Positions 1 to 56,384 of a DNA stretch of 56,384 bases are shown here, piece after piece. The notes beneath the pieces were generated by a model. It saw only the letters and a list, made by a program, of their open reading frames with translations, was not told the origin of the DNA and did not search any database. The stretch's first letter is position 1; the number at the start of each line of letters is the position of its first letter. Both the position numbers and the translations under genes were made by a program. The stretch is from an uncultured Muribaculaceae bacterium (GTDB taxonomy: Bacteria > Bacteroidota > Bacteroidia > Bacteroidales > Muribaculaceae): contig CANQQE010000019.1 in NCBI GenBank assembly GCA_947625935.1, positions 1-56,384 on the forward strand, read 5' to 3'.

Positions 1-204
1 CTTCTTATTTATTCTGCACTTTTTTGTTTGGAGTATGATGTTCGCCCCGCTTCTTTAAAGGGTTGTGAAGCTCGTATCTATCAGAATGATGATGTACGAA
101 TTGAGTCATTTGATGCTACTGATATTGTTCCGGTGATGGACAAGATCGTTTGGTTTGACAACCTTATTACAGAATTCAAGGAGGGCGAACATAATGGGTA
201 CTGA
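1..204 (+). CDS. C-terminal end of a probable PD-(D/E)XK (RecB/Cas4-like) nuclease, partial
   Basis: Frame 1 is open from the window edge to a TGA at 202-204 and encodes about 67 residues. The text (ALFCLEYDV, SLKGCEARIYQNDDV, PVMDKIVWFDNLI) resembles the C-terminal tail of phage RecB/Cas4-like nucleases that act in replication or recombination, but the catalytic region lies outside the window, so the call rests on tail resemblance only. It overlaps the next gene by 11 bases, which suggests translational coupling. It fits the replication genes at the far end of the window, as if the map were circular. Confidence 0.4.
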   Translation, partial: LLIYSALFCLEYDVRPASLKGCEARIYQNDDVRIESFDATDIVPVMDKIVWFDNLITEFKEGEHNGY

Positions 205-3200
205 CAATTATATTTATCATTCTGGTGTGGGGCATGACGGGAATCCTCCTGGTCGTGGATCCGGTCGATATGCTTGGGGATCTGGCGAGAATCCTAATCA
301 GCATAATCATGATCTTCTTACAGAAGTAAAAAAGTTGCGAGATCAGGGATTTACTCAGTCTGAGATTGCTAGAGCTTTGCTTGGCCAGAAAGGTGTCAAC
401 AAGCAGACCGGTGAGCCGATTTGGTGTAATTCGACGGATCTTCGTGCTGCGATATCAATAGCAAACACCGATCAGAGAAAGGCTCTTCGTGCTCAGGCTT
501 TGAAACTTTACGATGAATGCCATGGTAATGTTTCCGAGGTCGCTCGTCGTATGGGAAAGAATGAGAGTTCCGTTCGTTCTTTACTTAAAGATTCTATTAA
601 TAAGCGTCAGGGTCGTTATGAGAAGACTGCTGAATTTCTTAAGCAGAAAATAGATGAGCAAGGTGTTATTGATATTTCATCTGGTGTTGAGTCTATCATG
701 GGTCTTCCTGCTCATGTAAAAGACGTGGCCGTTGCGATGCTCGTGCAAGAGGGTTACGTCAAAACTTGGGTTCAATTAGACCAGCAGTTTGGTCAGGGTA
801 ACAAGACCACTATGAAGGTTCTTGCTCGTAAACCGCAAGAAGGCGAAACGGATAAGGACGTTCGTAGTTGGGTTCAGCATCATAAATATGAAGTTGGCTC
901 AATAGTAGAGTTTACCCCAGACGAAAGTAAAACATTTTGGACACCCGAATTTCCAGCTATGCTTGACCCCAAACGAGTAAAAATCCGTTATGCTGAAGAT
1001 GGTGGAAAAGATAAAGACGGTGTTATAGAACTTCGTCGAGGAGTAGAAGATATTTCTCTTGACGGGTCTCAATATGCTCAGGTTCGAATTGGTGTTAATG
1101 GAACTCATTATCTAAAAGGCATGGCCATGTATGGTGAAGATTCCGATTTTCCAAAAGGAATCGATGTTATATTTAATACTAATAAGCATGCTGGAACACC
1201 TATGCTTGGTGAGGGCGATAACACTGTATTGAAGCATCTGAAGACAAATGATAAAGGAGAAGTTGACCGAGATAATCCGTTTGGCGCATTAATTAAAAGT
1301 CCAAAAGAAGTAGATGGTATTCTTATGGCTGGCGGCCAGCGTCATTATATTGATAAGGATGGAAAAGAAAAGCTTTCCCCAATTAATAAGCTTCGTGATG
1401 AAGGAGACTGGGATTCTTGGTCTCGGACACTTTCTTCTCAGTTTCTGTCTAAGCAGCCTTTGAAGTTGATACATCAGCAGATTGATATTTCTGTTAAGGA
1501 TAAGAAAGCAGAGCTAGACGAGATTATGTCTTTGACGAATCCCGTTATCAAGAAGAAGATGCTTGAAGATTTTGCAGAACAAACTGACTCCTCGGCTGCT
1601 AGGTTGAGCACCAAGGGTTTTAAAGGACAGGCATTTCAGGTTTTGTTGCCGCTTCCTGATATTTCAGTAAATGAGATTTACGCGCCGATGTATAAAGACG
1701 GTGATACGGTTGCTTTAATACGATATCCTCATGGCGGAACATTTGAGATACCGGTTCTTACCGTTAATAACAAATCAGAGTCTGGTAAAAATAGAATAAC
1801 AAGCAACGCCAAAGATGCGGTCGGTATAAATCCAAAGACAGCAGCCCAATTGTCCGGAGCTGATTTTGATGGTGACACTGCAGCTGTCATACCATTAAAG
1901 TCAAATAATCTTTCGGTTGCTCATAAGAAATATTTTGATGAGCTCGCAATGTTCGATCCTAAAGAATTATATTCTTTGCCTGAGGGAACGCCGAAGATTA
2001 AAGATCGTACCAAACAGAAATTGATGGGTGAAGTAACGAATTTAATAACGGATATGACTGTTGGTGGTGCTACTGCGCCAGAGATTGTTCGAGCAGTTAA
2101 ACATTCAATGGTTGTCATCGATGCACAGAAGCACAATCTTGATTATAAGCAAAGCGCCATCGATAATAATATTGCTGACCTGAAACGAAAGTATCAGGGA
2201 ACCAATTCGAAAGGACAGCCTGGCGGAGCCTCCACGATTCTTTCCCAAGCTCATGCTACTACTCGTGTTAATCAACGTAAAGAGCTTACTGATACAAAAA
2301 AGATGACCCCTGAGCAACTCGTTGCTTGGAATCGTGGTGAGATCGTCTATGTCGAGACTGGGAAGATGAAGCAAAAGATGGTCGCTGATCCGAGAACCAT
2401 GACGGATGAGGAGCGGGCTACTTTTAGATCCGGAAACAAAGTTTATCGGCGAGTAGAAGAGAATGGGAAGACAAAGCGTAAGCTTGTTGCTGATCCTACA
2501 GGGATGACCCAGGAGGAATGGGATCGTTTTAATGCTGGTAAGAAAGTATACCGGCAGTCAAATGAGAAGGTACAGGAGCAAGTTCATAGAATGGATGTCG
2601 TTGATGACGCTATGAAGCTCGTACATGATCCCAACAACCCTAAAGAGGTAGCCTATGCTAAATATGCAAACACCCTTAAAGATTTGGCAAACCAGGCTCG
2701 TAAAACTGCTCGTTCTATAAAGCCGACGCCTATAAATCAAGAAGCTCGGCGTACGTATGCGGAAGAGGTAGCCTCTCTTACAGAGAAGGTACGCCAGGCA
2801 AAAATGAACTCTCCTCGTGAGAGAAAAGCACAGGCCCTGGCTGGAGCAATGGTGGCAGAGAAGTTTGCAGCAGACCCCAGTATGGACTTCGAGCACCGTC
2901 AACGAGAAAGAGCCCGGTCTCTGATCGTTGCTAGGGCTGCCGTAGGGGCTAAAAAGGACCCTGTCATTATTACAGACAGGGAGTGGGAGGCTATTCAAGC
3001 AAACGCCGTTTCTACATCACTACTACAGCAGATTCTTAGTAATACAGATCAGGATGGGTTTAAACAGCGTGCTACACCTCATAATAAAAGCGCTCTTTCT
3101 CCTGCATTCCAGGATCTTGCTAGAAGTATGGCTTCTTCTGGGCACTACACAAATGCAGACATTGCTGAACGATGTGGTGTTTCTGCTTCCGCGATTGCAC

Positions 3201-3241
3201 AATTTCTTAATCAAGAAGGAATTGAAGTTGAAAGGAGTTGA
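194..3241 (+). CDS. RNA polymerase-like protein with beta-prime DPBB motif (ADFDGD) and HTH segments
   Basis: The protein has 1015 residues. I chose the ATG at 194 because AAGGAGGG (178-185) sits 8 nt upstream; an ATG at 155 has no such site. Residues 556-561 read ADFDGD, the metal-binding signature of the beta-prime double-psi beta-barrel. The flanks also match that family's layout: RYPHGG upstream, a GINPKT segment just before and AAVIPL just after, like R.PTLHR, L.P and AVH.PL in cellular enzymes. A separate block with KGMAMYGED and FPKGIDVIFNTNK could be the lysine-bearing partner barrel, but this is unproven. Helix-turn-helix segments occur near residues 40-65, 105-130 and 985-1015. The N-terminus carries a GRGSGRYAWGSGENP tag. 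Known single-chain relatives are YonO of SPbeta and crAss-like phage polymerases. An RNA polymerase role is inference; a DNA-binding structural protein with a DPBB fold is the alternative. Confidence 0.6.
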   Translation: MGTDNYIYHSGVGHDGNPPGRGSGRYAWGSGENPNQHNHDLLTEVKKLRDQGFTQSEIARALLGQKGVNKQTGEPIWCNSTDLRAAISIANTDQRKALRAQALKLYDECHGNVSEVARRMGKNESSVRSLLKDSINKRQGRYEKTAEFLKQKIDEQGVIDISSGVESIMGLPAHVKDVAVAMLVQEGYVKTWVQLDQQFGQGNKTTMKVLARKPQEGETDKDVRSWVQHHKYEVGSIVEFTPDESKTFWTPEFPAMLDPKRVKIRYAEDGGKDKDGVIELRRGVEDISLDGSQYAQVRIGVNGTHYLKGMAMYGEDSDFPKGIDVIFNTNKHAGTPMLGEGDNTVLKHLKTNDKGEVDRDNPFGALIKSPKEVDGILMAGGQRHYIDKDGKEKLSPINKLRDEGDWDSWSRTLSSQFLSKQPLKLIHQQIDISVKDKKAELDEIMSLTNPVIKKKMLEDFAEQTDSSAARLSTKGFKGQAFQVLLPLPDISVNEIYAPMYKDGDTVALIRYPHGGTFEIPVLTVNNKSESGKNRITSNAKDAVGINPKTAAQLSGADFDGDTAAVIPLKSNNLSVAHKKYFDELAMFDPKELYSLPEGTPKIKDRTKQKLMGEVTNLITDMTVGGATAPEIVRAVKHSMVVIDAQKHNLDYKQSAIDNNIADLKRKYQGTNSKGQPGGASTILSQAHATTRVNQRKELTDTKKMTPEQLVAWNRGEIVYVETGKMKQKMVADPRTMTDEERATFRSGNKVYRRVEENGKTKRKLVADPTGMTQEEWDRFNAGKKVYRQSNEKVQEQVHRMDVVDDAMKLVHDPNNPKEVAYAKYANTLKDLANQARKTARSIKPTPINQEARRTYAEEVASLTEKVRQAKMNSPRERKAQALAGAMVAEKFAADPSMDFEHRQRERARSLIVARAAVGAKKDPVIITDREWEAIQANAVSTSLLQQILSNTDQDGFKQRATPHNKSALSPAFQDLARSMASSGHYTNADIAERCGVSASAIAQFLNQEGIEVERS

Positions 3242-3249
3242 GATTTGTT

Positions 3250-3495
3250 TTGGATGAAGATGTAATGCTTACAACATACGACAATTCGTTCAATCCTTTC
3301 GAGAACTTTAATGCTTGGTGGAAAGAAGATCTTCGTTTGGGTCATGATTGCTGTGGAACTCTTGCAAGAATGGTAAGTACGAGTATGCTAGCGACTGATA
3401 GTACGAACGATTCTGAAATTCTTGATGCGATTAACGAAATAGTTGATGCAGAGCCTCTGATTTATAGAAAAGTTACGAAAAATGACTTTAAATAG
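3250..3495 (+). CDS. Small conserved phage protein of unknown function
   Basis: About 81 residues, acidic, with FNPFENFNAWWKEDLRLG near the start and a C-terminal YRKV. The AAAGGAG at 3231-3237 directly abuts a TTG at 3238, which is too close to use, so I prefer the in-frame TTG at 3250; an ATG at 3265 is another option. The gene follows the polymerase-like gene without a gap and is the last one before the hairpin-rich intergenic region. Proteins of this look often sit near terminase genes in Bacillota phages, but I know no function. Confidence 0.6.
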   Translation: MDEDVMLTTYDNSFNPFENFNAWWKEDLRLGHDCCGTLARMVSTSMLATDSTNDSEILDAINEIVDAEPLIYRKVTKNDFK

Positions 3496-3546
3496 TGTGT
3501 TTTTCTAGCTTTCAAGGGGCACAGGGGATATAAAATATAATTTTAT

Positions 3547-3583
3547 AGGGGGAGGGGGTCTATTATATTTGCCCCCACCCCCT
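3547..3583 (+). terminator. Very G/C-rich hairpin, probable terminator
   Basis: AGGGGG-A-GGGGG (3547-3558) pairs with CCCCC-A-CCCCCT (3572-3583) around a central A/A mismatch. The 13-nt loop contains the ATTATATTT element. It lies 50 nt after the last gene of the first block. No clean U-tract follows, so a structural or packaging role is possible. Confidence 0.5.
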
Positions 3584-3636
3584 GCATCGCCGCCCTCTTC
3601 AAAAATTCCCCAGGGGTAAAATTTGGTTTTTGCTTT

Positions 3637-3812
3637 GGAACACTTTTTACAAGAACGCTAGGGGGTTCCTCCATTAGATAGTCCGGCTTCCCCGATCAAG
3701 TCTCCTGCCTTCTCCTTTCATGACAACCGAGTTGTTTTTCTGTCTTTTTCTCCTCGGTTAAAGTGGATCAAAAGCCCATTCGTTCTCCTAGCGTTCTTGT
3801 GAAAAGTGTTCC
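3637..3812 (+). repeat. 26-bp inverted repeat enclosing 124 nt
   Basis: The arms at 3637-3662 and 3787-3812 are reverse complements except for one base. The enclosed sequence has an inner AACCGAG/CTCGGTT hairpin and runs of pyrimidines. The transcript would fold into a long stem, and the DNA could be a terminase-recognition or processed structure. Confidence 0.7.
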
Positions 3813-3839
3813 TGATATTTGTGGAAAGGGAGCATGTCT

Positions 3840-4202
3840 ATGGAAGAAGACTGTAAGAAGCGTGCTCCCAGACGAGCACCCGGGCTTGCTCGTACTCCTG
3901 AGCTGCAAGAAAATCAGATGATAGGTCTTGCAATGCAACTTGCTAGGAAAAAATTGGAGGATGGGACGGCCTCATCGCAGATGATCGTTCACTTTCTTCA
4001 ACTTGGAACGGAAAAAGCAAGACTTGAACGAGTTAAGCTTGCTTCTGAGGCACAGCTTGCCGAAGCAAAAGCCGAAGCTATGCGTGCAATGCAGACATCT
4101 GAACAGGTTACGAACGATGCACTTGCTGCTTTTCGTCGTTATCGTGGAACAGACTTCGTTCCCGAGGATGAAGCAGATGACTATGTTCTTTACGATGATT
4201 AA
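3840..4202 (+). CDS. Small terminase-like packaging protein
   Basis: 120 residues from the ATG at 3840, with AAAGGGAG centred about 8 nt upstream; the ATG at 3834 is too close to that site. The sequence starts with a basic, proline-rich segment and becomes a long helix with coiled-coil character (ENQMIGLAMQLARKKLEDGTAS, then A/E/K-rich repeats). Proteins of this type commonly precede HNH and large terminase genes in Bacillota phages. A small terminase role is inferred from position and helical build; no DNA-binding motif is certain. Confidence 0.5.
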   Translation: MEEDCKKRAPRRAPGLARTPELQENQMIGLAMQLARKKLEDGTASSQMIVHFLQLGTEKARLERVKLASEAQLAEAKAEAMRAMQTSEQVTNDALAAFRRYRGTDFVPEDEADDYVLYDD

Positions 4203-4617
4203 AACATATTCCGAATTAATTAGACTTCCAACTTTTCAAGAGCGCTTTGACTATCTTCGACTCGGAGGGAGAGTTGGAGAGTCAACTTTCGGCGGTCGAA
4301 GAGAATTGAATCAATTGTTATACCGATCCGACAAATGGAAGAAAACTCGACGGGAGATAATGGAGCGAGATGAGAGTCAAGGTTACACTTGTGATCTTGC
4401 CTTTCCAGATCATCCAATATTTTCTCGAGTTTGTATTCATCATATCAACCCCATCACTGTCGCTGACGTTCTCCATGAGAGGTCGTTAGTCTTCGATCCT
4501 GACAATCTTGTAAGTGTCGCTTTCCAGACTCACGAAGCCGTACACTATGGCGATTACAATTTGATCATGCAAGATTATCAGCCACGTCGTCCGAACGACA
4601 CGTGTTTGTGGAGGTGA
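4195..4617 (+). CDS. HNH endonuclease, packaging-associated
   Basis: 140 residues from an ATG at 4195 that overlaps the upstream stop codon; an ATG at 4183 is an alternative, and neither has a clear ribosome binding site, so coupling to the upstream gene is likely. The HNH fold is visible as CIHHINP, then DPDNLVSV, then THEAVHYG. HNH proteins beside the large terminase are known in HK97-type phages to help terminase cut cos DNA. That role fits the order small terminase-like, HNH, connector, large terminase. A homing enzyme is less likely given the tight overlap. Confidence 0.8.
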   Translation: MIKTYSELIRLPTFQERFDYLRLGGRVGESTFGGRRELNQLLYRSDKWKKTRREIMERDESQGYTCDLAFPDHPIFSRVCIHHINPITVADVLHERSLVFDPDNLVSVAFQTHEAVHYGDYNLIMQDYQPRRPNDTCLWR

Positions 4618-4623
4618 TGCCCT

Positions 4624-4863
4624 ATGTTTAAAACAACGGTTAGCTCCCCGACCGAATCGGGTTGCGCGGGATTGTCGAAACCCGTGAGGAGAAAGGGCAT
4701 CGTGCTCTATACTAATTCCATACTCGATTTGGTGAAAGGAACCGAAGTCGAGATTCTTGAGGAAGCTGAGAAGTTCTATACAGTTCGGTCTTTGGCAGAA
4801 TTGTGGAAGGTCCGATACCCAGCGAAAGAAATGATCCAGGAGGTGGCTTGGGATGCCCGATGA
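4624..4863 (+). CDS. Small conserved phage protein of unknown function
   Basis: 79 residues with a compact, possibly SH3-like C-terminal half (KGIVLYTNSILDLVKGTEVEIL, then FYTVRS). It starts 6 nt after the HNH stop with a GGAGG site within the HNH tail and overlaps the next gene by 11 bases. Position within the packaging operon suggests a head or packaging role; nothing more specific can be said. Confidence 0.65.
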   Translation: MFKTTVSSPTESGCAGLSKPVRRKGIVLYTNSILDLVKGTEVEILEEAEKFYTVRSLAELWKVRYPAKEMIQEVAWDAR

Positions 4864-5233
4864 AAGAGCGAAGCTTGTCGACCCGACGAAGATACTTTCC
4901 TTGGTTCGTCACAAAATCGGAGCCAACGATGAAATTCATGACTTCGATGAAGATCTCATTATGGAGATCAACACCGCCCTGAACATTCTTACTCAGCTTG
5001 GTGTCGGCCCCACCAAGGGCTTTTCTATTTCTGGCGAGGATGAAACTTGGGATCAATTTCTTCCTGCCGACGATCCTCGCTATAACATGGTAAAGACGTA
5101 TCTCTCAGCACGAGCTCGGTTGAAGTTCGATCCGCCTCAAGGATCCTATCTTATTGACGCACTGAAAGAGGATATCGCAGAACTTGAATTTCGTCTTTCT
5201 GTTCAGAATAATGTAACCTTCCCAATAGAATAG
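4853..5233 (+). CDS. Head-tail connector-like protein (gp6-like)
   Basis: 126 residues, mostly helical, with the pattern DFDEDLIMEIN, ALNILTQLGVG, W-x-QFLP, VKTYLSARARLKFDPP and ELEFRL that I associate with phage connector proteins of the HK97 gp6 kind. It would join the portal to the tail. The start has a CAGGAGGTGG site upstream. Placement before the large terminase rather than after the capsid is slightly unusual but seen in this group of phages. Confidence 0.6.
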   Translation: MPDERAKLVDPTKILSLVRHKIGANDEIHDFDEDLIMEINTALNILTQLGVGPTKGFSISGEDETWDQFLPADDPRYNMVKTYLSARARLKFDPPQGSYLIDALKEDIAELEFRLSVQNNVTFPIE

Positions 5234-5246
5234 TGGGGCGACTTAA

Positions 5247-6992
5247 ATGCTTTCAAACACAGTAACACCAAAATATTATGGACAATTTCGTGACGCCGTG
5301 TTGCGCGGCGAGTTCCCGATTTGTGAGACGATCAGTCTCGAAATGAACCGAATTGATAAGTTGATTGAGGACCCTCGATTTTATTATGACGACAAAGCTG
5401 TCGAAGGTTGGATTGCATTTTGTGAAAATGAGCTCACGCTTACCGATGGCGGAGACCTTTATCTTCTTGATACGTTCAAACTTTGGGCGGAAGAAGTTTA
5501 TGGCTGGTATTACTTCATTGAACGAAGTGTTTTTGAGCCAGGTAAACACGGCCAGCCCGGCCATTATGTGAAGCGTGTGATCAAAAAGCGTCTTACGCAA
5601 AAGCAGTATTTGATCGTTGCTCGAGGTTCGGCGAAAACTGTTTACGGTATGGCACATCAAGCATATGGACTGGTGATGGACACTTCTACGACACACCAGG
5701 TTACGACCGCCCCGACGATGAAGCAGGCGGAAGAAATGCTCTCCCCGTTTAGAACAGCGATTACCCGAGCTCGAGGTCCGTTGTTTAAGTTTTTGACAGA
5801 CGGTTCCATTTACAGTACGAAGGGCGATCGATTTAATCGTCAGAAACTCGTCTCTACGAAAAAGGGAATTGAGAATTTTATGACAGGTTCTCTCCTTGAG
5901 GTTCGTCCTATGAATATTGCTAAGCTTCAAGGCTTGCAGAATAAATATTCGACTGTGGATGAGTGGCTTTCCGGAGATATTCGAGAAGATCCAATTGGAG
6001 CACTTGAACAGGGAGCATCCAAACTCGATAATTATTTGATCATAGCGATGAGTTCTGAGGGTACTGTTCGTGCCGGTGCCGGCGATACGATTAAGATGGA
6101 ACTTATGGACATCTTAAAGGGCGACTACTACAACCCGCATGTTTCCATCTGGTGGTATAAGCTCGATGATGTTAAAGAAGTATCCAATCCTGAAATGTGG
6201 GTTAAGGCCGCACCAAATCTCGGAAAGACCGTGACTTATGAGACTTATCAACAGGATGTTGAACGTGCAGAAAATGCGCCGGCTGCTAGAAACGACATTC
6301 TTGCTAAGCGTTTTGGCATCCCCATGGAAGGCTATACGTATTATTTTACGTATGAGGAAACGCTTCCGTTTGAGCGAAAGCAATCTTATCAAGGAATGGC
6401 ATGCGCTCTTGGAGCAGACTTGTCGCAAGGCGATGATTTCTGCGCATTTACTTTTTTGTTTCCTCTTCGTCGTGGAGAATTCGGAATCAAGACCCGATCT
6501 TACATTACTTCTCGAACATTTGAGCGTCTTCCAGTTGCCATGCATATGAAGTATGAGGATTTCATCAAAGAGGGAAGCCTTATTGTTATGGACGGAACGG
6601 TTCTTGACATGCATTCCGTTTATGAAGATCTCGAAGGCATGATTGAAGAATTCGATTACGATGTTCGTTGCCTTGGATACGACCCGTATAATGCTACCGA
6701 ATTTCTGCAGGATTGGATTATGCGAAATGGTGAGTATGGTGTCGAGAAAGTGATTCAGGGGTTCAAGACGGAATCCGTTCCCCTTGGCGAACTGAAGAAG
6801 CTTTCTGAGGATCAGCTTCTGATTTTTGACGAGTTGCTTATGTCATTTGCAATGGGAAACTGTGTCGTTCTTGAGGATACAAATGGAAATCGGAAGCTTT
6901 ATAAGAAGCGCCACGAGGAGAAGATCGATAATGTGGCAGCTCTTGTGGACGCTTACGTTGCATATAAGCGAATGAAAGAAGACTTTGATTGA
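5247..6992 (+). CDS. terL: Terminase large subunit
   Basis: 581 residues. The ATPase motor shows a variant Walker A (ARGSAKT, residues 125-131) and a Walker B-type acidic pair (VDEW, D238-E239). The C-terminal nuclease shows the three expected acidic sites: LGADLSQGDD, GYDPYNATEFLQDW and DNVAALVDAYVAYK. It packages genomic DNA into the prohead and cuts it. The Walker A lacks the usual second glycine, as in several Bacillota phage terminases. The start at 5247 follows a GTGGGG-like weak site. Confidence 0.93.
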   Translation: MLSNTVTPKYYGQFRDAVLRGEFPICETISLEMNRIDKLIEDPRFYYDDKAVEGWIAFCENELTLTDGGDLYLLDTFKLWAEEVYGWYYFIERSVFEPGKHGQPGHYVKRVIKKRLTQKQYLIVARGSAKTVYGMAHQAYGLVMDTSTTHQVTTAPTMKQAEEMLSPFRTAITRARGPLFKFLTDGSIYSTKGDRFNRQKLVSTKKGIENFMTGSLLEVRPMNIAKLQGLQNKYSTVDEWLSGDIREDPIGALEQGASKLDNYLIIAMSSEGTVRAGAGDTIKMELMDILKGDYYNPHVSIWWYKLDDVKEVSNPEMWVKAAPNLGKTVTYETYQQDVERAENAPAARNDILAKRFGIPMEGYTYYFTYEETLPFERKQSYQGMACALGADLSQGDDFCAFTFLFPLRRGEFGIKTRSYITSRTFERLPVAMHMKYEDFIKEGSLIVMDGTVLDMHSVYEDLEGMIEEFDYDVRCLGYDPYNATEFLQDWIMRNGEYGVEKVIQGFKTESVPLGELKKLSEDQLLIFDELLMSFAMGNCVVLEDTNGNRKLYKKRHEEKIDNVAALVDAYVAYKRMKEDFD

Positions 6993-7011
6993 GGAGGGTG
7001 AAGGTTTCAAA

Positions 7012-7416
7012 ATGGACAATAAATTCTTAGAACTCTCCGAAGTTCTAGCCTCTTTGGACCCCGAGTACCTCGAGCATCATGGTATTAAAGGTCAAAAGTG
7101 GGGCGTAAGACGTTATCAGAATGAAGATGGATCTCTTACTTCTGCTGGGAAGAAACGTGCTTCTAGTCGTGTTAGCAAAATGAGTGATGCTGAGCTTCAG
7201 AGTCGGACGAATCGCCTCCGGCTTGAGAATCAGTATCGAGATCAAAAGGCGTACGCGAACAAAGGTCGTCGTTTTTTGAATCAAGCATCTAAGGATTTAA
7301 AAACTACATTAGCTATAAGTGCTACAATTACTAGTCTAAGCATCCTCGGAAAAAAGGCCTTAGATAATTATCCCTGGATTCTTGACACAATTTTAGATGT
7401 TACAAAAAAACATTGA
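7012..7416 (+). CDS. HHGIKGQKWG-tagged putative virion protein
   Basis: 134 residues from the ATG at 7012, with GAGGAGGG further upstream. After about 20 residues comes the motif HHGIKGQKWGVRRYQNEDGS, then a basic helical segment and a short hydrophobic stretch (TTLAISATITSLSIL). This motif is common near the N-terminus of head-region proteins in Bacillota phages; its function is not known to me. The next gene carries the same motif, and the polymerase-like protein has a related tag. Confidence 0.65.
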   Translation: MDNKFLELSEVLASLDPEYLEHHGIKGQKWGVRRYQNEDGSLTSAGKKRASSRVSKMSDAELQSRTNRLRLENQYRDQKAYANKGRRFLNQASKDLKTTLAISATITSLSILGKKALDNYPWILDTILDVTKKH

Positions 7417-7434
7417 ATGAGAGGGGGTTATTTT

Positions 7435-7921
7435 TTGGATTACCCTCTATATTATCTTGCCCATCATGGAATTAAGGGTCAGAAATGGGGCATTCGAAGG
7501 TATCAAAACGAAGATGGATCTCTTACTCCCGCGGGACAGCGACGTCTCGAGAAGAAAGACGCAAAATGGGCAAAAAAGAATTATGAAAAAGGCATATAAG
7601 ATTACGTATAAGCAAGTTCGAAAGTCAATGCAGAAAGCAGATAAGGATATACGTAGTCAAATGCCTGTGAGAAATGCAGACGGCTCTTTTTCTCGGACAT
7701 ATATGAATGCGTTTAATCGTCAGCTTGCGGATCTTATGAACCAAGCTCCTAGTTCTCTTCGTTCCCCCTCTGGTCGAGTTGTTCGATGGGTGGCTAAGCG
7801 AGGCGAAATTGGCGTTCAAATGGCGCTTGCCAGTTCAGATTACGACATGTCTCAGGTCAGAAGTGGCGTTTGGGCTGGCGGTCGCGTCGGGTACAGTAGA
7901 CGACAAATTAAATCTATATGA
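7435..7921 (+). CDS. Second HHGIKGQKWG protein, split by a +1 frame change
   Basis: The first frame starts at TTG 7435 (GAGAGGGGG upstream) and ends at 7599 after HHGIKGQKWGIRRY and KKNYEKGI. The +1 frame continues, without a ribosome binding site of its own, as AYKITYKQVRKSM to RSPSGRVVRWVAKRGEIGVQMALA and stops at 7921. Joined after NYEK, the two give one protein of about 160 residues that matches the layout I remember for this head-region family. The join falls on GAA-AAA-GGC at 7585-7593, where a lysine tRNA could slip from AAA to AAG. Programmed +1 shifting, a real frameshift mutation or a sequence error are all possible. Confidence 0.6.
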
Positions 7922-7939
7922 TAAGGAGGTATACCGTGT

Positions 7940-9421
7940 ATGGCTAATTTCGCAGAGCGTTTTAAACGTTCCTGGAATGTCTTCATGGGTAGGGATCAGA
8001 CCTACAGCTATGATGGGCCGGGGTTCGGTATGCGCCCTGATCGAATGCAATTTCGATCTTACAACGCAAAATCTGTAATTGCATCTATTTACAATCGGAT
8101 TGCTGTGGATGTTGCATCTGTTACATTTAACCATGTTCGGATGAATGAAGATGACGAGAATATGGAATCAATTATTAAAGATTCTTTAAATGAAGTTCTT
8201 ACATTGTCTCCGAACAAGGATCAGACCGCTATTGAGTTCTTTATTGACGCGGTTCAAACGATGTTCGACGAAGGGACCATCGCCGTTGTTCCGATCGACT
8301 ATGATAGTACGACCCCGGATTTGTCAAAAACAGATTCATTCACGATTAATAGCGTTCGAATCGGTCGAATCACGCAGTGGTTCCCATCTTATGTGAGAGT
8401 GGATGTCTATGACGATAATAGCGGCTATCGGCGAGAGATCACAGTTCCGAAAAAGAGCACTGCAATAATTGAGAATCCGTTTTATTCGATCATGAACGAA
8501 CCGAACTCTCAGTTGCAGCGACTTCTTCGTGTTCTGAATCAGATTGATCGAACGAATGAGCAGAACAGTTCTGGTAAACTGGATTTGATTCTTCAGCTTC
8601 CGTATTCGATCAAGAGTTCTGCTCGTAAAATCGAAGCCGAGAATCGTCGAAAAGACATTGAGCAGCAATTGATGGGCGCTCAATACGGAATTGCATACGT
8701 TGACGGAACTGAACGGATCACACAGCTGAACCGAGCTGTAGAGAATAACCTTTGGACGCAGGCGAAGGATTTGCAGGCCGATTTGTATAATCAGCTTGGC
8801 CTTACAAAAGAAATTTTTGAGGGTACAGCGAACGAAGCGGCTATGTTGAACTATCAATCTCGTACTATTGAGCCCATTGCGTCAGCATTTGCGATGGAAT
8901 TTAATCGTAAGTGGCTTTCTAAAACAGCTCGTACACAGCATCAGGCGATCCGCTATTACAAGGATCCGTTTAAACTTGTTCCTGTTGGGCAAATTGCTGA
9001 TATTGCTGATAAGTTTACAAGAAACGAGATTCTCTCCTCGAACGAGCTTCGTTCTATTATTGGGCGTAAGCCGTCGAACGATCCGAAGGCGGATCAACTT
9101 ATTAACTCTAACCTCAATCAAGCTAAAGAACCCGGCATGACGTCTCCCGTTCCGTCCGGTAGTGTTTCCGATCTTTCCGGAAATTCGTCTGAGATGATGG
9201 ACTCCTCTAGAATTCAAAATGCCCAGGCTTGGCTAAACCAGATAGGGACCCAGAGCGTGGATAGCGTGGAGAATGGAGAAGAGAGTGCAAAGCTCGACCA
9301 CTCCGAACAGTTGGATGGCATCGTTGCTGATCTTTTAGATAGTGTAGAGAAAGAAATCGATTCTATTATCTCCGATTATTTGTCTGGCGGTGGTGAAGAA
9401 AATGACGAAAATGCAGAATGA
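7940..9421 (+). CDS. Portal protein
   Basis: 493 residues, the usual length for an HK97-type portal. Visible hallmarks are the N-terminal segment IASIYNRIAVDVASV, the central LLRVLNQIDRT region, and NQLGLTKEIFEGTANEAAMLNYQSRTIEP before the helical C-terminus. It forms the dodecameric channel at the head vertex for DNA entry and tail attachment. A strong AAGGAGG precedes the ATG. The C-terminal tail is acidic and disordered-looking, and its last bases overlap the next gene. Confidence 0.9.
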   Translation: MANFAERFKRSWNVFMGRDQTYSYDGPGFGMRPDRMQFRSYNAKSVIASIYNRIAVDVASVTFNHVRMNEDDENMESIIKDSLNEVLTLSPNKDQTAIEFFIDAVQTMFDEGTIAVVPIDYDSTTPDLSKTDSFTINSVRIGRITQWFPSYVRVDVYDDNSGYRREITVPKKSTAIIENPFYSIMNEPNSQLQRLLRVLNQIDRTNEQNSSGKLDLILQLPYSIKSSARKIEAENRRKDIEQQLMGAQYGIAYVDGTERITQLNRAVENNLWTQAKDLQADLYNQLGLTKEIFEGTANEAAMLNYQSRTIEPIASAFAMEFNRKWLSKTARTQHQAIRYYKDPFKLVPVGQIADIADKFTRNEILSSNELRSIIGRKPSNDPKADQLINSNLNQAKEPGMTSPVPSGSVSDLSGNSSEMMDSSRIQNAQAWLNQIGTQSVDSVENGEESAKLDHSEQLDGIVADLLDSVEKEIDSIISDYLSGGGEENDENAE

Positions 9422-10046
9422 GTTGATGCATTATGCGTCGAAGTATTACGACCCGGTTAAAGTGCATGAGTATTATTTAAAGACTCGTGAACTGAAAGGT
9501 CGGAGATCGTCAGCGAATCTTAGCGAGAAAGGAAAAGAACTTTGGACGTACACTAAGAAGCAGATATCTGAGGAAAAGAAAGCCGAAACAAAAGCCGAAC
9601 AAGAAAAAAGAGACGCTAAGATCGAGACCCTTCGATCCGATGCGAAACAGACTCGGGAAAATATTTCTAACAATTTAAAGCGGCTTAGAGACGCGTTGTC
9701 CGCCTCTTCACAGAGTCAAAAAGATGCTGCGACTAGACGGATCGAATCTCAAATTAAAGCTCTTCAGAATCAAACAATGTTGAAGACTGTGAAAGCGCAG
9801 AAGATTGCTAATTTAAGAGCTCAGTTGTCCGCTGAGAAAGGCAGAATAACCGAGAGTATGAAAGCTGAGAAAGCAAAAGCGTCTTCTGACGCTTCAACAG
9901 AACGAGAAGCATTGGCTACAAATTTGAAGGCTGCTGTTACAGCTGCTAGAGACGCGTATAAGGCCGCTAAAGAAAATATGAAGCAGAAATACGAGAATCT
10001 TTATCAGTCTGAGTACGACAAGATACGCAAATCTTATCATAAGTAA
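9402..10046 (+). CDS. Coiled-coil head protein, possible scaffold or internal protein
   Basis: 214 residues from ATG 9402; GTG codons at 9390 and 9393 are alternatives. The N-terminus has YDPVKVHEYYLKTRELKG, a phrase common in phage head-region proteins, followed by LSEKGKELW and a long lysine/glutamate/alanine coiled coil to the end. The place between portal and protease-capsid gene fits a scaffold or internal head protein. Assignment to either is inference. Confidence 0.55.
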   Translation: MTKMQNELMHYASKYYDPVKVHEYYLKTRELKGRRSSANLSEKGKELWTYTKKQISEEKKAETKAEQEKRDAKIETLRSDAKQTRENISNNLKRLRDALSASSQSQKDAATRRIESQIKALQNQTMLKTVKAQKIANLRAQLSAEKGRITESMKAEKAKASSDASTEREALATNLKAAVTAARDAYKAAKENMKQKYENLYQSEYDKIRKSYHK

Positions 10047-10062
10047 GTGGGAGGGATCTATT

Positions 10063-12033
10063 TTGGCAGGTAAGAATGGAACGCCCGATTTTGGCGGTTG
10101 GGCCACTCGAAATAATCTTGAGTGCAGTGATGGCCGAGTCATTTGTCGGGACGCATTCGCTGTTCAGGATGGCGCTCGGGTTCCTCTGGTTTGGAATCAT
10201 GAGCATAATGATCCGTCTAGCGTTCTTGGCCATGCGATTCTGCATAACCGGGACGAAGGTGTTTGGGCGGATTGCTATTTTAATGACGGCGAAAAGGCCG
10301 ACGCGGCTAAGCGTGCGGTTCAGCATGGTGATGTTGATTCTATGAGCATTTGGGCGAATAAGCTTAAGCAGGACGGCCGGCGTGTTCTTCACGGAATGAT
10401 TCGTGAGGTGAGCCTCGTTCTCGCCGGAGCGAATCCTGGTGCTCTGATCGAGTCTGTTGCTGCGCACGGCTATGCGCTCCTCGACGATGAGGACGAGGGC
10501 ATTATCTACACCGGCGAGAATTTCGAGCTCTATCACGCTGATGACAAAGCCCAGGAGAAAGCTTCTGAGAAGTCTTCAGATGAGAAGAAGGAAGAACCCG
10601 CCGCAAAGAAAGATGAAGCTGACGATGAAGACGGGGACGAGACGGTTCAGGATGTCTTGGACACTCTAAATCCGAAGCAGAAGAGGGTCGTGAATGCTGT
10701 CATCGGCATGGCCCTTGAGAGTGCCGCTGCTGGCGGCACCGAGACCGGTGACGAAGATAATACTGATAATGAGGAGGAAGAGAAAATGTCTCATAATGCG
10801 TTTGAGACCAACAATGGCGCTGCTCAGGAGGGTGCCGGTGATGTCGTTCTGTCCCATTCTGATGTGACCGACATCATGAAGAGCGCTAAGACCTATGGTT
10901 CCCTGAGGGAGAGTTGGAATCGTTTCGTTGCCGATCGGGACGAGCCCATTCTGATGTATGGCGGCGTGCCCGTGGTGTATGATGACAATGACATGCTGAT
11001 CCATGCCGGACTTCCCGATGTTCCTACTACTGACATGATTCTGCCCCAGGATGAGACTGCCAACTATAAAGAGTATGGCAAGTATGGCTTTAAGAACCCC
11101 AGTATGTTCTACCCCGAGGCTCGGGGCCTGACCAGTGGTCCTCCCGAGTTCATCGGCCGGGACACCGCTTGGGTTCAGGAAGTCATGGGCCGCGTGCATC
11201 ATACGCCTTTTAGCCGTGTGAAGAGCATGTACGCGAACATTACCGAGGACGATGCCCGGGCCAAGGGTTACGCGAAGAAGGGCACGCAGAAGATGTATGA
11301 GGTCTTTAGCACCCTGAAGCGTGTTACCAATCCCACCACGATTTATAAGCTGCAGAAGCTGGATCGGGACGACATCATTGATATCACCGATTTCGATGTT
11401 GTGGCTTGGCTGCGCGGCGAGATGCGGGTCATGCTGAATGAGGAGATCGCCCGTGCGATTCTGCTTGGTGATGGCCGTAAGCCTGGTACCGAGGGCAAGA
11501 TCTCCGAGGACTGCATCCGCCCCATTGTGTCCGATGTCGATCTGTTTAACGTGAAGGTTAATCTGGAGTTTGAGCCGGGCACGACCGCGGACAAGAAGGC
11601 AGAGAAGGTTATCGATGGTATTATTCGTGCCCATAAGAAGTATCATGGCTCCGGAAACCCGACCCTGTTCACTACCGAGGATTGGCTGACCGAGATGCTT
11701 CTGCTCAAGGATAATATTGGCCATCGTCTGTATAAGACCGAGGCCGAGCTGGCGACTGCTCTGCGTGTTTCCAAGATTGTAACCGTTGAGGTTATGGAGG
11801 CGGAAGAGTACAAGAGTAAGTTTGGCGCTGATAAGAAGCAGGAGCTCATTGGTGTCATTGTTAACCTGGCCGACTATAACATTGGTCAGGATCCCAAGGG
11901 CGGCATCTCCATGTTCGATGACTTCGACATCGACTTCAACCAGCAGAAGTACCTGATCGAGACCCGTATGAGTGGCGCTCTGATCAAGCCGTTCTCCGCG
12001 ATTACGATCACTGCTAAAGAGTCGGGGGAATAA
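10063..12033 (+). CDS. Prohead protease fused to HK97-type major capsid protein
   Basis: 656 residues from TTG 10063, preceded by GGGAGGG. Residues 1-135 form an HK97-type prohead protease: WNHEHND (His46 or His48), VDSMSIWA (Ser93 or Ser95) and REVSLVLAGANPGA. Residues 150-235 are a charged linker resembling the delta scaffold domain. From about 242 the protein is the major capsid protein. A GAGGAGG site precedes an in-frame ATG at 10786 (Met242), so free capsid protein could also be made by internal initiation. Codon choice in the capsid part is strongly biased (CTG, AAG, GCC), as expected for the most abundant protein. Confidence 0.9.
   Translation: MAGKNGTPDFGGWATRNNLECSDGRVICRDAFAVQDGARVPLVWNHEHNDPSSVLGHAILHNRDEGVWADCYFNDGEKADAAKRAVQHGDVDSMSIWANKLKQDGRRVLHGMIREVSLVLAGANPGALIESVAAHGYALLDDEDEGIIYTGENFELYHADDKAQEKASEKSSDEKKEEPAAKKDEADDEDGDETVQDVLDTLNPKQKRVVNAVIGMALESAAAGGTETGDEDNTDNEEEEKMSHNAFETNNGAAQEGAGDVVLSHSDVTDIMKSAKTYGSLRESWNRFVADRDEPILMYGGVPVVYDDNDMLIHAGLPDVPTTDMILPQDETANYKEYGKYGFKNPSMFYPEARGLTSGPPEFIGRDTAWVQEVMGRVHHTPFSRVKSMYANITEDDARAKGYAKKGTQKMYEVFSTLKRVTNPTTIYKLQKLDRDDIIDITDFDVVAWLRGEMRVMLNEEIARAILLGDGRKPGTEGKISEDCIRPIVSDVDLFNVKVNLEFEPGTTADKKAEKVIDGIIRAHKKYHGSGNPTLFTTEDWLTEMLLLKDNIGHRLYKTEAELATALRVSKIVTVEVMEAEEYKSKFGADKKQELIGVIVNLADYNIGQDPKGGISMFDDFDIDFNQQKYLIETRMSGALIKPFSAITITAKESGE
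10786..12033 (+). CDS. Major capsid protein from internal start
   Basis: This is the capsid part of the fusion, 415 residues, if translation starts at the internal ATG behind GAGGAGGAAG at 10771-10780. Such nested capsid starts are known in phages that fuse protease and capsid. It would supply many more capsid copies than protease. The sequence has the typical E-loop and P-domain order but I cannot align it here. Confidence 0.5.
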   Translation: MSHNAFETNNGAAQEGAGDVVLSHSDVTDIMKSAKTYGSLRESWNRFVADRDEPILMYGGVPVVYDDNDMLIHAGLPDVPTTDMILPQDETANYKEYGKYGFKNPSMFYPEARGLTSGPPEFIGRDTAWVQEVMGRVHHTPFSRVKSMYANITEDDARAKGYAKKGTQKMYEVFSTLKRVTNPTTIYKLQKLDRDDIIDITDFDVVAWLRGEMRVMLNEEIARAILLGDGRKPGTEGKISEDCIRPIVSDVDLFNVKVNLEFEPGTTADKKAEKVIDGIIRAHKKYHGSGNPTLFTTEDWLTEMLLLKDNIGHRLYKTEAELATALRVSKIVTVEVMEAEEYKSKFGADKKQELIGVIVNLADYNIGQDPKGGISMFDDFDIDFNQQKYLIETRMSGALIKPFSAITITAKESGE

Positions 12034-12419
12034 CTAGTGTCCCCGTTGATGCTGCAAATGGGGACACGCAGTATTATGGTATAGCAGCCGATTCTCTTCA
12101 GACAGACGTTAGTATTCAGAACAATTACGTCTATGGTAGTTTGAAGAATACGCCCAGTTATCCTGATTTCAGTGACGATCCTGAAGCGCAGAAGGGGCAT
12201 TTCCTTGTTCTGACGTTCGATCCTCAGGAAGAAGAAACTGTCGAGACGAAGATTGCGGGTGGCCCTTCTGTGATGCCTGACTATGTCGATGCTACGATCG
12301 ATAAGTATTGCGTCTATCGAATTCAGGATAAGTATCAGCAGAAGATCTACGTGAAGACTACGAAGAATATGAAGTCTGTTGAAGAGATTTATGATCTGTC
12401 GAAGCTGACGCTTGAATGA
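12033..12419 (+). CDS. Probable decoration domain, reached by -1 frameshift from the capsid gene
   Basis: The -1 frame relative to the capsid gene is open across its stop and encodes TSVPVDAANGDTQYYGIA, SLQTDVSIQNNYVYG, DFSDDPEAQKGHFLVLTF and so on to 12419. This resembles small proteins that follow the capsid gene in related phages and act as head decoration. There is no ATG, GTG or TTG in this frame before a TTG at 12141, which lies inside the conserved part and lacks a ribosome binding site. The capsid gene ends TCG-GGG-GAA-TAA, and a -1 slip on the G run would join both. A start-codon loss is the alternative. Confidence 0.55.
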   Translation, partial: TSVPVDAANGDTQYYGIAADSLQTDVSIQNNYVYGSLKNTPSYPDFSDDPEAQKGHFLVLTFDPQEEETVETKIAGGPSVMPDYVDATIDKYCVYRIQDKYQQKIYVKTTKNMKSVEEIYDLSKLTLE

Positions 12420-12444
12420 TTTTCAAAATGGAGGTGATTTTCTA

Positions 12445-12789
12445 ATGAAGTTCGCCGGAGATGTTGGTTTTTGGCTAGAAAACGTTGAGACCAAACCCGG
12501 GATTTTCGGGGATAAGATGGTAGAGAAGCATTATGTTGGGGATGTTACTCGCGCTTATAATAAATGGGACAGCCGTTCCGATGCTTTATCGTCCACCACT
12601 GACGAACTGAGTGTGAACAATCAGGTTTCTATTCTTGCTGACCTGTTTGCTCAGGAGAAATGGCCCTCCATTAAATATGTTGTGTGGAACGGGAAACCGT
12701 GGAAAGTGAAGACCGTTCAGGTCAACTGGCCTAGATTGGTTCTGGAGATTGGAGGGGTCTGGAATGGACAAGTCGCAGAGAAGACTTGA
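12445..12789 (+). CDS. Head closure / neck protein-like
   Basis: 114 residues from ATG 12445, with GGAGGTGAT upstream; an ATG at 12412 has no site. The pattern NNQVSILAD, then KYVVWNGKPWKV, then PRLVLEIGGVWNG matches small neck proteins that plug the portal after packaging in siphophages. It overlaps the next gene by 26 bases. Role inferred from position and resemblance. Confidence 0.6.
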   Translation: MKFAGDVGFWLENVETKPGIFGDKMVEKHYVGDVTRAYNKWDSRSDALSSTTDELSVNNQVSILADLFAQEKWPSIKYVVWNGKPWKVKTVQVNWPRLVLEIGGVWNGQVAEKT

Positions 12790-13108
12790 GCTTCAAACCC
12801 AATTCGAGAAGATTGCCGAGGAGTATGTTAAGCCTGGCGATCGTACGAAACATGTCTATTTTGATCCCCCAGTCGGTATTCAGCTGGAATACCCGTGTAT
12901 CGTTTATCGGGAAAGCCGGCCTGTTATATATCATGCCGATAATCAGAAGTATCTCAACTTTCCGCATTGGACCGTGACCACGATGACTCAAGATCCAGAG
13001 GCGCTTGATTTGGCGCCGAAGGTTCAAGAGTTTCCGCGCTGTTCTTTGGACAGTCCTCCGTATAGATCGGACGGAATTGTCCATCACGTATTCAGTCTTT
13101 ATTGGTAA
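12764..13108 (+). CDS. Tail terminator / head-tail joining protein-like
   Basis: 114 residues from ATG 12764 with GGAGGGG upstream. The text VYFDPPVGIQLEYPCIVYRES, YLNFPHWTVTTMTQDPEA and GIVHHVFSLYW is typical of the small protein between neck and tail tube genes in Bacillota siphophages. It probably caps the tail tube at the head-proximal end. Assignment from resemblance and gene order. Confidence 0.6.
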   Translation: MDKSQRRLELQTQFEKIAEEYVKPGDRTKHVYFDPPVGIQLEYPCIVYRESRPVIYHADNQKYLNFPHWTVTTMTQDPEALDLAPKVQEFPRCSLDSPPYRSDGIVHHVFSLYW

Positions 13109-13137
13109 ATTTAATACTTTTAGGGAGGTTTTATATT

Positions 13138-13824
13138 ATGTCTAGTACCCCGATGGTTTGGGACGAGATCGGTAAAAGAACTTATACTACCGGTGTCGAT
13201 CATGTGGCCCTTTATCTCCAGAAGGCGGGAAAGTATCCCAAGGGCGTTCCCTGGAGCGGTATTACCACTCTTACCGAGAGTCCGTCTGGTGCGGAAGAAA
13301 GCGCCATTTATGCCGACAATATTAAATACCTGTCCATTCGTTCTGCTGAGGACTTTGGTCTGTCGATCGAGTGCTACGACACTCCTGAGGAGTTCGATCA
13401 GTGTGACGGTTGTGGCACCGTAACCGAGGCGAAAGGCCTTCGTGTCTCTCAGCAGACTCGTGCACCCTTCGGTCTGGCCTATCGGACCAAGATCGGCAGT
13501 GACGAGAAGGGCGACGACGCTGGTTATGAGATCCATATGGTGTATGGTTGCACCGCGTCTCCTTCTGAGCTGGCACATAACACCATTAACGATAGCCCGG
13601 AACCCGGTACTCTGAGCTATGAGATCACTACGGTTGCTGCCCCCATTTCCGAGCCGGGTCTGAAGCCCGCTGCTCATTTGGTGGTTAGTTCCCTGGCCGA
13701 GAATGAGCATCTGAAGGCGCTGGAGAAGATCTTGTTCGGCGGCGATGAGACTGCTGCGGATCCCATGCTCCCCCTGCCTGATCAGGTTATTTCGGTTCTG
13801 AAGACCGGAAGTCTCCCGGAATAA
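13138..13824 (+). CDS. Major tail (tube) protein
   Basis: 228 residues from ATG 13138 with GGGAGG upstream. The text begins with MVWDEIGKRTYTTGVDHVALY and contains GLRVSQQTRAPFGLAYRTKIG and YEIHMVYGCTASP, as in phi13-type tail tube proteins. Codon choice is as biased as in the capsid gene, in keeping with high expression. The tube polymerises around the tape measure protein. After the stop, the -1 frame stays open for 56 codons, as described separately. Confidence 0.85.
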   Translation: MSSTPMVWDEIGKRTYTTGVDHVALYLQKAGKYPKGVPWSGITTLTESPSGAEESAIYADNIKYLSIRSAEDFGLSIECYDTPEEFDQCDGCGTVTEAKGLRVSQQTRAPFGLAYRTKIGSDEKGDDAGYEIHMVYGCTASPSELAHNTINDSPEPGTLSYEITTVAAPISEPGLKPAAHLVVSSLAENEHLKALEKILFGGDETAADPMLPLPDQVISVLKTGSLPE

Positions 13825-13991
13825 TTTCGGGGCGGGTTAAGTCCGAAGCCGTGCCCCGAGAGAATCAAGTCTTCGCAACAGCAATGTCGGTTAACGATGA
13901 GCCGATAGGAATCTATTCGGCCGCGACGATAAAAGCGAAGTTGGTTTCTTATGATAGAAGGCGAGCGAAGAAGAATCGGACAACTAACTAA
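13821..13991 (+). other. Structured or frameshift-encoded segment after the tail tube gene
   Basis: Directly after the stop, TCGGGGC pairs with GCCCCGA, then CTTCGC with GCGAAG around an inner GCCGATAG/CTATTCGGC hairpin. The -1 frame of the tail tube gene is also open for 56 codons to a TAA at 13989-13991. No ribosome binding site supports a separate gene. It could be a structured RNA, a tail-protein extension made by a -1 shift, or remnant sequence. Evidence does not decide. Confidence 0.35.
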
Positions 13992-13997
13992 ACTGAC

Positions 13998-14028
13998 ATG
14001 GGGGATCTCGACCGAGGGGGTCCCCCAT
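13998..14028 (+). terminator. Hairpin after the tail tube gene
   Basis: ATGGGGGA (13998-14005) pairs with TCCCCCAT (14021-14028) and is followed by an A-run and then a T-run. It would terminate or attenuate transcription between the highly expressed head/tube genes and the tail assembly genes. Confidence 0.65.
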
Positions 14029-14064
14029 AGAAAAAATTTTTAAAAATATGAAAGGAGAAGCACC

Positions 14065-14529
14065 ATGTACGCGAAAACTATTGAATATGTTGACTATAAC
14101 GATGTGCCTCACAAGGAGGTTTTCTATTTTAATTTGAACCGGGCCGAGGTTCTGAAAATGCTTGTCACTGACTCTGATGCTACTTTGGATCAGGTTTTTG
14201 ACTATTTTAAGCAGACTCGGAACGGGAAGCGGCTTCTGGCCATGATAGAGGACTTGATTAAGAGCTCATACGGCGTTAAGTCCCCTGATGGAAAGAGCTT
14301 TATCAAACGCCCCGAGCATTTGGAGGCGTTTGTTCAGTCAGAAGCTTACTCCGAGCTCCTTACAGAGCTGTTGAATGATGCAGATAAAGCTTCCGAATTC
14401 TTTATTGGTATCCTTCCGAAGAATTTGCAGGCTGAAGTAGATAAATATTATAAGAGCCACCCTGAATTGCTCGAGGCTTCCGAGGTTTCGTCTGAGCCGA
14501 TTGTAACGCCGATTGAATCTGGGGTTTAA
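14065..14529 (+). CDS. Tail assembly chaperone-like protein (first)
   Basis: 154 residues after GAAAGGAG. It reads FYFNLNRAEVLKML, YFKQTRNGKRLLAMIEDLIKSSYG, GKSFIKRPEHLEAFVQSEAYSELLTELL, the standard layout of the gpG-type chaperone upstream of the tape measure gene in Bacillota siphophages. It would bind the tape measure protein during tail assembly. I see no convincing slippery site joining it to the next gene, which has its own AAAGAGGTGAG site. Confidence 0.75.
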   Translation: MYAKTIEYVDYNDVPHKEVFYFNLNRAEVLKMLVTDSDATLDQVFDYFKQTRNGKRLLAMIEDLIKSSYGVKSPDGKSFIKRPEHLEAFVQSEAYSELLTELLNDADKASEFFIGILPKNLQAEVDKYYKSHPELLEASEVSSEPIVTPIESGV

Positions 14530-14567
14530 TTTCAAAATGAGTCTATTTTTCTAAAAGAGGTGAGAGA

Positions 14568-15155
14568 ATGCTGCAGTTGGAGTTTGAGCCGACAGAATTC
14601 TATGACGAAATGAAAGAAGAATTTTTCTATGCATTTCCATGGGACCCGTCGGTTAAAGTAAAACCGGGAGAAGTTTTCACACTTCGGTTGGAGCATTCTC
14701 TTCTTTCTCTAAGCCGTTGGGAAGAGAAATGGAAAATTCCGTTCCTTTCCAATGATCCAGAAAAAACATCTGGCCAGACAACCGATTACATTCGGTTTAT
14801 GACCCTTACAAAAAATGTTCCGCCGAAGCTGTACGATTGTTTGACTCCCGACCAAGTCGACCAGATCACAAGATATATAGATGATTCGCATACTGCAACA
14901 TGGTTCAGCGAACCGAGTAAAAAAGAAAGTAGTAAGGGGAAAGCTAGAGTTATTACGGCGGAGATAATTTATTATTGGATGTTGGTTTACAATATTCCAT
15001 GGGATCCGGCAGAAAAGTGGCATTTACACAAACTTTTAACGCTTATTAGAGTTTGTAGTATTGAGAACTCTCCGAAGAAGAAGCAGTCTCGAGCTGAGAT
15101 AGCGGATGAATATCGAAGAATAAAAGCTGCTAGACGAGCTGGGAGGAAGAAGTAA
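14568..15155 (+). CDS. Tail assembly protein upstream of the tape measure gene
   Basis: 195 residues. Phrases such as SLSRWEEKWKIPFLS, DYIRFMTLTKNVPPKLYDCLT, ITAEIIYYWMLVYNIPWDPAEKWHLHKLLTLIRVC are strongly typical of a protein always found just before the tape measure gene in this phage group, probably the second tail chaperone. It ends with a basic tail (RRIKAARRAGRKK). The stop overlaps the next ATG (TAATG). Confidence 0.7.
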   Translation: MLQLEFEPTEFYDEMKEEFFYAFPWDPSVKVKPGEVFTLRLEHSLLSLSRWEEKWKIPFLSNDPEKTSGQTTDYIRFMTLTKNVPPKLYDCLTPDQVDQITRYIDDSHTATWFSEPSKKESSKGKARVITAEIIYYWMLVYNIPWDPAEKWHLHKLLTLIRVCSIENSPKKKQSRAEIADEYRRIKAARRAGRKK

Positions 15156-15379
15156 TGGATAGAAAGACAATCATTATTTTGATTTTGGTCTTTTGTTTAG
15201 TAGTTGTCTGCTTTTTCTGGTTTAAAGATCTTCATAAAATTAGGAGTTTGGCTGCTCAATACGATGGTTTGACCGTCGACGAGCTTAGTTGGATTATTGC
15301 TGGGAGGATGGAAGCCCTCTCAGATGATTTTGACGATCTGATCGAAGCGATTGTTCGTCAGAAAATGCTTACTCCGTGA
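15155..15379 (+). CDS. Small membrane-anchored protein
   Basis: 74 residues. One N-terminal membrane helix (IIILILVFCLVVVCFFWF) is followed by a soluble acidic part. It is coupled to the upstream gene by a TAATG overlap, with GGGAGGAAG as ribosome binding site. A membrane protein between tail genes is unusual; the function is unknown. Confidence 0.65.
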   Translation: MDRKTIIILILVFCLVVVCFFWFKDLHKIRSLAAQYDGLTVDELSWIIAGRMEALSDDFDDLIEAIVRQKMLTP

Positions 15380-15402
15380 AAAGAAAGGGAGCGTGACTCG
15401 AG

Positions 15403-15795
15403 ATGGCCAAAATTAGTGTGCAATCAAAAGGCGATTTTAAGAATCTCGAGAAAATGCTTAAGAAAACCCTTGGCTTTCGATATCGTCACGTCCTTGAGAA
15501 ATACGCCGAGCAGGGGGTACGAGTTCTGTCCGAAGCAACGCCTGTGAGAACTGGGTTGACGGCGTCTTCTTGGGGGTATGAAATTGTTGAAAACGGAAGT
15601 ACACTTTCTGTTCAATGGACAAATTCTAATATTCAGCCTGGCCCAAACGGGGTTAATGTTGCCCTTTTGATCCAGTACGGGCATGGGACCGGCACTGGCG
15701 GGTATATTCAGGGAATTGATTATATAAACCCTGCATTGCGTCCAATTTTTGAAGAAATGGCTAATGCAGCTTGGAAGGAGGTCACCAGTTCATGA
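15403..15795 (+). CDS. HK97 gp10-like tail completion protein
   Basis: 130 residues. VLSEATPVRTGLTASSWGYEIVENG is the recognisable core of the gp10/minor tail family, followed by a beta-rich part and NPALRPIFEEMANAAWKEV. It normally lies before the tail tube gene; here it lies just before the tape measure gene. The stop overlaps the next start (ATGA). Confidence 0.8.
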   Translation: MAKISVQSKGDFKNLEKMLKKTLGFRYRHVLEKYAEQGVRVLSEATPVRTGLTASSWGYEIVENGSTLSVQWTNSNIQPGPNGVNVALLIQYGHGTGTGGYIQGIDYINPALRPIFEEMANAAWKEVTSS

Positions 15796-18700
15796 GCAAC
15801 TCAGTCGATAAAAGAGTCGTAGAGATGCGATTTGATAACCAGCAGTTTGAAAGTCGCGCCAGTACGACCATGGGGACTCTGGAAAAGCTGAAAAAAGCAT
15901 TGACTTTTAAGGATGCTAGTTCCGGATTGGATGATTTGGATCGGAAAGTTAAAAATGTTAGTATGAATCCGCTGGCTGCTGGTGTGGAAGCAGTCCAGAT
16001 GAAATTTAGTGCTTTGCAGGCCGCCGCGTTTACTGCATTGCAGAACATCGTGAATCGAGCGGTCGATGCCGGTATAAATATTGCGAAATCGCTGTCAATT
16101 GATCAGATTTCCGCTGGCTTTTCTGAGTATGAGCTTAAAATGGGCTCCATTCAGACGATTATGGCGTCTACGGGTGAGTCTTTGGATACGGTTAATGGAT
16201 ATTTGGAAGAGCTAAACCATTACGCTGATAAGACTATTTATTCGTTCTCCGATATGACCAGTAACATTGGCAAGTTTACAAACGCCGGTGTTAAGTTGGA
16301 CGCTGCTGTGTCTGCTATTCAGGGCGTGTCGAACGTTGCGGCCATCTCTGGCGCCAATGCAAATGAAGCTTCTCGAGCGATGTACAACTTTGCCCAGGCA
16401 TTGTCTGCAGGTTATGTTAAACTAATCGACTGGAAATCCATTGAGAACGCCAACATGGCAACTGTGGAGTTCAAAGAGCAGCTGATTCAGACGGCTTTGG
16501 CTATGGGTACGTTGGTGGAGAAGGGCGACCGGTATGTGTCGACTACAACTGACGCAAATGGTGCTATTTCTGATGCATTTGATGCCACCCACATGTTTAA
16601 CGACTCTTTGTCTGCGCAGTGGATGACGACGGACGTTTTGGTTCAGGCGCTGAATAACTACTCTACTGATATTCGTACGATGTCGGAAGAGGAAGTAAAG
16701 GCGTATGAGGAGAAACTAAAGTCTATTGGCTATACCGAAGAGCAGATCAAGAAGATCGAGGAGCTTGGCCAGAAGGCGTTTGACTCCGCACAGGACGTCA
16801 AGACGTTCAGCCAGTTAATGGACACCTTGAAGGAGTCTGTTGGCTCTGGTTGGGCTCAGACCTTTGAACTTATATTTGGCGATTTCGAGGAAGCTAAGCG
16901 TCGCTGGACAATCGTTAACGAGGAAATTGGCGGGATCATTCAGCGGTCCACGGATGCTCGAAATGCTCTTCTAGAGAAAGCACTCGGCATTCCGGATAAG
17001 TATATTGACAAAAGTCTTTCTACATGGGATACTCTTGCTGAGAAAATAGAAGCTGCTGGCGTTCCGGTTGACGACTTCATTGAAAAATGTAAAGATATTG
17101 GCGATGAGATGGGGCTTATCGATAAGTCAGCCATTCAGACATTCGACGATTTTAAAGAATCCCTCGCGAGTGGTTGGCTTTCTGGCGATCTCATTGCCCA
17201 GGCTATTGATAGTTTTATCGGGCCTCTCGGTACGGTTGATCAAGCTGTTTCTGATGCGTCTCACTCATTTGAGCGTTTCAAGGAAATTGTTAATGAGACA
17301 ATTCAGGGGAGCTGGTCTACCGGTCAAGATCGAATGAATAAATTTGCTGAGGCTGGTTGGAACGCAGCAGCAATGCAAGAAGCGGTGAATAAGGTCTATT
17401 ATGGTGGAGAACTTGCCATGCAAGACTATGAAGCCGCGCTTGGTTCTATGACGGACGCACAACTACAAGCTGCTGGGTACACAGATGAGCAGATTGAAGC
17501 TCTTCGAGCACTTCAAGAAGAGTATAAAGCTCTTGGGGAGTCAGTAGACGGAACAGCCGGGTCGGTCGAGAAGGTGAAGACCGGTTCAGAGCTTCTTTTG
17601 GAAAGCATCGCAAATCTTTGGGCCGGCGTTAAGGGCATCTTTAAAGGCTTGAAAGATGGCTGGGAGATGGCGTTTCCTTCGATGACAGCCGACCGGCTTT
17701 ATGATATTCTAAAGGCTTTCAATGAACTTACTGCAAAATTCAGAGATTGGGTTGGAAATTCGGAGGATACACGTCGGAATCCGATGAGCTCTACCGTTCG
17801 GAATATTCGGGATAGTTTCTCTGGTTTTGCTTCCATTATTGGTCTGGTTCTGGATGTCTTGAAAGAGACTTCGAAGTTTTTGGTGGAGACATTTGGTAGT
17901 TCTGTTGGTAATGCAGTAGATAAGGTCCTTGCTTTTACGGCAAATGTTGGGAGCTTGATCCGTCGTTTCCGTGATTGGGTCTCTGAGAATAATATCATTC
18001 GTACTGGGTTAGAAACAATATATACACTTTTAAGTCCAGTAATTGAATTATTTAACCGCCTTGGGTCAATCGTTTGGGATACAATGACTACATTGTTGAG
18101 CATGTTTTCATCTCCAATTAGAATTGGCGGTTTAGAGTCGGGTGCTTCTTTTGTTGAGAAATTGAGTTTGTTTTTAGATGGTTTGAAAAGTTCGGCAGCT
18201 TCTGCTAGGGAATCAATTTCTTTGTTTTTTGATAGGCTTCACGATGATATTAATGGTAGTACAATTATGTCGTCTATTAAAGATCTTTGGAACGGTTTGC
18301 GCTCTTTATTAACAGGTATGGCTTCTGGTCTCGGGAATTTTGTTGAAAAGTTAATTGGTGCATTTGGTGATGGCGGACTTGGTGGATTATTGGGTATCCT
18401 TGGAACAATTTCGTTTTCCGGGTTGATTTCCGCGGTTAAAAAATTAGCTGGGAGCATTTCGGGTCCGTTGTCAGGGATAAAGGAATTGTTTGGAAACGTT
18501 TCTGGAATTCTTTCTGGAGTAAAAGATTCCTTGGTTTCTTGGCAAGAAAGTTTAAAAGCTTCGACATTATTGAAGATTGCGATAGCAGTTGGAATTTTGG
18601 CAGCAGCTTTGTTTACGATTGCGTCGATTGATGGTGATAAACTTTCTAGTGCGTTGGCCGCTATAACAGTTTTGTTTATAGATCTGACAGGATCAATGGC

Positions 18701-21700
18701 TTTATTTTCAAAGTTTAGTAGTAGTATGAAGGGCGCTAGTAAAGCAACAGGAATGATGATCGGGTTGTCGATCTCGGTTCTTCTCCTTGCGAGTGCCTTG
18801 AAGAAGGTTTCGTCGTTAAGTCTTTCTGAACTTGGGGTCGGTCTTCTTGGTGTTGCGGGGCTCATGACCGAAATGGTGCTGTCGATGAAAGTTCTTAGTT
18901 CTGGTTCTAAACATGTTGGAAAGGGCGCCGCGGCCATGATTGCATTTTCTATAGCAATACGAGTTATAATACCAGCTTTTCAGATATTGTCCGGAATGGA
19001 TTGGGAACAGTTAGGGAAGGGACTCGTTGGACTTGGCGGAATAATGGCTGAATTTGCTATCGGGATGCGAGCAATGAAGGGGACTCTTGGCGGGTCCGCT
19101 TCTCTTCTCATTGCAGCGTCTTCTCTTTTAGTGCTTCTTCCAGTTCTTGTAGTTCTTGGGAATATGAAATCGGAGGAAATTTCGTCGGCATTAATAATGA
19201 TCGGTGGTGCTCTTGTTGAGTTGTCTATTGCACTAAATCTTATGAAAGGGACACTCGGCGGTTCGGCCGCTTTGTTAGTTGCGGCGACGGCATTGTTGAT
19301 TATGACGCCTGTTCTTGTCGCTATTGGACAACTAAAAATGGAACAGATAACAAATTCGTTAGCAATATTGGGTGGAGCTTTACTTGAATTGTCTATTGCA
19401 CTAAATCTTATGAAAGGGACACTCGGTGGTTCGGCGTCTCTTTTGGTTGCTTCAGCCGCGATATTAGTTTTGACTCCAGCATTAATGGCCCTTGGGCAGT
19501 TGGATATGAAACAAATCGGTTCAGCGTTGCTTGCTTTGGGCGGGGCGTTTGCCGTTATTGGAGTTGCGGGTTTACTTTTAAAGCCGTTGCTTCCAACTAT
19601 TCTTGGACTATCGGCTGCTTTCTTGCTTTTTAGTGTGAGTGTCACAGCTGTCGGTGCCGGTATTGCGCTTCTTGGCGTGGGCATATCAGCAATTGTTGCT
19701 GCCTTTGCTTCTCTTGTGACGGTTGGAACAGTTGGCGCTACTGCGATCGTTTCTGCATTGAGTGTCATTATATCCGGTATTGCAGCTTTGATCCCAGAAG
19801 TTGCAGCGCAAATTGGTAACGGTATTATCGCTATTTCTAAAGTTATTCAGGAAGGTGCCCCCGAAATAGCCGCAGCAATCAAAGCAATTGTTTCAAATTT
19901 AATTGATGTTCTTATTGAATGTGTTCCTCAGTTGGTAGAAGGGGCATTTCAGTTAATTACGAGTGTTTTGGAGAAGCTTGACGATTATGGCCCTCAAATT
20001 ACCGCCATGCTTATTCAGTTTATAATTGATTTGTTGAACAGTGTTGCAGATAATATGCCTCAGTTAATAACCTCCGCAATGAACATTATTGGATCGTTCT
20101 TTGCTGGTGTTCTCAATGCGTTGTCGACAATTAACCCTGACACGTTGATAAGTGCGCTAAAGGGCATCGGGTTATTGACGGGAATAATCGCTGCCCTCGG
20201 TTTGGTGGCGCCGTTAATGCCCGCAGCGATGGCTGGAGTGCTTGGGATGGGCGTCATCCTCGTCGAACTGGGCGCGGTTATGGGCCTTATTGGCACTTTG
20301 GCGTCTGATAAGGTTATGGATGCTGTCGATAAAGCAATAGATTTTGCATATAAGGTTGGTGAGTTCTTTGGTGCACTGATTGGCGGTTTCGCTGCCGGTG
20401 TTTCGAGTGGACTTGCTGATATTGGTTCAAATCTTTCGGCCTTCTCCACAAATGCTCAACCGTTTATTGATTCGATGTCTGCTCTTGGTACGGATACAAG
20501 TGCCATTGAAGGAATTAAGGCATTTGGGGCAGCTTTACTTGAACTTACTGCGTCTGATCTTATTAACACCATTTCGAAATTCTTTGGCGGTGGCGTTGCT
20601 AACTTCGGAACTGAACTTCAATCGTTTGGTGAGGCCATGGTTGGTTTCTCCGACACTGTTTCTGGAAATATTGATGAAGGGGCAGTGACAGCTGCAGCAA
20701 CTGCCGGGACCGCATTAGCCGAGCTTGAGGATTCTATTCCTAAGACGGGCGGCTGGGTACAAAGTATACTTGGCGAAGCCGATATGGAGAAATTCGGCAC
20801 AGGTATTTCTGCCTTTGCTCAGGCGATTATCGATTTTAATGATCTAGTCGTTCCCACGAATATTGATCAAACTAAAATTGAAGCGGCGTCTGCTGCTGGA
20901 ATGGCGCTTTCAGGACTTCAAGATTCAATTCCTAAGACGGGCGGCGTTTGGCAGAATATCGCCGGTGAGTCTGACATGGAGAAATTCAGCACTGGGATTA
21001 TCACATTCGGTGAAGCCATTGTTGGATATTCTGAAGTAGTTGGAGCCGCCACTTTCGATACAGCTATAATTTCTGCCTCTGTTGAAGCTGGAATGGCGCT
21101 TTCAGGACTTCAAGATTCAATTCCTAAGACGGGCGGCTGGGTACAAAGTATTCTTGGTGAGTCTGATATGAAGAAGTTTGCGGCTAGCGTAACCGCATTT
21201 GGCACAGCTATGTCCAGTTATGCCGCGTCTATTTCTGGACTTAACGAAGACGACATTACGGCCTCTGTTGCAGCAGCCGGAATGCTTGTCGAGCTTCAAA
21301 ACTCTCTTGACCCGGAAGGCGGCGTATTTGATAATATTAAAGAACTTTTCACTGGCGAACAGTCCCTTGAAAAGCTAGGTGCCAAATTCGTTACCTTCGG
21401 CGAAAAGATGAAGGAATACGGAGATAACATCAAAGGGTTCTCTGATTCGAGCGCAACAGACACGGTTGTTAACACAGCCAATAGCCTCCTCACGATGGTT
21501 GAGCAGTTAAGAGAGAATCCCGTTGGAGACGAGCTCTCAACATTTGCCGATTCGATCATTTCTTTTGGAACAAATATGGCGTCCTTTTATGGGAGCATAC
21601 TGGTCATAAATCCGGACATTTTAACCGGAGTGATCGATGAAGTTGCAAGACTGTCCGAATTGATGACCGGATTGTCTGGATTTGACTCGACAGGTATTTC

Positions 21701-22874
21701 TAATTTTGTATCCTCTCTTAAAACGTTGGCTGAAGATGGTATAGATGAGTTCTGCTCGGCGTTTGAGAATAGCACAGATCGGGTTTCTTCTGCCGTAGAG
21801 GCTCTCACGGGTGCGATCGAAGAGGCAATTGCCAATACAAATACCGATTTGACAGAAGTTGGAACAGAATCTGCGACTTCTTACTTGGATGGGGTGGCTA
21901 GTGTAGAGTCTGATGCGTCTACCGCTGGTGAAACGCTCTCCAATCAGGTTCTTGACAAGCTAGATTCTGCGATCACTACTTTTGAAACGGTCGGAAAAGA
22001 CTCCGCTACTGGTTATGTCAAAAATATTCAAAATCAGACCAATTCTGCTAAGACAGCCGGAGGAGTATTGGCCAAAAGTATTCTTACCGCGCTCTCTGAT
22101 CGAGCAAAAGATTTCATGACAGCTGGCCAAGACGTGGCAAAGAAATATTTGTCCGGCATTTCTGAGTCTACAAATGAAGCAACAAAAGCTGCATCAACGC
22201 TTCGGTCCAATGCAGTTGGTGCGTTGAAAGATTCGAGAGATGCATACAACGCTGGCTCGAATGTTGGCCAAGGTTTCGTTAACGGAATGGCCGGCTGGTC
22301 GAAGAGCGCATACAACGCCGCTTACAAAATTGGACGGCAGGCAATTACGGGGCTTCAGCGTGCGATTGATGCACACTCTCCGTCTAGAGAAGCCGAAGCG
22401 CTGGCCGATTATACTGGGCTCGGGTACGTTGGTCAGTTGTTGAAATACCAGCAGGAGGCATATTCTGCGGGCGAAGATGTCGGTGTCGCCACGTTGACTG
22501 GTCTTCGGGACGTACTCTCTAATAAGATCGCCGCTGTGTTGAATGACGAGGTAATGAACCCCGTTATTACGCCAGTTGTGGATCTTAGTAATGTTATGAA
22601 ATCTGCTGATTTGGTGAATGGCCTCTTTGCAGAATCTATTGACAGTACCATGTACGAAGCGCAAAAGACTTCAATTGCTGTTGCTACTGCAAAGTCGAGC
22701 CATTTCGGATCGGAAGATACTACCAAGGTAGGCAGCCAGCAAAGCGAGGATCAAACGCCTAATGTCTTCTATAACACATTTAATATTACATCTAACAACC
22801 CGGAAGAAGTAGCTCAGTACGTTACTCATCAAATTCGTTTGGAAATGAACAGGAGGGGCTCACAATGGGCGTGA
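15792..22874 (+). CDS. Tape measure protein
   Basis: 2360 residues from ATG 15792, with AAGGAGG upstream; a TTG at 15771 precedes that site and is rejected. The N-terminus has the SLSIDQISAGFSEYELKMGSIQTIMAS segment of this family. The middle (about residues 900-1450) is a series of hydrophobic helices. Residues around 1090-1215 contain three 56-residue repeats with LMKGTLGGSA, two of them nearly identical in DNA. Around 1650-1790 are further repeats with SIPKTGG, spaced about 64 residues. The C-terminus (GYVGQLLKYQQEAYSAG and NRRGSQWA) is typical. The protein sets tail length and may form the DNA channel. Its length implies a long tail. Confidence 0.93.
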   Translation: MSNSVDKRVVEMRFDNQQFESRASTTMGTLEKLKKALTFKDASSGLDDLDRKVKNVSMNPLAAGVEAVQMKFSALQAAAFTALQNIVNRAVDAGINIAKSLSIDQISAGFSEYELKMGSIQTIMASTGESLDTVNGYLEELNHYADKTIYSFSDMTSNIGKFTNAGVKLDAAVSAIQGVSNVAAISGANANEASRAMYNFAQALSAGYVKLIDWKSIENANMATVEFKEQLIQTALAMGTLVEKGDRYVSTTTDANGAISDAFDATHMFNDSLSAQWMTTDVLVQALNNYSTDIRTMSEEEVKAYEEKLKSIGYTEEQIKKIEELGQKAFDSAQDVKTFSQLMDTLKESVGSGWAQTFELIFGDFEEAKRRWTIVNEEIGGIIQRSTDARNALLEKALGIPDKYIDKSLSTWDTLAEKIEAAGVPVDDFIEKCKDIGDEMGLIDKSAIQTFDDFKESLASGWLSGDLIAQAIDSFIGPLGTVDQAVSDASHSFERFKEIVNETIQGSWSTGQDRMNKFAEAGWNAAAMQEAVNKVYYGGELAMQDYEAALGSMTDAQLQAAGYTDEQIEALRALQEEYKALGESVDGTAGSVEKVKTGSELLLESIANLWAGVKGIFKGLKDGWEMAFPSMTADRLYDILKAFNELTAKFRDWVGNSEDTRRNPMSSTVRNIRDSFSGFASIIGLVLDVLKETSKFLVETFGSSVGNAVDKVLAFTANVGSLIRRFRDWVSENNIIRTGLETIYTLLSPVIELFNRLGSIVWDTMTTLLSMFSSPIRIGGLESGASFVEKLSLFLDGLKSSAASARESISLFFDRLHDDINGSTIMSSIKDLWNGLRSLLTGMASGLGNFVEKLIGAFGDGGLGGLLGILGTISFSGLISAVKKLAGSISGPLSGIKELFGNVSGILSGVKDSLVSWQESLKASTLLKIAIAVGILAAALFTIASIDGDKLSSALAAITVLFIDLTGSMALFSKFSSSMKGASKATGMMIGLSISVLLLASALKKVSSLSLSELGVGLLGVAGLMTEMVLSMKVLSSGSKHVGKGAAAMIAFSIAIRVIIPAFQILSGMDWEQLGKGLVGLGGIMAEFAIGMRAMKGTLGGSASLLIAASSLLVLLPVLVVLGNMKSEEISSALIMIGGALVELSIALNLMKGTLGGSAALLVAATALLIMTPVLVAIGQLKMEQITNSLAILGGALLELSIALNLMKGTLGGSASLLVASAAILVLTPALMALGQLDMKQIGSALLALGGAFAVIGVAGLLLKPLLPTILGLSAAFLLFSVSVTAVGAGIALLGVGISAIVAAFASLVTVGTVGATAIVSALSVIISGIAALIPEVAAQIGNGIIAISKVIQEGAPEIAAAIKAIVSNLIDVLIECVPQLVEGAFQLITSVLEKLDDYGPQITAMLIQFIIDLLNSVADNMPQLITSAMNIIGSFFAGVLNALSTINPDTLISALKGIGLLTGIIAALGLVAPLMPAAMAGVLGMGVILVELGAVMGLIGTLASDKVMDAVDKAIDFAYKVGEFFGALIGGFAAGVSSGLADIGSNLSAFSTNAQPFIDSMSALGTDTSAIEGIKAFGAALLELTASDLINTISKFFGGGVANFGTELQSFGEAMVGFSDTVSGNIDEGAVTAAATAGTALAELEDSIPKTGGWVQSILGEADMEKFGTGISAFAQAIIDFNDLVVPTNIDQTKIEAASAAGMALSGLQDSIPKTGGVWQNIAGESDMEKFSTGIITFGEAIVGYSEVVGAATFDTAIISASVEAGMALSGLQDSIPKTGGWVQSILGESDMKKFAASVTAFGTAMSSYAASISGLNEDDITASVAAAGMLVELQNSLDPEGGVFDNIKELFTGEQSLEKLGAKFVTFGEKMKEYGDNIKGFSDSSATDTVVNTANSLLTMVEQLRENPVGDELSTFADSIISFGTNMASFYGSILVINPDILTGVIDEVARLSELMTGLSGFDSTGISNFVSSLKTLAEDGIDEFCSAFENSTDRVSSAVEALTGAIEEAIANTNTDLTEVGTESATSYLDGVASVESDASTAGETLSNQVLDKLDSAITTFETVGKDSATGYVKNIQNQTNSAKTAGGVLAKSILTALSDRAKDFMTAGQDVAKKYLSGISESTNEATKAASTLRSNAVGALKDSRDAYNAGSNVGQGFVNGMAGWSKSAYNAAYKIGRQAITGLQRAIDAHSPSREAEALADYTGLGYVGQLLKYQQEAYSAGEDVGVATLTGLRDVLSNKIAAVLNDEVMNPVITPVVDLSNVMKSADLVNGLFAESIDSTMYEAQKTSIAVATAKSSHFGSEDTTKVGSQQSEDQTPNVFYNTFNITSNNPEEVAQYVTHQIRLEMNRRGSQWA
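19078..19430 (+). repeat. Direct 168-nt repeats in the tape measure gene
   Basis: Three copies of a 56-codon unit are visible. Segments at 19221-19258 and 19389-19426 are identical over 38 nt, 168 nt apart; the first copy near 19078 is diverged. This points to recent duplication within the gene. Confidence 0.75.
20740..21160 (+). repeat. Second repeat set in the tape measure gene
   Basis: Units encoding SGLQDSIPKTGG recur. The copies starting near 20895 and 21087 are identical over about 50 nt, 192 nt (64 codons) apart, and an older copy lies near 20730. They lie outside the hydrophobic core. Confidence 0.7.
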
Positions 22875-23590
22875 TTATTTTCAATGGTAAATCATCGAGT
22901 GATTTTCATATCCAAGTTGAGCACCCTCCTGGGTGCACCTTTCCTGAGAAAGACTACGAGGCTCAGCACGTGATTGGCCGAAATGGCGACGTGCTAGTAA
23001 CCGGGAAAGAAGAGTCGTTTAAAAATCGAGAATGGACGTATGACATTGCTATCGGGTCTTATGAGAGAAGCTTCGAAGAATTGATGAACGAACTCTCTGC
23101 TTGGCTGTTCTCTTCGTCGGGTTATTCGGTTCTTGAGGATTCGTATTCCCCTGACACATATCGGCTCGCTTTTTACGCCGGCTCAACAGAGATGGAAAAC
23201 TTGCTTGATCATATGGGCCGAGGGCAATTGGTATTTAACGCAATGCCTCAAAAATTCTTGAAGAGTGGAAAAGACCCTATAGCAATTACGAATGATTTTT
23301 CTTTAAGGAATCCGACAGATAAAATCGCTCGTCCAATTATTACCGTAAAGGGAACAGGTGCTGGGACGCTGATCGTTGGTGACAGTACTATCGAGATATC
23401 GGATATTAAAGATAATTTAATCATAAATAGTGATATTGAAGATATTTACGACGAGACGATAACAAATCGGAACGGGGACGTGACTCTTCCGAATCGAAGA
23501 TACCCCAAGCTGTACCCAGGTTTGAATAAATTTTCTTATTCTGGGGGCATTACATCTGCGGAGGTGATACCAAAATGGTGGACAATCTAA
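22865..23590 (+). CDS. Distal tail protein (Dit)
   Basis: 241 residues. The N-terminal IIFNGKSSSDFHIQVEHPP, EKDYEAQHVIGRNGDV and NREWTYDIAIG are typical of Dit proteins, which form the hub ring between tail tube and baseplate. It overlaps both neighbours, with GGAGGGG upstream. The order tape measure, Dit, Tal is the normal siphophage order. Confidence 0.85.
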   Translation: MGVIIFNGKSSSDFHIQVEHPPGCTFPEKDYEAQHVIGRNGDVLVTGKEESFKNREWTYDIAIGSYERSFEELMNELSAWLFSSSGYSVLEDSYSPDTYRLAFYAGSTEMENLLDHMGRGQLVFNAMPQKFLKSGKDPIAITNDFSLRNPTDKIARPIITVKGTGAGTLIVGDSTIEISDIKDNLIINSDIEDIYDETITNRNGDVTLPNRRYPKLYPGLNKFSYSGGITSAEVIPKWWTI

Positions 23591-25839
23591 TCACATTGTA
23601 CAATGAGGACGAGACCTCCTTTACGACGAATGGCTTGGGGAATCTTTCTGAAGCTGTGTCGTGCCAGGTGCATGAGGAACTCAACGGAATTTACGAACTA
23701 ACCATGGAGTACCCTACATCTGGCCGACATTACAGCGACATTCAGCATCGCAGAATTATATTTGCAAAGCCGAATCCTTTTGACCCTCCGCAAGCTTTCC
23801 GAATTCATGACATATCGACACCTTTGCAAGGAAATGTAACAATTTCCGCGAAACACATCAGTTATGACTTGTCCGGAAAACCGGTTCAGCCTTTTTCTTC
23901 TGTTAATGTAAAGGACGCGTTTGAAAAAATCAAATCTTATTCTCTGGCTCCGCACAATTTTACATTTGAAACGGACTTTTCAAAAAATGGTTCGCTGTCT
24001 TTTAACGCCCCATGCAGCACCCGATCTCTTCTCGGAGATGGGGAGAGCGGAATTCTTAGCGTGTTTGGCGGGGAGTATGAATGGGACAACTTCAGAGTTA
24101 TATTGCACGAATCTCGTGGAAAAAATCGAGGAGTGTCAATTCGCTCGGGGAAGAACCTGTTGGATTTAACAAGTGAAGGGGAAGATGGAGAAGTTCCGAC
24201 CGGTGTATATCCATATTGGTACTCTGATGATCGGGGGCTTGTTACACTCCATGCTATTGTGTATGTGAACGGTGCGGACAATCGGTGGGTCGTGCCTCTC
24301 GATTGTTCTGGGATGTTTCAAGAATACGATGGCCCCCCGACCCCGGAGATGCTCCAACAGAAGACCGAGGAATGGATTAAAGAAAACTGCAAAGATGACC
24401 CGATAAAGACATCGATCACATTTTCTTTTGTGCCGCTTTCTGATTCAGCCGAGTATAAAGAGTTCGCCGCCTTGGAGGAAATCCACATTGGCGATATTAT
24501 CTCTCTTTATGCTGAGGGGCCAGAAATTGACGTAGAAAGAAAATGTGTTTCATATAATTATGACGTTCTGCTCGGGCGATATGTCGACTTAACGATGGGC
24601 GACCCAAAAGAGAGTCTCGCTAAGTCACTCGTTGATCAGAACATGTCCATGGCGGATACCGTTCGCCATTTGGAGGTAACATTTAAAATTGGAATTGACT
24701 CCATAACGGCCATGGTTCGAGATGCTGAGACTGGCCTTCAGTCTATGGTGCAACAATTTTCAGACCATATTACAGCACAAGTCAGTTCAATCGATGGTCG
24801 AGTGACGACCGTAACACAGGATCTTGACAGTGTGAAAGTAACCGTTCAAGGCCAGGATGATCGTCTTACTTCTGTTGAGGCAACGGCCGAAGGATTGACG
24901 ACCACTGTTAGCGGCGTTTCTGATAGCGTTAGTAAAATCGAGCAGCGCGTTAACAGTATTAAATTGAGCGTGACCGGTTCTTTGGGTGATGGCGAGGCCT
25001 CTATTGTGTTAAACGGCGGTGGGGGTGGTAGCGGAACCATCGATCTGTCTGAGGTTCGAAAAGCATGGGCTGACGATCCGACGAATGTCACCGTAACTGC
25101 TGGAACGATCACATTTAATGGGAATACTGTGACATTTAATAATAACTCGTTTATCGCGAATTCGGATAATTTTAAGGTCGACGCTACTGGGCGTATTACC
25201 GCATGGAGTGCAGCGATTACACATATACTTTTGGAGCCGGACGGGACTAAATTTACTTTTCAAGAAGCTCCATACGCGGTTGCTGCGATCATTGATGGAA
25301 ACATTTATTTAATGGGTGATGTTAATTTCCCAAATTCGAGTTATAGTTTGTACGGCTCGACACAGGGGGGTTCTGCGGGGAATTTGGTCCTCGCATTCGC
25401 CTCCCATAGTAGGGACTATTTTGGCGCTACGAAAGACTGTGCTGTTTTCGGATATTCTAATAATCCGACATTTATTCATGGCTCGGAAATTAAATCCAAT
25501 AAATCAATCACCACGGCGTCTGACAGGAGAAAGAAGAAAGATATTTCTCCTATGACATCGGATTATCTGAAGATATTTGATCGCATGGAGCCCAGCTTTT
25601 ATCGATATATTGACGAGGCGGATGATGCCCCAATTCACTATGGCTATATTGCACAAGATGTGGAGCAGGCTCTTTATGATGCTGGAAAGACAAGAACCGA
25701 TATGGCCGCTCTTCTCGGCGACGGTGACAATGAAATGATGGCGTTGGGGTATACAGAGTTTATCCCGCTGATGCATCTTAAATTGAAACAAATAGATGAA
25801 AGACTCAATCGGCTTGAGCAAGGAGGTATTATGGAATGA
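23575..25839 (+). CDS. Tail-associated protein (Tal) with C-terminal S74 self-cleaving chaperone
   Basis: 754 residues from ATG 23575 after GGAGGTGA. The first 370 residues are the baseplate hub (gp27-like) domain common to Tal proteins. A coiled-coil follows (about 375-470), then a glycine patch and beta-rich region. From residue 649 the sequence SDRRKKKDI begins an intramolecular chaperone of the peptidase S74 type, also seen in endosialidase tailspikes; such domains trimerise the fibre and cut themselves off just before that serine. About 105 residues would be released. This joins hub and fibre functions in one protein. Confidence 0.8.
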   Translation: MVDNLITLYNEDETSFTTNGLGNLSEAVSCQVHEELNGIYELTMEYPTSGRHYSDIQHRRIIFAKPNPFDPPQAFRIHDISTPLQGNVTISAKHISYDLSGKPVQPFSSVNVKDAFEKIKSYSLAPHNFTFETDFSKNGSLSFNAPCSTRSLLGDGESGILSVFGGEYEWDNFRVILHESRGKNRGVSIRSGKNLLDLTSEGEDGEVPTGVYPYWYSDDRGLVTLHAIVYVNGADNRWVVPLDCSGMFQEYDGPPTPEMLQQKTEEWIKENCKDDPIKTSITFSFVPLSDSAEYKEFAALEEIHIGDIISLYAEGPEIDVERKCVSYNYDVLLGRYVDLTMGDPKESLAKSLVDQNMSMADTVRHLEVTFKIGIDSITAMVRDAETGLQSMVQQFSDHITAQVSSIDGRVTTVTQDLDSVKVTVQGQDDRLTSVEATAEGLTTTVSGVSDSVSKIEQRVNSIKLSVTGSLGDGEASIVLNGGGGGSGTIDLSEVRKAWADDPTNVTVTAGTITFNGNTVTFNNNSFIANSDNFKVDATGRITAWSAAITHILLEPDGTKFTFQEAPYAVAAIIDGNIYLMGDVNFPNSSYSLYGSTQGGSAGNLVLAFASHSRDYFGATKDCAVFGYSNNPTFIHGSEIKSNKSITTASDRRKKKDISPMTSDYLKIFDRMEPSFYRYIDEADDAPIHYGYIAQDVEQALYDAGKTRTDMAALLGDGDNEMMALGYTEFIPLMHLKLKQIDERLNRLEQGGIME

Positions 25840-26021
25840 ATGAGACAAAAGACAATAAGATGGTAGAGTATCTCAAAGAGGTTGACCGTCTTCTTGATCA
25901 AATCTCCACAAAAGGAACGGACACGATGCTCATGGCACAAGCTCGCTCTGTGCTGGTTCAGGCCTTTAATTTGGCAAAAACGCTCGTTATTTTTGACGAG
26001 GATGGAAAAGAAGGAGGTTGA
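25836..26021 (+). CDS. Small helical protein between tail genes
   Basis: 61 residues, helical, with EYLKEVDRLLDQI and QARSVLVQAFNLA. It starts at an ATGA overlap with the Tal stop, after AAGGAGG. I do not recognise it. The place between hub and receptor-binding genes suggests a minor baseplate or assembly role. Confidence 0.6.
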   Translation: MNETKDNKMVEYLKEVDRLLDQISTKGTDTMLMAQARSVLVQAFNLAKTLVIFDEDGKEGG

Positions 26022-26026
26022 GTTCC

Positions 26027-27823
26027 ATGCCGTTGGAATTATATTCTCCCGATCCTAATCGAATTATACACAAGACACAGATTGACTTTGTCAATCGAGA
26101 TAGTTTTGAGACGCCAATACATCTTGTACAAGGGGACGACCGCCTTCCGATCGTTGAAGTCTCTTTGTACAAATCGGGGGAGCCGTATTCCGTCCCTGAA
26201 GGTGCGGACGGGAACATCCGATGGAAAAAACCGGCCCCGAGCTCCCATTATGTCTATAACCCCTTGCTTGGTGTGAACTCGGACCGAACGAAGGTCTATC
26301 TTGAGATCACACAGCAGATGACCACTGGTTTTGGCCGAATTCAGGCTGTTCTAGAATTTATTGTTTCTGGTTTGACCGCCATGTCGGCTCATCTTCCGAT
26401 TATTTTGGATCGAAATCCGATTCAGCCGGATGATATTCTTGATGAGAATGAAGTAAAGACCTTGCAGGCGTATGTCGCTGATGCAAAAGCCTCGGCAGAT
26501 GAAGCCGGGAAATCTAAAACGTCGTCTGAGGAATCGGCAAGGACGGCTTCTGAATCTGAAAGTCGAGCGGCAGAGGCAACCAAGCGGGCAGAAGCAGCAA
26601 AAGAAGCGGCAAAAATTTCCGAAGACATCTCTACACAGAATGCTGAAACAAGTTCTCAAGCAGCTACGAAGGCTAGTAAAGCACAGACGGCAGCTGAAAA
26701 AGCCCAGAGAGCAATCGAGAACATGACCGTCGGGGCGGAAACGCTGCCCACCGGAGAGGACGCGACCGTCGTAAAATCGGTTGATGAAAATGGCGTCACC
26801 CATCTCCAGTTTGGTTTGCCCAGGGGTGATACGGGCGAGCAGGGGCTCCCCGGCACGTCGCCCACTGTGGACGTGTATAAAGAGGGAAAAGTCGCCCATG
26901 TCACCATCACCGACGCGGAAGGTCCCCACGAATTCGAGATCAAAGACGGCGAAGACGGCGCGGGTGCGGTCGAGAGCGTTAACGGCCAAACCGGCGTAGT
27001 AACGCTTAAGGCCGGAGATGTAGGCGCATATACGACCGGCGAGGTGGACGGGGCGCTGGGCAAGAAGGCGGACCTGGTGAACGGAAGAGTGTCGGACGCA
27101 CAGCTGGGCTATGCCACGCGCAACATCGTTTATTACGTCGATGCGGCCGGTGGAAGCGACGAAACCGGGGACGGCACGGAAGCCCGCCCTTTCGCCTCTT
27201 TGCCCCACGCGCTATCTCTGCTGCCCAAAAATATGAATGGTCATGACTACTATATCTATCTCTCCGAGGGAGTCCATCATGTGCCATCAGGACTATTGTC
27301 CATAACCGGGTTTATGCATGGCGGATATGGTGGCGTCCGGATCTGGAGAAACCCTAAATTACAGGACCCAATACGCCCCGTCATCGACGCAGAGATCCAC
27401 ATACTCACCAACGACTCCCATGTGAACCTGACGAACATCAACGTACAGTACACCGGGGGAGAACCAAAAAATCAATACATTTATGTTTCCGGAAATACCG
27501 GCAATGTATCGATCTCGCGTATGGATATCACAGACGATATAAGTACCAAGCTGGGGGCCATGCAGATCACCTCCAACGGGACAGTCAGCTTAAATGCTGT
27601 CAGAATCTCCGGCGCGCCAGTAGCTGCTGTTTATTGCGGCGAAAATCAGCGGATGAACATAACGGGTTGCAGTGGAAGCGGAAACGCGGTCTGCTACAAA
27701 GTGGGAAACAGCGCCATGGCCCGGCCCGATACCCTGTATCTCAACGGCAGCAGCATGGAAGGCACAGTTGAGATCCAAAAACTATACAACTCGATCGTGT
27801 TCAAAAATGGGGTGATGGTATGA
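26027..27823 (+). CDS. Baseplate/receptor-binding protein (BppU-like N-terminus, beta-helix C-terminus)
   Basis: 598 residues from ATG 26027, with AAGGAGG 9 nt upstream. Residues 1-140 resemble the baseplate upper protein N-terminal domain (FVNRDSFETPIHLVQGDDRLP and later AHLPIILDRNPI). Then come an alanine/serine/lysine coiled coil (145-235), a short collagen-like stretch (GDTGEQGLPG), NGQTGVVTLKAGDVGAY, and a C-terminal parallel beta-helix with YYVDAAGGSDETGDGTEARPF as in pectin-lyase-type fibres. It should attach to the baseplate at the N-terminus and bind the host surface at the C-terminus. Base composition turns GC-rich from about 26740, suggesting exchange of the host-binding half. Confidence 0.75.
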   Translation: MPLELYSPDPNRIIHKTQIDFVNRDSFETPIHLVQGDDRLPIVEVSLYKSGEPYSVPEGADGNIRWKKPAPSSHYVYNPLLGVNSDRTKVYLEITQQMTTGFGRIQAVLEFIVSGLTAMSAHLPIILDRNPIQPDDILDENEVKTLQAYVADAKASADEAGKSKTSSEESARTASESESRAAEATKRAEAAKEAAKISEDISTQNAETSSQAATKASKAQTAAEKAQRAIENMTVGAETLPTGEDATVVKSVDENGVTHLQFGLPRGDTGEQGLPGTSPTVDVYKEGKVAHVTITDAEGPHEFEIKDGEDGAGAVESVNGQTGVVTLKAGDVGAYTTGEVDGALGKKADLVNGRVSDAQLGYATRNIVYYVDAAGGSDETGDGTEARPFASLPHALSLLPKNMNGHDYYIYLSEGVHHVPSGLLSITGFMHGGYGGVRIWRNPKLQDPIRPVIDAEIHILTNDSHVNLTNINVQYTGGEPKNQYIYVSGNTGNVSISRMDITDDISTKLGAMQITSNGTVSLNAVRISGAPVAAVYCGENQRMNITGCSGSGNAVCYKVGNSAMARPDTLYLNGSSMEGTVEIQKLYNSIVFKNGVMV

Positions 27824-28089
27824 TCGTAAAAATGGGAGCGATGGGATATGACTGCCTCCGGGCGGTCCGGCACGGGGACCGGGCCACGCTGTACCTGACG
27901 CCCACGCCGGAAGATCCGGTTGGCGGGATCACGGAGCTGGCGGGCGTATCGGACTGGTCAAAGATCACCATGGAGGGCGGCGCTTGGGAGCAGGCGGCGC
28001 CGGACTGGCGGGAGGACATGGAGGCCATGGCGGTGGATCAGGAGTACCGGATCACGCTGCTGGAGCTTGGATTGGGAGAGGAGGTGTAA
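27820..28089 (+). CDS. Small GC-rich protein downstream of the receptor-binding gene
   Basis: 89 residues, starting with an ATGA overlap. It has tryptophans and acidic stretches (WREDMEAMAVDQEYRITLLELGLG). Composition is GC-rich like the preceding beta-helix part and unlike the rest of the phage. Its family is familiar from Clostridia prophages after tail fibre genes but has no function known to me. It probably moved together with the fibre tip. Confidence 0.6.
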   Translation: MIVKMGAMGYDCLRAVRHGDRATLYLTPTPEDPVGGITELAGVSDWSKITMEGGAWEQAAPDWREDMEAMAVDQEYRITLLELGLGEEV

Positions 28090-28093
28090 GCCG

Positions 28094-28237
28094 ATGCTGT
28101 ACAGGGTGCTCATGCGCATGATCGAACGGGGCAATACCGAGGGGCTGGAGGAAAAGCTGGACATTTTCTTCGCCGCCGGGAAGCTCTCCGAGGAAGAGTA
28201 TATGAGCCTGACGGCCGCGCTCAAGGAAGCCGGCTAA
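28094..28237 (+). CDS. Very small helical protein (XkdX-like size and position)
   Basis: 47 residues from ATG 28094, with GAGGAGG 7 nt upstream. The sequence MLYRVLMRMIERGNTEGLEE, then KLSEEEYMSLTAAL, recalls XkdX-type mini-proteins after tail fibre genes. GC-rich like its neighbours, so it is the last gene of the apparent imported cassette. Confidence 0.6.
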   Translation: MLYRVLMRMIERGNTEGLEEKLDIFFAAGKLSEEEYMSLTAALKEAG

Positions 28238-28243
28238 GCAGGA

Positions 28244-28252
28244 ATTATATTT
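28244..28252 (+). promoter_or_regulatory. ATTATATTT element before the lysis genes
   Basis: Exact ATTATATTT 22 nt before the first lysis gene, at the point where base composition returns to AT-rich. It is one of a family of such sites placed just before ribosome binding sites. Function unknown. Confidence 0.45.
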
Positions 28253-28273
28253 CTACTGTAAAGGAGAGAAAAC

Positions 28274-28531
28274 ATGAGTGATACGATTATTGTCGCTATC
28301 ATAGCAGGAATTGCTAGTATTGGCGGTGCCTGTATCGGGGCATATTTCTCCGATCGAAAGACGGTAGCACTTATTACTTATCGACTTGAGAAATTGGAAG
28401 AAAAGGTCGATAAACACAATAATGTTATCGAAAGAACCTACGCATTAGAAGAAGTGGCCGCGGTTCAAGACGAACATATAAAAAATGTGGACCATCGGAT
28501 TTCCGATTTAGAAAAAAAGTTAAAAACGTAG
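28274..28531 (+). CDS. XhlA-like membrane protein of the lysis module
   Basis: 85 residues after AAAGGAG. An N-terminal membrane helix (IIVAIIAGIASIGGACIGAYF) is followed by a coiled coil (YRLEKLEEKVDKHNNVIERTYALEE) and a short tail. This resembles XhlA-type or small holin-associated proteins, although XhlA usually has the membrane segment at the C-terminus. Position directly before two more membrane proteins and the endolysin supports a lysis role. Confidence 0.55.
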   Translation: MSDTIIVAIIAGIASIGGACIGAYFSDRKTVALITYRLEKLEEKVDKHNNVIERTYALEEVAAVQDEHIKNVDHRISDLEKKLKT

Positions 28532-28546
28532 GAGGATTCTTTAGCG

Positions 28547-28783
28547 ATGAAAGAGTCATTGAAAGACCTACTGCTCGAAAAACTTGCCGCGCTACTTGAG
28601 ATGCGGACTGGCTTGGCTTTTGCGGCCTGTTTGTTCTTCGGTTATTGTGTATTCCACGGAACGATTGGCGCTGAAGAGGTAAAAAATGCGTTTTGGATGG
28701 TTCTTGGCTGGTATTCCGGCGTGAATGCCGTGACGAAGAAGACGTCCGAAACGCGGTCACTTCCGTCTTCATCCAATGAGTAA
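28547..28783 (+). CDS. Holin-like membrane protein
   Basis: 78 residues after AGGAGG. The central part (GLAFAACLFFGYCVFHGTIG, then FWMVLGWYSGVNAV) gives one or two membrane helices, and the tail is polar. Size and position fit a holin, which would open the membrane for the endolysin. It overlaps the next gene by 8 bases. Confidence 0.5.
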   Translation: MKESLKDLLLEKLAALLEMRTGLAFAACLFFGYCVFHGTIGAEEVKNAFWMVLGWYSGVNAVTKKTSETRSLPSSSNE

Positions 28784-29039
28784 CGACGTCGGTGATAAAA
28801 AAGCCATTGGGACGCTTACGGTCTTTGTGATTGTGGTTTTTATTACAGCAATTGCATTTACTGTAACAGCTCTATGGTTTAACTGGCACGGTTGCCAGAT
28901 ACAGGATAGTGTTGCGACGGGTTTTTATTCTCTCTTTGGAGCGGAATTTGGGATTACAGGTGGCATCCAAGTGGTAAAAACAATTCATTCTTGGATGGTT
29001 AATCGAAAAAATAGTGATGGAGGCGAGGAAGATGAGTAA
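28776..29039 (+). CDS. Second holin-like membrane protein
   Basis: 87 residues with a strong N-terminal membrane helix (TVFVIVVFITAIAFTVTALWF), a possible second helix (GFYSLFGAEFGITGGIQVV) and an acidic tail. It overlaps both neighbours. Which of the two small membrane proteins is the holin and which the antiholin cannot be told from sequence. Confidence 0.5.
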   Translation: MSNDVGDKKAIGTLTVFVIVVFITAIAFTVTALWFNWHGCQIQDSVATGFYSLFGAEFGITGGIQVVKTIHSWMVNRKNSDGGEEDE

Positions 29040-29847
29040 ATGTACTGCTGAACAGGCCGTTGCCGCTATGCAATATTGGGACGGCTATTATGAGAAACAA
29101 ACATCCGCCTATGCTACTTCGCGAGATAAGAGTGTATTTACAAAGAATAAGGGTTCAAATAACTGGACATATGCTGGGTATATTGCTGGGCTCAACGGGG
29201 GAGATAATGCTCCTTGGTGTGCTATGCAGGTGTCCCTTGCGATTCTTGAGGCATGCGGCAATAACAAAACCGATGCCAAAGCAGTAATGCACGGCGTGTA
29301 TCCTTATTTCAACTGTGGGCAGATGTATGATGCTGCGCCCTCAAATATGAAGGGTCGACGGGGTAAATGGACGCCGAAACTCGGAGATGTAATTATATTT
29401 ACCGACAATGGAACAATTCGAAGCCACACTGGGATTGTGACAAAAGTTGATAAGACTTATGTCTATACCCAAGAAGGAAATAGCTCTAATATGTGCCGTT
29501 CTCGGTCGTACCCTCTGACGAGTAATTATATTTATGGTTACGTTCGTCCAAAATACGCTGAGTCTTCTGGGTCGGATCCTGAGCCCTCGTCGGGCGATCT
29601 ATACGGTAAAATTGTGTACAACGATATTGGACTTCATGAACTTTCAAAGGGTTGCGCTGGGCCAGAGGTAAAGACGATTCAAAGAATCATTTACGCTCGT
29701 GGGATTGATAAAAATCTGACTGTGGACGGAGAATTCGGCCCTAAAACAAAGTCCGGAGTAATCGCACTGCAGAAAGCACTTGGTCTTTCCCAGGACGGTA
29801 TTGTTGGAAAAGATACATGGAAGGCCGCTTTGACAAATTTTAACTAA
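29032..29847 (+). CDS. Endolysin: CHAP-like amidase/peptidase with PG-binding domain
   Basis: 271 residues from ATG 29032; an ATG at 29014 overlaps its ribosome binding site. The catalytic domain shows PWCAMQVS (Cys63), RSHTGIV (His132) and QEGNSS (Glu148/Asn150), the CHAP-type Cys-His-Glu/Asn order. A short serine/proline linker leads to a C-terminal PG_binding_1 domain (GPEVKTIQRIIYARG, DGEFGPKTKSGVIALQK, DGIVGKDTW). It cuts host peptidoglycan at the end of infection. No signal peptide, so it depends on the holins upstream. Confidence 0.85.
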   Translation: MSKCTAEQAVAAMQYWDGYYEKQTSAYATSRDKSVFTKNKGSNNWTYAGYIAGLNGGDNAPWCAMQVSLAILEACGNNKTDAKAVMHGVYPYFNCGQMYDAAPSNMKGRRGKWTPKLGDVIIFTDNGTIRSHTGIVTKVDKTYVYTQEGNSSNMCRSRSYPLTSNYIYGYVRPKYAESSGSDPEPSSGDLYGKIVYNDIGLHELSKGCAGPEVKTIQRIIYARGIDKNLTVDGEFGPKTKSGVIALQKALGLSQDGIVGKDTWKAALTNFN

Positions 29848-29872
29848 AAGAAGCAATTAGAAAGGAGAAGAC

Positions 29873-30445
29873 ATGGTATTCGGATCGCAGAATGCTGCCC
29901 CGGATCAGGTACAGCAGTGGATAGCACAGAATCCTCAGTTCGCACAAGCTGTAGCGCAAGCTATGGCTGGTCAGCCAGCGGTTCGTTATCAACCGATAGC
30001 ACAGAACAATCAGAATTGGGGAGGGAGAAATGCTTTTCCCGTGACGCAAACCTCTGCTCCTATGCCCGTTCCTAATCAAATGGGTATTACTGGGCTCCAT
30101 GGAAGGATCGTTTCGACTCCGGAGGAGATTAAATTGAACGAGATTCCAATGGATGGAACAGCAAGTCTCTTTCCAATGAGTGACGATTCCTGCATTTATG
30201 CGAAAGCCTGGGGTCAGGATGGTAAGATCCAGACTTTCCGTTATATTCGGGAAGATGCTAAGCCACAGGAGAAAGGTCCGTCTGAATTTGCTCAGGTGAT
30301 GACTCGCCTTGATAAAATCGAGCAGATGCTGGGCCAGAGGAGACAACAGAGGAATCAGTATTATCCGAATCAAAATTCTAGACAAGCTCAGGCAAATAGT
30401 ATTCACACGGTGGACGGAAACACGGAGGTGACGAACAATGGCTAA
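29873..30445 (+). CDS. Conserved protein of the post-lysis block, unknown function
   Basis: 190 residues after GAAAGGAG. A glutamine/alanine-rich N-terminus leads to GITGLHGRIVSTPEEIKLNEIPMDG, SLFPMSDDSCIYAKAWGQDG and TFRYIRED, a phrase I know from phages and prophages of gut Bacillota; then a coiled coil and a polar tail. Function unknown. It overlaps the next gene by 8 bases. Confidence 0.65.
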   Translation: MVFGSQNAAPDQVQQWIAQNPQFAQAVAQAMAGQPAVRYQPIAQNNQNWGGRNAFPVTQTSAPMPVPNQMGITGLHGRIVSTPEEIKLNEIPMDGTASLFPMSDDSCIYAKAWGQDGKIQTFRYIREDAKPQEKGPSEFAQVMTRLDKIEQMLGQRRQQRNQYYPNQNSRQAQANSIHTVDGNTEVTNNG

Positions 30446-30659
30446 TCCTATGATTCAGATGGCGCAGGCCGTTTTGCAGAAGGGCATGAACCAGATGCCA
30501 AATGGTAATGCTCCGTGGGCTGCCGCGGCTATTAATGCTATCATGACCGGAGATGAGAAAACCGGACAGCAGATCGCTAACAATCTCTGTCAGTCTATGG
30601 GTATGACTCCCCAGCAGGCTATGTCGGATGTTCGTAGTCATCTGAAACTTCCGTTCTGA
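30438..30659 (+). CDS. Small conserved helical protein
   Basis: 73 residues, methionine- and glutamine-rich (MIQMAQAVLQKGMNQMPNG, then GQQIANNLCQSMGMTPQQAM). It starts within the previous gene after GGAGG. It seems to belong with its neighbours as a conserved set. Function unknown. Confidence 0.65.
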   Translation: MANPMIQMAQAVLQKGMNQMPNGNAPWAAAAINAIMTGDEKTGQQIANNLCQSMGMTPQQAMSDVRSHLKLPF

Positions 30660-30748
30660 AATTCATAAGTACATTCGAGATTTCGTAGAAGGCGCGCGGT
30701 TCTATGAAATCCTGTTTGTAAATTTTATATTTTCAGGAGGATACAAAC

Positions 30749-31516
30749 ATGTTTGGTGGTGCAAGTATGCCTAGCCTGGCGGACATCGCTGCCGTGACCG
30801 GTAATCGGAGTGACGGTGGTTTTGGTGATGGCAATGGCTGGTGGGTTCTGGTTATCCTGTTCGCCCTGTTCGGCGGCTGGGGTCGTGGCTATGGTAATGA
30901 CGGTGGTTCTGGTTCTAGTAATGGTGCTCTGACTCGGAGCGATCTGTGCCAGGATATGAACTTCCAGGAGCTGCAGAATGGCGTTCGTGCTGTCTCTGAC
31001 GCGGTGAACGTTGGCTTTGCTAACCTGAACAGCGCTTTCTGCCAGCAGTCTTATGAGACTCAGTCTCTGGTGAATAACCTGAACGTGACGTACCTGCAGG
31101 GTATCAATACGCTTCAGTCGCTTATTAATCAGTGCTGCTGCGATCTTCGTCAGCTGTTTGCGCAGGCGGAGTATAATCGTGCAACCGACACTTGCAACAT
31201 TACTCGTGCCATTCAGGATGCTGCTCGTGATATTATTCAGAATGACAACTGCAATTATCGGCAGCTGCATGATGAGCAGATCGCGCTGCAGATGCAGCAG
31301 AAGGACGCTCAGATTGCCGCTCTTACGGCCAGTTTGAACAAGTGCGATACGCAGAACGTCGTCAACGCGGCGGTGGCTAGTGTCGTCAACCAGGTTCGTC
31401 CGACTGCGAATCCTGCTTGGCTTGTTCCTAATCCTTATGCCAATTACAACTATGGTTGGAATCTGAATTCCGGTTGTGGTTGTAACACCTGCTGCAGCGG
31501 CGGGAATACTTTCTAA
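30749..31516 (+). CDS. Cys-rich, glycine-rich protein with one hydrophobic segment
   Basis: 255 residues after CAGGAGG. A hydrophobic stretch (WWVLVILFALFGGWG) follows a short N-terminus, then a glycine-rich part, a long helical region with CCCDLRQLF and repeated coiled-coil pattern, and a cysteine-rich end (SGCGCNTCCSGG). Codon choice resembles that of the capsid and tail tube genes, so it is probably made in large amounts. It could be a virion or membrane-associated protein; I know similar proteins only as uncharacterised. Confidence 0.65.
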   Translation: MFGGASMPSLADIAAVTGNRSDGGFGDGNGWWVLVILFALFGGWGRGYGNDGGSGSSNGALTRSDLCQDMNFQELQNGVRAVSDAVNVGFANLNSAFCQQSYETQSLVNNLNVTYLQGINTLQSLINQCCCDLRQLFAQAEYNRATDTCNITRAIQDAARDIIQNDNCNYRQLHDEQIALQMQQKDAQIAALTASLNKCDTQNVVNAAVASVVNQVRPTANPAWLVPNPYANYNYGWNLNSGCGCNTCCSGGNTF

Positions 31517-31542
31517 GCAGAATTAGATAAGCCTTTTAATGT

Positions 31543-31574
31543 AAGGGGGAGGGCTCGAAAGGGTTCTCCCCTTT
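31543..31574 (+). terminator. Rho-independent terminator
   Basis: AAGGGGGAG (31543-31551) pairs with CTCCCCTT (31566-31573) and runs into TTTT. It follows the Cys-rich protein gene and precedes the next ribosome binding site. Confidence 0.75.
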
Positions 31575-31614
31575 TATATTTTCACAAGAAATTATTTAGG
31601 AGGTAATTCTTAAA

Positions 31615-32031
31615 ATGATTGAAGTAACAAATACTGCTCCGGTGACATTGACCGTCAATCAGGCTCTGACGTTCAATGACGTTGTGTGGAAATCCGGTTG
31701 CTGCGAGTCCTTCCGAGATCCCGGTTCTGCCATTCGTGCTGGGCAGGGCGTCTACAAGATCAGCTTCAGCGGTAACGTAGCCAGTGCCGTCGGCGGAACG
31801 CCTGCTCAGCTGCAAATCTATATTGATGGCTCTCCTCTGCTTGAGACCGTGATGATCTCTACCCCTGCGACTGCGGCTATCTTCAACAACGTCTCCACTA
31901 GTACAATCGTTGGAAATCGTGGTAGTTGCTGTGGTACTCCTGGCAATATCAGCATTTCTGTCGTAAATACGGGTACTGACGATATTACCGTTGGTGCCGG
32001 TGCCAATCTTCAGGTCACTCGTGTGGCTTAA
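31615..32031 (+). CDS. Beta-sandwich (C1q/TNF-like) protein, possible decoration
   Basis: 138 residues, nearly all beta-strand-like and rich in Thr, Val and Gly (APVTLTVNQALTFNDVV, GVYKISFSGNVAS, ISISVVNTGTDDITVGAGANL). This layout recalls trimeric C1q/TNF-like jelly rolls found on phage and spore surfaces. Two double-cysteine sites (GCCES, SCCGT) are notable. Codon use is capsid-like. A surface or adhesive role is inference. Confidence 0.6.
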   Translation: MIEVTNTAPVTLTVNQALTFNDVVWKSGCCESFRDPGSAIRAGQGVYKISFSGNVASAVGGTPAQLQIYIDGSPLLETVMISTPATAAIFNNVSTSTIVGNRGSCCGTPGNISISVVNTGTDDITVGAGANLQVTRVA

Positions 32032-32045
32032 AGGAGGTTATATTT

Positions 32046-32804
32046 ATGCACGATCTTGTGGAAGCCATGGAGAAATGCAAAGAACTTAAGGAGTTGAAGC
32101 AGAAACTTGTTGACTGCTTCAAAGCTGAGATCTCTGTAAAGGGTCTGGAGTGCGTAGATACGCAGGAGGCCGGTGAGGTCGTTGACATGATCAAGGATCT
32201 TGCCGAGACCGAGAAGGAATGCATGGAGGCGCTGTATTACCAGAAGGTAACAGAGGTTATGCTGACTTATGATGAGCCTCGCTACGGCTATAACCCGAGT
32301 CGGAGCGCGACCACTGGTCGTTATACTTCTGGCGGAAATACCGGTGGTCGTGGAGGCCGCATGGGTTTTCGTCCTCATGAGCCCTGGACTGGCGAAGACG
32401 CTGGTGAATGGGACGGATACGACTATATGCAGGATGCCATGATGGGCTATGATGGCGGCGGGGCATCCACGGCTCGTGGTGGTTTCTCCGGCGGTAACAG
32501 AGGCGGCAGTCGGGGTGGCGGATCTCGTGGAGGAACTACCTCCATGGGTTACTGGCCCGGACGTGAGATAATGGACGATATGAATCCCCGTTATGGAGAG
32601 GAGTATAACCGTTATCGCATGACTCGTCGACACTATACCGAGACCAAATCTCCCGAAGATAAGCGCGAGATGAGTGAGCACGCTGAGAAACATCTTCGTG
32701 ACACCATTGATACCGTGAAAGATATTTGGGGCGATGCAGATCCTGATCTCAAGAAGAAGATGAAGGAAGACCTGACAAAGCTCGTCAATAGTATGACCAT
32801 GTAA
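32046..32804 (+). CDS. RGG-rich protein with helical ends
   Basis: 252 residues. An N-terminal helical domain (EAMEKCKELKELKQKLVDCF and VVDMIKDLAETEKECMEALYY) is followed by a glycine/arginine-rich, probably disordered part with several RGG motifs and a C-terminal acidic/basic helix. AAGGAGG lies upstream, and TTATATTT sits directly between it and the ATG. RGG regions often bind RNA, but no function can be assigned. It sits in the conserved post-lysis block. Confidence 0.6.
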   Translation: MHDLVEAMEKCKELKELKQKLVDCFKAEISVKGLECVDTQEAGEVVDMIKDLAETEKECMEALYYQKVTEVMLTYDEPRYGYNPSRSATTGRYTSGGNTGGRGGRMGFRPHEPWTGEDAGEWDGYDYMQDAMMGYDGGGASTARGGFSGGNRGGSRGGGSRGGTTSMGYWPGREIMDDMNPRYGEEYNRYRMTRRHYTETKSPEDKREMSEHAEKHLRDTIDTVKDIWGDADPDLKKKMKEDLTKLVNSMTM

Positions 32805-32819
32805 AGGAGGTAATGCGCC

Positions 32820-33161
32820 ATGAGTGAATTCATGATGAATGGGCATTTGTGGCGTATTATATTTTCCGATCCCACCTCTCCCAAGCTTGCTGACAGGACA
32901 GGCGAGCAGCGGGTCGCAACGACAGACCCTCTGACGCATACCGTCTATTTGTCGAGATCGCTTCATGGCGAGTTCCTAAGGCGGGTGCTGTCCCATGAGC
33001 TTGGGCATGTCACTATGATCAGTTACAACATGCTCGACGAGATCCATCGAATGGCTCATCCAAGATACTGGATAGAAATTGAGGAGTGGATTTGTAACTT
33101 CATAGCTGATTACGGGCTTGATAACTTTCGATTGGTCGATCAGATTCTTCAAGACAACTGA
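32820..33161 (+). CDS. HELGH zinc-metalloprotease-like protein
   Basis: 113 residues after AAAGGAGG. HELGH at residues 59-63 is a classical HExxH zinc site, and a later EEW-ICNFIADYG segment (Glu88/Glu89) could give the third ligand. Size and motif recall compact ImmA/IrrE-type peptidases, which cleave repressors, but no helix-turn-helix partner is nearby. It ends the post-lysis block just before a strong terminator. The substrate is unknown. Confidence 0.65.
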   Translation: MSEFMMNGHLWRIIFSDPTSPKLADRTGEQRVATTDPLTHTVYLSRSLHGEFLRRVLSHELGHVTMISYNMLDEIHRMAHPRYWIEIEEWICNFIADYGLDNFRLVDQILQDN

Positions 33162-33166
33162 ATAAA

Positions 33167-33196
33167 GACGCCGTATTCAGTTCGGCTGGCGGCGTC
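33167..33196 (+). terminator. Terminator closing the late region
   Basis: GACGCCG (33167-33173) pairs with CGGCGTC (33190-33196), followed by an AT-rich stretch. It separates the structural/late genes from the accessory small-gene region and lies 8 nt upstream of the first TCGCGT promoter. Confidence 0.7.
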
Positions 33197-33204
33197 CATT
33201 ATAT

Positions 33205-33229
33205 TCGCGTAGAAAACATATACTATAAT
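33205..33229 (+). promoter_or_regulatory. Promoter, TCGCGT-N13-TATAAT
   Basis: TCGCGT at 33205-33210 and a perfect TATAAT at 33224-33229, exactly 13 nt apart. It belongs to a family of at least ten such sites in this region. It drives the stretch that follows, which has no gene for about 200 nt. Confidence 0.75.
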
Positions 33230-33235
33230 AAAAGG

Positions 33236-33407
33236 ATATTAAAGGTGGTTGAGAGTCCACTTAAACTTAAAGATGTTTCGTGCCTCTGTTGAGGAGGTTC
33301 CTGAGCCGTGAGATTAATAGGCTGGGCTGGGTTAAATAATCAAGGCCAATTTGAAGTGTATCTTTTCTTTATTTTTTCGCGTCTGGAACATGGACTCTTG
33401 TTTTTTT
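33236..33407 (+). ncRNA. Candidate non-coding RNA between two phage promoters
   Basis: A transcript from the 33205 promoter would begin near 33236 and could end at the T-run 33401-33407. GAGTCCA (33253-33259) can pair with TGGACTC (33391-33397), closing the whole unit just before the T-run. Only a 12-codon ORF is inside. No known RNA family is recognised, and a long untranslated leader is the alternative. Confidence 0.4.
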
Positions 33408-33431
33408 CGCGTAGAAATCCTGCTGTATATT
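33407..33431 (+). promoter_or_regulatory. Promoter, TCGCGT-N13-TATATT
   Basis: TCGCGT 33407-33412 and TATATT 33426-33431, 13 nt apart, directly upstream of AAAGGAG and the gene at 33449. A degenerate copy (TCGCGT at 33377, no good -10) lies just before. Confidence 0.7.
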
Positions 33432-33448
33432 GAAAGGAGTGCAAGAAA

Positions 33449-33664
33449 ATGATTAAAATTGAGTCTAAGTTCATGACAAAAATAGTTTCGAAATTCATTC
33501 AACATTCTATTAAGAAAAAGTTTAAATGCTTAACAAAAGTGAATTTAAATAATTTTACAATGGCTGAAGAAAATGAAGAAATCAATTTTCATCTGGACAT
33601 AGAGGCAAAAATTAAAAATGAAGATTTCTTAAAACTTCTGGAAACGATAGAGAAAGAGTCTTAA
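33449..33664 (+). CDS. Small lysine-rich protein, unknown
   Basis: 71 residues, basic N-terminal half (KFIQHSIKKKFKC) and acidic C-terminal half (NFHLDIEAKIKNEDFLKLLETIEKES). It has its own promoter and AAAGGAG, and its TAA stop lies in the loop of a terminator. Not recognised. Confidence 0.7.
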   Translation: MIKIESKFMTKIVSKFIQHSIKKKFKCLTKVNLNNFTMAEENEEINFHLDIEAKIKNEDFLKLLETIEKES

Positions 33665-33682
33665 CAAAGACTCTTTCTTTTT
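33651..33682 (+). terminator. Terminator with the stop codon in its loop
   Basis: AGAAAGAGTC (33651-33660) pairs with GACTCTTTCT (33669-33678) followed by TTTTT. The last sense codons form the left arm and TAA (33662-33664) lies in the loop. Confidence 0.8.
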
Positions 33683-33693
33683 ACGATCGTTCG

Positions 33694-33822
33694 ATGGGAC
33701 GGTATGTTGAGCTTAAGCGGCCATTGACAGACACAGAGGCTCTCATCATTGAAGAGCGTCGTCAGAACGGCGAGAAGCTCATGGCAATTTTACAATCTAT
33801 GAAACTCTTGAAGAGGCGTTAA
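33694..33822 (+). CDS. Possible 42-residue protein
   Basis: ATG 33694 to TAA 33822 encodes a basic helical peptide (MGRYVELKRPLTDTEALIIEERRQNG and so on). The stop lies in a hairpin loop as for neighbouring real genes, which supports it, but no ribosome binding site or promoter precedes it. It could be the remnant of a gene whose front was lost. Confidence 0.45.
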   Translation: MGRYVELKRPLTDTEALIIEERRQNGEKLMAILQSMKLLKRR

Positions 33823-33833
33823 CATCGCCTCTT
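33811..33833 (+). terminator. Stop-codon hairpin
   Basis: AAGAGGCG (33811-33818) pairs with CGCCTCTT (33826-33833) around the TAA stop of the 42-residue frame. It is followed by TTTATATTTTT and the next ribosome binding site. Confidence 0.65.
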
Positions 33834-33863
33834 CTATTTATATTTTTGAAAGGAGAAAAGACA

Positions 33864-34172
33864 ATGGAAAACGGATACGATCAGGGCGAAATGGAAATGC
33901 GGAACCTTGCTTTTGAGGTAGTGACGGTTGTGGCCAGGGCAAAAGCGTTTCTGGTCAAGATGGAATGGGAAAAATTGAAGAAAGAAAATGCGATGTTCGA
34001 AAAAGATTATCCAACGATTACGGAACTTATTCTTGGAAATCTGAACTTTCTTAATCCAAATAGTCCTGGAAGTAAAATGATCTTCGACAATCCGCTTATG
34101 AAGCTTGCGATCTTGTCGCAGCCGCCGATGAAAGATGACGATGGAGTGCGGGAGGAAGAAAAATATGGATGA
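33864..34172 (+). CDS. Small helical protein, unknown
   Basis: 102 residues from ATG 33864, after TTTATATTTTTGAAAGGAG. Acidic ends flank a helical core (AFEVVTVVARAKAFLVKMEWEKLKKEN, TITELILGNLNFLNPNS). It overlaps the next gene by 8 bases. Not recognised. Confidence 0.65.
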   Translation: MENGYDQGEMEMRNLAFEVVTVVARAKAFLVKMEWEKLKKENAMFEKDYPTITELILGNLNFLNPNSPGSKMIFDNPLMKLAILSQPPMKDDDGVREEEKYG

Positions 34173-34413
34173 AGAAGTAACGTTGTTCATGATGCCAGTA
34201 TGTATATGTGGACATATTTTTCGAGATCTAAAACTTATCTCCGTCCCGTATAAAGGAAATTGTATATTGCATGGTCAATATTCTGAATTTGAACCTCCGA
34301 CTTGTCCTAGTTGCGGCCGATGGATTAAGGGCGTACAAACTCGGTCTTTCGACCTGGGAGGGGACGGAGAAATCATATTCATTGAGAGGGACAATTTACC
34401 TACGGTAGATTAA
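34165..34413 (+). CDS. Small zinc-ribbon-like protein
   Basis: 82 residues from ATG 34165 with GGGAGGAAG upstream. Two cysteine pairs (CICG and CPSCG) about 40 residues apart suggest a zinc ribbon. It may bind nucleic acid or protein; no family is recognised. It is coupled to the upstream gene and followed by a promoter. Confidence 0.65.
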   Translation: MDEEVTLFMMPVCICGHIFRDLKLISVPYKGNCILHGQYSEFEPPTCPSCGRWIKGVQTRSFDLGGDGEIIFIERDNLPTVD

Positions 34414-34427
34414 CATATCGCAATCCT

Positions 34428-34452
34428 AAAAATTCCCCGGGTGAAAATTTGG
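34428..34452 (+). promoter_or_regulatory. Dyad-like operator candidate
   Basis: AAAAATTCCCC then GGGTGAAAATTTGG form an imperfect dyad 6 nt upstream of the TCGCTT promoter box. Nearly the same sequence occurs at 3601-3626, and a similar one is inside a gene at 44535-44560. It may be a regulator site. Confidence 0.4.
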
Positions 34453-34458
34453 AAAAAG

Positions 34459-34483
34459 TCGCTTAAAAAACCAGCACTATAAT
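34459..34483 (+). promoter_or_regulatory. Promoter, TCGCTT-N13-TATAAT
   Basis: TCGCTT 34459-34464 and TATAAT 34478-34483, 13 nt apart. It lies 43 nt before the gene at 34526. The spacer ends CCAGCAC, as in the promoter at 42398. Confidence 0.7.
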
Positions 34484-34525
34484 AGGAACTACCTGAACCA
34501 ATTTATATTTGAAAGGAGAAGGAAT

Positions 34526-34939
34526 ATGAAGGTAGAGACTAAGGAAAAGCTTGAGGAATGGGCGAAACAGAATCTCGATGCTTTGACGGAGGACAGCCTA
34601 ACGTTGGAGGGGATCGAGGAACGATCTAAACAAGCCCAGATGTCCCTGGCAATATTGAAAGAGATCGAAGAGGCGGAAGCGAAAGCAAAAGATGCTGAAG
34701 AGCGTACTCGGATTGATAAGATGAAGACCGAGGCGATGATTCAGATCGAAAAGCAGAAGCAGAAGTTCTCTTGGAGTCACTTCTTAGCAGATTGTGGGAA
34801 GACACTGGGAATGACGATTGTATCGTTCGAGCTCTATAAGAAGTTGCAGGCGATCCTGTTGGAGTTTGAGAAGACGGGGCGCGTTACCTCAAGTGCTGGT
34901 CATCAGCTGAAACTTCCCGATTGGAAATGGAGGTTCTGA
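34526..34939 (+). CDS. Coiled-coil protein with hydrophobic segment, unknown
   Basis: 137 residues after ATTTATATTTGAAAGGAG. A long charged coiled coil (KEIEEAEAKAKDAEERTRIDK and MIQIEKQKQKF) leads to a moderately hydrophobic helix (GKTLGMTIVSFELYKKLQAIL). It has its own promoter and terminator. Not recognised. Confidence 0.7.
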   Translation: MKVETKEKLEEWAKQNLDALTEDSLTLEGIEERSKQAQMSLAILKEIEEAEAKAKDAEERTRIDKMKTEAMIQIEKQKQKFSWSHFLADCGKTLGMTIVSFELYKKLQAILLEFEKTGRVTSSAGHQLKLPDWKWRF

Positions 34940-34946
34940 GTTCCTA

Positions 34947-34976
34947 GGAAGAGGTCTATCTTGGCCTCTTCCTTTT
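34947..34976 (+). terminator. Rho-independent terminator
   Basis: GGAAGAGG (34947-34954) pairs with CCTCTTCC (34965-34972), then TTTT. It directly follows the coiled-coil gene, and its T-run merges with the next TTTATATTT element. Confidence 0.8.
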
Positions 34977-34999
34977 ATATTTTTGAAAGGATGGTTTGT

Positions 35000-35146
35000 A
35001 TGATAACGCTGCTCTTATTTATTCTTATTGACCTGTTGGTCTTCGCTCTCATTATTAAAATTTCTACTGGGATTCTCTCTTTTCTTTTTCATTGTTTGCC
35101 AGTTCTGTGCATTATTTTCTTGGTTTATCTTGTGTTCTTCGCATAA
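35000..35146 (+). CDS. Small two-helix membrane protein
   Basis: 48 residues from ATG 35000; an ATG at 34991 overlaps the AAAGGA site. Two hydrophobic segments (LLLFILIDLLVFALII and LFHCLPVLCIIFLVYLVFF) fill the protein. Its TAA stop overlaps the next promoter. Function unknown. Confidence 0.6.
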   Translation: MITLLLFILIDLLVFALIIKISTGILSFLFHCLPVLCIIFLVYLVFFA

Positions 35147-35163
35147 AAATCCTTTCATATAGT
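35139..35163 (+). promoter_or_regulatory. Promoter, TCGCAT-N13-TATAGT
   Basis: TCGCAT 35139-35144 and TATAGT 35158-35163, 13 nt apart. The first box overlaps the stop codon of the membrane protein gene. ATTATATT follows at 35167-35174. Confidence 0.65.
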
Positions 35164-35194
35164 GGAATTATATTCTACTAAAAGGAGAAAAGAC

Positions 35195-35425
35195 ATGAAA
35201 AAGCAGAAATATAGCATGTGGATGGCGTATCGGAAGAAGGACTTCAAAGCCTTGAACGAGGATACACATTTCCTGAGCATGGAAGGTGCTCGGTTTGAGG
35301 TGTGGCATTCGACTTCAGAGTACAAGGTCTGGATTCAGGTTCGTTGTCGACAGGATTCGAGAATTTACCAGCTTTGCGAATCTCTTCACTATGTGTGGAG
35401 TACGTTCCAAGCAGAAGGGCTCTAA
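35195..35425 (+). CDS. Small protein, unknown
   Basis: 76 residues from ATG 35195 with AAAAGGAG upstream. Aromatic-rich and beta-like (GARFEVWHSTSEYKVWIQVRC, LHYVWSTF). It has its own promoter. Not recognised. Confidence 0.65.
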   Translation: MKKQKYSMWMAYRKKDFKALNEDTHFLSMEGARFEVWHSTSEYKVWIQVRCRQDSRIYQLCESLHYVWSTFQAEGL

Positions 35426-35442
35426 CCATGGGCTCTTTTGTT

Positions 35443-35467
35443 TCGCGTGAAAATCCTTCTATATATT
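35443..35467 (+). promoter_or_regulatory. Promoter, TCGCGT-N13-TATATT
   Basis: TCGCGT 35443-35448 and TATATT 35462-35467, 13 nt apart, followed within 3 nt by AAAGGAGG. The transcript leader would be very short. Confidence 0.7.
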
Positions 35468-35482
35468 GAAAGGAGGTTTATT

Positions 35483-35620
35483 ATGAATGTATATCTTGTT
35501 AAAATAATGCATAAAGTTGGTGTTCTTGCTATGTCGTTTATATGCGGTGCAGCAAGTGCTGCAGGAAGTATGTGGTACAAGAAAAAAGTAGATAAACTTT
35601 CTAAAAAGAAAGAGCCTTGA
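35483..35620 (+). CDS. Small membrane protein
   Basis: 45 residues with one membrane segment (VGVLAMSFICGAASAAGSMWY) and a strongly basic tail (KKKVDKLSKKKEP). AAAGGAGG precedes the ATG. The TGA stop is in a terminator loop. Function unknown. Confidence 0.65.
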   Translation: MNVYLVKIMHKVGVLAMSFICGAASAAGSMWYKKKVDKLSKKKEP

Positions 35621-35637
35621 TCGTGGCTCTTTCTTTT
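35605..35637 (+). terminator. Terminator wrapped around a stop codon
   Basis: AAAGAAAGAGCC (35605-35616) pairs with GGCTCTTTCTTT (35625-35636). The TGA stop (35618-35620) lies in the loop, and the T-run abuts the next TCGCAT box at 35637. Confidence 0.85.
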
Positions 35638-35661
35638 CGCATGATATTCTTAATCTATAAT
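35637..35661 (+). promoter_or_regulatory. Promoter, TCGCAT-N13-TATAAT
   Basis: TCGCAT 35637-35642 and TATAAT 35656-35661, 13 nt apart, followed directly by AGGAGGTGAG. Terminator and promoter are fused without spacer. Confidence 0.75.
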
Positions 35662-35675
35662 AGGAGGTGAGAAAA

Positions 35676-35846
35676 ATGGATAAGAAGCGCATCATTAGGG
35701 TAATCGAAACGGTTACGTTGCTCGTTCTCCCTGGCATTGTGGGCTATATCACAGCCAAACAACAAAGGGAAAGTATGTGCGAGACCGTTCGAGAGTATTT
35801 GGACGAGGCGAAACTTCTACCAGAATCCACTAGTAAAGAGGCTTAA
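35676..35846 (+). CDS. Small membrane protein
   Basis: 56 residues from ATG 35676 after AGGAGGTGAG. One membrane helix (VTLLVLPGIVGYITA) is followed by an acidic helical tail (ETVREYLDEAKLLPES). Its stop lies in a hairpin loop. Function unknown. Confidence 0.65.
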   Translation: MDKKRIIRVIETVTLLVLPGIVGYITAKQQRESMCETVREYLDEAKLLPESTSKEA

Positions 35847-35858
35847 CATAGCCTCTTT
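35835..35858 (+). terminator. Stop-codon hairpin
   Basis: AAAGAGGCT (35835-35843) pairs with AGCCTCTTT (35850-35858) around the TAA stop, followed by ATATTTTT. Confidence 0.75.
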
Positions 35859-35882
35859 ATATTTTTGAAAGGGGAAAAAGAC

Positions 35883-36119
35883 ATGTGTAAAATCCAAGTG
35901 ATTGAACGATCTAAGGATCTCGAGCAAGACAAAAGGTGGATATTTGAGAATATTGGCAAAAAGAATCTCGTCTTTCTCACGGTGAGTGTTAACGATCGGT
36001 TTGTTCCGCCGAAGATCTCGATCTCTTCGTGTACTGCGCAGAGTATGACGATGTGGAAGATGCATAGTAGCTTGCTGGACCCGAACTCTACTTTGGTAGA
36101 AATTATAAAGGAGGATTAA
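35883..36119 (+). CDS. Small protein, unknown
   Basis: 78 residues from ATG 35883, after TTTATATTTTTGAAAGGGG. Mixed alpha/beta pattern (IQVIERSKDLEQDKRWIFENIG, NLVFLTVSVNDRFVPPKISIS). It starts a chain of tightly packed genes up to 39826. Not recognised. Confidence 0.65.
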   Translation: MCKIQVIERSKDLEQDKRWIFENIGKKNLVFLTVSVNDRFVPPKISISSCTAQSMTMWKMHSSLLDPNSTLVEIIKED

Positions 36120-36120
36120 T

Positions 36121-36330
36121 ATGAAAAATAAACTCAAAGGAAAGGCGGTCATTTGGATCACAGATCACATCAAGGAAATTGGGATCGGTGTTGGGCTCAT
36201 TAGTCTTGTGGCAATCTCGCATTGGGCTGGGTATCGTAAGGCGCAGCGTGAGATAGAAAACGAATTTAATAAGGCCTGGTGTACAATGCTGGAAGGCATG
36301 ATCAGAGGAGGAGACGAATGGACGAAGTGA
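36121..36330 (+). CDS. Small membrane protein
   Basis: 69 residues after AAAGGAGG with a one-base gap to the upstream stop. One membrane helix (IGIGVGLISLVAISHWAGY) lies between basic and acidic parts. It overlaps the next gene by 13 bases. Function unknown. Confidence 0.65.
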   Translation: MKNKLKGKAVIWITDHIKEIGIGVGLISLVAISHWAGYRKAQREIENEFNKAWCTMLEGMIRGGDEWTK

Positions 36331-36560
36331 AGATTAAAAGTGCGTTTTCAAGACGGATGCTGTCAACGTTTTTAATGAAGATGTTGCGAAAGAAATTCGG
36401 CCCCGGAATCGAGATCTATTTGAACGATTTAGAAATTGAGAAAAGAGATACGCAGATATGCCCGGACTATAAAATCGCGATTAATGGCGAATTGTACGTT
36501 TCACAAACGGTCGTGGAGGATCTGTTATGCAAGAAACCGACTGGCTCTGGAATGAGCTGA
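36318..36560 (+). CDS. Small basic protein, unknown
   Basis: 80 residues from ATG 36318 with AGAGGAGGAG upstream. Basic N-terminal half (FSRRMLSTFLMKMLRKKFGPG) and beta-like C-terminal half (YKIAINGELYVSQTVVEDLL). It overlaps both neighbours. Not recognised. Confidence 0.6.
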   Translation: MDEVKIKSAFSRRMLSTFLMKMLRKKFGPGIEIYLNDLEIEKRDTQICPDYKIAINGELYVSQTVVEDLLCKKPTGSGMS

Positions 36561-36817
36561 GAGACATTTATCGTCCACCAGAGACTTATATTCTCAGGAG
36601 AAGTGCATTCACGTGGATGGCCTATACGTCATTCTTTGTGGAAGATCTTAGGGAATTCGTGTCTAAACGAGATAGCGTCGAAAATGCAATCTCATTATTT
36701 GGCAGAAAGATCTCAAAAATGCGGGATATAGATATGGCAAGGGCTGGGTTTGCAGTGGCTAAAGCAGCTCTTGAGATCTGGAGAGAATCTGGGAGAGAGC
36801 CGGCAAGGAGGTGGTAG
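36527..36817 (+). CDS. Small helical protein, unknown
   Basis: 96 residues from ATG 36527 with GTGGAGGA upstream, overlapping its neighbour by 34 bases. Rich in Arg, Trp and aromatic residues (WLWNELRDIYRPPETY, WMAYTSFFVEDLREF). Not recognised. Confidence 0.6.
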   Translation: MQETDWLWNELRDIYRPPETYILRRSAFTWMAYTSFFVEDLREFVSKRDSVENAISLFGRKISKMRDIDMARAGFAVAKAALEIWRESGREPARRW

Positions 36818-37041
36818 TCATTGATATTTTAACAAAGCTGTCCCTCATTTGTGTTGCAGCGACAGTTGTGTGGTTTGTCATGATCGCCAGGTGGATCGAT
36901 CGAAATCCGGAGTATGCCAGGCAGGTAAGGGTTCATGAGGCACCGTATCCGTGGTTCTTTAATGTCTGGCAGTATCTATTCATCTTGTCAGTGCCAAGTT
37001 CTGTGTATCTAATCTATTATATTTTGAAGGAGGTATTTTAA
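36811..37041 (+). CDS. Two-helix membrane protein
   Basis: About 76 residues with membrane helices near both ends (LICVAATVVWFVMIA and WQYLFILSVPSSVYLIYYIL). The start is uncertain: GTG 36811 overlaps the AAGGAGG site at 36805-36811, while ATT at 36820 is well placed but would be a rare start. Function unknown. Confidence 0.6.
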   Translation: MVVIDILTKLSLICVAATVVWFVMIARWIDRNPEYARQVRVHEAPYPWFFNVWQYLFILSVPSSVYLIYYILKEVF

Positions 37042-37938
37042 ATGGCCTGGTGTGAATACAGTGGAATAGGTGAGGAACATAAACCGCATTGGGAATCGGT
37101 AGACAGAAGGGCATTTATGACAAAGAAGACCATAAAGTCGGTAATAAGCGAGATCGTAAATGCTTGTAAAAAAGAGCTGCTCATGGCGAATAATCCATTC
37201 CGCCCTATATCTGGAACAGATGTTGTCTATCACGCAAACAGATATCTCGGGCTTGGGTGTGGCTCGTCTAGTCTGGAAGAAAAGATAAATGTTACTGTTG
37301 ATAAGACGACCGAAAACGTGGCTATAATATGGCTGACTAGAACGTTTCCTGTATTTGACTTTTTCATGCGTAGACTAGATAATAATGGCTGGACTCGGTA
37401 CGACATCTATATTTCCGAAAATGAAATGGCAGACTCGACAAAGCTTAATAATCGAATCGAATACGAGGTGACGAAATTCCTCGATTTGTTTATATCTATC
37501 GAAGACGAAAGAACGGAGGAAAAAGAAATGGGCGAACAAACTCATAAAGAGATAGTAGACAAAGTTAAAATTTATTTCACACGAGGCACTAGCGACAAGA
37601 AATTCGAGTACAAGAAAATCATCTTCTCCGGTCCGGCCACGATCATTCTCTGGGAAGATGGAACGAAGACCGTCGTGAAGTGTTCGCCCGATCAGACATT
37701 TGATCCATATAGCGGTGTTGCAATCGCTTTCATGAAAAAAGTTCTCGGGAACGGGAATAAGCATCGGAACAAAAAGATTATGCGAGATATCAGGGACGCG
37801 GCGATCGCTTCCGGGAAAGTGTTCGAGACGGAGCAGGACCCCAATGCTACTAATTTGTGGATCAAAGTATTCGATGGGCTCTTCTCTTCTGGAACTACAT
37901 CTCTTAAAAAGGAGGATAAGTCTGGTGGCGAATCCTAA
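37042..37938 (+). CDS. Two-part protein of unknown function
   Basis: 298 residues after GAAGGAGG. The N-terminal part (to about 160) is alpha/beta. The C-terminal part has KKIIFSGPATIILWEDGTKTVVKC and FDPYSGVAIAFMKKVLGNG, a phrase I know as a separate small protein in many Bacillota phages. A GGAGG site before an in-frame ATG at 37528 would allow that part to be made alone. Function of both parts is unknown. Confidence 0.65.
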   Translation: MAWCEYSGIGEEHKPHWESVDRRAFMTKKTIKSVISEIVNACKKELLMANNPFRPISGTDVVYHANRYLGLGCGSSSLEEKINVTVDKTTENVAIIWLTRTFPVFDFFMRRLDNNGWTRYDIYISENEMADSTKLNNRIEYEVTKFLDLFISIEDERTEEKEMGEQTHKEIVDKVKIYFTRGTSDKKFEYKKIIFSGPATIILWEDGTKTVVKCSPDQTFDPYSGVAIAFMKKVLGNGNKHRNKKIMRDIRDAAIASGKVFETEQDPNATNLWIKVFDGLFSSGTTSLKKEDKSGGES

Positions 37939-38368
37939 ACGGTCATATGCATTCGTTGACGGCAGCTTCGATCCTAAGACGAAAGTGTATGGCTTTGGAG
38001 GGTTCCTCGTAGATCAATACGGTAAACGACACTATGTACAAGGAGCCGGAGACGATCCTAGTCTGGCTAAAATGCGGAATATTGCGGGTGAAGTGCTTGG
38101 GGCGAGGGCTGTCATCACTCTCGCCCAACGGCTTAAAATGCACAAATTAACGATTTTTCACGATTATGAAGGTATCGCTAGTTGGCCTTCGGGCAAGTGG
38201 AAATGCAAGACGACATTGTCAAAGGACTATGCCCAGTTTGTGAAAAAAGCTATGCGTAATGGACTTCATTTATATTTTGAGCAGGTCAAAGCACACTCTG
38301 GAATCGGAGGGAACGAAGAGGCGGATCAACTCGCAAAACTTGCAATAAAATTGGTGAGTAAGAAATGA
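37925..38368 (+). CDS. Ribonuclease HI
   Basis: 147 residues from GTG 37925, with AAAAGGAGG upstream. All four catalytic acids of RNase HI are visible: Asp12 in VDGSF, Glu56 in AGEVLGA, Asp80 in FHDYEGI and Asp134 in GNEEADQLAK, plus His124 in KAHSG. It degrades RNA in RNA-DNA hybrids, for example primers or R-loops during phage replication. The N-terminal caulimovirus-type domain is absent. It overlaps the upstream gene by 14 bases and the next by 4. Confidence 0.88.
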   Translation: MANPKRSYAFVDGSFDPKTKVYGFGGFLVDQYGKRHYVQGAGDDPSLAKMRNIAGEVLGARAVITLAQRLKMHKLTIFHDYEGIASWPSGKWKCKTTLSKDYAQFVKKAMRNGLHLYFEQVKAHSGIGGNEEADQLAKLAIKLVSKK

Positions 38369-38658
38369 TTATTATTCTTTGTGATAATCGAAAGGACGCG
38401 GAAGACGCATTCAATTTATTCTGCAGTTTTTTAGATCGATATGAACCATTTATGATCCAAAAAGAGGAGGAATCTGCACTACGAATTGTCACAGACGACG
38501 ATCTTGTTTACATCTTCATTGATCATCGTTTCAAAGGCATATTTGATGAAAATCACGAAGCGGAGATGATTGAAGTTGATGAATTCTTTGAAGATCTCTA
38601 TTCCCATTACGATGCTGATATTTTTGAAGACTTTCATTATGGGTGGATTGCATGGTAG
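38365..38658 (+). CDS. Small acidic protein, first of a tandem pair
   Basis: 97 residues, starting at an ATGA overlap. It opens with MIIILCDNRKDAEDAFNLF and has VYIFIDHRFKGIF in the middle, matching the next gene's product position by position. The alternation of short strands and helices suggests a small alpha/beta fold. Very acidic C-terminus. Function unknown. Confidence 0.65.
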   Translation: MIIILCDNRKDAEDAFNLFCSFLDRYEPFMIQKEEESALRIVTDDDLVYIFIDHRFKGIFDENHEAEMIEVDEFFEDLYSHYDADIFEDFHYGWIAW

Positions 38659-38948
38659 TAGTATTGTGTGACGATTACCGAGATGCGGAGGCCGCGTTCA
38701 GAGCATGGGTTGCGTTCTTATTAAGTCCGCCAAGTGATGAAATCGCAAAAATAGACAAGCATTCATTAAAAGTGGAGACGAGCGACGGTCTATGTTACGT
38801 ATTCGTCGACTATCGTTTTAAAAATGTCTTCCTGAAAAAGCAAGGTCTCATGTTTGAGAGCGTCCGCGATTTTCTTGAATGGCACAACATCGACGATCCT
38901 GACCTAGACCGTCGAGAATATTACAGAAAGGTAAACGACTATGAATAA
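38652..38948 (+). CDS. Small acidic protein, second of a tandem pair
   Basis: 98 residues from ATG 38652, overlapping the first copy by 7 bases. MVVVLCDDYRDAEAAFRAW and CYVFVDYRFKNVF repeat the layout of the upstream protein, so the two arose by tandem duplication and have diverged. Function unknown. Confidence 0.65.
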   Translation: MVVVLCDDYRDAEAAFRAWVAFLLSPPSDEIAKIDKHSLKVETSDGLCYVFVDYRFKNVFLKKQGLMFESVRDFLEWHNIDDPDLDRREYYRKVNDYE

Positions 38949-39225
38949 GAACCATTTTAAACGGGCGATAAAACTCCTAGAAAAAATAGAAACTGAAAAG
39001 TATCGAGGGTGCGATATCTGTACTCACTTAGGGGAAAAAGTTCAGGCAAAGAAAATCTCCTGGGATTACGACGGACTTATATTCAGTCCGTGTATGGCCT
39101 GTGACAAAATCCATGACTGTTTTCAATTAGACTCTAATAAATTGGCAGAAGAAGTTGAGCTCGGGCTTGTAAGTTCAAGGCAGGCCCGAAAGATTCGATT
39201 GGAAGACGAAAGGAGACAAAAGTAA
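38941..39225 (+). CDS. Small Cys-rich protein
   Basis: 94 residues with four or five cysteines (CDICTHLG and CMACDKIHDC) that could bind zinc, and a basic, charged C-terminus (ARKIRLEDERRQK). It overlaps the upstream gene by 8 bases. Not recognised. Confidence 0.65.
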   Translation: MNKNHFKRAIKLLEKIETEKYRGCDICTHLGEKVQAKKISWDYDGLIFSPCMACDKIHDCFQLDSNKLAEEVELGLVSSRQARKIRLEDERRQK

Positions 39226-39228
39226 GAC

Positions 39229-39513
39229 ATGTACAAACGACGCGCCATAATAGCATTTATATTTGCGATATGTCTATGCGCTACATTCATTTTTCTATTT
39301 ATAGCATGCTTTGTTCATAACGCTGCAGTTGATTCAATACAAATCATCGATGAGCGCTTAAGCGGCGATGAATTGCGAGGTATGATGAATGAGGCAAAAT
39401 TGTCGCCAGGCTTGAGTGATGTTTATGCAAATGAGCATCCGGATTTTGCCTGGCTATTTGATGGAACCTTCGTGACATATTGTAATAAGGACGGTGAAAC
39501 AAATGGAGAATAA
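39229..39513 (+). CDS. Membrane-anchored small protein
   Basis: 94 residues. A basic start (MYKRR) and a membrane helix (AIIAFIFAICLCATFIFLFIACFV) are followed by an outside-facing acidic domain. This could be a signal anchor with an extracytoplasmic part. A role in superinfection exclusion is possible but has no direct support. Confidence 0.6.
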   Translation: MYKRRAIIAFIFAICLCATFIFLFIACFVHNAAVDSIQIIDERLSGDELRGMMNEAKLSPGLSDVYANEHPDFAWLFDGTFVTYCNKDGETNGE

Positions 39514-39826
39514 AGAATATACTTTCTGGGAATCTGACCCCCATACAGATCGGTATATATTTTCAAAAAGCAACGGCCATACTACACTTGGTGAGCTTCT
39601 AGATTTCATTGTATTTGGAAGCGAATTGGACGGACTTATAAATATTTACTGGACGACTATCGATGGTGAAACACGATACATAACCGTAATTTACTCGAAT
39701 CTGACTATAACGTGGGTATCGAACGATATTTTAGATAGGATTCGAGAATGGCCGGTAAAGAACGCTTCTATAACGATGGCGGATCTGGTCCATGCTGCCA
39801 TTGAATTAGAAACGTGTTTAATATAG
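39503..39826 (+). CDS. Small protein, unknown
   Basis: 107 residues from ATG 39503, overlapping its neighbour by 11 bases. Beta-like centre (GLINIYWTTIDGETRYITVIYSNLTITWV) and helical end. The ribosome binding site (AAGGA) is weak. Not recognised. It ends the packed chain that began at 35883. Confidence 0.6.
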   Translation: MENKEYTFWESDPHTDRYIFSKSNGHTTLGELLDFIVFGSELDGLINIYWTTIDGETRYITVIYSNLTITWVSNDILDRIREWPVKNASITMADLVHAAIELETCLI

Positions 39827-39848
39827 ATCTTTTTGACTTTCAACAAAA

Positions 39849-39857
39849 ATTATATTT
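39849..39857 (+). promoter_or_regulatory. ATTATATTT element
   Basis: Exact ATTATATTT directly followed by AAGGAGG and the gene at 39875. Part of the widespread element family. Confidence 0.45.
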
Positions 39858-39874
39858 AAGGAGGTAATCAAAAA

Positions 39875-40474
39875 ATGGAAGTCATTCGCAAGTTCGTGAA
39901 AGAGGTTAAGGCATTCAAACTGGGCGATCAAATCAAACTGGGTCGCTATACGGCCACCGCGGTCGCTCAGGATGAACGAGGGACCACATTCTGCTTCGAT
40001 CAGGTGTACGGAGAAACTCCGGTGAAAACTCCATTCGATGCAAAAAGAATGAAGGCTCTTTACGTTAGCAAAACCATGGATCCGGTACGAGATCTGATAA
40101 TTCCGCTGTACCCTGAGGATGTTGTGCAGGACTGTGAAATGGACGCTAAAGACGTTCCTCTGATGTTCTTCCGTTCTCCAACAGCAGAAGAGGTCTTCCC
40201 CAAGAACTTCACTCGTCCGATTCGTCCCTCTGAATTCCTTGAAGCGCGTAAACGCTGGGAGGCAATGAAGGGTGGCAGTTATCGCATTGGCGTGACTGTC
40301 GATGGTCGTGTCTGCCCGTATTGGACGGAATCCGCTGCAAAAACCGAGTCACAGGTCGCCCAGAACGAAGGGGCCAACGCGTATGTAAGCCAGGGTGGTT
40401 CAATTATATTTACCAATCTGGACGGCTCAGCGAAGAATGTCTTCTGGCGGCCGGTATTTAGACTGAAGGCATAA
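39875..40474 (+). CDS. Conserved phage protein of unknown function
   Basis: 199 residues after AAGGAGG. N-terminal beta-like domain (KAFKLGDQIKLGRYTATAVAQDERGTTFCFDQVYGETPV) and a C-terminal part ending VFWRPVFRLKA. The ending resembles proteins that finish a sheet with an arginine-leucine tail, seen in gut phages, but I cannot name a family with confidence. It precedes a zinc-finger-like mini-gene. Confidence 0.6.
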   Translation: MEVIRKFVKEVKAFKLGDQIKLGRYTATAVAQDERGTTFCFDQVYGETPVKTPFDAKRMKALYVSKTMDPVRDLIIPLYPEDVVQDCEMDAKDVPLMFFRSPTAEEVFPKNFTRPIRPSEFLEARKRWEAMKGGSYRIGVTVDGRVCPYWTESAAKTESQVAQNEGANAYVSQGGSIIFTNLDGSAKNVFWRPVFRLKA

Positions 40475-40476
40475 AA

Positions 40477-40635
40477 ATGGATCGGTTCAAAATTGTATAT
40501 TTTGATCAATATTGCCCGAAATGCGAGCATTTTAAAACGCCCACTGTTGAAGAACCTTGTAATGAATGCCTCGGCTGTCCCGCAAGAGAGAATTCTCACA
40601 AGCCGGTGCATTTTAAAGAAAAAGAAGGGAGGTGA
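40477..40635 (+). CDS. Zinc-finger-like mini-protein
   Basis: 52 residues from ATG 40477, two bases after the upstream stop. Four cysteines in two pairs (CPKC and CNECLGC) form a likely zinc finger; the tail is basic. The ribosome binding site is poor, so translation is probably coupled. Not recognised. Confidence 0.6.
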   Translation: MDRFKIVYFDQYCPKCEHFKTPTVEEPCNECLGCPARENSHKPVHFKEKEGR

Positions 40636-40641
40636 GAAGCC

Positions 40642-40852
40642 AACGAGAATGTTCTGTCCTACAACCTAATTTTATAACGCTAGCACTCTTTTTAGAAAGG
40701 AAAAACCTCTCCTCTGCTTTACAATCCTATCTTTTACGGGCATTCTCGTGTTAAAAACATTCTCTTTAATAGAAGGGGCCCGGTGTTTAGTAAATTCACT
40801 ATTGGTAGTCAGTCCGCGAAAGATAGTATGCTAACACCGTGGCCTTCTTCTA
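40642..40852 (+). ncRNA. Structured non-coding region (250 bp gap)
   Basis: AACGAGAATG (40642-40651) pairs with CATTCTCGT (40741-40749). A second, long stem joins 40770-40790 with 40831-40852 (about 18 pairs around TAGAAG, GGCC/GGCC and CGGTGTT), ending at ATTATATTT. No gene lies in 40636-40885. This could be a regulatory leader, a processed RNA or a terminator-like barrier; no known family is recognised. Confidence 0.5.
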
Positions 40853-40860
40853 TTATATTT
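40852..40860 (+). promoter_or_regulatory. ATTATATTT element
   Basis: Exact ATTATATTT begins on the last base of the long stem and precedes GAAAGGAG of the gene at 40886. Confidence 0.45.
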
Positions 40861-40885
40861 CTGTGTCTTGAAAGGAGAAGCACAA

Positions 40886-41752
40886 ATGAAAATTCCGAAG
40901 ATCAAACTGGACGTAAAAAGGCTGTATCGAGCGGCCAGAGTGTTCGAAGCGGAGAAAAGGCCTCAGATCCTGGCAGGCATGGGTGTTGCAGGATTCTGGG
41001 GGGCGATGTGGTGGACGTATAAAAATGCACCGAATGTGAGGTCTTGTATTTCCGACATTCAAATGGTAAATGACGATCTCAAATTGGATCGTCTAGGTTT
41101 GACGCCGGAGAGTGAAGAAAGCGCAAAAGCCATCAAGAAAGAAGCAATCGTTGATATTTGCAAGTATTCGGCCGGTCCTGTTCTCCTCGGCGTAGCATCC
41201 TCTGCAGCGGTCATCGGGTCGACCAGTATCTCGTCTCAGCGTATTGCGGCACTGTCTGCGGTGTGCACGGCGACACAGAGCACACTTGACGCCTATCGAG
41301 AGAAGGTCAAGGAAGGTGTTCTTGGCGACCGTGGTGAGCAGAAAGATCAGAAAGTCATGAATGAGATCGCTAAGGACCGACTTATGACTGCCAAGGAAGC
41401 CGAGAAGATCTACGAGACTGGAAACGGCGCCACACTTTGCCTTGACCGTTGGACTGGAAGATATTTTCATTCCAGTCCTGAGGCCATTAAGAGGGCATTC
41501 AACGAGATCTCATATCAGTGTCAGTGCGACGACTACGTAACCTTGAACGAGCTCTACGACCGTCTGAACATTCCAGAGATCAAAATGGGCGAAGTTCTTG
41601 GTTGGACCACAGAGAATCGAAGGAAGGGGATCGTGGATATTTCGTTCACAGCGACAGTCAATGAGCATGAGCAGCCAGTTCTGGTACTCCAGTATGAGGT
41701 CGAAGTGCTGCCGTACTATCGAGATCAAGCGAGGATCGGGCCGAATGACTAA
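40886..41752 (+). CDS. Membrane-associated protein, DUF6353-like, with GW-type C-terminal module
   Basis: 288 residues from ATG 40886 after GAAAGGAG. A short basic start leads to a hydrophobic hairpin (ILAGMGVAGFWGAMWW, and later YSAGPVLLGVASSAAVIGSTS), then helices and a C-terminal module DYVTLNELYDRLNIPEIKMGEVLGW. It parallels the 44512 gene in full and several smaller genes in the C-terminal module. The layout resembles phage proteins I remember as DUF6353. Function unknown; membrane location likely. Confidence 0.65.
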   Translation: MKIPKIKLDVKRLYRAARVFEAEKRPQILAGMGVAGFWGAMWWTYKNAPNVRSCISDIQMVNDDLKLDRLGLTPESEESAKAIKKEAIVDICKYSAGPVLLGVASSAAVIGSTSISSQRIAALSAVCTATQSTLDAYREKVKEGVLGDRGEQKDQKVMNEIAKDRLMTAKEAEKIYETGNGATLCLDRWTGRYFHSSPEAIKRAFNEISYQCQCDDYVTLNELYDRLNIPEIKMGEVLGWTTENRRKGIVDISFTATVNEHEQPVLVLQYEVEVLPYYRDQARIGPND

Positions 41753-41779
41753 GCGGATGTTTAGAAAGAGGGTAAAATA

Positions 41780-42001
41780 ATGGAAGAAAATGAAAGATTT
41801 ATTGTTAAGGATGGAACGGACGATGGCCAGTATGTTGATATTGCATACGTTAATGGAGAAATTTCTTTAACCGTTAAAAATTTTGTTACCGACGATCAAA
41901 AGATGGTCACACTAACTATCCGACAACTAAGATATCTCGGGGACGCGGTCATTAAAATTTATGATAAAATTGATCCCATCTTCAGAAAGGCTTACTCTTA
42001 A
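41780..42001 (+). CDS. Small beta-rich protein, paralogue A
   Basis: 73 residues. YVDIAYVNGEISLTVKNFV and DDQKMVTLTIRQLRYLGDAV match the gene at 42199 in layout (VVYVDG, LVVKN, KMVTL), so the two are paralogues. A weak AGAGGG precedes the start. Function unknown. Confidence 0.6.
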   Translation: MEENERFIVKDGTDDGQYVDIAYVNGEISLTVKNFVTDDQKMVTLTIRQLRYLGDAVIKIYDKIDPIFRKAYS

Positions 42002-42202
42002 ATGATTAAGTCGGTATTCGAAAATTGGGTCGGGGAATTTCTTAAACGGAGATTCCCCTTCGGTTCTAGTAAAGATGGTGACGTCTGGCGAAAAGAAGTA
42101 CTGAAACGATACTACAAATTCGGAGAGACATTTGATTTAGACGGAAAAGAATTATATTCTCGAGTAACGTTTGCTTTGTGGTTTATAGGAGGACAAAAAT
42201 GA
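42002..42202 (+). CDS. Small basic protein, unknown
   Basis: 66 residues starting directly after the previous stop. Basic and aromatic (FLKRRFPFGSSKDGDVWRKEVLKRYYKFG). It overlaps the next gene by 4 bases. It separates two paralogous genes. Not recognised. Confidence 0.55.
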   Translation: MIKSVFENWVGEFLKRRFPFGSSKDGDVWRKEVLKRYYKFGETFDLDGKELYSRVTFALWFIGGQK

Positions 42203-42396
42203 CTAAAATTACGACTTGGTCTATAGCATCCAGTTTGGATGTTGTGTATGTAGACGGAGAAAACACAGCTCAACTTGTCGTGAAAAATGAAGTGGAGCCT
42301 CTTTCGACTAAAATGGTCACCCTAGATGAGGCACAGCTTCTCGAACTTCGTGTGACTCTACAGGAGATTCTTACTAAACTTCCGACAGACCACTAA
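42199..42396 (+). CDS. Small beta-rich protein, paralogue B
   Basis: 65 residues from ATG 42199 with TAGGAGG upstream. LDVVYVDGENTAQLVVKNEV and STKMVTLDEAQLLEL match paralogue A at 41780. The stop overlaps the next promoter region. Function unknown. Confidence 0.6.
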   Translation: MTKITTWSIASSLDVVYVDGENTAQLVVKNEVEPLSTKMVTLDEAQLLELRVTLQEILTKLPTDH

Positions 42397-42397
42397 T

Positions 42398-42422
42398 TCG
42401 CGCAAATTTCCAGCACTATAAT
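42398..42422 (+). promoter_or_regulatory. Promoter, TCGCGC-N13-TATAAT
   Basis: TCGCGC 42398-42403 and TATAAT 42417-42422, 13 nt apart, directly after the stop of the gene at 42199. ATTATATTT follows at 42445. Confidence 0.75.
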
Positions 42423-42444
42423 GAAACCTAGTTTCAAATAAACT

Positions 42445-42453
42445 ATTATATTT
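42445..42453 (+). promoter_or_regulatory. ATTATATTT element
   Basis: Exact ATTATATTT directly followed by AGGAGG and the gene at 42468, about 20 nt after the TATAAT of the promoter. Confidence 0.45.
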
Positions 42454-42467
42454 AGGAGGAAAAGACA

Positions 42468-42791
42468 ATGGAAGAGACTAAAGAGATGGACGTCGTTGAG
42501 GTGGCGCCGGAAGATATCGAGGTCACGGATCTGCCTCCGGTCGAGGAGAGCTCGGGCTTCAGCACGCTCGGGAGTGTCGTCGGCCTTGCTGCGGGTGCTG
42601 TTGCAGTCGCTGGGGTCACTGTGAAAGTGTCTCAGTGGGCATGCAGGAAGTACCACGAGAAGAAAGGCGAGGGCATTCCTGTGCGGGAAAAGAAGTTCCA
42701 GTTCTGGAGACCGAAGGCGGCTAAGGGCGAGGTGATTCCGATGTCGCAGAGGGCATCTATCAATGAGGAATTCGAAAAGTCTGAGGACTAA
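42468..42791 (+). CDS. Small membrane protein with acidic start
   Basis: 107 residues after AGGAGG. An acidic N-terminus (VVEVAPEDIEVTDLPPVEE), one membrane helix (VVGLAAGAVAVAGVTV) and a basic C-terminal part. It has its own promoter and terminator. Function unknown. Confidence 0.65.
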   Translation: MEETKEMDVVEVAPEDIEVTDLPPVEESSGFSTLGSVVGLAAGAVAVAGVTVKVSQWACRKYHEKKGEGIPVREKKFQFWRPKAAKGEVIPMSQRASINEEFEKSED

Positions 42792-42807
42792 AGTAAGAAC
42801 TAGGCCA

Positions 42808-42835
42808 TAAGGAGCGCTGTTTAAAACGCTCCTTA
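42808..42835 (+). terminator. Rho-independent terminator
   Basis: TAAGGAGCG (42808-42816) pairs with CGCTCCTTA (42827-42835), followed by TATTTTT. It overlaps the next CTTATATTT element. Confidence 0.75.
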
Positions 42836-42857
42836 TATTTTTGCAAGGAGGAAGTTT

Positions 42858-43532
42858 ATGGCTGAGCGTGAAATGGTCAAAGTGGACCGATCGATGTTGC
42901 CGCCAAATAAAAAGCCTGACCCTAAGAAAGAAACGGGGAAGAGCCCCACGACGCCTAAGCTGAATTCTGTTGTGACTCGAGGAACAGTTGTGAGTACGAA
43001 GCCCAGTCTTGGGCGGCGAATTCGATCGCTGTTTATTGCGGATGATGTAGAGGATGTCGGCGATTATCTCATAAATGAGCTTGTCATTCCGTTTATCAAG
43101 AATACGATTCTCGATCTTGGTGAGATGCTTCTATTCGGTGAGACGAGTGGGAGACGTCGTGGCAGATCTCGTAAGCGGAGTTATAGCAATCTTCCGACTG
43201 ATTACTCTGCGTCATATAAATCTCCACGTGACCGGGAGCGCAGGAGTAGACGAGACGACGACAAAAGATATTCTCGTCGAGGGTCAGATGATGACTATCG
43301 AGAGATCGTTTTGAGCGATCGTAATGATGCTCGAGATGTCGTTGCGTCTCTTCATGATCGAATCAAGACGTATGGATCGGCTTCTGTGGCAGATTTGCTG
43401 GAGCTTGTTGACCAGACATCGGTCTATACGGATACGGCATACGGCTGGCACAGTTGCGATCAGATTGGTATCAGTCGTGACGGCCGTGGGTGGCTGATCG
43501 ATGTGGATGACGCGGAGGCGCTTGATGACTAA
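42858..43532 (+). CDS. Arg-rich conserved phage protein of unknown function
   Basis: 224 residues after CAAGGAGG. N-terminal linker, then SLGRRIRSLFIADDVEDVGDYLINELVIPFIKNTILDLGEMLLFG, a highly basic disordered part (RRRGRSRKRS), and a C-terminal domain with RNDARDVVASLHDRIKTYGSASVADLLELV and YGWHSCDQIGISRDGRGWLIDV. I know this layout as a very common uncharacterised protein of Bacillota phages. It may associate with DNA or membrane through the basic part. Confidence 0.65.
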   Translation: MAEREMVKVDRSMLPPNKKPDPKKETGKSPTTPKLNSVVTRGTVVSTKPSLGRRIRSLFIADDVEDVGDYLINELVIPFIKNTILDLGEMLLFGETSGRRRGRSRKRSYSNLPTDYSASYKSPRDRERRSRRDDDKRYSRRGSDDDYREIVLSDRNDARDVVASLHDRIKTYGSASVADLLELVDQTSVYTDTAYGWHSCDQIGISRDGRGWLIDVDDAEALDD

Positions 43533-43710
43533 AGAAAAATTATGCGTTAAATTTAACAGAGTACTTCATGGAATATTTCTGGACTAAAATAAATATCAAA
43601 AAATTGACGACAATACTCTAGAAATCCATTTAGTCAACGGCGATTGTATGTATTTTGTATATCATAACGATCGGTCATGGAAGCTATACATGAATGATTA
43701 CAACCTGTAA
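43525..43710 (+). pseudogene. Small gene interrupted by an in-frame TAA
   Basis: ATG 43525 overlaps the upstream stop. The frame reads MTKEKLCVKFNRVLHGIFLD, meets TAA at 43585-43587, then continues cleanly as NKYQKIDDNTLEIHLVNGD, CMYFVYHNDRSWKLYM to TAA at 43708-43710, inside a terminator. The second part resembles the start of the next gene (LRIEFSDGPALYFLWYDENNWNL), so this is a paralogue broken by one nonsense codon, unless the codon is read through. Confidence 0.6.
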
Positions 43711-43715
43711 TCATT
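43693..43715 (+). terminator. Stop-codon hairpin
   Basis: AATGATTAC (43693-43701) pairs perfectly with GTAATCATT (43707-43715), with the TAA stop inside. ATTATATTT starts at 43713, overlapping the right arm. Confidence 0.65.
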
Positions 43716-43721
43716 ATATTT
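43713..43721 (+). promoter_or_regulatory. ATTATATTT element
   Basis: Exact ATTATATTT, overlapping the hairpin arm and followed by ACAAGGAGG of the gene at 43738. Confidence 0.45.
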
Positions 43722-43737
43722 ACAAGGAGGAATTAAA

Positions 43738-44493
43738 ATGGCGTTTGAGAAAATGACAGCAGAGGCTTTGTACGACGAATTCGTAGCATTGTTCCCCGAT
43801 GTTCTTGAACACGGCCTCGAGCAGGGGAATATCGTAACAAACTTCTATAAGATTGGGGCTCGTATGCTTCGGATCGAATTTAGCGACGGTCCGGCATTAT
43901 ATTTTCTCTGGTACGACGAAAATAACTGGAATCTGGGCACGAAAATGTACCGAAATAAGCCTAAAAGCCAGGAAACGAGGGATAAAGACAAGGAAATCAT
44001 GGTCAGAGCGATCATGAACATTATCCAGGATAACATGTATCAGGCAGAGAAGGATCTCGAGTCGTCTAACATTTTCACCAAACTGAAAGACGATATAGAG
44101 CATCCAAAGCCTGTGCCTTATATTTGGGATCTTGACAATCCTGTATGCCCTCGTGGAGAAGAGTATCGTAAGAGCATCGAGCAGAATACGAATAGTAATG
44201 AAGTGATTACAGGATGTAATCAAATGAGTACGGCAGAACGGGCGGAACTTGTAAAGGACCATCCGGAAAAAGACGTGCTAAAAGACCTCTGCGGAACGAT
44301 CGGAGTGGAAGTTGCGCAGGAATGGGTCAAGGAATTTCCGGATAACGTTCCGGAAGGGTGTGTTCATGTGATGGTTCCTAGAGGAAATACGAAAAGCGAG
44401 GGCACGATGGAAGAAACTCTTCGGGGCGAAGAAGCCCGTAGAATGCGAATTGAAGAATTTAACCGTAAGTATCGAGAAACTAGCTTTGCATAA
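43738..44493 (+). CDS. Two-part phage protein of unknown function
   Basis: 251 residues after CAAGGAGG. The N-terminal part (FVALFPDVLEHGLEQG, ARMLRIEFSDGPALYFLWYDENNWNLGTKMY) is paralogous to the broken gene upstream. A linker with DLDNPVCPRGEEY and a helical charged C-terminus follow. Not recognised. Confidence 0.6.
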   Translation: MAFEKMTAEALYDEFVALFPDVLEHGLEQGNIVTNFYKIGARMLRIEFSDGPALYFLWYDENNWNLGTKMYRNKPKSQETRDKDKEIMVRAIMNIIQDNMYQAEKDLESSNIFTKLKDDIEHPKPVPYIWDLDNPVCPRGEEYRKSIEQNTNSNEVITGCNQMSTAERAELVKDHPEKDVLKDLCGTIGVEVAQEWVKEFPDNVPEGCVHVMVPRGNTKSEGTMEETLRGEEARRMRIEEFNRKYRETSFA

Positions 44494-44511
44494 TGAAAGG
44501 AGAAACTCACA

Positions 44512-45513
44512 ATGAAAATGAATCTCGCTAACGTAAAAATCCCCCGGGTGAAAATTCCGGTAAAGGTCTCCAGATTTCTGGGGATGACGAAGCTGAAAGT
44601 CCAGAAGCACTCTCCTGAGATCCTCCTTGTGAGTGGCCTCGGTGGTTTTGTTGGGACTGTGATTCTGGCTTGCAAGGCGACAACGAAGCTGCCTGGTGTT
44701 GTGGCGTCTCATGAGGACATGATGGATGATATTCATGAAATGGAAGACCAATACGCTATCTCTGTCATCGAGAGCGAAGAAGGAGACGACACGCCTGTTT
44801 ATATCACCAAAGATATCCAGAAAGCCAAAGTAAAAGCATACGTGACCATCGCCAAGGATTATATTTGCCTCTACGGCCCCTCTGTGAGCCTTGGGCTGGC
44901 TTCTGGGGCATGCTTCATAGGGTCATATGGGATCGAAAAGAAGCGCTATACGGGCGCTCTAGCGGCCTACAACGGTGCTATGACAGCATTCGAGGTCTAT
45001 CGTCAGAGGGTATGTGAGGAGCTCGGTGATGAGGCCGACCAGCGATTTCGGTATGGCTGGAAGAAGGAGAAACTCGAAGGTGAAGTCGTCGACGAGAAGG
45101 GAAAGAAGAAAAAGACGAAAGAAGATATTCTGACCCTCGATGCCGGCGAGCCGTCGCAGTATGCTCGGGTATTTGAGCATTATATTCGTGACGGCATTCC
45201 CAATCCGAATTGGTATGACGATCCGTATTTCAATATGCAGTTCCTCAAGTGCCAGGAGAACTATTTCAATATGCTTCTGAACACAAGAGGATATGTGTAT
45301 CTGAATGAGGTGTATGACCATCTCGGGTTTCCCCTGACGTCGGAGGGTCAGCTCGTTGGGTGGATGAAGCGTGGTGCAGATGAGCCTACGAATTATATTT
45401 CGTTTGGCCTGTATGACATCACAAATCCTCAGACGAGGCGGTTCATCAATCAGCAGGAAAATGCCATTCTTCTCGACTTCAATGTCGACGGTGTGATTAT
45501 TGATCTGGTGTGA
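44512..45513 (+). CDS. Membrane-associated DUF6353-like protein with GW-type C-terminal module
   Basis: 333 residues after GAAAGGAG. KHSPEILLVSGLGGFVGTVILACKATTK and YGPSVSLGLASGACFIGSYG give two membrane segments, as in phage proteins I remember as DUF6353. The C-terminal module reads YVYLNEVYDHLGFPLTSEGQLVGW. It is a full-length paralogue of the 40886 gene. The stop overlaps the next ATG (TGATG). Function unknown, but two copies in one phage suggest a useful membrane role. Confidence 0.7.
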   Translation: MKMNLANVKIPRVKIPVKVSRFLGMTKLKVQKHSPEILLVSGLGGFVGTVILACKATTKLPGVVASHEDMMDDIHEMEDQYAISVIESEEGDDTPVYITKDIQKAKVKAYVTIAKDYICLYGPSVSLGLASGACFIGSYGIEKKRYTGALAAYNGAMTAFEVYRQRVCEELGDEADQRFRYGWKKEKLEGEVVDEKGKKKKTKEDILTLDAGEPSQYARVFEHYIRDGIPNPNWYDDPYFNMQFLKCQENYFNMLLNTRGYVYLNEVYDHLGFPLTSEGQLVGWMKRGADEPTNYISFGLYDITNPQTRRFINQQENAILLDFNVDGVIIDLV

Positions 45514-45596
45514 TGGACATGGACAAAATTGGGGCGCTGATAATTATTGGTGCCCTCTATTTTATACTCATATCTATTTCTTCGCGAATCCGATGA
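45513..45596 (+). CDS. 27-residue membrane peptide
   Basis: The ATG lies in a TGATG overlap with the preceding stop. The product is almost a single membrane helix (KIGALIIIGALYFILISISS) with a basic end (RIR). Coupling and composition support it; the ribosome binding site is weak. Confidence 0.5.
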   Translation: MDMDKIGALIIIGALYFILISISSRIR

Positions 45597-45613
45597 CGAA
45601 TGAGGTGTAAGAG

Positions 45614-45793
45614 ATGGTCAGTTTAATTATTGTATTATATAGTGTAGTATTATTCTCTCTTATTGCCTCATTAACGATCATCGGAACACTTTTCTTTACT
45701 TGGTGGATAATTCATGCCACGGAGAAAAGACGGGATCATAAGAAGAAACAATATTTAAAATCGGAGGAGGTTGTGAATAATGAAAGCAAATAA
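45614..45793 (+). CDS. Small membrane protein
   Basis: 59 residues from ATG 45614 with GAGGTGTAAG upstream. A long membrane segment (LIIVLYSVVLFSLIASLTIIGTLFFTWWII split around a short polar stretch) is followed by a basic tail (EKRRDHKKK). It overlaps the next gene by 14 bases. Function unknown. Confidence 0.6.
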   Translation: MVSLIIVLYSVVLFSLIASLTIIGTLFFTWWIIHATEKRRDHKKKQYLKSEEVVNNESK

Positions 45794-46505
45794 GAACATT
45801 ATATTCTTCGTCGGGGGCACCATTATTGGTGCTCTCGGCGGTTTCTTTGGTGCGAAGATGCACTATGAAAAAGTTTATCAGCAGTATGCGGACGAAACCA
45901 TCGCAGAAATGAAGGAAGTCTTGTACGGAGCCGCCAAAGATGAAGAGGAGTACGACGAGGAGGAAGAGGAATCTATCAACCCTGTTAAATGGACCAAGGA
46001 AAAGGAAAAAGAAGTTCATGAACGTCTCGAGAGAAACCGACAGGGGACAAATTACGCCGCCATATACGGAAAAATGAAGCATAAAGAAAATTTTGAAAGG
46101 ATGATGAAAGAGAATGAAGAAACCGAGCGTTGGGTCCGTGAAAACCCCGAGAGTCCCGAAGATGACGATTCCGAAGCCGAAGATCCCGAGCCCGAAATCA
46201 ATCCCCAGCATGAAACATCCAAAATCCGGAAACCACATCTAATCTCGGCTGACAAGGCTGCAGAACTTCCCGATGGCGTGGATATGGTCGAGTTGCAGTA
46301 CTACGACTTCGATGATATTCTCGCTGATGGGGAGACAGAAGAGCGAATCGCGTATGATGAGATCGATAAGCTTCTGGGCGACTGCCTAACGAAGTATGGA
46401 TTTGTCAATTCTGATGAGCCAGTGATATACGTCATGAATGAGGAGCTTGATACTTGCTATGAGGTCGTCAGAGTTGCGGCTGCTTACGGGGAGACTCATG
46501 ACTGA
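45780..46505 (+). CDS. Membrane-anchored acidic phage protein
   Basis: 241 residues after GGAGGAGG. A glycine-rich membrane helix (NIIFFVGGTIIGALGGFFGA), a long acidic disordered stretch, and a conserved-looking C-terminal domain (YYDFDDILADGETEERIAYDEIDKLLGDCLTKYGF, EPVIYVMNEELDTCYEVVR). It sits with DUF6353-like genes, as I remember in other phages. Function unknown. Confidence 0.6.
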   Translation: MKANKNIIFFVGGTIIGALGGFFGAKMHYEKVYQQYADETIAEMKEVLYGAAKDEEEYDEEEEESINPVKWTKEKEKEVHERLERNRQGTNYAAIYGKMKHKENFERMMKENEETERWVRENPESPEDDDSEAEDPEPEINPQHETSKIRKPHLISADKAAELPDGVDMVELQYYDFDDILADGETEERIAYDEIDKLLGDCLTKYGFVNSDEPVIYVMNEELDTCYEVVRVAAAYGETHD

Positions 46506-47010
46506 AACTCAGTTTAAACGTATGAAAGCGCTCGCTGAAGATAGAGAAAAACAAACTTTTCTCGAACGATTTGAGCAATTTCATAAAGACAAAATTAAAG
46601 CCGCTAAAATGGAAAGGAGGATAACGAAGATGAAGAAACGCACAATCGTTCGTTCTCCTGAAAAATACACTTGGTGGTACTATCTGTATGATAAATACGA
46701 GTCCATCGATAAGCTCATTCATCTTCGTAATATTATATTCTCCATTGCCAGAGATCGTAGATGCGTATCCTTGAATCGAGCGCTTGAGGTGCTCTGTTTA
46801 GAGCCATCTCGAGAGGGCCAAACACTCGGTTGGGATTATTGGGAGGACCTTCAAGATGATTTGCTTGACGATGAAACCAGGCTTTTCACGTGGGAATTCT
46901 ATAAGGACGGTACCATGAAGATAACATTCCGAAATCTACATGATATTTCAGGATGTTTTAAAACGGAGGATGAGATCAAAGAAGCTTCGCGCCAGAAACA
47001 GTCGCTATAA
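46498..47010 (+). CDS. GW-module protein, copy 1
   Basis: 170 residues from ATG 46498 (overlap with the previous stop, GGGGAG upstream), or 126 residues from ATG 46630, which has a perfect AAAGGAGG. The module reads CVSLNRALEVLCLEPSREGQTLGWDYW, then FTWEFYKDGTMKITFRNLHDISGCF. It matches the C-termini of the two DUF6353-like proteins but lacks their membrane part. The next promoter lies in its last codons. Function unknown. Confidence 0.65.
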   Translation: MTETQFKRMKALAEDREKQTFLERFEQFHKDKIKAAKMERRITKMKKRTIVRSPEKYTWWYYLYDKYESIDKLIHLRNIIFSIARDRRCVSLNRALEVLCLEPSREGQTLGWDYWEDLQDDLLDDETRLFTWEFYKDGTMKITFRNLHDISGCFKTEDEIKEASRQKQSL

Positions 47011-47011
47011 T
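46987..47011 (+). promoter_or_regulatory. Promoter, TCGCGC-N13-TATAAT, inside the end of a gene
   Basis: TCGCGC 46987-46992 and TATAAT 47006-47011, 13 nt apart. The TATAAT overlaps the TAA stop of the upstream gene. AAAGGAGG follows at once. Confidence 0.75.
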
Positions 47012-47029
47012 GAAAGGAGGGTGACGAAT

Positions 47030-47368
47030 ATGCTTGCTAAAAATGGAGAAGTCACTCGATTGATCAGAATGGGAAACCCAAAATGGTCCTACGATATGGA
47101 CTACATGGAAGTAGAGCTCCAACACTATCGAAAAGCTATATTTGTGAAGGCAAATGTTGAGGGCCAACTGCGCTTAAATGATGCGTATGATTGGCTTAGT
47201 TTGAAGCCTAGCAGAGAAGGTTTAACGACTGGGTGGGAGTTCGATCTTACTATGAAGCCAGAGGATCTATTCACGTGGGCATTTCGATCCGATCATGAAG
47301 TTGAGGTAACGTTTCACAATCTAAAGCATATTTCTGGCCTTTACAAGATGGAGGAGGAGCTCGCATAG
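47030..47368 (+). CDS. GW-module protein, copy 2
   Basis: 112 residues from ATG 47030 after AAAGGAGGGTG. LRLNDAYDWLSLKPSREGLTTGWEFD and FTWAFRSDHEVEVTFHNLKHISGLY repeat copy 1 nearly phrase by phrase. It has its own promoter, and its stop lies in a terminator loop. Function unknown. Confidence 0.7.
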   Translation: MLAKNGEVTRLIRMGNPKWSYDMDYMEVELQHYRKAIFVKANVEGQLRLNDAYDWLSLKPSREGLTTGWEFDLTMKPEDLFTWAFRSDHEVEVTFHNLKHISGLYKMEEELA

Positions 47369-47376
47369 GGCTCCTC
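47354..47376 (+). terminator. Terminator with stop codon in the loop
   Basis: GAGGAGC (47354-47360) pairs with GCTCCTC (47370-47376), with TAG (47366-47368) in the loop, followed by TTCTTATATTTTT. Confidence 0.7.
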
Positions 47377-47400
47377 TTCTTATATTTTTGGAGGAATGAC

Positions 47401-47769
47401 ATGAAAAAGACAAAAACTTGCACCAGATGTGTTGATCGTAATTCGAGTGTATGGTTCGTGGATCCTCACATGGGATGCGCGTGGGGTATTGCCACTCTAA
47501 ATAACGTTCGAAATGACTTTCGAGACCGATTGCTTCGAAGAGGATTCGTAACACTTATTGATATTTTGAGTTACCTTGAATTGCCAGTGTCAAGAGAAGC
47601 GCTGACTCTCGGTTGGGTGTGGAATGACAAGGAGAATTTTCCGGATCTTGACCTGTTTTTGACCACAAATGGGGATGAGCACATACCATTTGATCATAAA
47701 ATTAAGATTCAATTCGTCGATTTGGTAGATCTGTCGAAGATTCTCGATCCGGATACGGCTTTGGAATGA
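47401..47769 (+). CDS. GW-module protein, copy 3, with Cys pair
   Basis: 122 residues after GGAGG. It begins with a cysteine pair (TCTRC), then GFVTLIDILSYLELPVSREALTLGWVWN and IKIQFVDLVDLSKIL, again the module of copies 1 and 2 but more diverged. Function unknown. Confidence 0.65.
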   Translation: MKKTKTCTRCVDRNSSVWFVDPHMGCAWGIATLNNVRNDFRDRLLRRGFVTLIDILSYLELPVSREALTLGWVWNDKENFPDLDLFLTTNGDEHIPFDHKIKIQFVDLVDLSKILDPDTALE

Positions 47770-47779
47770 GGTGATATTT

Positions 47780-47986
47780 ATGCTTTGTGAGAAATGTAAG
47801 ATCCATCAGGAGAGCTTTCATACGAAAGATCCGTGGGCGTGTTCTTATCGTAATTGGAAAATCGTAAACGGAGAGTGCGAAGGGTTCGAGTCAATAGAGG
47901 AATGGCAGAAAGAATTCGAGAAGCGATGGGATGATATTCTGGAGGCAAAAGAAAGATATACTCCGAAATATTATGATCGCGTGTAA
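47780..47986 (+). CDS. Small Cys-rich protein
   Basis: 68 residues from ATG 47780 with GAGGTGAT upstream. MLCEKCKIHQESF and WACSYRNWKIVNGECEGF supply four cysteines that could bind zinc. The rest is acidic and helical. Not recognised. Confidence 0.65.
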   Translation: MLCEKCKIHQESFHTKDPWACSYRNWKIVNGECEGFESIEEWQKEFEKRWDDILEAKERYTPKYYDRV

Positions 47987-47994
47987 TTATATTT
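47986..47994 (+). promoter_or_regulatory. ATTATATTT element
   Basis: Exact ATTATATTT starting on the last base of the previous stop codon, followed by TTGAAAGGAG. Confidence 0.45.
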
Positions 47995-48012
47995 TTGAAA
48001 GGAGAAAAAACA

Positions 48013-48345
48013 GTGCAGCCATTTAATACCAATTTGTTTCTAAAGCTTACTCGCTCACGGGATCAGGCTGGATACTCTCGTATTCGGCCGGGGGTAAAAT
48101 GCGAGGATGGTTTCGAGGTGTCCATCCAGGCAAGCTACGGGCATTATTGCTCTCCTCGGGTGAATGACGCGCCTTGATATGAAACGGTAGAGCTCGGATA
48201 TCCCAGTATGAAGGACGATTTGATTCTTGAATATGCTGAGATGCCTAGCGATCCGACGCATACCATTTATGGGCAGGTCCCGGTCGATGTTGTGGATGCG
48301 CTGATCGAAAAGCATGGCGGGATGGTGGATATTATCGAACATTAA
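48013..48345 (+). pseudogene. Conserved phage protein gene interrupted by an in-frame TGA
   Basis: The frame starts at GTG 48013 after GAAAGGAG, reads to VKCEDGFEVSIQASYGHYCSPRVNDAP, meets TGA at 48175-48177, then goes on with YETVELGYPS, TIYGQVPVDVVDALIEKHGG to TAA 48343-48345. The two halves together match one protein type I know from Bacillota phages. TGA ends many other genes here, so a global code change is excluded. A nonsense mutation, local readthrough or a sequence error remain. Confidence 0.65.
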
Positions 48346-48375
48346 AGTCGAGGGTTCTCGATCCGGATACGGCCC

Positions 48376-48400
48376 TCGCGTGAGGATCATCTCCTATAAT
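48376..48400 (+). promoter_or_regulatory. Promoter, TCGCGT-N13-TATAAT
   Basis: TCGCGT 48376-48381 and TATAAT 48395-48400, 13 nt apart, followed by AAGGAGG. The preceding GAGGG/CCCTC hairpin (48351-48376 area) may act as terminator. Confidence 0.75.
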
Positions 48401-48416
48401 AAGGAGGTGCATTGTA

Positions 48417-48740
48417 ATGCATAAATTCGGTATTGTGAGTAAAATTAGGGCTTGGATATTTACCGAACGATTCGACTGGTGGGTGTATAAGACACAACCG
48501 GAAAAGGACAATGACTGGTACATATACAAATGGGCAGAGTTCTGGGACGGTTATGCGGCTCTTATAGAGGCCATCTGCTCGGTCGTTGAGGTTGAAAATG
48601 AACGAGAGGCCTGTAAGTTATTCACAAATATGGACATTTGCAAGACATACTACTTCTGGGCAATGGAGAGGCATGGAACCAAATCGGATCTCATAGCGGA
48701 TTGTTTGTATCTGCTGTGGACGACACCGCAAGAGGCTTAA
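48417..48740 (+). CDS. Small Trp-rich protein, paralogue A
   Basis: 107 residues after AAGGAGG. It starts HKFGIVSKIRAWIFTERFDWW and has KWAEFWDGYAALIEAI and NEREACKLFTNMDICKTYYFWAME, all mirrored in the next gene. The stop lies in a terminator loop. Function unknown. Confidence 0.65.
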   Translation: MHKFGIVSKIRAWIFTERFDWWVYKTQPEKDNDWYIYKWAEFWDGYAALIEAICSVVEVENEREACKLFTNMDICKTYYFWAMERHGTKSDLIADCLYLLWTTPQEA

Positions 48741-48752
48741 CCATAGCCTCTT
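48730..48752 (+). terminator. Terminator with stop codon in the loop
   Basis: AAGAGGCT (48730-48737) pairs with AGCCTCTT (48745-48752) followed by eight T. TAA (48738-48740) is in the loop, and the next promoter box begins 8 nt later. Confidence 0.85.
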
Positions 48753-48760
48753 CTTTTTTT

Positions 48761-48785
48761 TCGCGCAAGAATCATCTCCTTTAAT
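48761..48785 (+). promoter_or_regulatory. Promoter, TCGCGC-N13-TTTAAT
   Basis: TCGCGC 48761-48766 and TTTAAT 48780-48785, 13 nt apart, directly before AAGGAGGTG. The spacer shares GAATCATCTCC with the promoter at 48376, as if the promoter was duplicated with the gene. Confidence 0.65.
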
Positions 48786-48803
48786 GAAGGAGGTGTCCTT
48801 TAA

Positions 48804-49082
48804 ATGAAAAAATTAGGACTTATTCAAGAAATCAAAACTAAAAGGTTCGTTAACTGGTTTATGAATTTGGTAAAAGATGTAGATCCAGAATTCGAAGATT
48901 GGGATGAGTTTTGGAATGATTACGGAAACTTTATACTTAATTCTAAATCTAGTAAAAATGCAAGAACCAAAAGAGAAATTTGTAACTTATTCTGTAGTAA
49001 GGACCTGGTTATGTTACATTATCAAACATGGACACTGGAACGAGGCTTGAAACGACTTGGGTTAATCTCCCAGGAGGCGTAA
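48804..49082 (+). CDS. Small protein, paralogue B
   Basis: 92 residues after AAGGAGGTG. MKKLGLIQEIKTKRFVNWF, DWDEFWNDYGNFIL and TKREICNLFCSKDLVMLHYQTW match paralogue A. Gene, promoter and stop-codon terminator seem duplicated as a unit. Function unknown. Confidence 0.65.
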   Translation: MKKLGLIQEIKTKRFVNWFMNLVKDVDPEFEDWDEFWNDYGNFILNSKSSKNARTKREICNLFCSKDLVMLHYQTWTLERGLKRLGLISQEA

Positions 49083-49096
49083 CAACGCCTCTTCTT
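49074..49096 (+). terminator. Terminator with stop codon in the loop
   Basis: GAGGCGT (49074-49080) pairs with ACGCCTC (49085-49091), followed by TTCTTTTT. The TAA stop spans arm and loop (49080-49082). Confidence 0.8.
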
Positions 49097-49103
49097 TTTG
49101 CCT

Positions 49104-49112
49104 ATTATATTT
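49104..49112 (+). promoter_or_regulatory. ATTATATTT element
   Basis: Exact ATTATATTT between the terminator and AGAAAGGAGG of the gene at 49130. Confidence 0.45.
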
Positions 49113-49129
49113 AGAAAGGAGGAAACTTT

Positions 49130-49666
49130 ATGCCTGCTATGGGGACTCAGCTTTGGAACGAGTATGGCGTGTGGCTTGTGAATCGTGTTCGCTTGCATAA
49201 ACCGGGATATTCTCGTCTGACGAGCCAGCTTCATAACACCATATTTAAATATGTATTGGATTTAGACGAGAATCGGGCGAGCGACGGGATCGTTCTTAGA
49301 GAAGAGTTCTATAGAGAAAAGGACATTGATGCTGGCGTGTATGATCATCGGGACGATTGCAGTGTGTTGGAGATGCTCGTCGCTCTCGCCGGGAGGATCG
49401 ATGATGAGTACATTGGAGATCCTGGACAGAGTCACCCGGAATTGATATTTTGGGACATGATCTGTAATCTCGGATTGGATGTATTCGATGACCGGCATTA
49501 TGAAGACGACGAGGTGGAGTACATTCTGGATCGTTGGATGGACCGTAAGTTCAAACCAGACGGGAGTGGATCCATCTTTCCGATCAATCGCATTCCCAGA
49601 AGAGACCAGCGTCGAATCGAGATTTGGTCACAGATGAACGAATATTTGACGGAGAAAGGGTATTAA
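49130..49666 (+). CDS. Conserved phage protein of unknown function
   Basis: 178 residues after GAAAGGAGG. WNEYGVWLVNRVRLHKPGYSRLTSQLHNTIF, DLDENRASDGIVLREEFYRE, CSVLEMLVALAGRIDDEYIGDP and IFWDMICNLGLDVFDDRHYED are phrases I have seen in uncharacterised phage proteins. Acidic and helical. Function unknown. Confidence 0.65.
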   Translation: MPAMGTQLWNEYGVWLVNRVRLHKPGYSRLTSQLHNTIFKYVLDLDENRASDGIVLREEFYREKDIDAGVYDHRDDCSVLEMLVALAGRIDDEYIGDPGQSHPELIFWDMICNLGLDVFDDRHYEDDEVEYILDRWMDRKFKPDGSGSIFPINRIPRRDQRRIEIWSQMNEYLTEKGY

Positions 49667-49667
49667 G

Positions 49668-49949
49668 ATGGCAACTTATTACGAAAATTATGACGTTGTA
49701 ATCGAGCATAAAGTTGAAGATGATGCCAACAAAATGTTAGAAGAGATGGCGGAAAACGATGGTTTAGATCTTGGACAGGAATTGGAATCGATCATTCGAG
49801 CCATGTATTTGTATCGAAAAACAGAACTTGCGAGACTTGATGCAAACCTTGCTGATGTTCGATTCAAGTTGGCCGAGATTGAGCAGGATAAAAATATGAA
49901 AAATTATATTTCTCATATGAATCGGTATTGGAAAAACGAGAAGGGGTGA
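49668..49949 (+). CDS. Small coiled-coil protein
   Basis: 93 residues, starting one base after the previous stop with AGAAAGGG upstream. Helical and acidic, with DLGQELESIIRAMYLYRKTELARLDANLADVRFKLAEIEQD split by no breaks, a likely coiled coil. An ATTATATTT lies inside (about 49904). Not recognised. Confidence 0.6.
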   Translation: MATYYENYDVVIEHKVEDDANKMLEEMAENDGLDLGQELESIIRAMYLYRKTELARLDANLADVRFKLAEIEQDKNMKNYISHMNRYWKNEKG

Positions 49950-49954
49950 ATGAA

Positions 49955-50089
49955 ATGCCAATGATCTATTCCTATTGTATATGCCAAAACTCGTATGATA
50001 TTTTAAAACAATTAGCGGAAGAAGACTACGGCTGGAAGTACTCGCTCGAGACGATAAAATTAGCATGGCAGACGAAATTCGACGGTTGA
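49955..50089 (+). CDS. 44-residue protein, unknown
   Basis: ATG 49955 follows AAGGGGTGAATG closely. The product has two cysteines and helical character (SYDILKQLAEEDYGWKYSLETIKLAW). It continues the close packing of the upstream genes. Not recognised. Confidence 0.5.
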   Translation: MPMIYSYCICQNSYDILKQLAEEDYGWKYSLETIKLAWQTKFDG

Positions 50090-50160
50090 TATTTGCTGAA
50101 AAAGATCGAAGAATTGAGGCGTTAAAACAGAGGGTAAACGGTGAAAAAACGACCTGTTAG
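50065..50160 (+). CDS. 31-residue basic peptide
   Basis: ATG 50065 overlaps the previous gene by 25 bases and the frame ends at TAG 50158-50160, just before the iteron region. Charged and helical (EIRRLIFAEKDRRIEALKQR). No good ribosome binding site, so this is a weak call. Confidence 0.35.
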   Translation: MADEIRRLIFAEKDRRIEALKQRVNGEKTTC

Positions 50161-50375
50161 AGGAATTTCGCCAAAAAAGTGGCGAAATTCGCCAGTTTTT
50201 TTCGAAAAGTGGCGAGGCGCAAACCCTAGAGCCGTGGGCGTTTGCTGGTTTTTTCGCCAGTTAGCCAGTTATTTTTTAATTATATATAAAATTTAAAAAA
50301 TATAAAAGAGTTAAGCGAAAAAACTGGCGAATTGGCGAGCGTAGTAAATTTAGAACGAAGGAGGTCTGGATATTT
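50161..50375 (+). other. Candidate replication origin: iterons flanking an AT-rich stretch
   Basis: The 7-mer TTCGCCA or its complement TGGCGAA (with G at the last base in some) occurs at 50167, 50180, 50188, 50210, 50253, 50325 and 50333, plus TTAGCCA at 50261. They flank an almost pure A/T stretch (about 50268-50315). AATTTCGCCA and TGGCGAAATT (50164-50189) also form a perfect hairpin. The region lies directly before the helicase-primase-polymerase gene. This is the usual build of an iteron origin; an autoregulatory operator is the alternative. Confidence 0.55.
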
Positions 50376-53300
50376 ATGGCGGTTGACGAACTGGACTTTG
50401 TAAAAGTAAAAGTTGCCGCTGGAAAGAACGGATCCACTGATATTTATCCAGAATTTCTTGTCAAGCAGCATCCAAAGGATCTTATGATCCGAGGCCATGC
50501 ATTCTTTGCTGTATGGGATGAGGAACGAGGGTTATGGTCTAGGTCGGAGGGCGATGTTCAACGTCTCGTTGACGAGATGGTATTGAAAAAGACAGCCGAG
50601 ATCGATGTCGAGCGTAAGACACCAAAGCTTATGAGCAATTTCTCGTCTAAGAAATGGACGGAATGGCTGTCTTATTGTAAAGCAATGCCTGATAGTTTTC
50701 ACGAGTTGGATGAAAAAATTACGTTTTCGAATACTCCGGTCAAGAAGACCGATTATATAACTCAGCGAGTAAATTATCCTTTGGAGCCGGGAGAATGTCC
50801 TTGTTATGAGGAATTGATCACGACATTGTATGACCCTGAGGAACGTAGGAAATTGGAATGGGCCATTGGAGCGATTGTTGCGGGGGAGTCAAAGAATCTT
50901 CAGAAATTTGTTGTACTATACGGCGGGCCTGGAACAGGAAAGTCCACGGTGTTGAACATCATTAATGATATGTTCGACGGATATTGTACGCCATTTGATT
51001 CGAAAGCTTTGGCATCTTCTACGAATTCGTTTTCGTTGGAGCCATTTCGAAATAATCCTCTGGTGTCCATTCAGCATGATGGTGATCTTAGCAGGATAGA
51101 AGACAACACAAAGTTAAATTCGATTGTGTCCCATGAGAAATTGGTTGTGAATGAGAAGTTTAAAAATACGTATAGCAGCCGGTTCAATACATTTATATTT
51201 ATGGGGACGAATAAGCCAGTAAAAATTACGGATGCAAAATCCGGCATTGCGAGACGTCTGATCGATGTTCAGCCGAGCGGTCGGAAGTTAAGTCGGAAGA
51301 AATACGATGAATTGATGGACGGGGTCAAATATGAGTATGGCGCGATCGCAGCACACTGTTTGGAGGTTTATCAAGAACTAGGGAAGACTTATTATGATCG
51401 ATACGTTCCCATGCTTATGCTTAGCATCACGAATGATTTCTATAATTTTATAGAAGATAATTATGATTTCTTTGTGGTTGATCACCCGGAAGGGATTAGT
51501 TTAAATTCGGCCTGGCTCCGGTATAAGGAGTGGATCGAAGATGCTAAGATCAATTATCCTTTGAACAAAAGGCAGTTTCGTGATGAATTACGGAATTATT
51601 TTGATGATGTAATCGATCGTAAGGGGAATGTTCGAAACTTTTATAGTGGATTTAAGAAGGAGAAGATTGACTATGTAGAGAAAAGAGCAGCAGAAAAAGA
51701 AAATGAAGACGAACATGTTGAGTCTTGGTTGAAGTTTAACAAGAAGAAATCGGGATTTGACATGATATTCTCGGAGAACAAAGCCCAGTATGCGACGGAA
51801 GATGGGAAGCCGATTCAGAAATGGGCCGAGTGTGAAACGGTGCTTGGCGATCTGGATACGGCGAAGCTCCACTATGTAAAACTTCCGAGAAATCTAATTG
51901 TAATTGACTTCGATATCAAGAACGATAGCGGAGAAAAAGACGCAGAAGCGAATTTGAAGGAAGCTTCGAAGTGGCCGCCTACTTACGCAGAGCTTAGTAA
52001 AAGTGGTGCCGGCATTCATTTGCATTATTTTTATGACGGAGATGTTACGAAGCTTAGCCGGATATTTGCACCGGATATCGAGATCAAGGTGTTCACGGGA
52101 AATAGTTCTCTTAGGAGGATGGTCACAAAATGCAATGGGCTCTCAATTGCGACAATTTCTAGTGGTTTGCCACTAAAGGAGGAAAAGCCAGTGCTAAAAG
52201 ATTGGCGAATTCGGTCAGAAAAGGATCTTAGAAACAGGATTCTGAAGAATCTGAATCGAGAGATCTGGCCTAACACGAAGCCGTCGATCGACATGATATT
52301 TAAGATTTTGGAAGATGCGTATGCATCAGATTTGAGTTACGATGTACGAGACATGGCGACATCGGTTATGACATTCGCGATGAGCAGTACAAATCAGTCT
52401 CAGACGTGTATGCGGATCGTTTCGAAAATGCATTTTTGTTCGAAGGACGTTGAAAATAACATTGGGGGCACAGATGTGACAGACTCCCCCCGGTACGTTG
52501 ATGAAAAAGCCCCCCTTACATTCTTTGATGTGGAGGTCTTTCCGAATCTGTTTATTGTCGTGTGGAAGGATGCTGGAGAAGGCAAGCAATGCGTGAAGAT
52601 GATCAATCCGAATGAAAAGGATGTTGAAGCACTTACGAAGCGTAGGCTTGTTGGGTTTAATAATCGTAAGTATGATAATCATATTCTCTATGCTCGGATG
52701 ATGGGTTACACAGAGCTCCAACTTTATCGGCTGAGTCAGAGAATTATCGGTAGTGAGGATAAGAAGTCAAAAGACAATGCCCTGTTTAATGAGGCGTTTG
52801 ATTTGTCCTACACTGATATTTACGACTTTCTTTCCGCAGGCAATAAGATGAGCTTGAAGAAATGGGAAATCAAGCTCGGTATTCATCATCAGGAACTTGG
52901 ACTTCCTTGGGATCAAGAAGTGCCCAAGGAGAATTGGGAACTTGTGGCAGAATACTGTACGAATGATGTGATCGCAACCGAAGCTGTGTGGAATGCAAAT
53001 CAACAGGATTGGATGGCTCGTGAGATTCTTGCCGACTTGTCTGGGCTGACCGTAAACGATACGACGAACCAGCACACTACACGAATTATCGTTGGGAATG
53101 ATAGACATCCGCAAGATCAGTATCAGTACACGAAACTCGAGACGATCTTCCCTGGTTATAGATATTCTTCTTATGGAATTCCGAAGGAAGAGTATGCTGA
53201 GGGAACAAAAATCGTATCGGCTAAGTCGATTTATCGAGGAGAAGATCCTGGAGAGGGTGGTTATGTATTTGCTACTCCCGGCATTCACACGGACGTGGCG

Positions 53301-54278
53301 CTGCTTGATGTTGCTTCAATGCATCCGCATAGTCTGATTCGATTGAATTTGTTCGGCGATACGTATACGAAGCGCTTTAAGGATCTAGTGGATGCTCGAA
53401 TATTGATTAAGCACGGAGAGTATGATAAAGTCAAGAAGCTGTTTGATGGAAAGCTTGCTAAGTATTTGAATGATAAGGAGCAAGCTAAGAAATTGTCGAC
53501 GGCTCTGAAGACAGCAATTAACTCTGTGTATGGTTTGACCGCTGCGAAGTTTCCGAACAAGCTGAGGGATCCTCGAAATGTGGATAACATTGTTGCCAAA
53601 TATGGTGCGTTGTTTATGATCAATTTGAAGCATGAAGTACAGGATCGAGGTTTTACAGTTGTTCACATCAAGACCGATTCAATTAAGATCGCAAATGCTA
53701 CACCAGACATTATATCCTTCTGTATGGATTATGCTAAGCAGTATGGTTATGAGTTTGAGCATGAGGCGACTTATGAAAAGCTCTGTCTTGTAAACGATGC
53801 TGTGTACATTGCAAAAGATTCTGCAGACGGACACTGGACAGCGACTGGAACGCAGTTTCAAGTTCCGTATGTGTTCAAGACGTTGTTCAGTCATGAACCG
53901 ATTGAATTTGAGGACTTGTGCGAGACAAAGCAAGTGACATCGGCATTATATTTGGACATGAATGAAGGGTTGGGTGAAGATGAACACAACTACCAATTCG
54001 TTGGAAGAGTTGGACAATTTTGCCCAATTGTTGACGGATCCGGCGGCGGCATATTGCTTCGAGACAATAAAGGAAAAATGTCAGCTGCTGTCGGCACGAA
54101 ACGTCCAGGGAAAGCTACAAAAGCAAATGATCCTGGAGTCTATCGCTGGCTTGAATCAGAAACGGTTAAAAGCCTCGGTCTTGAAGATCAAATTGATCGA
54201 TCTTACTGGAATCGACTCGTCGACGAAGCAGTCGACACTATCTCTGCGTATGGAGACTTTGAGTGGTTCGCCGCTTAA
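50376..54278 (+). CDS. Single-chain replication protein: SF3 helicase, AEP primase and family B DNA polymerase
   Basis: 1300 residues after GAAGGAGG. Residues about 130-330 are an SF3 helicase: GGPGTGKST (183-191), an acidic Walker B-like QHDGD and FIFMGTNKP. Residues about 440-620 look like an archaeo-eukaryotic primase: VIDFDIK (Asp511, Asp513) and SGAGIHLHY (543-551). From 710 it is a family B polymerase: exonuclease FFDVEVF (Asp718, Glu720), GFNNRKYDN and YCTNDV; then motif A DVASMHP (Asp978), motif B KTAINSVYG (1045-1053) and motif C KTDS (Asp1101). It could unwind, prime, copy and proofread alone. I see no break or frame change joining separate genes. Domain order, helicase before primase, is unusual. 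Confidence 0.88.
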   Translation: MAVDELDFVKVKVAAGKNGSTDIYPEFLVKQHPKDLMIRGHAFFAVWDEERGLWSRSEGDVQRLVDEMVLKKTAEIDVERKTPKLMSNFSSKKWTEWLSYCKAMPDSFHELDEKITFSNTPVKKTDYITQRVNYPLEPGECPCYEELITTLYDPEERRKLEWAIGAIVAGESKNLQKFVVLYGGPGTGKSTVLNIINDMFDGYCTPFDSKALASSTNSFSLEPFRNNPLVSIQHDGDLSRIEDNTKLNSIVSHEKLVVNEKFKNTYSSRFNTFIFMGTNKPVKITDAKSGIARRLIDVQPSGRKLSRKKYDELMDGVKYEYGAIAAHCLEVYQELGKTYYDRYVPMLMLSITNDFYNFIEDNYDFFVVDHPEGISLNSAWLRYKEWIEDAKINYPLNKRQFRDELRNYFDDVIDRKGNVRNFYSGFKKEKIDYVEKRAAEKENEDEHVESWLKFNKKKSGFDMIFSENKAQYATEDGKPIQKWAECETVLGDLDTAKLHYVKLPRNLIVIDFDIKNDSGEKDAEANLKEASKWPPTYAELSKSGAGIHLHYFYDGDVTKLSRIFAPDIEIKVFTGNSSLRRMVTKCNGLSIATISSGLPLKEEKPVLKDWRIRSEKDLRNRILKNLNREIWPNTKPSIDMIFKILEDAYASDLSYDVRDMATSVMTFAMSSTNQSQTCMRIVSKMHFCSKDVENNIGGTDVTDSPRYVDEKAPLTFFDVEVFPNLFIVVWKDAGEGKQCVKMINPNEKDVEALTKRRLVGFNNRKYDNHILYARMMGYTELQLYRLSQRIIGSEDKKSKDNALFNEAFDLSYTDIYDFLSAGNKMSLKKWEIKLGIHHQELGLPWDQEVPKENWELVAEYCTNDVIATEAVWNANQQDWMAREILADLSGLTVNDTTNQHTTRIIVGNDRHPQDQYQYTKLETIFPGYRYSSYGIPKEEYAEGTKIVSAKSIYRGEDPGEGGYVFATPGIHTDVALLDVASMHPHSLIRLNLFGDTYTKRFKDLVDARILIKHGEYDKVKKLFDGKLAKYLNDKEQAKKLSTALKTAINSVYGLTAAKFPNKLRDPRNVDNIVAKYGALFMINLKHEVQDRGFTVVHIKTDSIKIANATPDIISFCMDYAKQYGYEFEHEATYEKLCLVNDAVYIAKDSADGHWTATGTQFQVPYVFKTLFSHEPIEFEDLCETKQVTSALYLDMNEGLGEDEHNYQFVGRVGQFCPIVDGSGGGILLRDNKGKMSAAVGTKRPGKATKANDPGVYRWLESETVKSLGLEDQIDRSYWNRLVDEAVDTISAYGDFEWFAA

Positions 54279-54291
54279 AGTTAACATAGAA

Positions 54292-54300
54292 ATTATATTT
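54292..54300 (+). promoter_or_regulatory. ATTATATTT element
   Basis: Exact ATTATATTT between the polymerase gene and AAGAAAGGA of the SSB-like gene. Confidence 0.45.
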
Positions 54301-54324
54301 TAAAACAAGAAAGGAATTATCGCA

Positions 54325-54918
54325 ATGTCTAATCTGAATTCTTCGTACAATGGGAAAAACGGTTTTGGCCTTCTTCGTCTGAGTGGGACTCGGATTCTCT
54401 ATCCGAATTTTGCTGGTCAGAAGACTGATTTCAATAACGAGGGTGATCGTAATTTTGGTGCGGCCGTCGATCCTGATCTTGCTGAGCAGCTTCGCGCAGA
54501 TGGTTTTCGCGTTAAGACCATCCCTGCGTATGCTGATGATCCCGACTCCACTCCTACTGATTGGATCAAGGTTAAGGTGAACTTCAACTCTAAGTTCCCG
54601 CCCAAGGTGTATATCATTCGTGTTGATCCTGACGATCCTGAGAATGAGGATAAGATGGTTCAGACTCGTCTGAATGAGGACACCGTTGGGCTTATTGATA
54701 TTCTGTCTAAGAGTCGCTCCATCATTCGTGCTGATATGAATATCAAGCCTTCTCGTTATCCTGCCAAGCCCAATCGTCCCGGCGGGATTTCCTGCTATTT
54801 GGATGCTCTGTATGTGACGATTATGGACGATCCTCTGGAGCGTAAGTATCGTAATATTCGGTCCATGGATGATGAGAGTCCGATTCCGGACGATGATGAG
54901 CTGCCGTTTGAGGAGTAA
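54325..54918 (+). CDS. Single-stranded DNA-binding-like protein
   Basis: 197 residues after AAGAAAGGA. GTRILYPNFAGQKTDFNNEGDRNFGAAVDPDLAEQLRADGF and KVKVNFNSKFPPKVYIIRVD are typical of phage SSB-like proteins, and the acidic end (PIPDDDELPFEE) resembles the DDDIPF-type tail through which SSB recruits partners. Codon choice is biased as in the capsid gene, which fits a protein needed in large amounts. It sits between polymerase and helicase genes. Confidence 0.72.
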   Translation: MSNLNSSYNGKNGFGLLRLSGTRILYPNFAGQKTDFNNEGDRNFGAAVDPDLAEQLRADGFRVKTIPAYADDPDSTPTDWIKVKVNFNSKFPPKVYIIRVDPDDPENEDKMVQTRLNEDTVGLIDILSKSRSIIRADMNIKPSRYPAKPNRPGGISCYLDALYVTIMDDPLERKYRNIRSMDDESPIPDDDELPFEE

Positions 54919-54921
54919 GAG

Positions 54922-55119
54922 ATGCCCACTAAACCGAAATATGATTTGCTGGACGATAGCGGCATAGCTATTGCTTCTGAAATGGACCTTGAGTATGCGG
55001 TTCTCTTCTTGAAAACGCTTATGCTGGAATACTATGCAGAAAAAGAAGTTATGTATAGTATTCGTAGACATGTTTATGAAGTGGAGACGACTGAGATAGA
55101 CTCACACGTATTGGACTAG
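54922..55119 (+). CDS. Small acidic protein in the replication region
   Basis: 65 residues, starting 3 bases after the SSB-like stop, whose end supplies a GAGGAG site. Helical (LEYAVLFLKTLMLEYYAEKEVMYSI) with an acidic tail. Not recognised; the context suggests a replication accessory role. Confidence 0.55.
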   Translation: MPTKPKYDLLDDSGIAIASEMDLEYAVLFLKTLMLEYYAEKEVMYSIRRHVYEVETTEIDSHVLD

Positions 55120-55149
55120 TAATAATTATGTTTACCAGGAGGTGTCTTT

Positions 55150-56358
55150 ATGGCAGTAGAGTTGGCCGATTATCAGCTTGAGGCCATAAAGAAGCTGAAA
55201 ACCGGCTCCATCTTATGCGGTGGAGTCGGTTCTGGTAAATCACGCACCGCTTTAGCCTACTACTTTACTCAAGAGTGTAAAGGAAGTTTGCAAATCAATG
55301 GGCAAGGAAATTATATTCCAATGAAGGATCCGAAGGATCTGTACATTATCACAACAGCAAAGAAGAGAGACACAAACGAGTGGTTGAAAGAAGCTGCTAT
55401 GTTCGATCTTGCTCCTGTTGTGGACAGTTGGAATAACATCAAGAAGTACGTTGACGTTTCAGAGGCTTTCTTTATATTTGATGAACAACGAGTAGTAGGC
55501 TATGGCGCGTGGACAAAGGCGTTTTTGAAGATCACGAGACAGAACAATTGGATTTTGTTGTCAGCGACTCCTGGTGATCAGTGGAGTGATTATATTCCAG
55601 TTTTCATTGCGAATGGGTTTTATAGGAATAAGACGGATTTTACGAATCGTCATTGTATTTTTAGTCCTCATACGAGCTATCCGAAAATCGAGAGATATTT
55701 TGATGAACGAATTCTTGAAGCCCATCGACGAAAGATCCTTGTTACAATGGAGAGTCCGAAAGTGACAGAGCGGCATGTTGAAACAATCGTTGTCGATTAC
55801 GATAAGGATCTATATAGGAAAGTATTTCGAGATCGATGGGATCCGTATGACGATTGCCCAATTCCTGAAACTGGAAAACTATTCTATCTACTTCGTAAAG
55901 TTGTAAATTCTGATCTGTCACGGATTGAAAAGACGTCAGAGTTGTTGATGCTCAACAATCGAGTTATTATATTTTACAACTTTACTTACGAGTTAGAAGC
56001 TCTTCGACAACTTTGTCTTGGCTGGGCGATCCCATTCGCTGAATGGAATGGCGAGAAGCATGAGGATCTTCCTGTTGGGAATCGTTGGGTTTATCTGGTC
56101 CAATATTCTGCTGGCTGTGAAGGGTGGAACTGTACAGCCACAAATGTTATGATTTTTTATAGTCAGAGTTATTCTTATCGAATGACGGAACAAGCAATGG
56201 GACGAATTGATCGAATGAATACGAAGTATACGGATTTGTATTATTACAAATTTCGGTCTAATGCACCGATCGATTTAGCAATAGCTAGAGCGCTTAGTCG
56301 AAAGCACAATTTTAATGAACGGTCGTTTTACAATAAAATGATGTCGAAAGTTAACTAG
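55150..56358 (+). CDS. SF2 (SNF2-like) DNA helicase/ATPase
   Basis: 402 residues after CAGGAGGTG. The opening LADYQLEAIKKLKTGSILCGGVGSGKSRTALAYYF contains a Q-type motif and Walker A (GGVGSGKS). Motif II is FIFDEQ, motif III ILLSATPG, motif V/VI region QYSAGCEGWNCTATNVMIFY and TEQAMGRIDRM. This is a compact phage SF2 helicase as often placed after polymerase and SSB genes. It probably remodels replication or recombination intermediates. No additional nuclease or zinc domain is seen. Confidence 0.85.
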   Translation: MAVELADYQLEAIKKLKTGSILCGGVGSGKSRTALAYYFTQECKGSLQINGQGNYIPMKDPKDLYIITTAKKRDTNEWLKEAAMFDLAPVVDSWNNIKKYVDVSEAFFIFDEQRVVGYGAWTKAFLKITRQNNWILLSATPGDQWSDYIPVFIANGFYRNKTDFTNRHCIFSPHTSYPKIERYFDERILEAHRRKILVTMESPKVTERHVETIVVDYDKDLYRKVFRDRWDPYDDCPIPETGKLFYLLRKVVNSDLSRIEKTSELLMLNNRVIIFYNFTYELEALRQLCLGWAIPFAEWNGEKHEDLPVGNRWVYLVQYSAGCEGWNCTATNVMIFYSQSYSYRMTEQAMGRIDRMNTKYTDLYYYKFRSNAPIDLAIARALSRKHNFNERSFYNKMMSKVN

Positions 56359-56362
56359 GAGG

Positions 56363-56371
56363 ATTATATTT
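56363..56371 (+). promoter_or_regulatory. ATTATATTT element touching a start codon
   Basis: ATTATATTT lies between AGGAGG and the ATG at 56372, filling the whole spacer. The same arrangement (TTATATTT between site and ATG) occurs before 32046. Confidence 0.45.
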
Positions 56372-56384
56372 ATGGCTAACGCAG
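56372..56384 (+). CDS. Start of a further gene, cut by the window edge
   Basis: ATG 56372 after TAGGAGG, encoding MANA before the sequence ends. Position suggests another replication gene. Confidence 0.6.

Follow-up and report, generated by a model that had tools for sequence, protein, structure and literature searches.

Background

QDE-1 and the other polymerases of eukaryotic RNA interference (RDR) are single chains with two barrels. In phages, single-chain two-barrel RNA polymerases include gp96 (virion) and gp64 (non-virion) of Thermus phage P23-45 and the non-virion gp62 of P74-26, but worked-out cases are few. The virion RNA polymerase of phage N4 has a T7-like palm fold and not two barrels. 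It is a packaged polymerase for early genes (PMC4496689, excerpt), and the virion RNA polymerases of phiKZ and AR9 work with phage-specific AT-rich early promoters (in AR9 AAATATATATTAT-6N-G; PMC5312081, excerpt). P23-45 has promoter motifs of its own, and gp66 of crAss-like phages is a two-barrel protein (PMC10770324, excerpt).

Here we analyze a stretch of 56,384 nucleotides (the window) from an uncultured Muribaculaceae bacterium, which carries near its start a gene of phrog_4291, a large, scattered and little-studied family in tailed phages of Gram-positive bacteria.

194..3241, + strand: gene of the predicted single-chain two-barrel RNA polymerase, 1015 aa, phrog_4291 (ATG at 194, stop at 3241)

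The phrog_4291 family

The gene is enclosed in an open frame of 1028 aa (155..3241, + strand), and given the Shine-Dalgarno sequence (AAGGAGGGCGAACATAATG) before ATG 194, the limits proposed in the initial annotation are correct. The phrog_4291 profile matches residues 34–1020 of the 1028-aa frame (E-value 3.2e-289); the resemblance is therefore not due to chance. The family was found in 250 of 50,697 phage records and in at least 519 stretches of viral contigs, and its isolated phages infect Microbacterium, Arthrobacter, Gordonia and Lactococcus. The polymerase label is not new: phrog_4291 already appears in PHROGs as 'RNA-dependent RNA polymerase', and 'putative RNA polymerase' stands in a phage record, while other records name the homologs 'structural', 'helix-turn-helix' or 'hypothetical'. 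A literature search for a characterization of the family enzyme and for the TCGC-ACA-TATAAT motif described below found neither in print. Confirmation of the polymerase function would assign a role to many proteins that are now annotated as 'helix-turn-helix' or 'hypothetical' in the 250 records.

Predicted structure and relationship to known polymerases

Searching the PDB with the protein sequence alone gave no match, and the profile of a 15-protein family alignment (A1) retrieved mainly helix-turn-helix (HTH) and designed-repeat proteins, with the AR9 beta-prime at E 1.6. Pfam and NCBIfam searches also yielded mainly HTH families; the Pfam RdRP family (PF05183) was matched by 11 of 15 family members at E≤1 (best 6e-4), with no PF05183 match listed for the window protein itself. 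For the full-length model (pLDDT 88.3, pTM 0.82) all nine PDB matches at E≤1e-3 are two-barrel single-chain RNA polymerases, with QDE-1 as the best (E=1.5e-8), at low TM-scores (0.19–0.38). For the core model (residues 252–722) all 26 matches at this threshold are QDE-1, RDR2, P74 gp62, phage gp64 or P23-45 gp96 (best TM 0.53), and identity in the core structural alignments with the QDE-1/RDR relatives is 10–15%. As to the paired double-psi barrels, on which the initial annotation had made its reading depend, the models match two-barrel polymerases (the barrels not being traced strand by strand), and both barrels are modeled in one chain, as opposed to the two subunits of cellular multi-subunit RNA polymerase. 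The fold matches, together with the invariant lysines and the bridge-helix-like element described below, support at the level of prediction the identification of the protein as an RNA polymerase, of the single-chain two-barrel type.

QDE-1/RDR is the best structural match for both the full model and the core; the family protein differs in being phage-encoded, in having an N-terminal tag and in matching HTH profiles at either end. P23-45 gp96 is a tape-measure fusion without a clamp, whereas the family polymerase has its own gene, located at the genome end, carries HTHs and belongs to phages of Gram-positive hosts; the profile comparison with gp64 of P23-45 is weak (prob 7%). YonO of SPbeta likewise exhibits DxDGD and RxPH and, past the Asp triad, a GxxSN...ID..K element, but the profile comparison is insignificant (hhalign prob 2%; 0.7% with YonO alone), and no phrog_4291 match was found in SPbeta or in 14 of 15 YonO contigs, the remaining one giving E=5e-4 in an N-terminal stretch only. 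For gp66 of the crAss-like phage phi14:2 (2180 aa), annotated in its record as an RNA polymerase from MS/MS proteomics, no profile similarity was detected (prob 0.5%). The virion polymerases of phiKZ and AR9 differ in being multi-subunit and in their promoter sequence.

Catalytic site and bridge-helix candidate

1073..1186, + strand: first (beta-like) barrel, its lysine-bearing block at residues 294–331 with K308 and K331 (alignments and model)
1721..1876, + strand: second (beta-prime-like) barrel, from R510-x-P512 to D557-F-D-G-D561 (alignments and model)
2003..2134, + strand: bridge-helix candidate, residues 604–647, MGEVTNLITDMT...HSMVVIDAQKH (alignments and model)

GADFDGD occupies residues 555–561 of the 1015-aa protein. 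The cellular beta-prime-like context that had been claimed for it is present in part, with RYP (510–512) before and AVIPL (564–568) after, but there is no L.P just before the motif, where the residues are GINPKTAAQLSGADFDGD. DFDGD is present in 15 of 15 A1 proteins, aligned without a motif filter; its presence in all 126 proteins of the larger alignment (A2) is by construction, the rows having been chosen by a G[AS]DFDGD filter. The single locus of 178 missed by this filter (L106) carries GADYDGD. The lysine-bearing block upstream, earlier suspected to be a barrel, appears to belong to one: K308 and K331 are found in 15/15 (A1) and 126/126 (A2) proteins, the predicted model puts them in or next to first-barrel strands, and we infer a catalytic role for both. 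Invariant in all 126 A2 proteins are K308, K331, K347, R510, D620, D643 and K646. The lysines, whose absence the initial annotation had allowed for, are present, and so is a candidate for the bridge helix: two long conserved helices (604–623 and 628–647) are found at the place expected for the bridge helix, by sequence and in the unsuperposed model. They include a conserved GxxSN...D..K helix (MGxVSNLITDMT...IDAxKH), which we take to resemble eukaryotic RdRP motifs. Since the checkable catalytic-site residues are invariant among divergent members, it is extremely improbable that the protein is a catalytically dead relative with a structural or DNA-binding role in the phage head, even though records name homologs structural or HTH proteins.

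Terminal regions, probable packaging and gene neighborhood

218..286, + strand: N-terminal tag, residues 9–31, HSGVGH..GRGSGRYAWGSG (alignments; predicted disordered)
488..604, + strand: N-terminal HTH, residues 99–137 (sigma-70 region 4 profiles are among its matches)
3146..3211, + strand: C-terminal HTH, residues 985–1006 (profile match)
1..204, + strand: last part of the preceding gene, whose 3' end overlaps the start of the polymerase gene (exonuclease, Cas4-type or other, in relatives; assigned by position alone)
3250..3495, + strand: small ORF after the polymerase gene, as in phage relatives (gene order)
3545..3592, no strand: probable cos region, GGGGGAGGGGG ... CCCCCACCCCC TGCAT CGCCG (the contig of locus L099 ends at TGCAT)

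HTH segments, predicted for both ends, were indeed matched at residues 94–137 and 985–1006. The tag, D-x-L-x-H-[YH]-G, aligns with the one in DUF7211-type proteins (hhalign score 24.4, versus 13.4 for the best of 60 column-shuffled controls; prob 84%, E 7.5e-6). Both tag sets had been selected and anchored on H-x-G, so these positions match by construction. In the record of Lactococcus phage 1706 (EU081845) the homolog, orf75, is named 'structural protein' by the depositors, and a note in the ReqiPepy6 record repeats this label. Because of the 1706 record, with the tag alignment as a further point in favor, the family polymerase is probably carried in the virus particle.

The polymerase gene lies at the end of the replication operon, just upstream of cos and the late operon; TerL is encoded at 5247–6992, and in the ReqiPepy6 record a 3' cos overhang is annotated at the equivalent place in the gene order. 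Such a position would also suit a non-virion polymerase that is synthesized once infection has begun and serves middle or late genes, reading the TCGC motif or another signal, much as YonO transcribes the late genes of SPbeta (PMC5467207, excerpt). We regard this as a possible but rather unlikely explanation, against which stand the depositors' label on 1706 orf75 and the location of the motif before non-structural, not structural, genes where examined.

A promoter-like motif

The motif TCGCR-N6-ACA-N5-TATAAT-RR was scanned over 14 scored positions.

33205..33230, + strand: promoter-like motif, 14/14
34459..34484, + strand: promoter-like motif, 12/14
35139..35164, + strand: promoter-like motif, 12/14
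35637..35662, + strand: promoter-like motif, 12/14
40746..40771, + strand: promoter-like motif, 12/14
42398..42423, + strand: promoter-like motif, 12/14
46987..47012, + strand: promoter-like motif, 14/14
48376..48401, + strand: promoter-like motif, 13/14
48761..48786, + strand: promoter-like motif, 12/14

The two bases after TATAAT are always purines, although unscored. In the window, in phage Count (first 17 kb unseen), in 1706 and, by position, in contig C21, none of the sites scoring ≥12 falls within the structural module. The motif is clear in four of the eight family phages examined and weaker in a fifth, contig C13 (6 sites on +, 1 on −, shuffles 1.0), and no site ≥12 was found in FP_oengus (43 of 58 kb), Psst2 (27 of 56 kb) or P162 (18 of 56 kb). 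Over the 178 family loci, sites scoring ≥13/14 number 87 on the polymerase strand and 1 on the opposite strand, with none in 112 loci, many of them short; YonO-phage loci have 0 and 0. The exact motif occurs in at least 120 viral-contig stretches from 118 records, versus 1 stretch with the spacing increased by one and 7 with TCGCA scrambled. A strong phrog_4291 match (E≤1e-80) is encoded by 63 of the 118 records and by 44 of the 47 that are ≥40 kb long; the 55 without it are mostly short fragments, 3 being ≥40 kb. Since these phages have further genes in common, the polymerase is not singled out by this association.

In the window, strict sigma70 promoters show no enrichment (3 on +, 6 on −, shuffles 3–6), and the relaxed pattern gives 40 sites versus 34.3 ± 5.4 at 28–48 kb; in 1706 (22–47 kb) sigma70-like sites are in excess (15 on +, 6 on −, shuffles 4–9). 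TATAAT is the sigma70 −10 hexamer, and the motif might be read by the host RNA polymerase with a phage DNA-binding protein, leaving the two-barrel enzyme to replication priming or RNA-templated synthesis; VRR-Nuc and exonuclease genes adjoin the polymerase gene in 8/8 records, and the RNA-templated QDE-1 and RDR2 are among the nearest solved folds. We consider this quite improbable. The distance from the start of TCGC to TATAAT is 19 nt, where TTGACA-N17 would give 23, and the TCGC block stays constant whether the phage host is Microbacterium, Lactococcus or a gut bacterium. Furthermore, a Shine-Dalgarno-like run starts 0–7 nt past TATAAT in 37 of 83 sites (loose pattern), often at 0–4 nt; a sigma70 start fits poorly, because a Shine-Dalgarno sequence so near the hexamer would be lost or cut. 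For the earlier guess of promoters unlike the host's there is now a candidate promoter class, which the polymerase may read.

Proposed mechanism

We lean, by a little over an even chance, towards a packaged two-barrel RNA polymerase that enters with the DNA and transcribes the non-structural genes from TCGCR-N6-ACA-N5-TATAAT-RR. The polymerase would be loaded into the particle, enter the next host alongside the DNA and, if active as predicted, transcribe these genes (early or middle by their position). The motif is associated with the phage family and may be recognized by the polymerase, with the TCGC block read by the fused HTHs, chiefly the sigma-70 region 4-like N-terminal one. RNA would start at the purines directly after TATAAT, as the closeness of the Shine-Dalgarno sequence suggests, and the late structural genes, motif-free where examined, would be transcribed in another way.

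More tentatively, this could be a self-contained viral transcription system in common phages that infect Actinobacteria and Firmicutes, built from a single packaged polypeptide with a two-barrel polymerase and a sigma-region-4-like domain, and a dedicated promoter with the RNA start directly after TATAAT, free of sigma and of host polymerase for early genes. If the proposal is true, ordinary siphoviruses would commonly package a polymerase, possibly one that contains its own promoter-reading domain, and there would be a candidate promoter for relatives of the RNA interference polymerases. As the isolated phages of the family grow on everyday laboratory hosts (Microbacterium, Arthrobacter, Gordonia and Lactococcus), the enzyme, the virion and the promoters are directly testable.

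Other candidate signals

Count and Camille belong to cluster EL, and the excerpt of PMC7302621 on them mentions neither a promoter motif nor a polymerase. In Count, TCTTGAAA/TATAAT 8-mers were rejected as sigma70 promoters, strict pairs being unenriched (1 on +, 17–66 kb); the TCGC-ACA-TATAAT pattern emerged instead, as in TCGCAAGTTTTACACCCCCTATAATGACAC. Contigs C1–C5 ('host') are presumably bacterial. TTATATTT, despite its strength in the window, is not family-wide and was rejected as the family promoter; hairpins before it were set aside as candidate N4-like promoters, the hairpin-free sites having the identical motif. Genes in the TTATATTT and Count 8-mer analyses were called with a simple gene caller of our own. 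In the window TTATATTT accompanies 17 of 56 genes of the non-structural half versus 0 of 23 late-module genes, and some of its sites have a Shine-Dalgarno sequence 0–1 nt downstream.

Predicted fold and conserved residues

The gene under study is defined by the following feature:
155–3241, + strand, polymerase open reading frame, ATG start at 194 with a Shine-Dalgarno site, product of 1015 aa

The full-length AlphaFold2 model, built from 126 homologs picked with a G[AS]DFDGD filter (pLDDT 88.3, pTM 0.82; pLDDT <50 at residues 1–15, 18–38 and 244–248), yielded nine Foldseek matches in the PDB with E≤1e-3, all of them single-chain two-barrel polymerases, with QDE-1 at the top (1.5e-8). Since the TM-scores were low (0.19–0.38) and the rmsd large, a pattern that would be seen if the placement of domains differs, the core (residues 252–722) was modelled separately (pLDDT 88.8, pTM 0.81). 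All 26 of its matches with E≤1e-3 are QDE-1, plant RDR2, P74 gp62, phage gp64 or P23-45 gp96 (best E=3.2e-10, best TM 0.53), while AR9 and cellular beta-prime subunits rank after the single-chain polymerases. The top match in the viral structure library is a phage 'RNA dependent RNA polymerase' model. Structure prediction and fold comparison thus bear out the polymerase proposed in the initial annotation, and the window protein is predicted, with near certainty, to be a two-barrel single-chain polymerase.

Residues K308, K331, K347, K420, R510, P512, the GADFDGD block, N616, D620, S638, D643, K646 and H647 are invariant both in an alignment of 15 homologs and in the set of 126, where the constancy of DFDGD follows from the selection filter; the sole locus missed by that filter has DYDGD. 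The lysine-bearing block suspected upstream is accounted for by K308 and K331. Downstream of the Asp triad stands MGxVSNLITDMT...IDAxKH, to which an alignment of 18 YonO proteins offers IGxISNNIT...IDYAKT at nearly equal spacing. In profile comparisons, R.PH, the Asp triad and GxxSN line up with YonO (prob 2%), P23-45 gp64 (prob 7%, E 0.005) and phi14:2 gp66 (prob 0.5%), but none of these matches is significant, so the protein is a putative polymerase working like YonO, gp64 and gp66, yet outside the YonO sequence family.

Helix-turn-helix (HTH) segments had been proposed at both ends, and HTH profiles indeed match residues 94–137 and 985–1006. At the N-terminal segment, sigma-70 region 4 (PF08281) matches 14 of 15 family members (best 2.5e-9) and the NCBIfam sigma-70 model 12 of 15, the window protein scoring 18 bits, under the cut-off of 43. 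Alternatively, the sigma-70 region 4 match could be mere generic HTH similarity; a generic HTH model matches 15/15 members. A tandem insert of three MTxEExxxxxxGxxVY-like units (window 2291–2593, residues about 700–800) was also observed, at a site where the other 14 aligned proteins are mostly gapped or single-unit.

Distribution and genome position

The window protein belongs to phrog_4291, 'RNA-dependent RNA polymerase' (PHROGs, E=3.2e-289). Searches with tblastn revealed this type of polymerase in 250 of 50,697 phage records, every one at <60% identity. Phages of Arthrobacter, Gordonia or Streptomyces account for 204, the rest include Lactococcus, Rhodococcus and gut phages, and homologs among the matches listed are labelled mainly as HTH or hypothetical proteins. 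Profile scans identified at least 519 viral-contig stretches. Across a set of 84,980 genomes they gave 140, of which the 80 kept are largely gut MAGs, mostly Firmicutes judged from titles. The assembly of the window carries three copies, one each on contigs C19 (the window), C21 and C13, which therefore probably represent three different phages.

The polymerase ORF start overlaps the 3' end of the preceding gene; annotated relatives have an exonuclease there, often under the name Cas4. The order VRR-Nuc, exonuclease, polymerase, small ORF, genome end holds in 8/8 phage records, with HNH preceding the series in five and a helicase in view in four. The window genome was opened at a different point: in a close relative (L099, 91%) the helicase of the window's right end is linked to the polymerase via about 1 kb. 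The probable cos is:
3545–3592, G-run/C-run inverted repeat, conserved in L099 and a second family locus, L100, then TGCATCGCCG

The L099 contig end falls within this region. A 9-base cos overhang is marked in the record of phage ReqiPepy6, and a table in PMC7302621 gives 3' 9-base extensions for phages Count and Camille.

Probable virion packaging and the N-terminal tag

The homolog in Lactococcus phage 1706, orf75, is named 'structural protein' in the phage's original entry, EU081845, a label restated in the ReqiPepy6 record; RefSeq gives orf75 another name. The polymerase carries a conserved N-terminal tag, LxH[YH]G...SGRYPWGSG, in a low-confidence part of the model. A DUF7211-like motif, LxHHGxxGxKWGxRR, occurs in 137 ORFs of the loci analysed, mostly (by eye) within a few kb 3' of the polymerase gene, in a zone corresponding to terminase and portal genes in annotated relatives; one of these ORFs, 1706 orf7 ('structural protein' in RefSeq), has the motif internally instead of N-terminally. 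Twelve columns round DxLxH[YH]G align between tag and motif (prob 84%, E 7.5e-6), outscoring 60/60 column-shuffled controls; both sets were chosen by H-x-G-anchored patterns, so the H and G columns match by design, but the D-x-L and [YH] columns do not. The polymerase tag and the DUF7211 tag may each direct packaging, and the polymerase is probably packaged in the virion.

Two adjacent window ORFs (6985–7416 and 7417–7596) both bear the DUF7211 tag (HHGIKGQKWGVRRYQNEDGSLT), and relatives hold several such ORFs (six in locus L082); it is perhaps a shared virion-directing tag. Non-polymerase ORFs with an SGRYPxGSG / SGRYPWGNG tag occur at L106:19936-20568 and L089:1-288. One window protein (10063–12033) matches both Peptidase_S78 (protease) and Phage_capsid; a protease and capsid in one protein are described for Count and Camille in part of PMC7302621.

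A promoter-like motif

Upstream regions share the pattern TCGC[AG]-N6-ACA-N5-TATA[AG]T, with TCGC beginning 19 nt before the hexamer, scored over 14 positions.

Motif sites (polymerase strand/other strand) and the span of all sites scoring ≥12
Sequence; ≥13; ≥12; span
Window; 3/0; 11/2 (shuffles 0.8); 33.2–53.7 kb
C21; 13/0; 17/1; 29.7–44.6 kb
Count (62 of 79 kb; first 17 kb outside scan); 12/0; 13/0; 31.3–74.8 kb
1706; 3/0; 10/1; 24.0–35.7 kb
C13; 1/0; 6/1 (shuffles 1.0)

At ≥13, shuffled sequences gave 0–0.1 sites, and counts were 0/0 in the portions scanned of three family phages (FP_oengus, Psst2, P162) and of SPbeta, P23-45 and phi14:2, as well as in 78 YonO loci and in 100 kb of presumed-host contigs (1/2 at ≥12). 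Altering the spacings by up to 3 nt left 0–4 sites at ≥12. Window sites 33377 and 53689, among the 11 at ≥12, appear doubtful. The 178 family loci hold 87/1 sites ≥13, spread over 66 loci. The exact pattern TCGCAN6ACAN4CTATAATGA occurs in at least 120 viral-contig stretches, against one for a control with the first gap one base longer and seven with TCGCA scrambled; 80 listed loci contain 384 sites ≥13, and 66 of the 67 with two or more sites have them on one strand.

Sites ≥12 fall outside the structural module, by annotation in Count and 1706 and by position in the window and C21 (TerL at about 6.5 kb); the genes they precede are called early from their position. The two bases 3' of the hexamer, although outside the scoring, are purines in 111/111 distinct sites. 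A Shine-Dalgarno-like run and start codon follow within 70 nt in 83 of these, the run starting 0–4 nt past the hexamer in 32/83 and 0–7 nt in 37/83, by a loose pattern in which the adjacent purines may partly count. Sigma70 transcription starts ~7 nt downstream of the hexamer. Judged from sequence, such a start would often truncate the Shine-Dalgarno run, and one at the post-hexamer purines would give a short, still usable leader.

A strong phrog_4291 match (E≤1e-80) was found in 63 of the 118 records behind the listed exact-motif stretches (batches 28/50, 17/29, 18/39); seven more match weakly or partially, some truncated by the contig end. Among records ≥40 kb the figure is 44/47 (22/24, 11/11, 11/12), the exceptions being viral records G041, G048 and G098. 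The single shifted-spacing contig has no phrog_4291 match, nor have 14 of 15 YonO contigs, the remaining one giving E 5e-4 over an N-terminal stretch. The motif is strongly associated with this phage group. We infer that the polymerase itself, and not some other shared protein, reads it, which we consider moderately probable; the joint explanation, combining a two-barrel polymerase, packaging and motif reading, is slightly favoured, because its component claims support each other.

A second signal, TTATATTT, lies within 60 nt upstream of 17/56 window genes outside the late module versus 0/23 inside, at:
28246, 30726, 31575, 32039, 33839, 34504, 37018, 39851, 40854
42447, 42834, 43715, 47381, 47988, 49106, 49905, 54294

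It begins 20–25 nt before the start codon in 11/17 cases, and TATATTT occurs 43 times on the + strand of the window versus 3 on the − strand. Among the sequences compared, the signal is also enriched in C13 and family locus L020 and in no others; it is possibly a second promoter class or a 5'UTR element.
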